Part shown: piece by piece, positions 1-37,945 of the stretch | Layout of the letters: every line of letters begins with the position of its first letter | How positions within the stretch are numbered: position 1 is the stretch's first letter | Source of the DNA: an uncultured Flavobacteriales bacterium | Lineage (GTDB): Bacteria; Bacteroidota; Bacteroidia; CAIKAF01 | Assembly (NCBI GenBank): GCA_903837495.1 | Contig: CAILUT010000002.1 | Location: 1-37,945, forward strand | DNA length: 37,945 nt | Direction: 5' to 3' | The notes under the pieces: generated by a model | Seen by the model: the letters and a program-made list of their open reading frames with translations, nothing else | What the model was told of the DNA's origin: nothing | Database searches by the model: none | Made by a program: the position numbers and the translations under genes

Positions 1-575
1 ATCCAGAGCATGGTTGTTGTTACGTCTCCGATGGGCGACCAAGCTCCACCGGCATTGGCAGCAATTACAACGATACCCACAAAAAACATGCGCTGTTTGT
101 CGTCGTGAATCAAACGGCGCAGCAACGAAACCATTACAATTGCTGTGGTTAAATTGTCGAGGACCGACGAAAGGAAAAACGTAACAAAACCAATAATCCA
201 AAGCAATTTCCGTTGGTCTTTGGTTTTAATGCGGTTGGTAATTACTTTAAACCCTTGGTGGGCATCTACCGTTTCAACAATCGTCATAGCCCCCAATAAG
301 AAGAAAAGAATTTCAGCAATTTCACCCAAGTGTTCTCTTAAAAAGAAAATTACCTTATCGATAAAGGTGGTGTGCAGCCCATCTTGTACTTTTTGACCCA
401 ATTCATGGTCCATAAAAGCAAGTACGTTGGCATCTGTATTGCCAAACATGGCAAACAGGGTCCAAATAAGTGCTCCGGTCAAAAGGGCGGGAGCTGTTTT
501 GTTTATTTTTAAGGGATGCTCAAAGGCGATGGCCGCGTATCCCAAAACAAAAATTAAAATGGCAGCTGCAATCAT
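1..575 (-). CDS. nhaD: NhaD-type Na+/H+ antiporter, N-terminal part (runs off the window)
   Basis: Inner-membrane sodium/proton antiporter of the NhaD / arsenite-permease (IT) superfamily, which exports Na+ in exchange for H+. The reverse strand from the ATG at 575 encodes about 191 residues without a stop up to the window edge, so the C-terminal part is missing. Visible are a hydrophobic N-terminal segment (MIAAAILIFVLGYAAIAFEH), a TM segment (EILFFLLGAMTIVETV), the stretch SSVLDNLTTAIVM and, near the edge, ANAGGAWSPIGDVTTTMLW, which is characteristic of NhaD. The start is supported by a perfect TAnnTTTG box 20 nt upstream. It is transcribed away from the rest of the window. The family assignment is firm; the exact ion specificity is inferred. 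Confidence 0.9.
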   Translation of the reverse strand, partial: MIAAAILIFVLGYAAIAFEHPLKINKTAPALLTGALIWTLFAMFGNTDANVLAFMDHELGQKVQDGLHTTFIDKVIFFLREHLGEIAEILFFLLGAMTIVETVDAHQGFKVITNRIKTKDQRKLLWIIGFVTFFLSSVLDNLTTAIVMVSLLRRLIHDDKQRMFFVGIVVIAANAGGAWSPIGDVTTTMLW

Positions 576-595
576 TGCGGTTGGGTTTTAGGCCT

Positions 596-603
596 CAAAT
601 GTA
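596..603 (-). promoter_or_regulatory. Bacteroidota -7 box (TAnnTTTG) of nhaD
   Basis: The minus strand reads TACATTTG, a perfect match to the Bacteroidota -7 consensus, 20 nt before the nhaD ATG. No clear -33 TTG is present at the usual spacing. Confidence 0.6.
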
Positions 604-660
604 TGTTTTAAAAAAGAAGATTCCACGTTTCAACTTTATAAAATCAAAAAAAATACGGCC

Positions 661-1536
661 TTAATCTACCACAGTTTGGGTTGCCCTTCCAATAATCCGT
701 AAAATTTCAATGTCTTCGGCATGCATTGGATTGTTTTTTACCCCCAATTCTTCCAATTGGGGGGCATACATTAGGTATTCCGGAAAGGTATGCAGCTTAT
801 TGCCTGCTACATTCAACCGCCTAAGTGCGGGCAAGCTTGCCAAGGCATGCGGCAGATGCGTCAAGGCATTGTTTTCTACATCGAGCGTATGCAGTTTCTT
901 CAGGTTCGATATGCTGCTGGGTATAGAATCAAGGCGGCATCCATTCATGATGATTTGCTCTAAATTTGGGCAGCGGGTCAGGAAGTTTGGAAAACAGGTT
1001 AAAGGCACATTAAAAAATTCGACCGATTGAAGCCGAGCAAATCCGGGCATGCTGTCTGGAAATACCAAGCTGTCGGTATTGTTCTTTATGATGCGCAGCA
1101 AATGAAGGTTGGGCAGGTTTGAACGGGTTGGAAAGCTGTCTAATTCGGTTTCGGTCAATTCCAAATACAGTATGGAAGCACTCGTCAACAGATTGCCGGG
1201 CAGTGCCTTTAACGGGTTCATTTGGCTCGAGAATGCAATCAGGTTGTTGGAGCCGAATGGTTCTTCGGGCAGGCTTGTTAAACTGTTGTTCCTTAGAAGC
1301 AGCAATTCCAACTGTATTTGTTTTTGAAAGGCTTTTATGTCTTTTCGCTGAAGGGGGCCAAAAAGGGCTAATTTTCCAAGGTTTTTGACCTTTAAATCGG
1401 AACTTTTTTTGCCAATCAGCGATTCGGGACTGCCGTATTGTTGAAAGAGGTCGGGGGCGTTGCTGTTGAAACGTACCTGAGCCAGGCCATGTAGGCTGAA
1501 CCCAAAAAGCAAAGCAAAAATCAATTCCTTATTCAT
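661..1536 (-). CDS. Secreted leucine-rich-repeat protein
   Basis: A 291-residue protein with an N-terminal signal peptide (MNKELIFALLFGFSLHGLAQ) followed by roughly eight or nine leucine-rich repeats covering about residues 55-280, with units such as LHTLDVENNALTHLPHALAS and LRRLNVAGNKLHTFPEYL. LRR domains form curved solenoids that bind other proteins; no catalytic domain and no type IX sorting domain is visible. It is the last gene of a four-gene overlapping unit and its ATG lies 8 nt inside the TPR lipoprotein gene, which suggests translational coupling. Location is probably periplasmic or outer membrane. The function is unknown; the LRR call is firm. Confidence 0.85.
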   Translation of the reverse strand: MNKELIFALLFGFSLHGLAQVRFNSNAPDLFQQYGSPESLIGKKSSDLKVKNLGKLALFGPLQRKDIKAFQKQIQLELLLLRNNSLTSLPEEPFGSNNLIAFSSQMNPLKALPGNLLTSASILYLELTETELDSFPTRSNLPNLHLLRIIKNNTDSLVFPDSMPGFARLQSVEFFNVPLTCFPNFLTRCPNLEQIIMNGCRLDSIPSSISNLKKLHTLDVENNALTHLPHALASLPALRRLNVAGNKLHTFPEYLMYAPQLEELGVKNNPMHAEDIEILRIIGRATQTVVD

Positions 1537-2083
1537 TGCAAAAACGTGTTAAAGCTTTTTTTGCAGGGTCAAAGCCCAAGTTGGCACTTTTTTGAAACCG
1601 AAAGCAGGCTTCGTTCACCTTGCCCTGATCCATAAACAGCGCTCCCGCCTCAAACCAGGCCTCTGCAAAAGTCGAATCCAATTGCAAACTTTGGTTCAGG
1701 GCCTCAATGGCTTTGTCGGTTTGATTCCCTTTTCGGTAAATCAAACCCAACTGAAGCCAGCCGGGAGCGTAGGTTGAATCCAATTTCATTGCCCTCTGAA
1801 GGTCTTTTTCCGCTTTTGCGTAGTTCTCTAGCATAAAATAACACAAGCCACGGTCATGCCAGGCATCTGAACCCAAGCTGTCTTTAGCCAAGATGCCATC
1901 AAAATACTGAATGGCTTGGGTGTAATCTTGGCTTTCATACGCCTGCATGGCCAATCCATACAAACTGTCGGGACTTAGTTGCTCAATCTGTGCATTCAAA
2001 TCAAGGCTCTGCTCTGTTTGGCTTGAAGAGCCACACGAAAACAAATACCAAGCCAAGAAAGCCAATGCGACGCTGTGTTTCAT
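1529..2083 (-). CDS. TPR-repeat lipoprotein
   Basis: A 184-residue protein with a lipoprotein signal: hydrophobic segment then LFSC with the acceptor Cys at residue 17, followed by GSSS. The rest consists of about four tetratricopeptide repeats (residues about 35-175; for example AWHDRGLCYFMLENYAKAEK and GWLQLGLIYRKGNQTDKAIE). TPRs are protein-protein interaction scaffolds, so this is probably a membrane-anchored periplasmic adaptor. The start overlaps the upstream barrel gene by one base (TGATG), and the downstream LRR gene starts inside it. The partner is unknown; its neighbours in the unit, a barrel protein and an LRR protein, are plausible candidates by context only. Confidence 0.85.
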   Translation of the reverse strand: MKHSVALAFLAWYLFSCGSSSQTEQSLDLNAQIEQLSPDSLYGLAMQAYESQDYTQAIQYFDGILAKDSLGSDAWHDRGLCYFMLENYAKAEKDLQRAMKLDSTYAPGWLQLGLIYRKGNQTDKAIEALNQSLQLDSTFAEAWFEAGALFMDQGKVNEACFRFQKSANLGFDPAKKALTRFCNE

Positions 2084-2634
2084 CAGAAAAAGAATGAGAT
2101 TCGGTAGGCAATAGGACTGTTGTAGGCGCCTTGACCCGCACCGGCTTGGGCGAACAACAGGTTATACAATAGAGCAAACTGCACAAATCCGCCCCGTTTA
2201 TTTAGCCGCTGAAGATAGCCCCCGCCCAGAAAAAAAGCATGGTTGTTTCTGCGAATGGAAGGCAGGCTGCCAAAGTCTGGATAATTTAACCATTCGTATT
2301 CGGCCGTGGCAAAAATTCCCTTCCAGATGTCAACAATGGGAAAAACCCGGGTGCCGTACATGTGCGCATCAAAAGGAGTTTGCCCCCAATTTATATACTG
2401 GTAAGTAAAACCGGCCCCCAAAAATACCCGTTCGTTTAGTTTATAGGCAATCGCGGGCGACAGATTAATCAAGGTAACGTTGCCAAACTGAACGCCAAAA
2501 GAGCCCCCAAACAATGTCCTTTCTACTATGCGTTCAAACGTACTGGGCTTTTGGCTTGTATCGGCCTGCGCATGGCTTGCAGCCCAAGCGAACACCAAGC
2601 ACAAACCCAGAAAAAATGTGATTTCGCGGCGCAT
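2083..2634 (-). CDS. Small outer-membrane beta-barrel-like protein, function unknown
   Basis: 183 residues with a signal peptide (MRREITFFLGLCLVFAWA, then ASHAQA). The mature part shows alternating aromatic/glycine strands (GAGFTYQYINWGQ, GIFATAEYEWLNY, AFFLGGGYLQRL) and ends in aromatic residues (ISFFF), as expected for an integral outer-membrane barrel of about eight strands. The ATG at 2634 is preferred over the TTG one codon upstream; it shares one base with the stop of the oxidoreductase gene (TGATG), so the two are probably translationally coupled. No specific family is recognised. Confidence 0.75.
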   Translation of the reverse strand: MRREITFFLGLCLVFAWAASHAQADTSQKPSTFERIVERTLFGGSFGVQFGNVTLINLSPAIAYKLNERVFLGAGFTYQYINWGQTPFDAHMYGTRVFPIVDIWKGIFATAEYEWLNYPDFGSLPSIRRNNHAFFLGGGYLQRLNKRGGFVQFALLYNLLFAQAGAGQGAYNSPIAYRISFFF

Positions 2635-3710
2635 CAATGGTCAAAGTTGACGAGCAGCTCGGCCGATTCCGGATGGGCTTGGCAGCAAAGAACATAACCG
2701 TTTTGAACTTCTTCTGGGCTGAGTGCATAATTTAAATCCATTCGAGCCGTTCCGTGAATAATTTTGGCTTTGCAGGTGGCACATACCGCCCCTTTGCAGG
2801 CATAAGGAACATCGGCCCCAGCTTCTAAGGCCGCATCCAAAATATTGCCCCCCTGATAATCAAGCGGGAATTGCATGCTAAATCCATCTAAAACAACCGT
2901 TACCTGCGAAATTCCCGCCGTGCCAACGCTGTGCGCACTTGGCCCTTCTTTTTTTGCCGATGCAATTCCCGGTGCGGCAAACATCTCGGATAAAACCTGT
3001 TCGGGGCCCACGCCCAATTCTTGCAGTCCTGTCTTAACCTGTTGAATCATATCGCCAGGACCGCAGGCCAAAAAGAAGTCGGTGTTGGATTGGTCAAACA
3101 ATTTGCCCGAGAGCGCCTTTACCTTGTCTGCATCAATACGGCCCTTGAACAAATCTACTTCAGGGTGTTCTCCACTTAAAATATGATACAAGGCCAAACG
3201 ACCGGGGAATCGGTTTTTCATGCCTTCAATTTCTTCCCGAAACATAATGGAACCTGTAAACCGATTTCCATAAAACAAGGTAAAACGGTCTCGCTTCCTT
3301 CGAGTCAGCACCTCTTTAATCATGGCCAACACCGGAGTTATGCCCGAGCCAGAGGCAAAAGCAACAAAGTTGCTGCCTTCCGGTTTCGATTCTGGCAAAA
3401 CAAACCGACCCATGGGCGGCATAACCTCAAGGGTTTGGCCCACAGCTAAGGTGGTATTTGCCCAGGTTGAAAACGCACCTCCTTCCAACCGCTTTATGCC
3501 CACCCTTAATTCGGATTCCTCAGGACCCGAACAAATGGAGTAGGTTCTTCGAAGTTCTTTTCCGTCCAAATTAACCCTGAAGGTCAAATACTGCCCCGCT
3601 TTGAAGGCAAAGGCTGCCGTTTCCTCTTCAGGTACTGCAAGGGATATGCTAACACTGTTGGGCGTTTCATGAAAAATCGATTGAACTACAAGGGAATGGA
3701 ACCTGGGCAT
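2634..3710 (-). CDS. Ferredoxin--NAD(P)+ oxidoreductase with C-terminal 2Fe-2S domain (PaaE/Hmp-reductase type)
   Basis: A 358-residue flavoprotein: an N-terminal FAD-binding barrel with RTYSICS, a central NAD(P)-binding domain (SGSGITPVLAM; later FLACGPGDM), and a C-terminal plant-type 2Fe-2S ferredoxin domain with Cys in ACKGAVCATCKA plus a fourth Cys in YVLCCQAH. Proteins with this order pass electrons from NAD(P)H through FAD and the iron-sulfur cluster to an oxygenase or other acceptor, as in the PaaE reductase. No paa oxygenase genes are nearby, so the acceptor is unknown. The ATG at 3710 is preferred to an upstream in-frame ATG at 3812, because the extra 34 residues lack homology character and 3812 lies against the terminator of the neighbouring gene. 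First gene of a four-gene unit with three envelope proteins. Confidence 0.9.
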   Translation of the reverse strand: MPRFHSLVVQSIFHETPNSVSISLAVPEEETAAFAFKAGQYLTFRVNLDGKELRRTYSICSGPEESELRVGIKRLEGGAFSTWANTTLAVGQTLEVMPPMGRFVLPESKPEGSNFVAFASGSGITPVLAMIKEVLTRRKRDRFTLFYGNRFTGSIMFREEIEGMKNRFPGRLALYHILSGEHPEVDLFKGRIDADKVKALSGKLFDQSNTDFFLACGPGDMIQQVKTGLQELGVGPEQVLSEMFAAPGIASAKKEGPSAHSVGTAGISQVTVVLDGFSMQFPLDYQGGNILDAALEAGADVPYACKGAVCATCKAKIIHGTARMDLNYALSPEEVQNGYVLCCQAHPESAELLVNFDH

Positions 3711-3724
3711 ATCAGCAATTTGCA

Positions 3725-3732
3725 CAAATATA
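3725..3732 (-). promoter_or_regulatory. -7 box (TAnnTTTG) of the oxidoreductase operon
   Basis: The minus strand reads TATATTTG, a perfect match, 14 nt before the ATG at 3710. It supports 3710 over 3812 as the start and predicts a very short leader. Confidence 0.6.
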
Positions 3733-3812
3733 CAGCAGTAGGCGAAACATAAGGGAGTTGGACGTATTTCAACCTTACTTTTAACAAGGTTAAGGGTGTA
3801 TAAAAAGGGCAC

Positions 3813-3846
3813 AAAAAAAAGGGGCGGTGAATCGCCCCTTTTTTTT
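3813..3846 (-). terminator. Intrinsic terminator, downstream of the secreted PCMD-like gene
   Basis: A 6-bp G+C stem (ggggcg 3821-3826 / cgcccc 3833-3838) with a 6-nt loop, flanked by an A-run and a T-run that can extend the stem. It starts 12 nt beyond the stop codon of the gene at 3858-4805 and isolates that gene from the oxidoreductase operon. It is symmetric and could act on both strands. Confidence 0.85.
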
Positions 3847-3857
3847 AATGAGATGCC

Positions 3858-4805
3858 TTAGTGTTGCACCGAAATTAAGGAACGGTGCAGCAATTTGAAA
3901 TCGGTTTGAACCATCAATACATAGTTCCCGCTGGGCAAGCCCGAAACGGTGGCCGAAATCTCGTTTCCGGCACCTTGGGTTTCTAAAACCTGCTGTCCAG
4001 AAATCGTGTACAGGCGAAGGCGCAGTTTCTCTTGTACATTTTCCAATTGAACCCGAATTTCATCGGCGCTTGGGTTGGGGTAAACCAAGGCATTTACCTC
4101 GGAATAGGTGTCGATCGAAGCGGGGAACTCAAACGAAATGTCGTCTAAGTACAGGGCCGAATTCACCTGGCCTACGCTTCCTTGAAGGTTAACCAAGTCG
4201 TAAGCTGCACTTGAGGAAATAATAATGTTTGTTGAATCAGGAGCATCGGTGCTGCTGAAGTTAATTGGAACTTGGAAGGGAATCCAGTTTGCCTCGGCAG
4301 CAGCAACCACCAAATTTCCTTCGCCGATGATGGACGAGGTTTGATTCAGCGCATCGTATTTGCTGAACGAGCAATAAAAGGCGGCAGAATCCCCGTTAAC
4401 GGGTTCGTACCTATACATTCCTTTCATGCCGGTTGGGCGGCCGGTGTAGGGGCGGCCCAAATAAATGGTCGCAGCAGCAATATCTACATCGCCTGTACCT
4501 AAATACCCCGGAACCAAAATGGCTCCAGCCACCATGCTGGTTACTACAACAATCGAAGTGTTGCTGTAGGCAGCTTGGCCGGTAACTTTAAAGGCCGATT
4601 GCTGGGTTAAAGGAGCCTCTAATATGGCATTCAAGGTGCGCAAAAAGTTGGTAGAACGGTCTGCATTTGGCCCCAAATCGTCGTAAGAACTTCCCAACAC
4701 ATCGTTAAAACTTTGCCAAGATTCTACATCTCCGTTCACAATGGGTTGAGCCGACAGGGAAAGCCCAAGGCTAAGGGTTGAGATAAATAGGATTGCTTTT
4801 TTCAT
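3858..4805 (-). CDS. Type IX-secreted protein with PCMD-like domain
   Basis: 315 residues: signal peptide (MKKAILFISTLSLGLSLSAQ), a central domain, and a C-terminal sorting domain of type A for the type IX secretion system (VYPNPSADEIRVQLENVQ through SGLPSGNYVLMVQ; about residues 240-312). The central region has features I associate with the PCMD family (putative carbohydrate metabolism domain): VNGDVESWQ near the start, the GRPTGMKGMYRYEP motif, and NSALYLDDISFEF at its end. The protein is probably exported across the outer membrane. It is encoded immediately downstream of the TonB receptor gene but has its own promoter box, so the two may be functionally linked without being strictly co-transcribed. 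The sorting domain is clear; the PCMD call is moderate. Confidence 0.8.
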   Translation of the reverse strand: MKKAILFISTLSLGLSLSAQPIVNGDVESWQSFNDVLGSSYDDLGPNADRSTNFLRTLNAILEAPLTQQSAFKVTGQAAYSNTSIVVVTSMVAGAILVPGYLGTGDVDIAAATIYLGRPYTGRPTGMKGMYRYEPVNGDSAAFYCSFSKYDALNQTSSIIGEGNLVVAAAEANWIPFQVPINFSSTDAPDSTNIIISSSAAYDLVNLQGSVGQVNSALYLDDISFEFPASIDTYSEVNALVYPNPSADEIRVQLENVQEKLRLRLYTISGQQVLETQGAGNEISATVSGLPSGNYVLMVQTDFKLLHRSLISVQH

Positions 4806-4821
4806 TTTAGGTGTTTTTTTG

Positions 4822-4829
4822 CAAAGATA
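4822..4829 (-). promoter_or_regulatory. -7 box (TAnnTTTG) of the secreted PCMD-like gene
   Basis: The minus strand reads TATCTTTG, a perfect match, 16 nt before the ATG at 4805, in the short gap after the TonB receptor stop codon. Confidence 0.6.
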
Positions 4830-4838
4830 GGGTAGAAT

Positions 4839-7361
4839 TTAAAATTTGAAACTAAGTTGTACGGTGGTTAGGCGAGGGGGGGCAACCCCAAGCGGCCGAA
4901 CCGAATAGGTTGTATTTCCGATGTTTTCCATAATCACCCCAATGCGGCCCCATTTCCAATCGTAGCCCAGCCTGAAATCAAACACCCAAGCACCGTCGCC
5001 CACACGTTGAAAGTAGCCGGGCAAATCTCCGAAATTGCTGCCCGCGCTAAATAAAAATTGATCGACTACCCGCATGGTGCTGTAATACCGACCTGTTACC
5101 CCGGCCGACCATTTTTTATAGCCAACCTGAACATCCCAATTGATTAAATGTTGAATGCGGTACTTTAAAATGCCTGGGTCGGCCCCTGAATTTACCGAGG
5201 TGTTGCTGTACGATATGGCAATGGTGTCGTAGGTTGTTGGGAAAACATTGTTTGCTTTAACTATGTTCTGGCCAAACTCGTAGTTTGTATCCAACGATAT
5301 GGGCATGGTGTAGGTGTATCCGAAATTAAAATCGACCGACCAATATTTGGCGGGTTGGTATTGCAAATATGCAATGGCTTCGAGCCCGGTAATGCGGGCG
5401 GGACCCGTATTGAAAAACTTAAAGCCTTTGATTAGGGAATCCGTTGGATTCAAATTTGAATTAAAAAATCCCACAAAAGCGAATTCCACATAATCGGTGT
5501 ATTCCTGCCAAAAACCTGCAAAATCAAGAAAGCCGCGAATTTTCTTGCCCATTTTATACAGTTGCTTTACTCCAAGCTCGGCGCTCCAACTGGTTTCAGG
5601 CCTTAAATTGGGATTGGCAAAGAAACCACTGCCACCGCTGGTGGTTGAAATGTAGCGTTCGCCAATGGTTGGGAATCGAAAGCCTTGGCCCCAGGAACCC
5701 CGAATATACGTGCCTTCACTGGCTCTAAAATTGGCTCCCACCCGAAACACCGGCTTGTTGTCGGTTGCCTCGTTGACTTTAAAGTATTCCCAGCGGGCTC
5801 CGCCGGTAACCGTAAGCCGTTTGAAAAATTTCTTTTCCAATTGCAGATACCCAGCGGCGTTTAGGGCTTCACTGGTTGAATCGCCTGTGCCGGTGCCACT
5901 AAATACTCCGCCCGTACTCCAAGTGTGGTTAAAAGACACCCCTGCTGTTATACTCAAGTCTTTGGTTAAAAAGGGCAGGGCAGTAGATTTGCTAAAATCT
6001 TTGTTGAATTGGTATTCGGCAAAACTGGTTCTGGAACGGCTGTCTTGAACATTTGGATCCAGAGTATCAGGCCCCACATCTCCGTCAGAAACATTTCCAA
6101 ACAAGCGGGCCCTAAATACATGCCGGCTCCCCTTGCTGCCCCCGTAAGTGATGAAGGGGTCTAAATAAAAGAACAGGTTGCTAAAATTGGTCAGGCTGCC
6201 GGGGGCCATATTGAAAATATTGCTGTCGGCATCTTGCCAAAAAAAGGATTGAGATTCGTTCATGATCATGGCGTTGCCATTCAATCCAAAAGAAAGGCCC
6301 TCGATGGATTTGATGCGGAAACGGGTATTGAAATTGGCTCGAACGCTGTGTTCGTATTCTCCGTCGTTGACCCGGTTGGTGTCAAAATTTCCGGTCAGCG
6401 ATTTGAGTGGTTCGCCTCCCTTAAAGCCTTGGTCGTAAATGGCTTGGCCACCCACAACCAAATCCATTTCCCATTTTTCATTTTTGGGCCTGATGATGCG
6501 GGAATGCAGAACGTTCATTCCAGATTTCATGTTGTTAAATGCCCTTGATTCCCATGGAGAGGCGGCGGGGGAAGCCGGGGGGCTGTACATGCCAGAAAAC
6601 AAACTGATTTTGGTTTGGGGTTTCTGATTGGGAAAAGCCGTGCGAATGTTAATGACTCCGTTGGAGGCGCCTGAGCCGTACAAAACCGAAGAAGCGCCTT
6701 TTACAACTTCGATTTGCGAGGTGTTTTCCATGGGATAAAAGCTCCACATAGGGCGGCCGGCATCGGCCCGAAGAATGGGCATATCGTCGATTAAAACCAA
6801 AACCCGGCTTCCGAGTCCAGAGCTCCAGCCGCTGCCGCCCCGCACCTGAGGTTCGGCATCAATAATAGACACGCCCGGAATTTGTTCAATCACCAAATCG
6901 GCGCTAATGGCGTTTCGGGCCTGTATCAGTTCAGGTTTTACTAAAGAAACCGAAACGGTGGCTTCTTCAATTTTTTGAGGGCTTCGATTTTCAGAATAGA
7001 TAACCTCGTTTAGTTCTAGTACAGACGATTCGAGCTTGACATTCAGTTTTATGGTTTGCCCAGCAACTACCTCGACGCTTTCTGTTTTTGATTTAAAGCC
7101 AACCGCCGAAAATGTAAGATTAAACGTGCCGGATTTCGATTCCAGTTTATACCTTCCATTAAAATCGGTAACCGCTCCTTTGACATTGTTGAAATCTGCC
7201 GACTTTTGTCCGGGATTGGTTAGATAAACAGTAACCAAGGGTATGGACTCCCCAGTTTCACTGCTGTTGACCTTTCCGTCAATAAAACCGGTTTGAGCAA
7301 ACAAGCCAACCGAAAAAAAACAAGCCAAAAGGGCATTAAAAAAAGGTAAGCCGTACTTCAT
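4839..7361 (-). CDS. TonB-dependent outer-membrane receptor with carboxypeptidase-like regulatory domain
   Basis: An 840-residue outer-membrane transporter that imports a ligand using energy from TonB-ExbBD. In order: signal peptide (ending VGLFAQ), a CarboxypepD_reg-like domain (from GFIDGKVNSSETG, about residues 25-115), a plug domain (ADLVIEQIPGVSIIDAEPQV to VLYGSGASNGVINIRT), and a 22-strand-type barrel ending in LSFKF. The plug motifs RVLVLIDDMPI and IEVVKGASSVLYGSGA are typical. The ATG at 7361 is chosen over 7382, because the signal peptide is then normally placed and the candidate -7 box lies 26 nt upstream. The substrate is not visible. The following gene encodes a secreted PCMD-like protein; there is no SusD partner. 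Confidence 0.92.
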   Translation of the reverse strand: MKYGLPFFNALLACFFSVGLFAQTGFIDGKVNSSETGESIPLVTVYLTNPGQKSADFNNVKGAVTDFNGRYKLESKSGTFNLTFSAVGFKSKTESVEVVAGQTIKLNVKLESSVLELNEVIYSENRSPQKIEEATVSVSLVKPELIQARNAISADLVIEQIPGVSIIDAEPQVRGGSGWSSGLGSRVLVLIDDMPILRADAGRPMWSFYPMENTSQIEVVKGASSVLYGSGASNGVINIRTAFPNQKPQTKISLFSGMYSPPASPAASPWESRAFNNMKSGMNVLHSRIIRPKNEKWEMDLVVGGQAIYDQGFKGGEPLKSLTGNFDTNRVNDGEYEHSVRANFNTRFRIKSIEGLSFGLNGNAMIMNESQSFFWQDADSNIFNMAPGSLTNFSNLFFYLDPFITYGGSKGSRHVFRARLFGNVSDGDVGPDTLDPNVQDSRSRTSFAEYQFNKDFSKSTALPFLTKDLSITAGVSFNHTWSTGGVFSGTGTGDSTSEALNAAGYLQLEKKFFKRLTVTGGARWEYFKVNEATDNKPVFRVGANFRASEGTYIRGSWGQGFRFPTIGERYISTTSGGSGFFANPNLRPETSWSAELGVKQLYKMGKKIRGFLDFAGFWQEYTDYVEFAFVGFFNSNLNPTDSLIKGFKFFNTGPARITGLEAIAYLQYQPAKYWSVDFNFGYTYTMPISLDTNYEFGQNIVKANNVFPTTYDTIAISYSNTSVNSGADPGILKYRIQHLINWDVQVGYKKWSAGVTGRYYSTMRVVDQFLFSAGSNFGDLPGYFQRVGDGAWVFDFRLGYDWKWGRIGVIMENIGNTTYSVRPLGVAPPRLTTVQLSFKF

Positions 7362-7380
7362 GCAATCAAAATCTCGGAAC

Positions 7381-7414
7381 AAAAAAACAAAGATTGCCTT
7401 AATTTAAAGGCAAT
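7381..7414 (-). terminator. Intrinsic terminator of the MBL-fold gene, overlapping the TonB receptor promoter
   Basis: A perfect 8-bp inverted repeat attgcctt (7393-7400) / aaggcaat (7407-7414) with a 6-nt loop, followed on the minus strand by a U-rich tract (7381-7391). It begins 24 nt after the MBL-fold stop codon. It could alternatively be an operator for the receptor gene, since the candidate -7 box overlaps it. Confidence 0.65.
7388..7395 (-). promoter_or_regulatory. Candidate -7 box of the TonB receptor gene
   Basis: The minus strand reads AATCTTTG, one mismatch from TAnnTTTG, 26 nt before the ATG at 7361. It overlaps the promoter-proximal arm of the terminator hairpin. Confidence 0.4.
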
Positions 7415-7437
7415 ATGAAATCAAAGATGTACGTTTT

Positions 7438-8148
7438 TTAAGGAATTTGAAAATATTCACCCGCCGAAAGGGAGATAAACCGCGGATCGGCATGCAGTTT
7501 ACTCAATTGATGGTCAGAAGGTTGTTCGGATTTCCCGAAGCGGGACACCAAGCCTGTACCCGGTTTTTGAATGTCGTGGGTTCGGGTAAAGTATTTGGGC
7601 TTTACTTTTTCTAGGGTTTGCTGCTGGTATTTAAAACCCAAGGCAATTTCACCGCCCAGCCAAAAAGGCAATTTATATCCACCCAAGGCCGATATCCAAA
7701 CATCAATGTTGTTGGGAATTCTTGAATTTTTGGCATGAAAGCCATGCGGGCTATAAAACAACCGTTTTTCTTCGGCCTCTATAATCCAACCGGAATGCAA
7801 AAAGTGGCGGCCCACTTTTTCACAATAAAAGGGCCCGATGTTGCCTTTTTCCCGCATTTGATTTGGAAAATCTGTGGGGCCCTTGAAGCCAATCACAACT
7901 TCGGCTCCTGTCGATTTAAGGCGATTGAGCGTATCGAGATGGAAATGGTCGGAGAAAGGAAAAGCAACAAAAACAGAAAAGTCAGGGGGTAAAGCCTCAT
8001 ACCCCGGAGAATAATGGGGCAGCCATTGGGTATTAAACCAAGCAGGACCATTTTTTTGAACTCCCTGAAACCAAGGGTCTAAGACCAAATGGCCTTGGGC
8101 TGTTGAAATCAACCAGCTGGAATCGGAGTTTAGGCGTTGAATGCGCAT
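7438..8148 (-). CDS. MBL-fold metallohydrolase-like protein (UlaG/NAPE-PLD type)
   Basis: 236 residues without a signal peptide, so probably cytoplasmic. The N-terminus (IQRLNSDSSWLISTAQGHLVLDPWF) and the motif SDHFHLDTL, which contains H-x-H-x-D, match the second type of metallo-beta-lactamase-fold proteins. Later histidines occur in YSPHGFH and TRTHD. The metal motif is not the full HxHxDH (Thr follows the Asp where His is usual), so metal binding or activity may differ. Structured repeat copy A lies directly upstream; the intrinsic terminator at 7381-7414 follows. The substrate is unknown. The family call is moderately firm. Confidence 0.7.
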   Translation of the reverse strand: MRIQRLNSDSSWLISTAQGHLVLDPWFQGVQKNGPAWFNTQWLPHYSPGYEALPPDFSVFVAFPFSDHFHLDTLNRLKSTGAEVVIGFKGPTDFPNQMREKGNIGPFYCEKVGRHFLHSGWIIEAEEKRLFYSPHGFHAKNSRIPNNIDVWISALGGYKLPFWLGGEIALGFKYQQQTLEKVKPKYFTRTHDIQKPGTGLVSRFGKSEQPSDHQLSKLHADPRFISLSAGEYFQIP

Positions 8149-8196
8149 GGCAAAGACCTATTTGATTGGATTAAGAGCAGATGCAAAGCAACCCGA

Positions 8197-8366
8197 TTTT
8201 TTTTGAGGGGCCTGCGGTAGGGATTGAGCCAGGCAGCCCGCAAGGGTGGCGGGGCCTGGCCCGCGTGGCGCGGAGGCGACTTTAGGAGCCACCGCAAGCC
8301 CGCTGGGCCAGCCCCCGGCAACAGCGGACTGCCGGCGAAAGCCCGCAACCGCCCAACTAAAAAAAA
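8197..8366 (+). repeat. Structured G+C-rich interspersed element, copy A
   Basis: First of four related elements. In this orientation the conserved blocks are GGGATTGA (8220-8227), the apical block GGCGACTTTAGGAGCC (8275-8290) and GAAAGCCCG (8337-8345). Pairings visible: GCGGT 8214-8218 with ACCGC 8348-8352; GGCAG 8232-8236 with CTGCC 8329-8333; CCGC 8238-8241 with GCGG 8324-8327; CTGGCCC 8256-8262 with GGGCCAG 8305-8311; GGGG 8251-8254 with CCCC 8312-8315. A T8 run (8197-8204) faces an A8 run (8359-8366). It lies 15 nt beyond the stop of the DUF1295 gene, in antisense orientation to the flanking genes. Neither strand ends the hairpin in a U-run, so it is not a standard intrinsic terminator. 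Confidence 0.85.
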
Positions 8367-8380
8367 TCCCCCCCATGGTT

Positions 8381-9301
8381 TTAACTGCGAAAAGGGAACA
8401 ACATTGGAACGCGCTTGCAGTAGTCTGCATAGTCCTTTTTTCGTGCCAATTGCCGGTTTTCCATCATGGGAATGCTGGCAAGAAGAATCAATAAAGTGAT
8501 GCCCAAAGCGCCAGAAAAAGTCCACCAATAATCTGGTGAACTGGCCATGCCGAACAAGAAAATTCCCCACCAAAATGCAATTTCACCCAAATAATTGGGA
8601 TGCCTAGAAACGCCCCACAAGCCCTTTTGGAAGGTAGAATCGGAGGAAAGTCCGCCCGAAATGCTGGCCATGTATCGCTGGTCATCGGCCACTGTTTCTA
8701 AAAGAATGCCCCCAAAAGTCAGAACAATGGCCAGGGCATCGAGAATGTTGAGGTAATTTCCAGACATGCTGGGCGAAAAAATGGATTGAAAGGGACTGCA
8801 GGCAAGAAAAACAAACAGGGTAGGAATCAAATGCAAGCTAAGAAACGAAATGGGCCAATAGGCTTTTTTGAAGCGCAAACGTATGTTTACGTACCGAAAA
8901 TCTTCGTGCTGAAATCCACGCCACGACCTAGCCCAGTTGTAGGTAAGGCGCCAGGCCCAAAAAGAAACCAGCATAAACACGATGCCTGCCCGCACCAAAG
9001 CATGGGGGGGCGCCTGGGCCAAAAGCCCCGAATCGGCCTGACCGTACCAAAACATAAAAAGAAGGGGAGGTGCCACGCTCCAATAGGCATCGTACATGCT
9101 GGAATTGTTAAAACCCAAGCTGAAAAAATAGATGATGACCGTTGCGGTAACATCGACCAGAAGCAGTTGAAGCAGGGGGTGAATGTCGTTTAAATAGGGC
9201 AGGGCTACTCCCGCTCCAACAATGGCCGAAAGGTAGGCCATTCCGACCCAAAACAAATCGGTTTCTTTTTTAATGGGACTAAGTTCAGGGTTTGATTTCA
9301 A
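8381..9301 (-). CDS. DUF1295 / steroid 5-alpha-reductase-like membrane protein
   Basis: About 306 residues, with six or seven hydrophobic segments. The C-terminal GVSRHPNYLGEIAFWWGIF and the final ENRQLARKKDYADYCKRVP are the signature of the DUF1295 branch of the isoprenylcysteine methyltransferase / steroid reductase superfamily. WRGFQHEDFRYVNIRLRF in the middle is also typical. Substrate and reaction are unknown. The start is uncertain: the longest reading begins with TTG at 9301, overlapping the end of dnaX by 17 nt, whereas the first in-frame ATG is at 9241 and would remove 20 residues. Probably co-transcribed with dnaX. The family is firm, the start is not. Confidence 0.8.
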   Translation of the reverse strand: MKSNPELSPIKKETDLFWVGMAYLSAIVGAGVALPYLNDIHPLLQLLLVDVTATVIIYFFSLGFNNSSMYDAYWSVAPPLLFMFWYGQADSGLLAQAPPHALVRAGIVFMLVSFWAWRLTYNWARSWRGFQHEDFRYVNIRLRFKKAYWPISFLSLHLIPTLFVFLACSPFQSIFSPSMSGNYLNILDALAIVLTFGGILLETVADDQRYMASISGGLSSDSTFQKGLWGVSRHPNYLGEIAFWWGIFLFGMASSPDYWWTFSGALGITLLILLASIPMMENRQLARKKDYADYCKRVPMLFPFRS

Positions 9302-11342
9302 AATTGAAGGTGTTTTTAAGGTCTAGTAAGCTGGGATTGGTTTCAGCCATGGCATTGAATTTCTCCTCAGCTGTATAGGGTTTTGATGTTTGTTCGGATG
9401 TTTTAACTTCACTCGAAAGCTCAATAAAATCGTTGTGCAGGTGCTGCCGTAAATGCTTCAGCAGGTCGGCACTAATTTCTACAAAGGTGGTTTGCAAACC
9501 AACATGCGGTATGCAAAAAACCAAGGCAGTGGGCGAGGCTTGAATGACCTCAACCTTGCTCATCATTTGAGCCGCTACCATCTTTCCTTGGGCGTTTAGG
9601 GTTTGAGAAAAAGCCAAAACCGTTTCCTGTGCCTGCGTTAAAGAAAAAGGGCTGTTGGATTGGGGAATAAAAACGTCTTGAACTTGATTTTGCCGCTCAT
9701 GTTCATCTAAAATTGAAAGGGTGCCTGTGTTGAATTGCCCGCGGCGGCGTGGAGATTTGGGCGCTTCCGGGCTTGCAGGTTCCGATGCCATGCTGCTTGC
9801 CTGCTCATTTTTGATGACCGCAGGGGGAGCCAACGAATCAAGGTCCTTGACCTGTTCTTTTGGAACCTCCGGCGATTCAGAGTCGGCATTTTCTGAGAAC
9901 CTTGCATCAACCTCTTGTTCAACCAAATTGGCCCTGAGTTCAGCCTGTGGAAGGCTTTCGTTTTTGGGTTTCGGAAGGGCCGCTTCTGGGGCATTGGAAG
10001 GCAGGGTTTCCTCCCTTTCCGTGCTTTGAACATCCGCCAATTTAGTGGAAGATTCAGAAGCCGCTGGGGGCGGATTTGCTGGAGATGGGGTAGATGGGGT
10101 TGAGGCCAATTCAGCTTGAGCAGCAACAGCGGTTTGGGCAGTGGGGGCTTGGGCCGGCGGAGTTGGAGCCGGGGCGGGCGCCGTTTGAGTAGGTGTTGCA
10201 GCAGATTGACTTTGTTGCCCTGAACCATTTGTGGGGCCTTGAGGCCCATTTTGCAAAAAGGCAGCCAGTTTTAGCAACGACAATTCCAGGTGCAGGCGTT
10301 TGTTGTTGGCCAGCCGGTATTGGGCATCGGCCGAGTTCATCAAATCCAAAACGGCCAGCTTGGTATCCAATGAAAACAATTTGGATTGTTCTACGTACCG
10401 TTCGCGCAAGGCATCGGTGGCTTCGAGCAGTTTAACCGTTGCGGGCGAATGAACCACCAGCAGGTTTCGAAGGTGCTCGCAAAGGCCCCCCAACAAATAA
10501 GCCCCATCAAAACCCAGCTGCAGAATTTCATCTAACTTTAAAAGAAGTTCAGAGGTTTGGTTGTTGCGCCCCATATCCACCAGTTGAAAATGGTAATCGT
10601 AATCCAGAATATTCAGGTTTTCAATGACCTCTTTGTATCCGAATTTGTTTCCAGAAAAGGTAACAATGCGGTCAAAAATAGACAGGGCATCTCTCAGGGC
10701 TCCGTCCGCTTTCATGGCAATCACATGCAGTCCCCCTTCTTCGGCTTCAATGCCTTCTTTCATGGCAATTTTCAACAGATGCCCGGTAATGTCGTCAACC
10801 GTAATGCGTCTAAAGTCAAAAATTTGGCAGCGAGAAAGAATGGTCGGAAGAATTTTATGCTTTTCGGTGGTGGCCAAAATAAATACCGCGTGGGCCGGCG
10901 GTTCTTCCAAGGTTTTTAAAAACGCATTGAAGGCCGCCGCCGAAAGCATGTGCACCTCATCAATGATGTACACCGAATGCGAACCAACCTGAGGTGGAAT
11001 GCGGACTTGACCAATCAAATCTCGGATGCCCTCAACGCTGTTGTTGGAAGCGGCGTCCAGCTCATGGATATTAAAGGAATGCGAGGTTTGAAAGCCAACG
11101 CAAGAATCGCAGGTGCCGCAAGGCTCCATTTCTGGACTGGGCTTCATGCAGTTGATGGACTTAGCCAGAATGCGGGCACAGGTGGTTTTTCCTACTCCCC
11201 TAGGCCCGCAAAACAAAAGGGCATGGGGTATTTTATTGTTCGTCAGGGCATTCCTGAGCGTTCCTGTTATGTGCAGCTGCCCCACCACATCGTCAAAAGA
11301 AAGGGGCCGGTATTTTCGCGCTGAAACTATAAAATCTTCCAT
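9285..11342 (-). CDS. dnaX: DNA polymerase III subunit gamma/tau
   Basis: 685 residues. The clamp loader ATPase opens the sliding clamp and, as tau, links polymerase cores at the fork. Visible are the Walker A motif GPRGVGKTT (residues 46-54), a zinc module with Cys 65, 75, 78 and 81, the DExx box VYIIDEVHML, and sensor 1 LATTEKHKILPTILSRC. The ATPase and collar domains occupy about residues 1-365. Then comes a long Ala/Pro/Thr/Gln/Ser-rich linker (about 370-560) and a C-terminal tau-like domain (about 575-685). The full-length product is read without a frameshift. It has its own -7 box, and the DUF1295 gene follows with overlap. Confidence 0.95.
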   Translation of the reverse strand: MEDFIVSARKYRPLSFDDVVGQLHITGTLRNALTNNKIPHALLFCGPRGVGKTTCARILAKSINCMKPSPEMEPCGTCDSCVGFQTSHSFNIHELDAASNNSVEGIRDLIGQVRIPPQVGSHSVYIIDEVHMLSAAAFNAFLKTLEEPPAHAVFILATTEKHKILPTILSRCQIFDFRRITVDDITGHLLKIAMKEGIEAEEGGLHVIAMKADGALRDALSIFDRIVTFSGNKFGYKEVIENLNILDYDYHFQLVDMGRNNQTSELLLKLDEILQLGFDGAYLLGGLCEHLRNLLVVHSPATVKLLEATDALRERYVEQSKLFSLDTKLAVLDLMNSADAQYRLANNKRLHLELSLLKLAAFLQNGPQGPTNGSGQQSQSAATPTQTAPAPAPTPPAQAPTAQTAVAAQAELASTPSTPSPANPPPAASESSTKLADVQSTEREETLPSNAPEAALPKPKNESLPQAELRANLVEQEVDARFSENADSESPEVPKEQVKDLDSLAPPAVIKNEQASSMASEPASPEAPKSPRRRGQFNTGTLSILDEHERQNQVQDVFIPQSNSPFSLTQAQETVLAFSQTLNAQGKMVAAQMMSKVEVIQASPTALVFCIPHVGLQTTFVEISADLLKHLRQHLHNDFIELSSEVKTSEQTSKPYTAEEKFNAMAETNPSLLDLKNTFNFEIKP

Positions 11343-11359
11343 GTAAAATGTGCTTACTA

Positions 11360-11367
11360 CAAAGATA
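11360..11367 (-). promoter_or_regulatory. -7 box (TAnnTTTG) of dnaX
   Basis: The minus strand reads TATCTTTG, a perfect match, 17 nt before the dnaX ATG. Confidence 0.6.
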
Positions 11368-11510
11368 GTATTTCCTTGGGCGAAAGAAATGCCAGATTTC
11401 AGTTGCGCAAAGCCCCAAGCCCTGAAGGTATATCCCCATTCAATTCGGGAACAGCAAAAATAAAATTCAAGGCAGCCCTGGGTGGAAATGCTTGTTTTTA
11501 AGGGTTTTTA

Positions 11511-11663
11511 TTTGGGCGGCGGACGGGCTTTCGCGGGTTGTCCGCGGTTGCCGGAGCCGGGCCCAGCGGCCTTGCGCGGGCTCCTAAAGTCGCCTGCGCG
11601 GCACGCGGGCCCCGCCCCGCCACCCTTGCGGGCAACCCTGCTCAATCCCTGCCGCGGGCGGCC
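11511..11663 (-). repeat. Structured G+C-rich interspersed element, copy B
   Basis: Same family as copy A, here with the conserved blocks on the minus strand (apical block at 11579-11594). Outer stem GCCGC 11651-11655 / GCGGC 11516-11520. The second stem is CAACCC 11633-11638 / GGGTTG 11535-11540, where copy A has GGCAG/CTGCC: both partners changed and pairing is kept. It sits in the 490-nt gap between the symporter and dnaX genes, about 145 nt upstream of the dnaX promoter box, in the same direction as both genes. The 3' flank in element orientation is A-rich. Confidence 0.85.
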
Positions 11664-11832
11664 TGTAAACTAAAACTAAAACATAAAAAGTAGACCTCAC
11701 ATTGCACCCTTTTTTCCTGTTTTCGACCTCAAATTCCATGCGCTGTTGTTTGCCGGGTAATGCCCCGTCTAAAGGCCTTTAAACCAATTCGATTGTCAAG
11801 CAAGGGGCCAAACTACCAAAAGGGGAGGGGCG
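11664..11832. other. Intergenic remainder between repeat B and the symporter gene
   Basis: No gene is supported here. The only structure noticed is a 12-bp palindrome TAAAGGCCTTTA at 11770-11781, without a following T-run on the minus strand. No clear terminator for the symporter gene was found. Confidence 0.5.
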
Positions 11833-13548
11833 CTAGACTTGCTTTTCATGTAAGCGCAAGGGGCCAAGGCCAATCTGAAAAACAGCCGCAAGGCCCATGG
11901 TCAATAAGCAACCAATTGGATTTAACCATAAATAAGCCAATCCCGAAAAAGATTCGGGCAGAAAATCCTGTCCAAAATACAACACAAGCACCACAGCTTC
12001 GCTAATCAATCCAGCCAACAACAGGGCTTTTCCTTTTACAAAGCGCAAGAAAAACGCAGTACAAAAAATACCAAGTATGGTCCCATAAAACAAGGAACCG
12101 ATAATGTTTACGGCCTCAATCAGGTTGTCGAACAGCGAAAAAACCAAGGCAAAAACAATGGAAACGACGCCCCAAGCCGCCGTGGCCATCCTATTGGCTC
12201 GCAGTTGTCCTGAATCGCTCGCGGGCAGCAAGCCCATAGGCCGTAAAAAATCCATAGCGGTTACCGAGCCCAAGGCACTTAATTCGCTGGAGGTAGAAGA
12301 CATGGCTGCCGAAAAAATCATGGCCAGCAGCAAACCCACCAATCCAATGGGAAGGTAGCCCATGATGAACGACAAGAAAATATAATCCCCATCGCTGCTG
12401 TCTTCTTTAGGCAAATGCGTTTGCATCAGTCCTTTCACCGAAGTACGTAGTTGTTTTTCCGACTCAAGTCCAGCCAAATACGACTCCCTAAAAATCGATT
12501 CCGGAGTTTTCCCTTGTGCCCAAGACCGAATGCCCTCTTGCTTTTTTTCATTCAAAATTTGGTATTCTTTGTTCAGAATGGCCAAGGTGTCTTTTGCTGG
12601 TGTTTTTTGAAGTTCGGTCCATTGTACCGAGTTAAAATGCAGGGGCTGAGGATTAAACTGAAAGAAAACAAAAACCAAGACCCCCACAAACAGGACCAAA
12701 AACTGCATGGGAATCTTAAAAACCCCGTTAAACAAAAGCCCAAGGCGGCCTTCTTTTACATTTTTTCCGCCCAAATAGCGTCCCACCTGCGATTGGTCGG
12801 TACCGAAATAGCTTAGAGAAAGAAAAAACCCGCCCAACAATCCACTCCAAATGTTGTATCGGTTTGAGAAATCCGGTTTCCAATCCACCGCATTCATTTT
12901 TCCGGCCATTCCAGCCAATTCTAATCCTTGGGCTATGGGTATGTGTTCCTGAATGTACACCAGCAACAATACCAAGGCCACAATGAGCCCTCCAAGCATT
13001 ACCGCCATTTGTTGCTTTTGGGTGATGGCAACGGCAGAACTCCCCCCGGATGTGGTGTAGGCAATCACGAGCAAACCAATGCAGATGTTGGTTAGGCTTA
13101 GATTTATGCCCAACAGGGTGCTAAGTACAATAGATGGGGCGTAGATGGTGATTCCCGCAGCCAGTCCCCGTTGAATTAAAAACAAAAAAGCCGTGTACCA
13201 CCTTGCCCATTTCCCGAAGCGGTGTTCTAAGAATTCGTAGGCGGTGTAAACCCGCATTTTGTAATACAGGGGAATAAAAACAGCGGAAACAACCAAGATG
13301 GCCAAAGGCATGCCAAGGTAAAATTGAATGAATCCCAATCCATCTTGATAGGCTTTCCCTGGAACAGAAATAAAAGTAACGGCCGATGCCTGGGTAGCCA
13401 TGACCGAAATTCCGATGGTCCACCAAGGCATTTGACGGTTGCCCAACAAATAAGACTGTGCATCCATTTGCTTGCGGGTTGCGTACATGCCATAGGCTAC
13501 AATGCCTAAAAGAGTCCCCAGCAACACCAACCAATCCAACCAGTGCAT
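11833..13548 (-). CDS. Sodium:solute symporter (SSS family)
   Basis: A 571-residue inner-membrane transporter with about 13 hydrophobic segments. The N-terminal YGMYATRKQMDAQSYLLGNRQMPWWTIGISVMATQ region and ATQASAVTFISVPGKAYQDG are typical of SSS transporters of the SglT/PutP-like group, which couple Na+ entry to import of sugars, acids or other solutes. A longer hydrophilic insertion (about residues 300-395) interrupts the later TM segments. It starts one base after the stop codon of the 37-residue membrane protein, so the two are coupled. The substrate cannot be read from the sequence. Confidence 0.88.
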   Translation of the reverse strand: MHWLDWLVLLGTLLGIVAYGMYATRKQMDAQSYLLGNRQMPWWTIGISVMATQASAVTFISVPGKAYQDGLGFIQFYLGMPLAILVVSAVFIPLYYKMRVYTAYEFLEHRFGKWARWYTAFLFLIQRGLAAGITIYAPSIVLSTLLGINLSLTNICIGLLVIAYTTSGGSSAVAITQKQQMAVMLGGLIVALVLLLVYIQEHIPIAQGLELAGMAGKMNAVDWKPDFSNRYNIWSGLLGGFFLSLSYFGTDQSQVGRYLGGKNVKEGRLGLLFNGVFKIPMQFLVLFVGVLVFVFFQFNPQPLHFNSVQWTELQKTPAKDTLAILNKEYQILNEKKQEGIRSWAQGKTPESIFRESYLAGLESEKQLRTSVKGLMQTHLPKEDSSDGDYIFLSFIMGYLPIGLVGLLLAMIFSAAMSSTSSELSALGSVTAMDFLRPMGLLPASDSGQLRANRMATAAWGVVSIVFALVFSLFDNLIEAVNIIGSLFYGTILGIFCTAFFLRFVKGKALLLAGLISEAVVLVLYFGQDFLPESFSGLAYLWLNPIGCLLTMGLAAVFQIGLGPLRLHEKQV

Positions 13549-13549
13549 T

Positions 13550-13663
13550 TTATTTGTATTGTTGGGTTAACACATGCAGGCAAATTAATAGAGCCAGCTC
13601 AATGATTAGAACGGAAAGGTACCATGGCCACCAACGGAACTTTGCTTCAGAATTTTGATGCAT
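13550..13663 (-). CDS. 37-residue single-pass membrane protein ahead of the symporter
   Basis: A short reading frame with ATG at 13663 and TAA at 13550-13552, one base before the symporter ATG. The product has a polar N-terminus (MHQNSEAKFRWWPWY), one TM segment (LSVLIIELALLICLHVL) and a short polar tail TQQYK. The aromatic belt, positive N-terminus, immediate spacing and a perfect -7 box 4 nt before its ATG support it as a real gene. Small membrane proteins encoded next to SSS transporters are known in other systems (YhdT with PanF); whether this one assists transport is inference. Confidence 0.7.
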   Translation of the reverse strand: MHQNSEAKFRWWPWYLSVLIIELALLICLHVLTQQYK

Positions 13664-13667
13664 GATT

Positions 13668-13675
13668 CAAAGGTA
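13668..13675 (-). promoter_or_regulatory. -7 box (TAnnTTTG) of the symporter unit
   Basis: The minus strand reads TACCTTTG, a perfect match, only 4 nt before the ATG at 13663, implying a leaderless or nearly leaderless mRNA. Confidence 0.6.
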
Positions 13676-13717
13676 CAAAAGCCAAGCAGGGGCAGCATAC
13701 ATACCCTTCCATAATTT

Positions 13718-14257
13718 TTACAAATCTGTTTTTCCGGGATTTCGAAACCAATCTGCGTATTTAGGATAGCGGTTGGCCGTTCCTAAGATCAACCGTTCCA
13801 TTTCGGCGGGCTTTAGCTCGCGCAAGGGTTTGGCGGGTATGCCGGCGTAAATCCAGCCCGATTTCAACTGGGCACCTTCTGGAACTAAGGCTCCCGCAGC
13901 AACCAGGCAATCCGATTCAATCAGGGCATGGTCCATTACAATGGCTCCCATTCCCACTAAAACTCGGTCCTGTATGGTACACCCATGAACCATGGCTCGG
14001 TGCCCCAAGGAAACGTCAGAGCCAATGTACAGGCCTGCTTTTTCGAACGTCCCGTGCAAAATGGCTCCGTCTTGGATGTTCACCCGGTTGCCAATGCGGA
14101 TTTCATGCACATCGGCACGAACAACCGACTGGAACCAAAAAGTACAGTCGGCCCCCGTTTCAACGTTGCCCACAACGGTGGCATTGGGAGCAATCCAATT
14201 GTTGGGACCAAAATGGGGCATAAAGCCTCGAACAGGCAAGATTATTGGGCCATTCAT
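13718..14257 (-). CDS. Gamma-carbonic anhydrase-family protein (left-handed beta-helix)
   Basis: 179 residues. Hexapeptide-repeat protein with the family pattern NWIAPNATVVGNVETGADC, NRVNIQDGAILHGT, GSDVSLGHRAMVHGCTI and VLVGMGAIVMDHALI. The three histidines expected as zinc ligands are visible (ILHG; GHRAMVHG). Members are trimeric and either hydrate CO2 or serve as acyl/CoA-related enzymes of unknown substrate (YrdA/PaaY-type), so activity is not certain. The ATG at 14257 overlaps the rsmG stop codon (ATGA); a longer in-frame start at 14296 would lie inside rsmG. Last gene of the sigma factor-rsmG unit. Confidence 0.88.
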   Translation of the reverse strand: MNGPIILPVRGFMPHFGPNNWIAPNATVVGNVETGADCTFWFQSVVRADVHEIRIGNRVNIQDGAILHGTFEKAGLYIGSDVSLGHRAMVHGCTIQDRVLVGMGAIVMDHALIESDCLVAAGALVPEGAQLKSGWIYAGIPAKPLRELKPAEMERLILGTANRYPKYADWFRNPGKTDL

Positions 14258-14889
14258 ACTATAAAATCGTTTTGAAGGGGTACATGCCAAAGCCATTTCT
14301 CTTCGAAATAGGGTTCATTGAACCAATGGCTAACTGGGGTTGAACTGGGTTGCCGGCGAAATCCGGAAAAGGCCGCAGATTGGTTGTCGGGACCTTTTAA
14401 GTAATACAAGCCATGCTGGGGTTTCCCTTTTTTTAGCAACAAATGCTTGGAGCGGTTGTGAAAATCGGGTAGGGCCTCTACCGCCCTGCCCGTAATATAT
14501 TCAGCAGTTAAATTCAAGGATTCAATTCGGCTGTTTGCAATTTCAACGTTTTTTAATCCAAGTTCATCTACCACGGCCTGGGCCACGGTAAGTTTTTTTC
14601 GAACCGAATCCACCAAAACGAAAGCGCATTCAGGCAAAGCAATCGCCAACGGCACTCCCGGAAAACCGCCTCCGGTTCCCAAATCAATGCAGCGGGAACC
14701 CGATTCAAATGGGTGTGCTTTATACATAGCCAAACTATGTATAAAGTGGTGCAGCTCTAGGTTGTCGATGTCTTTCCTAGATATTACATTGATTTTCTGA
14801 TTCCAATCCCGGTATAAAGCTGCAGCATGCTCAAACTGTTGCAGTTGTTTTTCAGAAAATTCAGGAAAATAGGTGCGGATGATTTGCAT
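14254..14889 (-). CDS. rsmG: 16S rRNA (guanine-527-N7)-methyltransferase
   Basis: A 211-residue class I SAM-dependent methyltransferase that modifies G527 of 16S rRNA. The SAM motif is IDLGTGGGFPGVPLAIALP, followed by FVLVDSVRKKLTVAQAVVDE and the ITGRAVEALP region, all characteristic of RsmG (GidB). The N-terminal WNQKINVISRKD is also conserved. The length is usual for the family. It starts 3 nt after the sigma factor gene and overlaps the carbonic anhydrase-like gene by 4 nt. Confidence 0.95.
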   Translation of the reverse strand: MQIIRTYFPEFSEKQLQQFEHAAALYRDWNQKINVISRKDIDNLELHHFIHSLAMYKAHPFESGSRCIDLGTGGGFPGVPLAIALPECAFVLVDSVRKKLTVAQAVVDELGLKNVEIANSRIESLNLTAEYITGRAVEALPDFHNRSKHLLLKKGKPQHGLYYLKGPDNQSAAFSGFRRQPSSTPVSHWFNEPYFEEKWLWHVPLQNDFIV

Positions 14890-14892
14890 AAT

Positions 14893-15462
14893 TTATTGTG
14901 GTCTTTTGCCAGAAAGTTTTTGATGAATAACTTGCCGAGCTCGGCTTAGGTTGGCCTTGACTGTGCCGGCGGGTTTGTTTGTTTTTTCTGCAATCTCTTC
15001 TATGCTAAGTTCTTCAAAATAAAACAGTTCTATAGCCAACTTAAAGTCTGGCTTTAAGTCGGAAACCAAGGCCCGAATTTCAGCATGTTTTTGATTCAGA
15101 ATCAAATTTTGTTCTGGATTTGGCTCTTGGTCTAGAATAGGGAATTCCCGAACCTTATTGGGGTCTGAGGAATGCAGTTGCATCGATTGGGTGGGTAAGG
15201 TTCTTCTCTTATTAAAATCAAAGGCCGTATGTTTTGCTATGGTAAACAGCCAGGTCGTAAAGGCCTTTTCAGGCTTAAAGTTCGGTAGATTTCGAAAGGC
15301 CTTTTCAAAGGACAAATTTGTTAAATCTTCGGCATCGTCTAAGTTTTGCACAAAGCGAATTAAAAAAAGTCGAACAGGTTCCCTGTATCGGTTCATGAGT
15401 TCCGTAAAGGCCGCCTGTTCGTTCAGTTCAACCGCCCGGCGAATGATTTCTATGTCGCTCAT
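14893..15462 (-). CDS. ECF-type RNA polymerase sigma factor
   Basis: 189 residues. Region 2 is visible as FIRFVQNLDDAEDLTNLSFEKAFRN (split here: RFVQNLDDAEDLTNLSFEKA) and KAFTTWLFTIAKHTAFDF, and region 4 as ELSIEEIAEKTNKPAGTVK followed by ANLSRARQVIHQKL. Such factors direct RNA polymerase to stress- or envelope-related promoters. No anti-sigma gene lies next to it; instead it leads a unit with rsmG and a carbonic anhydrase-like gene, which is a frequent type of arrangement for anti-sigma-less Bacteroidota ECF factors. Target promoters are unknown. Confidence 0.92.
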   Translation of the reverse strand: MSDIEIIRRAVELNEQAAFTELMNRYREPVRLFLIRFVQNLDDAEDLTNLSFEKAFRNLPNFKPEKAFTTWLFTIAKHTAFDFNKRRTLPTQSMQLHSSDPNKVREFPILDQEPNPEQNLILNQKHAEIRALVSDLKPDFKLAIELFYFEELSIEEIAEKTNKPAGTVKANLSRARQVIHQKLSGKRPQ

Positions 15463-15630
15463 CGAGTTGCCCGAATAACTAAGCGCAGCGGCATTCCGCC
15501 AAACGAAAACAGAAAAAATGCGGCAACCTTTCTAAGGCCAGCATGGAACAGGTTGTGCCCCGACTGTATTCCCCCTTTAATGTGGATATTGAAACAGCCG
15601 TTGAAGCAAAATATGCCCATGGTTTTTTGA

Positions 15631-16728
15631 TTAAGAAACGGAGTTCCATGTTTTGTTTTTGGGGCTTGACCTTTGAATCAATATCAAAAATGGAACAAAA
15701 ATAGCCAATATTTCGGCCAATAAATAAATGCCCATGCCGACCAAGGTTATTTGCCGGGAAAACCTAAAACGAAAGGCCCAGCTGAGCGCCGCTCCCAATT
15801 GCACAATCCAGCCCGATAAAACAAGCCCCACCACAACAGAAGACGTTATAAAGGGCAGCGCAAAGAACCCTATGGTGTTGATTGCAATCAAGGCCCATCT
15901 TAAAGAAAAAAGCAGCTGTATTGGCAAGGGATAATGGGGCGCCGTTGTGTAGTGCCTTTGCTTTTGTTGGCCCCAATCCTGCATTGATTTTGGGGCATCT
16001 GAAAGGGTGTAGGGCCCAATCGCATACCGTTTGTTTCGGCAGCGACTCAATAAAAAAGGCAAGGCAAGATCGTCGTCTCCACCTGCCGTGCCAAATTTTC
16101 TGGAATAACGCAGGGCCGACAGCCCAATTTCTCGAGGATAAGCCATATTGCGCCCCACGGCGGTGGTAAAACCAAGAAAGGGAAGCGCAGAAAAATTCAT
16201 GCGGGCCAAGCGGTCGGCATCTGCTGTGGCTAAAACGGAAGCGAAGCAATGCCCAGGTTTTAATACACCATTTCCTACAAAAAGAGACGGCTCATGCCCC
16301 AGAATGTGCATCAATTCCTGAATAAAGCCCGGGGAGTCTGGTTTGCAATCGGCATCGGTAACAAACACCTGAGCATGGCTTGCATGGCTTAATCCGAGCA
16401 GCAAGGCATCGCGTTTGCCTGGACTTTGTTTTGAAACAATGCGAACCACCCGAATCCGTTCGTCTGTTTCTGCAAAACCGTTTAAAAGCGATAGGGAAGC
16501 GTCCGAGGACCCATCGTCCACCAAAATAAACTCCACCAGATTGCTGCTTTTGCATTCCAACCAGCTGGGCAGATTCTGTTTCCAGTCAAGCTCCGCATTT
16601 CGTCCACAAATCACAATCGACAAGCGGGGGCAAATCCCTTCCCCTTTTTTGGGGCGAAAGAAAAAAAGGGCAGCTTGGGCCAAAATCTGAAAAAATCCAG
16701 CCAAACCAAACAGGGATTCCAATATCAT
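15631..16728 (-). CDS. Family 2 glycosyltransferase with membrane segments
   Basis: 365 residues. An N-terminal hydrophobic segment (about 1-25) precedes a GT-A domain with FILVDDGSSDASLSLL, the metal-binding VTDADCKPD, the acceptor motif GGDDDLALPF, and QQKQRHYTTAP at the place of the QxxRW motif of processive enzymes (the final residue is His, not Trp). Three C-terminal TM segments follow (about residues 265-355). It probably builds an envelope polysaccharide or glycolipid at the inner membrane. It is transcribed divergently from tgt. The sugar and acceptor are unknown. Confidence 0.88.
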   Translation of the reverse strand: MILESLFGLAGFFQILAQAALFFFRPKKGEGICPRLSIVICGRNAELDWKQNLPSWLECKSSNLVEFILVDDGSSDASLSLLNGFAETDERIRVVRIVSKQSPGKRDALLLGLSHASHAQVFVTDADCKPDSPGFIQELMHILGHEPSLFVGNGVLKPGHCFASVLATADADRLARMNFSALPFLGFTTAVGRNMAYPREIGLSALRYSRKFGTAGGDDDLALPFLLSRCRNKRYAIGPYTLSDAPKSMQDWGQQKQRHYTTAPHYPLPIQLLFSLRWALIAINTIGFFALPFITSSVVVGLVLSGWIVQLGAALSWAFRFRFSRQITLVGMGIYLLAEILAIFVPFLILIQRSSPKNKTWNSVS

Positions 16729-16732
16729 TCCA

Positions 16733-16740
16733 CAAATATT
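16733..16740 (-). promoter_or_regulatory. Candidate -7 box of the glycosyltransferase gene
   Basis: The minus strand reads AATATTTG, one mismatch from TAnnTTTG, 4 nt before the ATG at 16728. If used, the mRNA would be leaderless. Confidence 0.35.
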
Positions 16741-16769
16741 AATGAAAAATGCGGACTTTTGCTGCCAAG

Positions 16770-17906
16770 ATGCATGTTTTTAAATTAGAAAAGAATGCCG
16801 AAGGGTCAATGGCTAGAGCTGGGGTTTTATCCACAGGCCATGGCGATATCTCTACCCCGGTTTTTATGCCGGTTGGAACCTTAGGTACCGTTAAAGCCGT
16901 TCACCAACGCGAATTAAAAACAGACATCAATGCCTCCATCATTCTTGGAAATACCTACCATTTATACCTGCGGCCTGGAACTGATATTCTGAATGCCGCC
17001 GGGGGGCTGCATTCTTTTATGAATTGGGACCGCCCCATTTTAACAGATTCGGGGGGCTATCAATTGTTTTCTTTAACCAATATGCGGAAGTTGACCGAAG
17101 AGGGAGCTCTTTTTCGGTCGCACATCGATGGCTCAAAACATTTCTTTAGCCCCGAGTCCGTCATCGACATTCAACGAAAAATAGGGGGCGACATCATCAT
17201 GGCCTTTGACGAATGCCCCCCTTATCCGGCATCGCAGGATTACGTAAAAAAAAGCCTAGAATTGACCCAGCGTTGGTTGGTTCGTTGCCGGCAACAAATG
17301 GATTCAACCGAACCGTTGTACGGGCATCATCAAGCCCTTTTTCCTATTGTTCAAGGCGGAGTTTATTCAGATTTACGCAAGCAAAGTGCCTCTTTTATTG
17401 CCGATTTGCCGAATTTAGAGGGGGTTGCAATTGGAGGGTTGTCGGTGGGAGAACCCGCCGAAATGATGTACGAACAGATTGAAAATGTATGCCCCATATT
17501 GCCAGAAAACAAACCCCGATATTTAATGGGGGTGGGAACCCCTGAAAATTTGTTGGAAGGAATCGACCGGGGAATTGATATGTTCGACTGCGTTATGCCT
17601 GCCCGAAACGGCCGAAACGGCATGCTTTTTACCTGGCAGGGTATCTTTAATATGAAAAACAAGAAATGGGACCGCGATTTTAGCCCCATTGATGAACGCA
17701 GCACTTTGTTTGCCGACCAAGAGTACAGCAAAGCCTATTTAAGGCATTTATTTACGGTAAATGAACGACTGGCCGCGCAAATTGCTACCTTACACAACCT
17801 CCATTTTTACCTAGATTTAATGAAACAGGCTCGAATGGAAATTTTGGCGGGCAGCTTTGCCCATTGGAAGAAGGCCGTTCTTCCTTTACTCAAACATAGA
17901 AATTAA
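16770..17906 (+). CDS. tgt: tRNA-guanine (queuine) transglycosylase
   Basis: 378 residues. Exchanges guanine-34 of GUN-anticodon tRNAs for the queuosine precursor. The general-base motif is LTDSGGYQLF (Asp93), the nucleophile is Asp273 in MFDCVMPARNGRNG, and GGLSVGEP and YLMGVGTPENLL are present. Odd: the zinc-site cysteines (CxCxxC) are replaced by Ser311, Leu313 and Asp316 in PIDERSTLFADQEYSKAYL, although His342 is kept. From memory other Bacteroidota Tgt proteins also lack them, so this is probably a clade trait and not decay. The ATG at 16770 is preferred to 16749: the shorter form begins at the normal family N-terminus, and a TTTTG-type box ends 8 nt upstream. First gene of a seven-gene run. 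Confidence 0.93.
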   Translation: MHVFKLEKNAEGSMARAGVLSTGHGDISTPVFMPVGTLGTVKAVHQRELKTDINASIILGNTYHLYLRPGTDILNAAGGLHSFMNWDRPILTDSGGYQLFSLTNMRKLTEEGALFRSHIDGSKHFFSPESVIDIQRKIGGDIIMAFDECPPYPASQDYVKKSLELTQRWLVRCRQQMDSTEPLYGHHQALFPIVQGGVYSDLRKQSASFIADLPNLEGVAIGGLSVGEPAEMMYEQIENVCPILPENKPRYLMGVGTPENLLEGIDRGIDMFDCVMPARNGRNGMLFTWQGIFNMKNKKWDRDFSPIDERSTLFADQEYSKAYLRHLFTVNERLAAQIATLHNLHFYLDLMKQARMEILAGSFAHWKKAVLPLLKHRN

Positions 17907-17911
17907 GTGCC

Positions 17912-19009
17912 ATGGGATTTTTTGGCAAAATAGATAGGTACATTATTCGGCAGTTCTTGCAAACCTTCTTTGTTGCCATTCTCTTGATTTTATCCATTAC
18001 TGTGGTTTTTGACTTCAGTGAAAAGCTCGATGGCTTTATGGGGAAATACGGCGCTACGCCCTCTGCATCTGAAATCACTTGGAAGTATTATGCCAATTTT
18101 ATCCCCTATTTCGGCAATTTATTTAGCCCTCTTTTCATCTTTATTTCTGTTATCTATTTTACCTCTAGAATGGCTTACCGAATGGAAATCGTTGCCATTC
18201 TGAATTCAGGCTGGAGCTATTGGCGTTTGCTTTTCCCTTTTATTCTGGCGGCTACCCTGGTTGCATCTCTGAGCTACGCCCTTACAAATTTCGTCATTCC
18301 TCAGGCCAATCGAGAACGGTTGGAATTCGAATCCACCTACTTTAGAAAAGGAGTAGGGGCAAGCCCCAATCTTCACCTTCAACTTAGCCCTGGCGAATTC
18401 GTTTTCACCGATATGTACAATCAACACCGGAAATCGGCCGGCCGATTTTGCTATGAACGCATCGACAGCAATTTTAATCTGAAATACAAAATCCTTTCCA
18501 AAGAAGGATTTTACGACAGCCTATCCGGTTCCTGGCGTTTTTATCTTGGAGTTGCTCGGCGTTGGCACAACAATGGAACGGTGGTAACCCGCGCATTCGA
18601 AAACTGGGACACCATTTTGCCCATTACCCCCAACATGCTGCAACGCGACATTAAAATTGTCGAAGCTCTCGGAAACAGCGAACTCAACGAATTTATTGAA
18701 CTCCAAACCCTAAGCGGTTCTATTTATTTGCCCTTCTATCTTATCGAAAAACACGGCCGGCAAGCAAACCCCATTTCGGCCCTAATTCTAACCTTTATCG
18801 CTGTTCCCATCAGTTCAAGAAAGGCTAGGGGAGGCATCGGAATTCAATTGGCAGCTGGGGTAACCCTGGCTTTTGCGTATATTTTTCTTCAAAAAATGAC
18901 CGTTAGTTTTGCCCTAAATGGCGTCTTGACCCCCTGGCTTGGCGTTTGGCTTCCTAATTTCATCTATGTAGGCATCGGATTTATTTTGGCTAAATTTGCC
19001 CAACGCTAA
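17912..19009 (+). CDS. LptF/LptG family permease (YjgP/YjgQ)
   Basis: A 365-residue inner-membrane protein with an N-terminal TM pair, a large periplasmic domain (about residues 120-270) and three C-terminal TM segments. The opening [20 protein letters not shown] and the pattern [15 protein letters not shown], with [19 protein letters not shown] near the end, are typical. LptF and LptG form with LptB the ABC transporter that extracts lipopolysaccharide from the inner membrane. I cannot say which of the two it is. The gene begins 5 nt after tgt and is followed 11 nt later by accA, so envelope lipid transport and fatty-acid precursor supply are in one transcript. Confidence 0.9.
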
Positions 19010-19020
19010 CTACGTTCATT

Positions 19021-19974
19021 ATGAATTACCTCGATTTTGAAGAGCCCATCCAAAAATTGGAAGCCGACCTAAGTAGCTTGAAGGAAACAGCGCTTTCAAC
19101 CGGTGCGGATTTAAATCCGGCCATCGCTGAATTGGAAGTACAGATTCGGGAAAAAACCAAACAGATTTTTAAAGACCTTAGCCCCTGGCAACGCGTTCAG
19201 CTTAGCCGGCATCCCGACCGCCCTTACACTTTGGCCTACATTCAGGCCCTAACCCAAGGGGATTTTCAGGAACTCCATGGCGACCGAAATGTCAAAGACG
19301 ACAAAGCCATGATTGGCGGTTTGGGCAAAATAGGCAACTACAATTGCATGTTCATCGGACAACAAAAGGGCATCAATACCAAAATGAGGCAGTACCGCAA
19401 TTTTGGCATGGCAAACCCCGAAGGATACCGAAAAGCGCTTCGACTCATGAAGATGGCCGAGAAATTTGGCCTGCCTATTGTCTGTTTGATTGATACCCCA
19501 GGCGCATTTCCAGGACTGGAAGCCGAGGAACGCGGCCAAGGCGAAGCCATTGCCCGAAACCTCATCGAAATGTTCCAACTCTCTGTGCCCGTTATTTGCA
19601 TCGTCATCGGTGAAGGGGCCTCGGGCGGAGCCCTTGGTATTGGAATCGGAGATCGCATTTTAATGCTCGAAAATACCTGGTATTCAGTTATTTCTCCTGA
19701 ATCATGCTCCTCCATCCTTTGGAGAACCTGGGACAACAAAGAACAAGCGGCATCGGCCCTGAAGTTGACCGCCGAAGATATGCTTGGACTTAAATTGATT
19801 GACGGAATCATTAAAGAACCCTTGGGGGGAGCCCACCGAGACCACCAAGGGGCTTTTAACCAAGTCAAAAACACCATCCTAGAACTGCTCCCCAAACTGC
19901 TAAAAATGAATCCGGAAAAGCGCATTAAAGAGCGCATCCAGAAATTTGAAACCATGGGGGTGTTCAATGAATGA
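19021..19974 (+). CDS. accA: Acetyl-CoA carboxylase carboxyltransferase subunit alpha
   Basis: 317 residues, the usual length. Together with AccD it transfers the carboxyl group from biotin-AccB to acetyl-CoA, giving malonyl-CoA for fatty-acid synthesis. Characteristic segments are [53 protein letters not shown] and [19 protein letters not shown], followed by [15 protein letters not shown]. accD is not in the window, as is common. It overlaps the following flavin reductase gene by 8 nt. Confidence 0.96.
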
Positions 19975-20863
19975 TTTTCTTAGCATTATTCCCGGTGATG
20001 TTCCCGTTGCTGAACTCCACGCTCACCTGCTCTCCGGTGTCTCACCCCGTCCCATTGCCTTCGTTTCTTCCATAGATTCCCAAGGCAATATTAACCTTAG
20101 CCCCTATAGTTTCTTTAACGTTTTTGGAGCAAATCCCCCCATTGCTGTTTTTTCTCCTGCCCGCCGAGTGCGCGACAATACCATTAAACACACCCTCGAA
20201 AACGCCTTAGATACCCGCGAGGTTGTTATCAATATTGTTGACTATTCCATGGTGCAACAAGTATCCCTTTCCAGTGTTGAATTCCCCAAAGGCGTAAATG
20301 AATTTATTAAGGCTGGATTTACTATGCTTAAATCCGACCTGGTGAAGCCGCCCAGGGTGGCCGAATCGCCCTTTCAGCTCGAAGCCAAAGTTATTCAGGT
20401 ACTGGAAACCGGCCAGGAGGGCGGTGCCGGCAATTTGGTGGTTTGCCAAATTGTTAAGGTGCACATGGCACATCGAATCCTTGACAACAACAATAAAATA
20501 GACCCGTTTAAACTCGACGCCGTAGCGCGTGCCGGCGGAAATTGGTATGTAAGAGCCCAAGGCGATGCCTTTTTCGAAGTCCCAAAACCGGCAGGTCCAG
20601 CAGGAATTGGAATCGACGCCCTCCCCGAATTCATCAGAAACCATTCTGTTTTAACCGGAAACCACTTAGGAAAACTCGGAAACCTGGAATTCCTGCCTAG
20701 CCTTGAAAAGGCCACCGATTTGGCACAAAGCAGCGCCCATAAACAATTGCTGCTGCCCCTAAATCACCTTAGCCCCATTCAAATTGCCATTCATTTGCTT
20801 GACCTAAACCAACCCTTCGATGCCCTTGTTTATTTGCTAACCCACCAAAATTTGGTCGAATGA
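19967..20863 (+). CDS. Flavin reductase-family / FMN-binding split-barrel protein
   Basis: 298 residues. The segment [20 protein letters not shown], followed by [20 protein letters not shown] and [15 protein letters not shown]-like sequence ([19 protein letters not shown]), is typical of the FMN-binding flavin reductase-like family. These proteins bind FMN and either reduce it or use it in redox reactions; the electron donor and partner are not visible. The last about 90 residues form an extra helical extension beyond the barrel. The ATG at 19967 lies inside the end of accA (8-nt overlap) and is preferred over 19946. The end overlaps the DUF4286 gene by 4 nt (ATGA). Confidence 0.85.
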
Positions 20864-21195
20864 GAATTTACAATGTAACGGTGCATGTTGAACCCAGCGT
20901 TGAAGCGGATTGGTTAAATTACATGGTAAACCAACACATTCCCGACGTAATGAACACCGGCAGCTTTACCCAAGCGCGCATCAGCAAAATTGAATCGGAC
21001 CAAGACCAAGGCGGATTGAGCTACTCCATTCAATACACCGCCAACTCAAAAGAAAAGCTTCAGGAGTACCACTTGAATTTCGCCCCGCAATTGCAAGCCG
21101 ATCACCTGCAAAAATTTGGACAAAAATGCCTCGCGTTTCGAACAGAAATGGAGGTTTTGGCCCATTTCGTTTCAAATTCAAATGCCCATGACTGA
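20860..21195 (+). CDS. DUF4286 family protein
   Basis: 111 residues, without signal peptide or TM segments. The pattern [55 protein letters not shown] and FAPQLQADHLQKFGQKCLAF identifies the small DUF4286 family, common in Bacteroidota, with a predicted ferredoxin-like alpha/beta fold. The function is unknown. It is translationally coupled to its neighbours on both sides by overlaps, so its dosage follows the accA-containing transcript. Confidence 0.88.
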   Translation: MRIYNVTVHVEPSVEADWLNYMVNQHIPDVMNTGSFTQARISKIESDQDQGGLSYSIQYTANSKEKLQEYHLNFAPQLQADHLQKFGQKCLAFRTEMEVLAHFVSNSNAHD

Positions 21196-21679
21196 GTCGC
21201 AAACTTGGATTTTAATGCTTCAAAAAACCCGAGAACAAACCCTGGGGTATCTAAGCAAATTGAAGGAAGAAAAACTCCACCAAACATTCAATCTGCAAGG
21301 CAGTTCCATGAACAGTATTCTTTGGATTGCGGCCCATTTGGCAGTGAGTGCCAATTTTTTACTCCTCCATTCCACGGGCGCTGAACGATTAAAATTGGCT
21401 TGGTCTAGAGCCTATGGTATAGGTGGAAAAGGCCTTACAGAAAACGAAGCCCCCTCTTTTGCCGAAATTTTAGAGGCCCTGAACGAAATTCAAAACCGAG
21501 CCCAAATGCACATCTCCACGCTAACCGATTCCGATTTCTGCAAACCCAGCAGCTCGGGAATGGATTTTGGAGGCGAAGATTCCATAAGAGCCATAATTGC
21601 GCACCACATTCGCCACGAAAATGCCCATGCAGGTCAGTTGGCTCTAATCTGCAAAGCCCTTGGCAAACCAACCATTTAA
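21182..21679 (+). CDS. DinB-like four-helix-bundle protein
   Basis: 165 residues. The predicted bundle has the typical metal-site histidines: WIAAHLAVSANFLLLH early and HHIRHENAHAGQLALICKA at the end. The DinB/YfiT-like superfamily includes metal-dependent thiol transferases (bacillithiol and mycothiol S-transferases) and many uncharacterised members, so the reaction is not defined. The gene overlaps DUF4286: ATG at 21182 gives a 14-nt overlap, and a second in-frame ATG at 21188 is equally possible. The response regulator gene starts 9 nt after its stop. Confidence 0.8.
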   Translation: MPMTESQTWILMLQKTREQTLGYLSKLKEEKLHQTFNLQGSSMNSILWIAAHLAVSANFLLLHSTGAERLKLAWSRAYGIGGKGLTENEAPSFAEILEALNEIQNRAQMHISTLTDSDFCKPSSSGMDFGGEDSIRAIIAHHIRHENAHAGQLALICKALGKPTI

Positions 21680-21688
21680 TCCCTATCT

Positions 21689-22345
21689 ATGCTCAACCCG
21701 CCGGTAATCCGAATTTTCATCGCAGATAGCCATTATTTGGTTCGGCAAGGACTAAAAACCATTTTTTCAGCGCAAAACGGATTTGAAGTCGTTGGCGAAT
21801 CCGATGAATTGGTAAATATGCTCGACCTAATCGAATCGGCTCAGCCCGATGTGGTGGTGGTTGGCCTCAATATTCAAGGCGTTTCTGTTGTTGAAAGCAT
21901 CGAAGAATTGAGGCAAAGGCTGCCCGCTAAAAAAATCTTGGTCTTAGATACCAATGAAGATGCCAACGAAATCATTCGGCTGCTCAGCATGGGCGTTCAT
22001 GGGTACATTTTAAAGCAATGCGACCATCAGGAAATCATTGATGCGGTAAATACCATTCTGCAAGGAAAAAATTTCTTTTGCTCAAATGTCTTAAAACTCA
22101 ATAAAACCCCTGTAAAATCGCTGTCTCAAGTCGATACCGACAGCACCGTTCGGCTGTCGGCCCGCGAAATTGAAATCCTAGAATTGATCTCCCAAGGCCT
22201 AACAAACAATGAAATTGCCGATAAAACCTTCATTTCCGCACATACGGTCGCTTCCCACCGCAAAAATCTCATGAAAAAATTCAGTGCACGCAACAACGTT
22301 GACCTCGTTATTTCGGCCATCAAAGAAAATTTTATTGCGTTTTAG
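21689..22345 (+). CDS. Atypical NarL/FixJ-type response regulator (no phospho-acceptor Asp)
   Basis: 218 residues: receiver-like domain (about 5-125) and a LuxR-type helix-turn-helix (about 150-215; RLSAREIEILELISQGLTNN and IADKTFISAHTVASHRKN). The receiver keeps the switch-region Lys109 (YILKQC), but the phosphorylation site reads PDVVVVGLNI, with Gly59 where Asp is expected, and the acidic pair is reduced to IADS (Asp13, Ser14). It is therefore probably not controlled by normal phosphorylation and may be constitutively active or controlled by a ligand or partner. No histidine kinase gene is nearby. Last gene of the tgt-accA run; repeat copy C starts 17 nt after its stop. Confidence 0.87.
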   Translation: MLNPPVIRIFIADSHYLVRQGLKTIFSAQNGFEVVGESDELVNMLDLIESAQPDVVVVGLNIQGVSVVESIEELRQRLPAKKILVLDTNEDANEIIRLLSMGVHGYILKQCDHQEIIDAVNTILQGKNFFCSNVLKLNKTPVKSLSQVDTDSTVRLSAREIEILELISQGLTNNEIADKTFISAHTVASHRKNLMKKFSARNNVDLVISAIKENFIAF

Positions 22346-22361
22346 TTCGGCTTTTAAATTT

Positions 22362-22511
22362 CTTTTTTTGGGGCGGCAGCCGGGCTTTCACCGGTAGTCC
22401 GCAGCAAAAGGTGGTGGGGCAGCGGGCTTACGGGGGCTCCTAAAGTCGCCTCCGCACCACGCGCCCCATCACCTTTCGCTTTGCGTGCTACCCGGTTCAA
22501 TCCCTGCCGCT
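22362..22511 (-). repeat. Structured G+C-rich interspersed element, copy C
   Basis: The conserved blocks lie on the minus strand (apical block at 22435-22450). The outer stem is CTGCCGC 22504-22510 / GCGGCAG 22373-22379, longer than in copy A. Further stems are GGTAG 22393-22397 / CTACC 22488-22492, and the arms 22410-22420 / 22463-22473. The orientation is antisense to the flanking genes. The outer arm GCCGC (22506-22510) could instead pair with GCGGC at 22523-22527 just outside the element. The 3' flank in element orientation is an A-run. Confidence 0.85.
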
Positions 22512-22756
22512 TCCAAATGAATGCGGCTACCTTTCAAAAAAACCACACAGCCCCCCAATTCCGCTTGCAGCTGCCCCATAAATAGCATCTTACTCCAACG
22601 CTGCCACACCATAAATGTCATTATGGCAGTTTTATCTGGGTAAAAACCGCCAAAAAGGAGGAATTTTGTACTGCTTTCCGCCAATTTTTGCCATTTTTTT
22701 CTGTGGAATGATTTTGGATATGGAGGGGAAAATTTTACTCAATAAAAAATTCAATT
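22512..22756. other. Intergenic region upstream of dnaK
   Basis: No gene is supported. It holds only the candidate dnaK promoter near 22688-22716. I found no clear CIRCE or other heat-shock operator by eye. Confidence 0.5.
22688..22716 (+). promoter_or_regulatory. Candidate dnaK promoter
   Basis: TTG at 22688-22690, an 18-nt spacer and TGATTTTG at 22709-22716, one mismatch from TAnnTTTG. It would leave a leader of about 35 nt. Two other one-mismatch boxes occur nearby (GAATTTTG, AATTTTTG), so the choice is weak. Confidence 0.35.
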
Positions 22757-24649
22757 ATGGGAAAGATTATTGGAATCGACCTTGGCACAACCAATTCTTG
22801 TGTTGCCGTAATGGAGGGAAATCAACCTGTCGTAATACCCAACAGCGAAGGGAAACGCACTACCCCCTCTATCGTAGCATTTCTTGACAACGGAGAACGA
22901 AAGGTGGGCGATGCCGCCAAACGGCAAGCCATTACCAACCCTGAACGCACCATTTATTCTATAAAGCGTTTTATGGGAAGCCGTTTTGACGATGTGCGTG
23001 CAGAATTCGCTCGCGTTCCCTACAAAATGGTTAAAGGAGACAACGATACCCCTAGGGTAGCCATTGGCGACAGAAATTACACCCCTCAGGAAATTTCTGC
23101 AATGATTCTTCAAAAAATGAAGCAGACGGCCGAAGACTATTTAGGGACATCGGTTACAGAAGCTGTAATTACCGTGCCAGCCTATTTTAACGATGCCCAA
23201 CGCCAAGCTACCAAAGAAGCAGGCGAAATTGCAGGGCTTACCGTTAAACGCATCATCAACGAACCCACTGCAGCGGCCCTGGCCTATGGCTTAGACAAGC
23301 AAAACAAAGACATGACCGTGGTGGTTTTTGATTGCGGCGGCGGTACCCACGACGTTTCCATTCTAGAACTTGGCGACGGCGTGTTTGAAGTCAAATCTAC
23401 CGATGGCGATACCCGCCTTGGAGGCGACGACTTCGACCAAAAAATCATTGATTGGTTGGCCGAGGAGTTTAAGTCGGATGAGGGCATTGACCTGCGCAAA
23501 GACCCTATGGCTTTGCAACGGCTAAAAGAAGCCGCCGAAAAAGCCAAAATTGAGCTCTCTAGCTCTACCGAAACCGAAGTCAACCTGCCTTATATTATGC
23601 CGGTTGATGGGGTTCCGAAACACCTGGTTCGAAAATTGACCCGGGCCAAATTTGAACAATTGGCCGACGACCTTATTCGCCGTACCATCGAACCTTGCAA
23701 ATCGGCCATGAAAAATGCCAATATGTCGGCTTCAGATATCGATGAGATTATCTTAGTAGGTGGCTCAACCCGCATTCCAGCCATTCAGGCGGCCGTAGAA
23801 AATTTCTTTGGCAAGGCTCCCAGCAAAGGAGTGAACCCAGATGAAGTAGTAGCGATTGGGGCAGGTATTCAAGGGGGCGTGCTTTCGGGCGATGTGAAAG
23901 ACGTTCTGCTTTTGGATGTTACTCCCCTAAGCCTTGGTATTGAAACCATGGGGGGCGTAATGACTCGACTCATCGATTCAAACACCACCATTCCTTCCCG
24001 CAAATCAGAGGTTTTTTCTACCGCCAGCGACAACCAGCCCTCGGTCGAAATCCATGTGCTTCAAGGCGAACGGCCCATGGCCAATCAAAATAAAACCATT
24101 GGCCGATTTGTTTTGGCCGACATTCCGCCCGCCCCACGCGGAATCCCTCAAGTGGAAGTAACCTTCGACATTGACGCCAATGGAATTCTACATGTCTCGG
24201 CCAAAGACAAAGCAACAGGCAAAGAACAATCCATTCGGATTGAAGCCTCTAGCGGTTTGTCGGAAGACGAAATTGCAAAAATGAAAGCCGAAGCCGAAGC
24301 CAATGCCGATGCCGACAAAAAAACCAAAGAACGGGCCGAGAAAATAAATGCCGCCGACGGCCTTATTTTTCAAGTTGAAAAGTTCATGCGTGAAAGCGGC
24401 GATAAAGTGCCAGACGATAAAATAGCCGGCATAAACGAGGCCCTAGAAGCCCTGAAAAATGCGCATCAATCCAATGATTTGACCGCCATTGATGCGGCCA
24501 TGGATACGCTGAATAAGGTGTTTGGAGATGTGGTGTCGGCCATGTATGCAAACGACAACGCCGGCGGAACTGCAAATCCCGGCTCCGATGCAGGAACCAA
24601 GGACGGAACCGATGACGTTACCGACGTCGATTTTGAAGAAGTCAAGTAA
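22757..24649 (+). CDS. dnaK: Molecular chaperone DnaK (Hsp70)
   Basis: 630 residues, the usual length. It binds unfolded proteins in an ATP-dependent cycle with DnaJ and GrpE. The nucleotide-binding domain shows [48 protein letters not shown], the second phosphate motif [17 protein letters not shown] (His where Phe is more common), and [13 protein letters not shown]. The substrate domain starts near [20 protein letters not shown], and the acidic tail ends in VDFEEVK. Neither dnaJ nor grpE is adjacent; it stands as a single-gene unit with a strong terminator. Confidence 0.98.
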
Positions 24650-24657
24650 GTTTGATT

Positions 24658-24688
24658 AAAAAAAAGGGGCTTCGGCCCCCTTTTTTAT
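24658..24688 (+). terminator. Intrinsic terminator of dnaK
   Basis: Stem GGGGC (24666-24670) and GCCCC (24675-24679) with a TTCG tetraloop, preceded by an A-run and followed by a T-run. It begins 8 nt after the dnaK stop codon. Confidence 0.93.
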
Positions 24689-24723
24689 TTCTTTTTTTGG
24701 GTGCCAAGCTCTACCTCTTCTAT

Positions 24724-24731
24724 TACTTTTG
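24724..24731 (+). promoter_or_regulatory. -7 box (TAnnTTTG) of rnhA
   Basis: TACTTTTG, a perfect match, only 4 nt before the rnhA ATG, so transcription should start at or next to the start codon. Confidence 0.6.
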
Positions 24732-24735
24732 AGAT

Positions 24736-25212
24736 ATGGTTCATGTTTATACAGATGGTGCCGCAAGCGGAAACCCTGGCCCTGGAGGCCTTGGAGTGGT
24801 TTTGCTTTTCAATGGCCATAGAAAAGAACATTCGGAAGGATTTCGTCGCACCACCAACAATCGGATGGAATTGCTCGCTGTAATTCGGGCTCTTCAATTC
24901 CTTAAAACAACTGAGCACCCCGTCCACGTTTTCTCTGACAGCAAATACGTCATTGATTCCATCACCAAAGGTTGGCTTAAAACCTGGCTTAAAACAGGCT
25001 TTAAAGGCAAAAAAAACAAAGATTTATGGCTGCTATACCATTCGATTGCTCCTAAATTCAATCTTACCTTTCACTGGGTAAAAGGCCATGCCAGCAACAA
25101 AGAAAACAACCGGTGCGATGAACTAGCCGTAGCCGCTTGCCGAAACCCCAATCTTCCCATTGATGTGGGCTACGAAGAGTCCCAATCCACCTCCAATTCT
25201 AGTTTATGGTAA
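24736..25212 (+). CDS. rnhA: Ribonuclease HI
   Basis: 158 residues. Cleaves the RNA strand of RNA:DNA hybrids (Okazaki primers, R-loops). The four catalytic carboxylates are visible: Asp7 (VYTDGAASGNPGPGG), Glu45 (NNRMELLAV), Asp68 (VFSDSKYVIDS) and Asp128 (NNRCDELA), plus His118 in WVKGHASNKEN. The basic handle region WLKTWLKTGFKGKKNKDLW is present, as in type 1 enzymes. The ATG gives the normal family N-terminus. It overlaps the GSCFA gene by 7 nt. Confidence 0.96.
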   Translation: MVHVYTDGAASGNPGPGGLGVVLLFNGHRKEHSEGFRRTTNNRMELLAVIRALQFLKTTEHPVHVFSDSKYVIDSITKGWLKTWLKTGFKGKKNKDLWLLYHSIAPKFNLTFHWVKGHASNKENNRCDELAVAACRNPNLPIDVGYEESQSTSNSSLW

Positions 25213-26144
25213 AATTCAGAACTGAATTTCCAGAATTTGTTTTGCCTAAACTGAATTATGAGCAGCCCATTTTGCTGGCTGGAAGTTGTTTCGCCGAACT
25301 GATCGAAGAACGGCTACAGAGGGGCGGCTTTTTAACCATCCCCCCTTCGCATGGGATTCTTTACCACCCTTTTTCCTTGGCAACCATGCTTCACAGTTGG
25401 TGTGAAATGCCATCAAATTGGCCTGTTTTAGAAGAATACAACCACCGTTGGATGAGCCTAGACCACCACGGGAATTTTTCTGGCAGCAATAAGTTTCAAG
25501 CCGCCGAAAAAATGGAAGAAGCCCGAAGCCAGTGCGCAAGGGCTTTGGTTCAAGCGCAGTTCCTTTTTCTGAGCTTAGGAACCGCGCATTATTTCGAAGA
25601 CATTGCCTCTGGCAAACCCGTGGCAAATTGCCATAAACTGCCCGCCTCTAGGTTTGTCCGTAAACGGGCTGGAGTAGATGAAATTCGAACATCGTTGCAA
25701 AACGCATTTGATGCCATTTGGAATGTGAATTCAAATGTAAACATCATTCTCAGCGTTAGTCCCGTTAAGCACCTTAGAGATGGATTGAGCGAAAATGCAT
25801 TAAGCAAATCCATTCTGAATGTGGCAGCCCATGAATTATGTACCCAGAATTCTCAGGTGCATTGCTTTCCGGCATTTGAAATTTTAACCGAAGATTTAAG
25901 GGATTATCGGTTTTATACCGAAGATTTAGCCCATCCAAGCAAATTCGCTCAGGATTATATATTTACGTATTTTTATTCCGCAAGTTTTTCAACCGAAACA
26001 AAGCAGATATTCAGGCAGATTATGGCTTTAAGAGACCTAGAACGCCACTTGCCTATGTCAAGCCCAAACGAGCACCTTCAAGCCATAGAAAACCTGAAGG
26101 AACGTTTGATGTCCGATTTCCCGTTTTTAAAGGGTAGGCTTTAG
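25206..26144 (+). CDS. GSCFA domain protein (SGNH-like hydrolase)
   Basis: 312 residues. Named after its motif, which reads ILLAGSCFAELIEERL (nucleophile candidate Ser27). FLSLGTAHYFED and the C-terminal DLAHPSKFAQDYIF, containing the Asp-x-x-His pair, fit an SGNH-type hydrolase or esterase fold. No signal peptide is visible. Members are frequent in Bacteroidota and of unknown substrate; acyl or acetyl ester hydrolysis on glycans is the usual guess. It lies between rnhA and a GT39 glycosyltransferase, with a 14-nt gap to the latter. Confidence 0.88.
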   Translation: MVKFRTEFPEFVLPKLNYEQPILLAGSCFAELIEERLQRGGFLTIPPSHGILYHPFSLATMLHSWCEMPSNWPVLEEYNHRWMSLDHHGNFSGSNKFQAAEKMEEARSQCARALVQAQFLFLSLGTAHYFEDIASGKPVANCHKLPASRFVRKRAGVDEIRTSLQNAFDAIWNVNSNVNIILSVSPVKHLRDGLSENALSKSILNVAAHELCTQNSQVHCFPAFEILTEDLRDYRFYTEDLAHPSKFAQDYIFTYFYSASFSTETKQIFRQIMALRDLERHLPMSSPNEHLQAIENLKERLMSDFPFLKGRL

Positions 26145-26158
26145 TTTGATTGTGCACC

Positions 26159-27847
26159 ATGAACCTGCTTCAACAAAACCTTGGATTTCTTGGCGATAGA
26201 AACGTAAAATTCATTCGGTACGGTATTTATTTTGTTTGGACCCTCGGCTTGATTTGGTCGGCCTCTTTTACCGAATTGCTAGACGATGAGGCCTATTATT
26301 GGGTTTACAGCCAAAATATATCCTTGGGTTATCACGATCACCCTCCCTTCATTGCTTGGAGCATTTTTTTGGGATATGCCGTTTTTAAATCCGAATTGGG
26401 GGTAAGGCTTTTGATGGTTCTCTTTCATTTGATAACCATACGCCTGCTAGAACATTTGATTTCTCCGAAATTCCCCCTGCTTTTTTTAGCGCTTGTTTTT
26501 AGTATTCCCGTTTTTCAATTCTCTGGATTTTGGGCCGTTCCCGACACCCCATTTCTGTTCACACTCACCTTATTTTTACTTGCAATAAAACATTTCCATA
26601 AAAAATCTAATGCATACAACGCCATCGCTCTTGGAATAGCAGCTGCAGCGGTATTGTATGCGAAGTACCACGGTGCATTGTTTGTTTTATTCCTATTTGT
26701 GTTTGCACATAACATGTTTAAAAGGCCAACCTTTTATTTAGCAATAGGCCTAGGGTTTATTCTGTATTTACCTCACGTAATTTGGCTGATTCAACATGAT
26801 TTTCCAACCCTTGCGTATCATTTTGGTTACAGAAATTCCAAGGGGTATGAATGGCAACAAACAGCCACATTCATCCTGGGCCAATTTCTGCTATTGGGGC
26901 CAATTTTGGCGATCCTTCTTTTAAAAACCAGCCGAAATAAATGGCCAAACGAGCCGGTCGATTCAATTTTTTTAAAAACAGCGGTTTCCGTGTTTATTTT
27001 CCTTTTCCTTTTTACTTTTTTTGGGCATGTTGAAGGAAATTGGTCTTTGGGTGTTTTTCCGTTTGTTTTGGTAGCCCTGTTTAAAAATTGGGAGGAGGCA
27101 GATTCTGCACATCGGATTGTCTTTAGGGGATTGTGGTTTAGTATTCCAATCCTAATTTTAGGACGTTTGGTGCTGGTTTATAATGTTTTGCCTTACCGCA
27201 TCCCTTTTTTGAATCAGGTGTACGGTCAAAAGGAATGGGTTGGGCAGCTAGATCGCATTGCCAAAGAACGTCCCGTTGTTTTTATGAATTCATATCAAAA
27301 GGCATCTAAGTTTTTGTTTTATTCCCAAAAACCAGCATCAACATTAAGCAATGCCATGGGCCGCCGCAGCCAATTTGATTTATTAAATCGGCATGAAACA
27401 TGGTTTGGCAGCCCCGTTTTGCTGCACGTAAACTGGGCTTCCAAAGACTTAGATTCAATTCAAACAAAAACGGGGGGTACCTTCTATTATACGATCGATT
27501 CAACATTCTGGTATTTTCCTAAAACCAAGATTGTTCCCCTGAATCTTCCCCAATCCTGGCAAGCAAACCAAACGAAGAAAATTGAAATTTCAATAGAGCG
27601 TTCAGATCGCCTGGGCAATAAAATTCCAACATCCTGCAACATTGCCTACCATTTTTTAAAAAATGGACAGCGCATTTCTGGGAATAGTTTTGTTGGCCTT
27701 TGGAATCCTGCTCAGGAAAAAACGACGCGCTCTATTTCAATTCTGGCCCCCGCAATTAAGGGGAAATACCAGTTGATTTTTTCAATTGAACGAAAATGGA
27801 TGCCTTTAGGCATAAACAGCAAACGGCATACCATATTTGTAGAATAG
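26159..27847 (+). CDS. Family 39 glycosyltransferase-like integral membrane protein (ArnT/PMT type)
   Basis: 562 residues with about 10-11 TM segments in the first 350 residues and a soluble C-terminal domain of about 200 residues. The first periplasmic loop has the catalytic pattern LLDDEAYYWVYSQNISLGYH followed by DHPPF, typical of GT39/ArnT-like enzymes that use polyprenyl-phosphate sugar donors. The C-terminal part (IEISIERSDRLGNKIPTSCN onwards) looks like a beta-sandwich. The ATG at 26159 is preferred over a TTG three codons upstream. Acceptor is unknown, with lipid A, glycans or surface proteins all possible. Confidence 0.85.
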   Translation: MNLLQQNLGFLGDRNVKFIRYGIYFVWTLGLIWSASFTELLDDEAYYWVYSQNISLGYHDHPPFIAWSIFLGYAVFKSELGVRLLMVLFHLITIRLLEHLISPKFPLLFLALVFSIPVFQFSGFWAVPDTPFLFTLTLFLLAIKHFHKKSNAYNAIALGIAAAAVLYAKYHGALFVLFLFVFAHNMFKRPTFYLAIGLGFILYLPHVIWLIQHDFPTLAYHFGYRNSKGYEWQQTATFILGQFLLLGPILAILLLKTSRNKWPNEPVDSIFLKTAVSVFIFLFLFTFFGHVEGNWSLGVFPFVLVALFKNWEEADSAHRIVFRGLWFSIPILILGRLVLVYNVLPYRIPFLNQVYGQKEWVGQLDRIAKERPVVFMNSYQKASKFLFYSQKPASTLSNAMGRRSQFDLLNRHETWFGSPVLLHVNWASKDLDSIQTKTGGTFYYTIDSTFWYFPKTKIVPLNLPQSWQANQTKKIEISIERSDRLGNKIPTSCNIAYHFLKNGQRISGNSFVGLWNPAQEKTTRSISILAPAIKGKYQLIFSIERKWMPLGINSKRHTIFVE

Positions 27848-27895
27848 GCTAATGGCAATGAACTAGAATTTCTGCTTTTGCAAATAAGGGCTTTG

Positions 27896-27903
27896 TATAT
27901 TTG
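27896..27903 (+). promoter_or_regulatory. -7 box (TAnnTTTG) of leuS
   Basis: TATATTTG, a perfect match, 5 nt before the leuS ATG; predicts a leaderless or nearly leaderless mRNA. Confidence 0.6.
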
Positions 27904-27908
27904 CAGCT

Positions 27909-30677
27909 ATGAAATACGACTTCAGGGAGATTGAGCTCAATGCCAAAGATAAATGGGCAGAACACAAAGCCTACGCTGTTGCGGAAGACCCTTCAAAACC
28001 CTCTTTTTACGTTTTAGACATGTTTCCTTATCCATCAGGGGCGGGATTGCATGTTGGACACCCCCTCGGATATATTGCCTCTGACATTCTGGCTCGATAC
28101 AAAACAATGAGCGGCTACTGTGTGCTTCACCCCATGGGATTTGATGCCTTTGGTTTGCCTGCTGAACAATATGCCATTCAAACCAACCGGCACCCCGAGG
28201 AAACCACCAAAGAAAACATCGACCGGTACAGACAGCAGTTGGAATTGCTGGGATTGGGGTACGATTGGAACCGCTCGGTTACTACCTCAGATCCCAATTA
28301 TTACAAATGGACCCAGTGGATTTTTTTGCAGCTTTTCAATCACGTTTATCGGGGTGACTTGCAAAAAGCGGCCCCCATTGAAGAACTCTTTGGTCATTTT
28401 CGGCACTTTGGCAGCTCAAACCATCCGTTTCTTGGAACTGCGCACGATGCATTTTCTGCGGATGAATGGAATCAATTTGATTCAGAAAAGCAAGCCGCAA
28501 TTGCCATGAATTACCGATTGGCCTATCAAGCAGATGCCTGGGTAAATTGGTGTGAAGCCTTGGGGACCGTTCTAGCCAACGATGAGGTAAAAGATGGTTT
28601 TTCGGAACGGGGTGGGCATGCAGTAGAAAAAAAACGTTTAAAGCAATGGTTTTTGCGTATTTCAACGTACGCTGACCGTTTGTTGCTCGACCTAGAAGGA
28701 TTGAACTGGTCTGCAGCGATGAAAGAAATGCAATCCAATTGGATTGGAAAATCAGAGGGTGCTTCCTTGGGCTTTAAGGTCGCAAATTCCGAAATTGTAC
28801 TGGAGGTATTTACCACCCGCCCCGACACTCTATTCGGGGTCAGTTTTATGGTATTGGCTCCCGAGCATCCCCTGCTTGCTGAGGTGGTGAAATTTGGCTT
28901 TGAGGAAGCCTTGGCCTATGCAAAGCAAGCATCAAATCGATCAGAACGCGAACGCCAAGCTGGATCAGAACAGGCAACAGGAGCCTTTACGGGTTCGTAT
29001 GCTTTGCACCCCATTTCAGGGAAAGAATTGCCCATTTGGGTGGGCGATTATGTGTTGGCGGGCTATGGAACAGGAGCCGTTATGGCGGTGCCAGCACACG
29101 ACACCCGCGACCATAAATTTGCAATGGCCTTTGGTCTGCCTATTCTTCCTGTTATTGAATTGCCCGAAGATGAATCGCTCCCTTATGAAAGCAAAGAAGG
29201 CCGATTAATGCACTCTGATTTTCTGAATGGATTGGAAGTGAAAGAGGGGATTTCGGCCATGTTGGCCCATTTAGAAGCGAAGAAATTGGGGCTAAAGACC
29301 GTGAATTACCGACTTAGAGACGCCAATTTTAGTCGGCAGCGCTACTGGGGCGAACCCTTCCCCATTGTGTATTCAACTGGAATTGCCAAAGCGGTAGATG
29401 TTCAAGATTTGCCAGTGGAACTTCCTCACATGGAAGATTTTAAGCCAACCGGAAGGCCAGAATCGCCGCTCACCAAGGCCAAGGCATGGACAGAATTGCC
29501 CGAAGGTATTCGGGAAACCGATACCATGCCCGGATTTGCGGGCAGCAGTTGGTATTTTCTGCGTTACATGGACCCCAAAAACAATGAACATTTTGCCTCT
29601 TCAGCGGCCCTGAACTATTGGAAGCAAGTAGATGTGTACATTGGTGGAACCGAACATGCGGTTGGACACCTATTGTATGCTCGATTTTGGCATAAATTTC
29701 TGTATGATTTGGGCTATGTGCCTGGGCATGAGCCATTCAAGCGCCTGGTGAATCAGGGTATGATTTTGGGAAGGTCAAATTTGGTGTACCGCGAAACCTC
29801 AACCGGCAAATATGTGTCGGCCGGTCTAGTTCCAACCTCTAAAAAGGGATTTCAAGCTTTGCATGTAGATGTGAATGTTGTGCACGATGATGCCTTGCTT
29901 CCGGAACAAGTGTTGGCTATTTTTCCCGAGGCAAGACCTCATTTGTTGGTTTTAGAAGAGGGTGTATTGAAATGTGGGGTTGAAATTGAAAAAATGTCAA
30001 AAAGCAAATTCAATGTGGTCAACCCAGATGCCATTGTTGAGGATTATGGTGCAGACACATTGAGGATGTATGAAATGTTTTTGGGGCCTATAGAACAATC
30101 CAAACCTTGGAACACCCAGGGAATTGAAGGCGTCAATAAATTTTTGCGCCGGGTGTGGAGGCATTGCATTTCGGAGGGAGGGCATTGCGTATTGACATCG
30201 GACAGCCCCGAACCGGCTGCATTGAAATCCCTGCACACCCTGCTAAAAAGGCTACACCAGGACATTGAAGACATGTCTATGAACACCTGCATTAGTGCCT
30301 TTATGATTTGCTTGAATGAATTGCTGGATCAGAAGTGCAAATCCATCGAAATATTCAGACCTTTTAGTTTGGCCTTGTCTCCATTTGCACCATTTATAGC
30401 GGAAGCGTTGTGGGAAAAAATGGGCGGAGTCGGATTGGCTTGCAAACAAGAATTTCCGAAGGTTGAAGAGAAGCATTTGGTTGAAGACCAATTCAGTTAT
30501 CCTGTTTCTTTTAATGGAAAAAAGCGTTTTGATTTGACATTGCCTCTTTCGCTGAGTCCCAGTGAAATTCAACAGGAAGTGCTAAGCCATGCAGAGGCAA
30601 AGAAGTGGCTGCAAGGGCAGACGCTTCGGAAAGTGATTGTGGTTCCAGGTCGGATTGTGAATATTGTGCTGGGATGA
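27909..30677 (+). CDS. leuS: Leucyl-tRNA synthetase
   Basis: 922 residues; class I synthetase charging tRNA-Leu. The HIGH motif is HVGH (48-51) in FPYPSGAGLHVGHPLGY, the editing domain contains FTTRPDTLFGVSFMVLAPEHP (split: TTRPDTLFGVSFMVLAPEH), and KMSKS is at about residue 695 (EIEKMSKSKFNVVNPD). An insertion between the HIGH region and the editing domain (about residues 150-200) and a segment before KMSKS (about 645-690) match the longer Bacteroidota form. The anticodon-binding domain follows. The stop codon overlaps the ATG of the ABC exporter. Confidence 0.97.
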   Translation: MKYDFREIELNAKDKWAEHKAYAVAEDPSKPSFYVLDMFPYPSGAGLHVGHPLGYIASDILARYKTMSGYCVLHPMGFDAFGLPAEQYAIQTNRHPEETTKENIDRYRQQLELLGLGYDWNRSVTTSDPNYYKWTQWIFLQLFNHVYRGDLQKAAPIEELFGHFRHFGSSNHPFLGTAHDAFSADEWNQFDSEKQAAIAMNYRLAYQADAWVNWCEALGTVLANDEVKDGFSERGGHAVEKKRLKQWFLRISTYADRLLLDLEGLNWSAAMKEMQSNWIGKSEGASLGFKVANSEIVLEVFTTRPDTLFGVSFMVLAPEHPLLAEVVKFGFEEALAYAKQASNRSERERQAGSEQATGAFTGSYALHPISGKELPIWVGDYVLAGYGTGAVMAVPAHDTRDHKFAMAFGLPILPVIELPEDESLPYESKEGRLMHSDFLNGLEVKEGISAMLAHLEAKKLGLKTVNYRLRDANFSRQRYWGEPFPIVYSTGIAKAVDVQDLPVELPHMEDFKPTGRPESPLTKAKAWTELPEGIRETDTMPGFAGSSWYFLRYMDPKNNEHFASSAALNYWKQVDVYIGGTEHAVGHLLYARFWHKFLYDLGYVPGHEPFKRLVNQGMILGRSNLVYRETSTGKYVSAGLVPTSKKGFQALHVDVNVVHDDALLPEQVLAIFPEARPHLLVLEEGVLKCGVEIEKMSKSKFNVVNPDAIVEDYGADTLRMYEMFLGPIEQSKPWNTQGIEGVNKFLRRVWRHCISEGGHCVLTSDSPEPAALKSLHTLLKRLHQDIEDMSMNTCISAFMICLNELLDQKCKSIEIFRPFSLALSPFAPFIAEALWEKMGGVGLACKQEFPKVEEKHLVEDQFSYPVSFNGKKRFDLTLPLSLSPSEIQQEVLSHAEAKKWLQGQTLRKVIVVPGRIVNIVLG

Positions 30678-32452
30678 GCGAAACCAAACACAGCCTAAAA
30701 GTAAAAATCAGCCGAGCTTCAATTCTTCGGTCGGCCCGGTTGTTCCGGTACATTCAACCCTACCGATTGATTTTTGGCTTGGGCTTGTTTGCTTTGGTCA
30801 TTTCGAGCATATCGGGATTGATGCTGTTTTCATCGTTGGGCGATTTAATAGATGTTCAGACGGATCGTTTGAACGATGAAATAGGAAAAATCACCCTTTT
30901 TTTGCTGGGCATTTTAGTGTTGCAAGGCCTAACCTCTTTCGTTCGCATCTATACTTTTTCGTACGTAACCGAAAGAAGCATGGCCAAATTAAGGCAAGAT
31001 GTATTTGCCTCTTTGTTGTCTTTGCCCATGGGTTGGTTTTCAGAACGAACCACCGGTGAAATTTCGAGCAGAATCAGTGCCGATGTAGCTTCGGTGCAAA
31101 GCACATTAACCACCTATTTGGCTGAGTTTGTTCGGCAGGTCATTACAATTGTAGGCACCGTTGTGATTTTAATGGGAACCTCATTTAAACTTGCCTTGTT
31201 TATGGTGGCTACTTTGCCTGCCATGGCCGTGCTTGCTGTTGTTTTTGGGCGTTATGTACGCAAACTTGGCAAAAAGGCCCAAGATGAAGTGGCAGAATCC
31301 ACCGCCCTTTTGGAAGAAGTTCTGAGTGGAATAGCCACCGTAAAAGCGTTTACCACAGAATGGTGGGAGTTTTCTAAGTACAAACATAAAACGGACCAAG
31401 TGGTGCAAACGGGAATGCGGAATGCCATAGCACGTGGCACTTTTGCCACCTTTATTGTCGTTTTTATTTTTGGTAGCATTGTTGGTTTGGTTTGGTTTGG
31501 GGGCAAGTTGGTGGCCACAGGCGAAATCAGTACCGGAGATTTGTTTCGATTTTTTATGTTGAGTGCCTTAATGGCGGGTTCGGCTGGTGGTTTGGCTGAA
31601 ACCTATGCGCAGCTTCAAAAGTCTATAGGAGCCACCGAGCATTTGCTCGACATTATGGAAGCCCAGCCAGAACTGGATCTGCCAAGTGCACCTGCCCCCA
31701 AAATTCCAGCTCCCCAAGGTTCGTTTCGTTTTGCCCATGTGTCGTTTGAATACCCAAATCGAACAGGAGTTCAGGTGTTGGCAGATTTAAACCTGGAAAT
31801 TCTGGAAGGAAAAACCACGGCATTGGTTGGACGAAGCGGGGCAGGGAAATCAACCCTTGCGTATTTAATGCTTCGATTTTATGCTCCCCAATCTGGAACA
31901 ATATTTTGGGGGAATGAACCGATAGAATCCATGGATTTGCGCAATTATCGAAGTTTCATAGGGTATGTACCACAGGAAATTATACTGTTTAGCGGCAGCA
32001 TTGCTGAGAATATACGTTATGGTGATGTTCGGGCCGGTCAGGAAGAGATTGAAAACGCAGCTAAGTCGGCAAACGCTCACGATTTTATTGTTGAATTTCC
32101 GGAGGGCTACGAAACAAAGGTAGGAGAAAGGGGAATGCGATTGAGTGGGGGGCAGCGTCAGCGCATTGCGATTGCTAGGGCTATGCTTGCCAATCCGGCC
32201 CTGTTGATTTTAGACGAAGCCACCAGCAGCTTAGACAACGCTTCGGAAGGTTTGGTGCAAGAGGCATTGACCCGACTAATGCAAAACCGGACTTCCTTGG
32301 TCATTGCGCATCGATTGTCAACAATCAAGCATGCGGATTCGATTGTGGTTTTAGAAAAGGGGAAAATTGTGGAACAGGGCAGCCATTTTGAATTGCTGGA
32401 GCGCAGTGGTTTTTATGCCCATTTGTTGAAAAAAGGCATTGAAGAGGGGTAG
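30674..32452 (+). CDS. ABC exporter, fused permease-ATPase (MsbA-like)
   Basis: 592 residues: a six-helix type 1 exporter TM domain (about 25-330) and an ATPase domain (about 350-590) with Walker A GRSGAGKST (about 385), signature LSGGQRQRIAIARAML (about 490), Walker B LLILDEATSSLD and H-loop VIAHRLSTI. It functions as a dimer in the inner membrane; homologues flip lipid A or export peptides or drugs, and the substrate cannot be told here. The ATG at 30674 overlaps the leuS stop (ATGA) and is preferred to the in-frame ATG at 30605 inside leuS. Confidence 0.92.
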   Translation: MSETKHSLKVKISRASILRSARLFRYIQPYRLIFGLGLFALVISSISGLMLFSSLGDLIDVQTDRLNDEIGKITLFLLGILVLQGLTSFVRIYTFSYVTERSMAKLRQDVFASLLSLPMGWFSERTTGEISSRISADVASVQSTLTTYLAEFVRQVITIVGTVVILMGTSFKLALFMVATLPAMAVLAVVFGRYVRKLGKKAQDEVAESTALLEEVLSGIATVKAFTTEWWEFSKYKHKTDQVVQTGMRNAIARGTFATFIVVFIFGSIVGLVWFGGKLVATGEISTGDLFRFFMLSALMAGSAGGLAETYAQLQKSIGATEHLLDIMEAQPELDLPSAPAPKIPAPQGSFRFAHVSFEYPNRTGVQVLADLNLEILEGKTTALVGRSGAGKSTLAYLMLRFYAPQSGTIFWGNEPIESMDLRNYRSFIGYVPQEIILFSGSIAENIRYGDVRAGQEEIENAAKSANAHDFIVEFPEGYETKVGERGMRLSGGQRQRIAIARAMLANPALLILDEATSSLDNASEGLVQEALTRLMQNRTSLVIAHRLSTIKHADSIVVLEKGKIVEQGSHFELLERSGFYAHLLKKGIEEG

Positions 32453-32498
32453 TCTTCATTTATAACATTCAGACAATAAGGCTAGATTGGTTTTTATT

Positions 32499-32506
32499 TA
32501 CTTTTG
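32499..32506 (+). promoter_or_regulatory. -7 box (TAnnTTTG) of the glycine-rich protein gene
   Basis: TACTTTTG, a perfect match, 20 nt before the ATG at 32527. Confidence 0.55.
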
Positions 32507-32526
32507 AAGAAACAGCGATTAGCCCC

Positions 32527-34062
32527 ATGAAAATACATGTGCTTTATTTAAAACAAATCGTTTGGATTGGTTCTTTGATTCTTATTTGTAGGTCTGGGTT
32601 TAGCCAAACGGTATCAATTGGTGACACTTCATTGGGTATAGTTCCCACCGCAAGTTTGCATCTTCTTGACACCAACTTAGGATTAATGATAAATCGATTA
32701 ACCACTGCACAACGAAATGCAATTTCAAGTCCCGCTACTGGACTGCAGGTATTTAATGTCAGCAATCGATGTCTAGAAATTTATTTTCCAGGAACGGGCT
32801 GGAAAAGCATTGCCTGCGAATGTACAGTTGTACCTGCAGCTCCAACAAGTATTCAAGGTCCTGTGCAAATTTGTCCGGGCGATACGGTTTCATTTTCAAG
32901 CACATCTGTTCTTGGAGCAACCCAATACCAATGGACATTTCCTAGTGGCAGCACCATCATATCAGGGATAGGAAGCGACAGCATTCAAGTTGCGTTAGGG
33001 CAAGCATCAGGAACAGTTTCTGTGGTGGCTCAAAATGGTTGCGGAAATTCACCTTCTACCACGCTTCCGGTTTTAGTTGCCTTTCCTGATAGTACGTTTA
33101 CTGTAAATCCACAAAGTCCTTCCATTAATAGTCAGGCACAATTTACAGCATTGCAGTTAGGAGCGAGTTATTCCTGGACTTTTTCAAGTGGAACACCGGC
33201 AAATTCGACCCAAGCCACCCAAGGTGTAACCTGGACTCAGGCAGGAAATTACAATGTGGGATTAACTGCAACGCTTTACCCTGGTTGTTTTTCTTCTTCA
33301 ATTCAAAATATCGCGGTGAATGCCTGTCCACCACCACTTCAAAGTTCCGTGTCTTTTTCGTACACGGGCTCGGTTCAGAACTGGACAGTTCCAGCTTGCG
33401 CAACCACCATTCGAATTCAGGCTTCAGGAGGTCAAGGAGGGAATGCTCAGGGAGGAAGTCCAGGTCAAGGTGGCTTAGGTGCCAGAATGCAGGGAGATTT
33501 TCAGGTGAATTCGGGCACTGTTTTAACCATAATCGTCGGAAAACAAGGAAATACAAATGGAGCTTCGGGAGGGGGCGGCGGGGGTTCGGGAGTTCTTGTT
33601 CAAGGAAGTCCATGGATTATTGCAGGTGGGGGTGGAGGCATCAACAACGCTCAAAATTTTGGGGGCTTGGCTGGTACAACTTCAACATCTGGTTCAACTG
33701 GTGAATACGGAGGAGGGGCAGGTGGCAGCAATGGAGGAGATGGCGGCGGCACTGTTTATTCAGGCAGTAATTTCGCTTATGGTGGAAAAGGCTTGAATGC
33801 TGGGGCAAATGGATCAACCGGAACCAATGGAGTTTCAAATATGACTACAACAACTCAAGGAGTTTATGGTTTGGGTGGTGGCGGAGGGTCAGTAGGCGGA
33901 GGCTACTGCAATTGTGGTGGGGGAGGTGGAGGCTACTCTGGCGGCGGCGCCGGAGGGGTAAATGGGTCGGGCGGCGGCGGCGGAAGTTACAATAATGGAA
34001 CCAACCAAATAAACCAAGGTGGAGTTCAGAGTGGAAATGGGCAGGTGGTAATTTTGTATTAG
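32527..34062 (+). CDS. Secreted protein with PKD-like domains and a glycine-rich C-terminal domain
   Basis: 511 residues: signal peptide (IGSLILICRSGFSQ), a short N-terminal domain (about 25-95; LMINRLTTAQRNAISSPATG and CLEIYFPGTGWKSIAC, as in Bacteroidota adhesin-like proteins), two PKD-like beta-sandwich repeats (about 100-265; QYQWTFPSGS and SYSWTFSSGTPANS), then from about residue 275 a glycine-rich domain starting with VSFSYTGSVQNWTVPACATT and ending GNGQVVILY. This C-terminal type is seen in many secreted glycine-rich bacterial proteins. No type IX sorting domain follows, so export may stop at the periplasm or use another route. Repeat copy D lies 43 nt after the stop. Function unknown, perhaps adhesion. 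Confidence 0.78.
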   Translation: MKIHVLYLKQIVWIGSLILICRSGFSQTVSIGDTSLGIVPTASLHLLDTNLGLMINRLTTAQRNAISSPATGLQVFNVSNRCLEIYFPGTGWKSIACECTVVPAAPTSIQGPVQICPGDTVSFSSTSVLGATQYQWTFPSGSTIISGIGSDSIQVALGQASGTVSVVAQNGCGNSPSTTLPVLVAFPDSTFTVNPQSPSINSQAQFTALQLGASYSWTFSSGTPANSTQATQGVTWTQAGNYNVGLTATLYPGCFSSSIQNIAVNACPPPLQSSVSFSYTGSVQNWTVPACATTIRIQASGGQGGNAQGGSPGQGGLGARMQGDFQVNSGTVLTIIVGKQGNTNGASGGGGGGSGVLVQGSPWIIAGGGGGINNAQNFGGLAGTTSTSGSTGEYGGGAGGSNGGDGGGTVYSGSNFAYGGKGLNAGANGSTGTNGVSNMTTTTQGVYGLGGGGGSVGGGYCNCGGGGGGYSGGGAGGVNGSGGGGGSYNNGTNQINQGGVQSGNGQVVILY

Positions 34063-34104
34063 TAGCCCCGAAACGCAGATTTTAAAGTAGGACGAATTTT
34101 CTTT

Positions 34105-34260
34105 GGAGCCGCCCGCGGGCGGGATTGAGCCAGGTAGCTGCCCTGCAGGGAAGCCATGGGCCCGCGAGCTGCGCAGGCGACTTTAGGAGCCCGCGTAAAG
34201 CCGCTGGGCCCAAGGCTTGCCCAAGGGCACTACCGGCGAAAGCCCGGCAACCCGCCCAAA
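34105..34260 (+). repeat. Structured G+C-rich interspersed element, copy D
   Basis: The conserved blocks are on the plus strand, the same direction as the flanking genes (apical block at 34176-34191). The outer stem is GGGCGGG 34117-34123 / CCCGCCC 34251-34257. Further stems are GGTAG 34133-34137 / CTACC 34230-34234, TGCCCT 34139-34144 / AGGGCA 34224-34229, AAGCC 34151-34155 / GGCTT 34214-34218, and TGGGCCC 34157-34163 / GGGCCCA 34206-34212. Several stems differ from copies A-C yet stay paired. The 3' flank is A-rich. Confidence 0.88.
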
Positions 34261-34311
34261 ATAACAATCCAGCAGATTTAGGCCTGCCCGCATATTTTCT
34301 TATCTTGCCTT

Positions 34312-36837
34312 ATGCGGTATGGCCTTGGGTTTTTACTCTTTTTATTATCGATGCATGCCGTTTGCTGGGCTCAAACAAATTCGTTTCAGGGAACATTGAG
34401 CGATGCGCAGGGCGAACCCTTGCCATTTGCCGGCCTTATTTTTAAAGGTCAAACTTGGGAGATTTTTAGCAGTACCGATTTAAATGGTCGATTTAGATTG
34501 GCCATTCCAAGGGATGCTTCTTTTCGTGTTTACCTTGATTTAAATCGAAAAAAGAAATGCATACTGGTCCATAAAAAGTCAGATTCTTTAGAGGTTGACC
34601 TTCGACTTTCGGAAAAATTAGAGCATGAGCTTCGAACGGTGTCTGTGTTGCCATCGCCGGATGAAACGATGCCCAATTTTGTGATGAAGCAAGCCATACA
34701 GCGCCGAAATTTGAATTTAAACCGGATGGGAAGTTTTACGATGTGGCATCGGGTAAGTTCAAAATCGAGGGTAACAAATACCCCGCCTGCGTATCCAAGG
34801 CTGTGGCTGTGGGACGCGGTTCCCGATACACACGAAAGGGGGACTCGATTTTTTTTGCAGTATTTTTCTGAATTAAATTCCCAACCTTCGGCTGGGGTTC
34901 ATTCGGAGTTGGTTTCAGATTTCAGGATGTTTGGGCAGCCTGAATCCTTTGCCTTGCAATCGGCTCAGTTTTCCGAAATTCACTTGTATCGGCAGCGCAT
35001 TTGGTTAAATGGATTTGCAGAGTTTCCCTTTGTTTCGCCTTTATCTTGGGATGCTTTTTTTTACTATCGATTTTCAGGCAGCGAATGGTATTATAAAGGT
35101 GGGCAAAAGGTGTATGTAATCCAGGTGCTGCCGCGGAACAGGAATAGTCCGACGTTTCAGGGGGAAATTGAAATTGCAGAAGGAAATTGGGATGTTGTAA
35201 ACTTTAAATTGACGGCGGGGAAAAAGGCTGGATTGGTTTTGGTGGATTCTGTAAAATTGGAATTTCAGCAACAGGCGGGTCAAGGCGGGTATGTTCCAGC
35301 GAAGCGCGTTGTTTTGGCTTGGAAGCAATTTTATGGGGCGGCGCTGACGTTTGACTGGACCTCGGAGGTTGATTCGGTAAAAAGCTGGGGAGCCGAACAG
35401 GAACGGGAAACCAAAAGGCGCTTCTCAATGCCTATAAATGCCCTGAATTTCGATTCCGTCTTTTTTAGTCGGCATTTTCAGGCCGAGGAAGTTGAATTCC
35501 AGAAAATATGTGAAATGGATTCCTTGCTGAATTCAAGCCATTTTAAGGGGATTGTACGGTCTGGGCGTCGGGGAATAGGTCGGCAATTTGAATGGTACCA
35601 CCCTATATTGGGCGGGAATTTTAGGGATTATGCAGCCCAAACTGCGTTTGGATTTGATGGCTTGTTCAACGAGCAGTTTGAAATAAATACCGTAGAAGGC
35701 CCCACCTATAAATGGGGCTGTTCGTTTAACAAGCGATTTGAGGGGGGCTGGGAGTGGAGTGTTTCGCCGAAATTAAGGTATGGTTTTGCCGACCAAGAAT
35801 TCAAGGCCAAGGTAAAAACCGAATTGTTTTCGCGGAGAAAGGGGATAAAACTAACCTTGGCAGGGGGCAGTTATGTGTTTCAAATCAATTCTTCTGAGCC
35901 AATAAACCACTACATCAACACCCTTTACACGCTTTTTTACCGGCAGAATTTCATGAAATTGTATCGGAAAGCGTTTTTGAGTTGGAATTATGAACAGGAA
36001 GTGATCAATGGCCTTTATGTTCAAGCAGGGGCCGAGTATGCCATTCGCAGCACCCTGGAGAACAATTTTTCTTGGTCAATTTCAAGTTTATATGGAGGTA
36101 GTTTCACGCCCAACAATCCGAATTCGACAAGCAATCCAGTGTATGAGTTAATCAACAATGCGGCATTGATTTTGCGAGGTGGCCTTACCTTTAGGCCGCA
36201 GCAGCGGTACATTCGGTATTTGGGCGACAAACATGTTTTAAATGCAAAAGGGATAGAGTTGTCGGTTTTTATGGATGCGGGGGTTCCGGGGTTTTTGAAC
36301 AGCGATGTATCTTACTTAAGGTGGTTGTTCAGCTTGCGCAACGAATTTAATCTGGGCTTATTTGGGCGAAGCACCCTGTTGCTTCGTTCGGGTTGGATGG
36401 CCTTTGCGAATCGACTTACCTATTTGGATTTTACCCATTTTTTAGGCGATCAAACCTATTTTTTGGGCAATGCCCGGGAGCGCGTTTCGTTAGACCAATT
36501 CAGGGGCTTGGGATATTATACATATTCGACCCGGGGCTCGTATTTTGAAGGACATTGGCAACATGATTTTGAGCATACCTTATTGAAAGAGGTTCCTTTG
36601 CTGCGGGCGCTTCGATGGAATTACCTGGTTGGGGCGAACGTTTTGATGATGGCCGACGCCTTATTTACTCCCTACACCGAGGTGTTTTTTGGCATAGACC
36701 GGCTGTTGGCCGCAGTTCGCCCGTTGGAAATGTTCAATTTGCGATTAGACTTGGCCATGCAAGTGAACGAAAGTGGATTTCAACCTCCGATGATTTTACT
36801 TGGAATTGGCTCCAATTTCCACAAAGTGCCTCGGTAA
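34312..36837 (+). CDS. DUF5686 family outer-membrane protein with carboxypeptidase-like regulatory domain
   Basis: 841 residues: signal peptide (LGFLLFLLSMHAVCWAQ), a carboxypeptidase-like regulatory domain (about 22-100; FQGTLSDAQGEPLPFAGLIF), and a long C-terminal part matching DUF5686 with many amphipathic aromatic strands ending in ILLGIGSNFHKVPR, consistent with an outer-membrane beta-barrel. No TonB plug domain is present, so it is not a TonB-dependent receptor. The function is unknown; genes of this family are widespread in Bacteroidota. No clear promoter box lies in front of it; repeat copy D is 51 nt upstream of its ATG. Confidence 0.85.
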   Translation: MRYGLGFLLFLLSMHAVCWAQTNSFQGTLSDAQGEPLPFAGLIFKGQTWEIFSSTDLNGRFRLAIPRDASFRVYLDLNRKKKCILVHKKSDSLEVDLRLSEKLEHELRTVSVLPSPDETMPNFVMKQAIQRRNLNLNRMGSFTMWHRVSSKSRVTNTPPAYPRLWLWDAVPDTHERGTRFFLQYFSELNSQPSAGVHSELVSDFRMFGQPESFALQSAQFSEIHLYRQRIWLNGFAEFPFVSPLSWDAFFYYRFSGSEWYYKGGQKVYVIQVLPRNRNSPTFQGEIEIAEGNWDVVNFKLTAGKKAGLVLVDSVKLEFQQQAGQGGYVPAKRVVLAWKQFYGAALTFDWTSEVDSVKSWGAEQERETKRRFSMPINALNFDSVFFSRHFQAEEVEFQKICEMDSLLNSSHFKGIVRSGRRGIGRQFEWYHPILGGNFRDYAAQTAFGFDGLFNEQFEINTVEGPTYKWGCSFNKRFEGGWEWSVSPKLRYGFADQEFKAKVKTELFSRRKGIKLTLAGGSYVFQINSSEPINHYINTLYTLFYRQNFMKLYRKAFLSWNYEQEVINGLYVQAGAEYAIRSTLENNFSWSISSLYGGSFTPNNPNSTSNPVYELINNAALILRGGLTFRPQQRYIRYLGDKHVLNAKGIELSVFMDAGVPGFLNSDVSYLRWLFSLRNEFNLGLFGRSTLLLRSGWMAFANRLTYLDFTHFLGDQTYFLGNARERVSLDQFRGLGYYTYSTRGSYFEGHWQHDFEHTLLKEVPLLRALRWNYLVGANVLMMADALFTPYTEVFFGIDRLLAAVRPLEMFNLRLDLAMQVNESGFQPPMILLGIGSNFHKVPR

Positions 36838-36954
36838 AAAAACAGAGGCAGCAAGCAGAAGCCATGTTTGTTGCAATGTACAGAAACCAAAGGCATAGGC
36901 TAATTCAAGCCCAACAACGGACTTTCAAAGCGATTCGGTGCCAGAAAAACCGGT

Positions 36955-37686
36955 TTAGAAATTCGGTTTCAGGGTGTATTTGCTGTAGAAATCGGTAATG
37001 ATTTTAACGGCTTCATCAGCGGTATCGGCAACTTGAAACAAATTCAAATCTTGAGGGTTAATGTTGCCTTCGGCCTCCAACAGCGATTTTTTAATCCAAT
37101 CAATCAGGCCCGACCAATAATCAGAACCCATTAAGACAATGGGGAATTTCCCGATTTTAAAGGTTTGAATCAGGGTAAGGGATTCAAACAATTCATCTAG
37201 GGTTCCGAATCCGCCAGGAAGCACGATAAACCCTTGAGAATACTTTACGAACATCACTTTACGAACGAAGAAGTAATCGAAATTCAAATTTTTATCGGGG
37301 TCGATAAAGGGATTCGGCTCTTGCTCGAAAGGCAATTCAATGTTTAAACCCACAGATTTGCCTCCACCTAGTTTGGCACCTTTGTTTGCGGCTTCCATAA
37401 TTCCAGGGCCACCTCCGGAAATAATTCCGAAGCCTTGTTTGGTTAGTTTTAGGGCTACTTCCGAAGCGAGGTCGTAGTATTTATTGTTGGTTTTGGTTCG
37501 CGCCGAGCCAAAAATGGAAACGCAAGGTCCAATTTTGCTCATTTTTTCAAATCCTTCCACAAATTCGCCCATTATTTTGAATAAGGCCCAGGAATCGTTG
37601 GTACGGATTTCTGTCCAGTCTTTTTCTTTAAAAGCGTCCTTGATTTTTTCTTCGCCGTTTTTGGCGTACTCTTCATTTTCTGTCAT
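36955..37686 (-). CDS. LOG-family (TIGR00730) Rossmann-fold protein
   Basis: 243 residues. The motifs GIISGGGPGIMEAANKGA and FIVLPGGFGTLDELFE (PGGxGTxxE) define the LOG / lysine-decarboxylase-like family, whose characterised members remove ribose 5-phosphate from nucleoside monophosphates (cytokinin activation in plants, AMP/IMP nucleosidase-type in bacteria). The bacterial substrate here is not known. The start is the ATG at 37686; a TTG at 37695 gives three more residues but is unlikely. It begins 23 nt after the uvrA stop and is probably co-transcribed with it. Confidence 0.9.
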   Translation of the reverse strand: MTENEEYAKNGEEKIKDAFKEKDWTEIRTNDSWALFKIMGEFVEGFEKMSKIGPCVSIFGSARTKTNNKYYDLASEVALKLTKQGFGIISGGGPGIMEAANKGAKLGGGKSVGLNIELPFEQEPNPFIDPDKNLNFDYFFVRKVMFVKYSQGFIVLPGGFGTLDELFESLTLIQTFKIGKFPIVLMGSDYWSGLIDWIKKSLLEAEGNINPQDLNLFQVADTADEAVKIITDFYSKYTLKPNF

Positions 37687-37709
37687 ATTCTTCAATTAGG
37701 GTAGAAAGA

Positions 37710-37945
37710 TCACAATTCTTTTGCTAAAAAGCGAGCTGTATGGTTTTCGTGTAAGGAAAGCATCTCTTCTGGCAAACCTTCAAACAACACCTGTCCGCCT
37801 TGGTTTCCGCCTTCGGGACCTAAATCAATGAGGTAATCGGCCGATTTAATCACATCCATGTTGTGTTCAATAACCAGCACGGAATTGCCTTTTTCGACCA
37901 ATTTATCTAAGACGTTTAACAGCAATCGAACATCTTCAAAGTGCA
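37710..37945 (-). CDS. uvrA: Excinuclease ABC subunit A, C-terminal end (runs off the window)
   Basis: The last 78 residues of UvrA, the damage-recognition ATPase of nucleotide excision repair. The reading frame is open to the window edge and begins HFEDVRLLLNVLDKLVEKG, followed by SVLVIEHNMDVIKSADYLID (H-loop His) and LGPEGGNQGGQVLFEG, all characteristic of the UvrA C-terminus. The N-terminal part and the other ATPase motifs lie outside the window. Confidence 0.95.
   Translation of the reverse strand, partial: HFEDVRLLLNVLDKLVEKGNSVLVIEHNMDVIKSADYLIDLGPEGGNQGGQVLFEGLPEEMLSLHENHTARFLAKEL

Follow-up and report, generated by a model that had tools for sequence, protein, structure and literature searches.

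Long intergenic hairpins in an uncultured Flavobacteriales bacterium form an undescribed branch of the Flavo-1 superfamily

Four Hairpins between Genes

The window, by which we mean the entire 37,945-nt stretch of DNA analysed here, contains four copies (A to D) of one hairpin element, all of them intergenic (Table 1). Copy A lies between the genes for a beta-lactamase-fold protein and a DUF1295 protein, copy B between those for a DNA polymerase III gamma/tau-type protein and a sodium:solute symporter, copy C between a response-regulator gene and dnaK, and copy D between the genes for a PKD-domain protein and a DUF5686 protein. T-rich DNA flanks copy A on its 5' side and A-rich DNA on its 3' side, and in copy D the second and third stems are shifted (CTGCCCT/AGGGCA). 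A preliminary description of this DNA had placed four related copies here; their positions were right, but the ends it gave take in some flank beyond the covariance-model cores. The invariant blocks it named are exact in all four copies, and the stem pairs it listed fold as described. The DUF5686 gene (window positions 34312-36837) is missing at the same place in a sister species (G005), where copy D is kept.

Table 1. Hairpin copies and conserved modules located in the window.
Feature	Position	Strand	Basis
Copy A, whole hairpin	8212-8354	+	model R1, 155.5 bits, E 1.7e-29
Copy A, foot module, 5' half GGGATTGA	8220-8227	+	sequence; invariant in alignment A1; Flavo-1 skeleton
Copy A, tip module GGCGACTTTAGGAGCC	8275-8290	+	invariant block
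Copy A, foot module, 3' half GAAAGCCCG	8337-8345	+	sequence; invariant
Copy B, whole hairpin	11514-11657	-	model R1, 139.7 bits; tip module 11579-11594 (-)
Copy C, whole hairpin	22371-22512	-	model R1, 144.0 bits; tip module 22435-22450 (-)
Copy D, whole hairpin	34113-34257	+	model R1, 132.0 bits; tip module 34176-34191

A Fold Kept through Paired Changes

The consensus is a single long imperfect hairpin of about 144 nt with two conserved mismatch modules, one at the foot and one at the tip. The foot consists, in order, of GCGGC/GCCGC, GGG/CCC, an A.G mismatch, UU/AA, and a GA/GA internal loop, while the tip, GGC-GA-C-UUUA-G-GA-GCC, can form a second tandem G-A motif. Between the modules lie two covarying stems, the sequence of which is free provided that pairing holds. 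Alignments made by a covariance model are biased toward that model; alignment A1 was made with MAFFT, and structure was not used. Across 38 copies, double changes occur in 31 of the 50 pairs, cells changed on both sides number 222 (52 in shuffles), and 94.5% of cells are paired in the named structure (80.1% when shuffled). The covariation score of 0.350 collapses to 0.029-0.075 when the pairing partner is slid by 1-3 columns. The elements keep their fold through paired base changes, and the selection on the fold first read from paired changes among the four window copies is thus borne out in the larger alignment. The mismatched loops (A.G, GA/GA, and C.A) are nearly invariant across the family.

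Copy Number and Distribution

The expectation of a high-copy genomic family, drawn in the preliminary description from four copies, proved correct. In the 2.51 Mb of the window's own genome, 184 sites match the 16-mer tip block GGCGACTTTAGGAGCC with at most 2 mismatches and 3 match a reversed control, and a covariance model built from the 38 copies (R1) gave at least 150 matches there, all 150 candidates scored having passed, so that the total for this genome is a lower bound. In 662 kb of stretches read from this genome (G000) and G005, the density is one element per 10.5 kb, and therefore about 200 copies per genome; at that number, and at about 144-145 nt each, the elements occupy roughly 1% of the own genome. 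Their strands are balanced along its large contigs, and a replication-strand bias was rejected on that ground.

Searched over related genomes, R1 picked up members in each of the five remaining genomes of the genus, with at least 53 copies in G005, and also in some other families. Members are divergent in two of the five, sharing the foot and differing at the tip. A model built from divergent relatives (R2), with up to 10 candidates scored per genome, matched 58 of the 295 genomes searched from the class, representing 28 of 155 genera, and deeper scoring of up to 150 candidates per genome gave at least 147 matches in G004, at least 109 in G055, and at least 75 in G127. Carriers of the long form are uncultured Flavobacteriales/Bacteroidetes metagenome-assembled genomes from water samples, for example from La Plata and a deep lake cast. 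A phage or plasmid origin was considered and rejected, since phages, plasmids, and viral contigs gave no match. No account of the long form came up when the literature was searched with sequence words and repeat terms.

Relation to Flavo-1

Flavo-1 (RF01705) dates from 2010, when it was entered as an RNA candidate to which no function was assigned; Rfam classes it as an sRNA. It occurs in Bacteroidetes in many dispersed copies (PMC2864571, PMC9723704). The preliminary description had considered that the window copies might belong to a known Rfam class such as Flavo-1, or else be undescribed, and its suggestion of Flavo-1 came close to the mark. At gathering thresholds no Rfam family matches anywhere in the window; the copies do not reach the Flavo-1 threshold of 42 bits, and copy A has no Flavo-1 match, nor any other worth noting, even at E<=5. 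In the own genome there are four sub-threshold Flavo-1 matches (25-29 bits), none at the R1 elements listed.

The kinship lies in the foot. The Flavo-1 foot skeleton, <<<-<<---<<---<<<< with GATtGA / GgAaAGC, is present in the window family, and the Flavo-1 model matches short relatives of the family at 36.7 and 32.6 bits (E 7e-5 and 9e-4). In six further genomes Flavo-1 matches partly coincide with R2 matches (e.g., G131:C50:3848, G159:C2:34767, and G129:C154:3434), and in G056 there are also Flavo-1 copies that score above gathering, at up to 62 bits. In the reciprocal direction, a model built from 17 short forms only, gathering-level Flavo-1 members included (R3), recovers Flavo-1's own skeleton and, on the window, picks out the four copies and no other site, with E-values of 3.3e-5, 3.8e-4, 1.7e-3, and 0.95 that are rough owing to a shortened calibration; on other stretches every R3 match is a known element. 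By these matches in both directions the foot module GGGATTGA/GAAAGCCCG is homologous to Flavo-1, the window copies being long forms beyond the reach of the Rfam model.

The two forms share the skeleton of 3 bp, an A.G mismatch, 2 bp, and a GA-rich internal loop, as well as Bacteroidetes hosts and many dispersed copies. Unlike Flavo-1, the window family is twice as long (144 versus 76 positions) and has a conserved tip module and covarying outer stems, whereas the Flavo-1 tip is simple. Within a Flavo-1 superfamily that spans the Bacteroidia, the window family is an undescribed long form, set apart by the further conserved module at its tip. In addition to its long forms, the own genome has a few short hairpins that resemble Flavo-1 below threshold (L366 1501-1569 (-), L367, and L368), and behind each of them comes a second GC-rich hairpin.

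Dispersal and Retention

Near-identical copies (97-100%) occur at different loci, with flanks that are unrelated from the hairpin ends outward. Since similarity begins and ends with the hairpin, the spreading (or converted) unit is the hairpin itself; no target-site duplication was noticed at near-identical copies. A composite transposon was rejected, as inverted pairs 1.5-2.3 kb apart enclose ordinary genes and no common transposase. MITE-like repeats of the enterobacterial RU-1/RU-2 type are likewise non-autonomous, intergenic, and about 100-170 bp long (PMC2759123); unlike these, in a comparison by description, the window family combines the lack of a noticed target duplication with a covariation-kept fold and invariant loops. 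Integron attC sites, which are recombination hairpins of single-stranded DNA with cassette arrays, an integron integrase, and conserved R''/L'' boxes, may be compared only loosely, the window copies being dispersed and not arrayed.

Copies are also kept in place. Copy B has an ortholog in G005 with compensatory stem changes, and the site of copy D is filled in both G005 and a further sister genome, G002, which also has an element opposite a short gap in the window. Site C is occupied in the window genome and G005 and empty in the sister genomes G002 and G003; a diverged element upstream of dnaK in the distant genomes G001 and G004 makes loss, rather than gain, possible there. At 21 orthologous sites compared between the window genome's species and G005, the elements are 91% identical and the adjacent 60-nt flanks 69% (null 49%), against 45% at fourfold sites of 13 window genes, and the pairs contain 53 double Watson-Crick replacements in place. 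Identity of this order, together with the compensatory changes, means that copies are retained as well as dispersed. The own ortholog is the nearest copy at 17 of the 21 sites and a paralog is closer at 4.

Could such a pattern arise without function? Template-switch correction of quasi-palindromes, combined with gene conversion, would yield compensatory changes, and would fit inter-copy changes that run nearly all from Watson-Crick to Watson-Crick, identical copies at several sites, and the 4 of 21 orthologs nearer a paralog. The same correction, however, should erase the A.G, GA/GA, and C.A loops, which instead stay nearly invariant and are common to Flavo-1 across the class, and the data already hint that, at single sites, loops are better conserved than stems; nor would it preserve site-specific stems in 17 of 21 orthologs. 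We consider this explanation very improbable. Selection on the fold, acting in place, is the simplest reading.

Pairing, Strand, and Gene Context

The preliminary description had left the selected molecule as either RNA or single-stranded DNA, and pairing and context data now lean toward DNA without settling the matter. G-U accounts for about 1.3% of the pairs in the elements and A-C for about 1%; the corresponding values in 7 tRNAs from the same stretches of these genomes are 7.6% and 0%. Wobble is thus six-fold rarer than in the tRNAs, and strict pairing with near-symmetric mismatches is expected of a DNA hairpin. Recent one-sided changes nevertheless favour G-U over A-C on the + strand (21 versus 4, p 0.0009). 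The + strand therefore matters, which RNA would explain likewise.

Within the genus, judged from home-made gene calls on 105 cases that include shared ortholog sites, 72 elements have their 3' end turned towards a stop codon on the opposite strand (p 2e-4), usually no more than a few tens of bases away, and convergent gaps are over-represented (39/105 versus 66/479). In distant lineages orientation to genes is inconsistent (16 of 37 loci). Relative to the adjacent gene whose stop codon it faces, the element lies mostly antisense, and wobble favours the other strand. The flank past the hairpin's 3' end is A-rich, and the T-rich side precedes the hairpin.

The foremost rival is a structured RNA, which we hold to be rather unlikely. 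In that reading the + strand would yield either a small RNA or a segment of an antisense transcript or untranslated region, and the folded RNA would bind a protein, stabilise or process transcripts, or act at convergent gene ends. The strand preference of wobble and the gene-end context in the genus fit such roles, as do tandem G-A internal loops that are conserved in place and, like the tip, would make equally good RNA motifs; the Rfam classification of Flavo-1 points the same way. Set against this are the rarity of G-U, the conflict between the antisense position of the element and the strand that wobble favours, an A-rich sequence instead of a U-tract after the hairpin, a 5' flank with no clear promoter, and the disappearance of the orientation bias in distant lineages. 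The transcription of Flavo-1 in Flavobacterium psychrophilum is inconsistent as well, copies lying sense or antisense to transcripts indifferently and many being untranscribed (PMC9723704).

Three narrower roles were tried and rejected. An intrinsic terminator requires a T-run on the transcribed strand after the hairpin, and here the T tract comes before the hairpin and the A tract after it; the 5' flank has weak position-specific composition and no motif of a promoter; and a universal gene-end rule, which holds in the genus, is absent in the 37 distant loci.

HuH-Y1 Transposases and Comparison with REPs

HuH-Y1 transposases are thought to copy or move REP elements. A PF01797 search of the own genome found no Y1 transposase; a protein query found two RAYTs, both missed by PF01797, and each has an inverted element copy about 80-430 nt upstream. 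Across the genus, 7 of 13 HuH-Y1 genes lie near an element, against a baseline of 20% for any gene (p 0.006, post hoc), and such adjacency is also seen in some distant genomes. In G005, with its at least 53 copies, no HuH-Y1 gene was detected.

Most HuH loci inspected bear short REP-type palindromes of their own: one own-genome RAYT has in-frame or flanking GTAGAGACGC..GCGTCTC copies, and subclass-1.2-like genes have GACCCC..GGGGTC arrays. For this reason we do not file the hairpin as the cognate REP of those genes. As for the genes themselves, the two own-genome RAYTs (L202 1474-2466 on contig C47; L209 1357-2205 on contig C5) are enlarged by in-frame repeats, which in one of them are of a canonical short REP type (VETQYFASP, as in GTAGAGACGCAATATTTTGCGTCTCC); the C47 gene has a direct repeat of about 120 bp (GATTTGGGCCTTGACAAATTCAATC...GGCCTGAACGCCAAAAT) on both flanks. 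Subclass-1.2-like TnpA genes, with a YIKNQKEHH-type signature, sit in short-palindrome arrays in G001, G004, G056, and G029 (L186, L188, L192, and L348, respectively), the palindromes being of the GACCCCTTCGGGGTC type, AACCCC..GGGGTT. No REP is listed for RAYT subclass 1.2 (PMC6006769).

Like REP/BIME elements, which accompany RAYT (TnpA-REP) genes, the window elements are high-copy, intergenic hairpins with a conserved fold, dispersed as units and sometimes found beside HuH-Y1 genes. Unlike them, they have conserved internal loops and strong retention at orthologous sites, and retention in place this strong is, to our knowledge, atypical of REPs. They are also 144 nt long, where REPs measure 21-65 nt (PMC6006769), and they have no GTAG/GTGG tag at the foot. 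That the hairpins are REPs proper, the cognate repeats of the RAYT/TnpA (HuH-Y1) transposases of the genus, accordingly seems improbable to us. The inverted copies upstream of both own-genome RAYTs, the adjacency in the genus and beyond, and the "atypical secondary structures" of Bacteroidetes RAYT subclass 2.6 (PMC6006769) speak for it; the separate short palindromes of most inspected HuH genes, the G005 result, and the lack of the defining tag, a GTAG in the stem covarying to GTTG and GCAG, speak against it. An IS608-like TCAA cleavage site after the A-tract was also rejected: ATCA/TCAA is enriched near the 3' end, at scattered positions.

A Model for the Long Hairpins

With belief and doubt about evenly balanced, we favour the following model, in which the element is a long hairpin of the Flavo-1 superfamily that acts as folded single-stranded DNA, is mobilised in trans in a REP-like manner, and is then retained by the host. 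The selected molecule would be mainly one folded DNA strand, as a hairpin or an extruded cruciform, the loops of which may be read by a protein. By analogy with HuH-Y1 transposases and REPs, an enzyme acting in trans might copy or move the hairpin, with insertion in the genus often just behind a gene's stop codon. Inserted copies would then be retained because the fold had gained a host use, of which a site for protein binding or chromosome structure is the most plausible, perhaps with a further effect on convergent transcription.

More tentatively, and with rather more doubt than belief, we speculate that Flavo-1 and the long forms constitute one Bacteroidia-wide superfamily of single-stranded DNA hairpins, mobilised in trans by a previously unrecognised enzyme and co-opted, at hundreds of fixed sites per genome, to bind a conserved protein. 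If this were true, an Rfam "sRNA" would really be a DNA-level element. In any case Flavo-1 now has a far larger relative, present in more copies and bearing a second conserved module, and about 1% of the own genome is explained by one family. For tests of function, the long form supplies ortholog pairs, a fold that is well resolved, and naturally occurring compensatory mutants in the hundreds, and its strict Watson-Crick pairing and in-place retention turn the choice between RNA and DNA into a testable question.

A second dispersed repeat of up to about 330 bp (TTCTTCGCCACCCCAATACGTGACGAA in part) often lies 5' of the hairpin element; it was located at L134 17398-17692, L162 593-925, and L165 19194-19526, in the 5' flank of L013, and at about 7000-7500 in L137.
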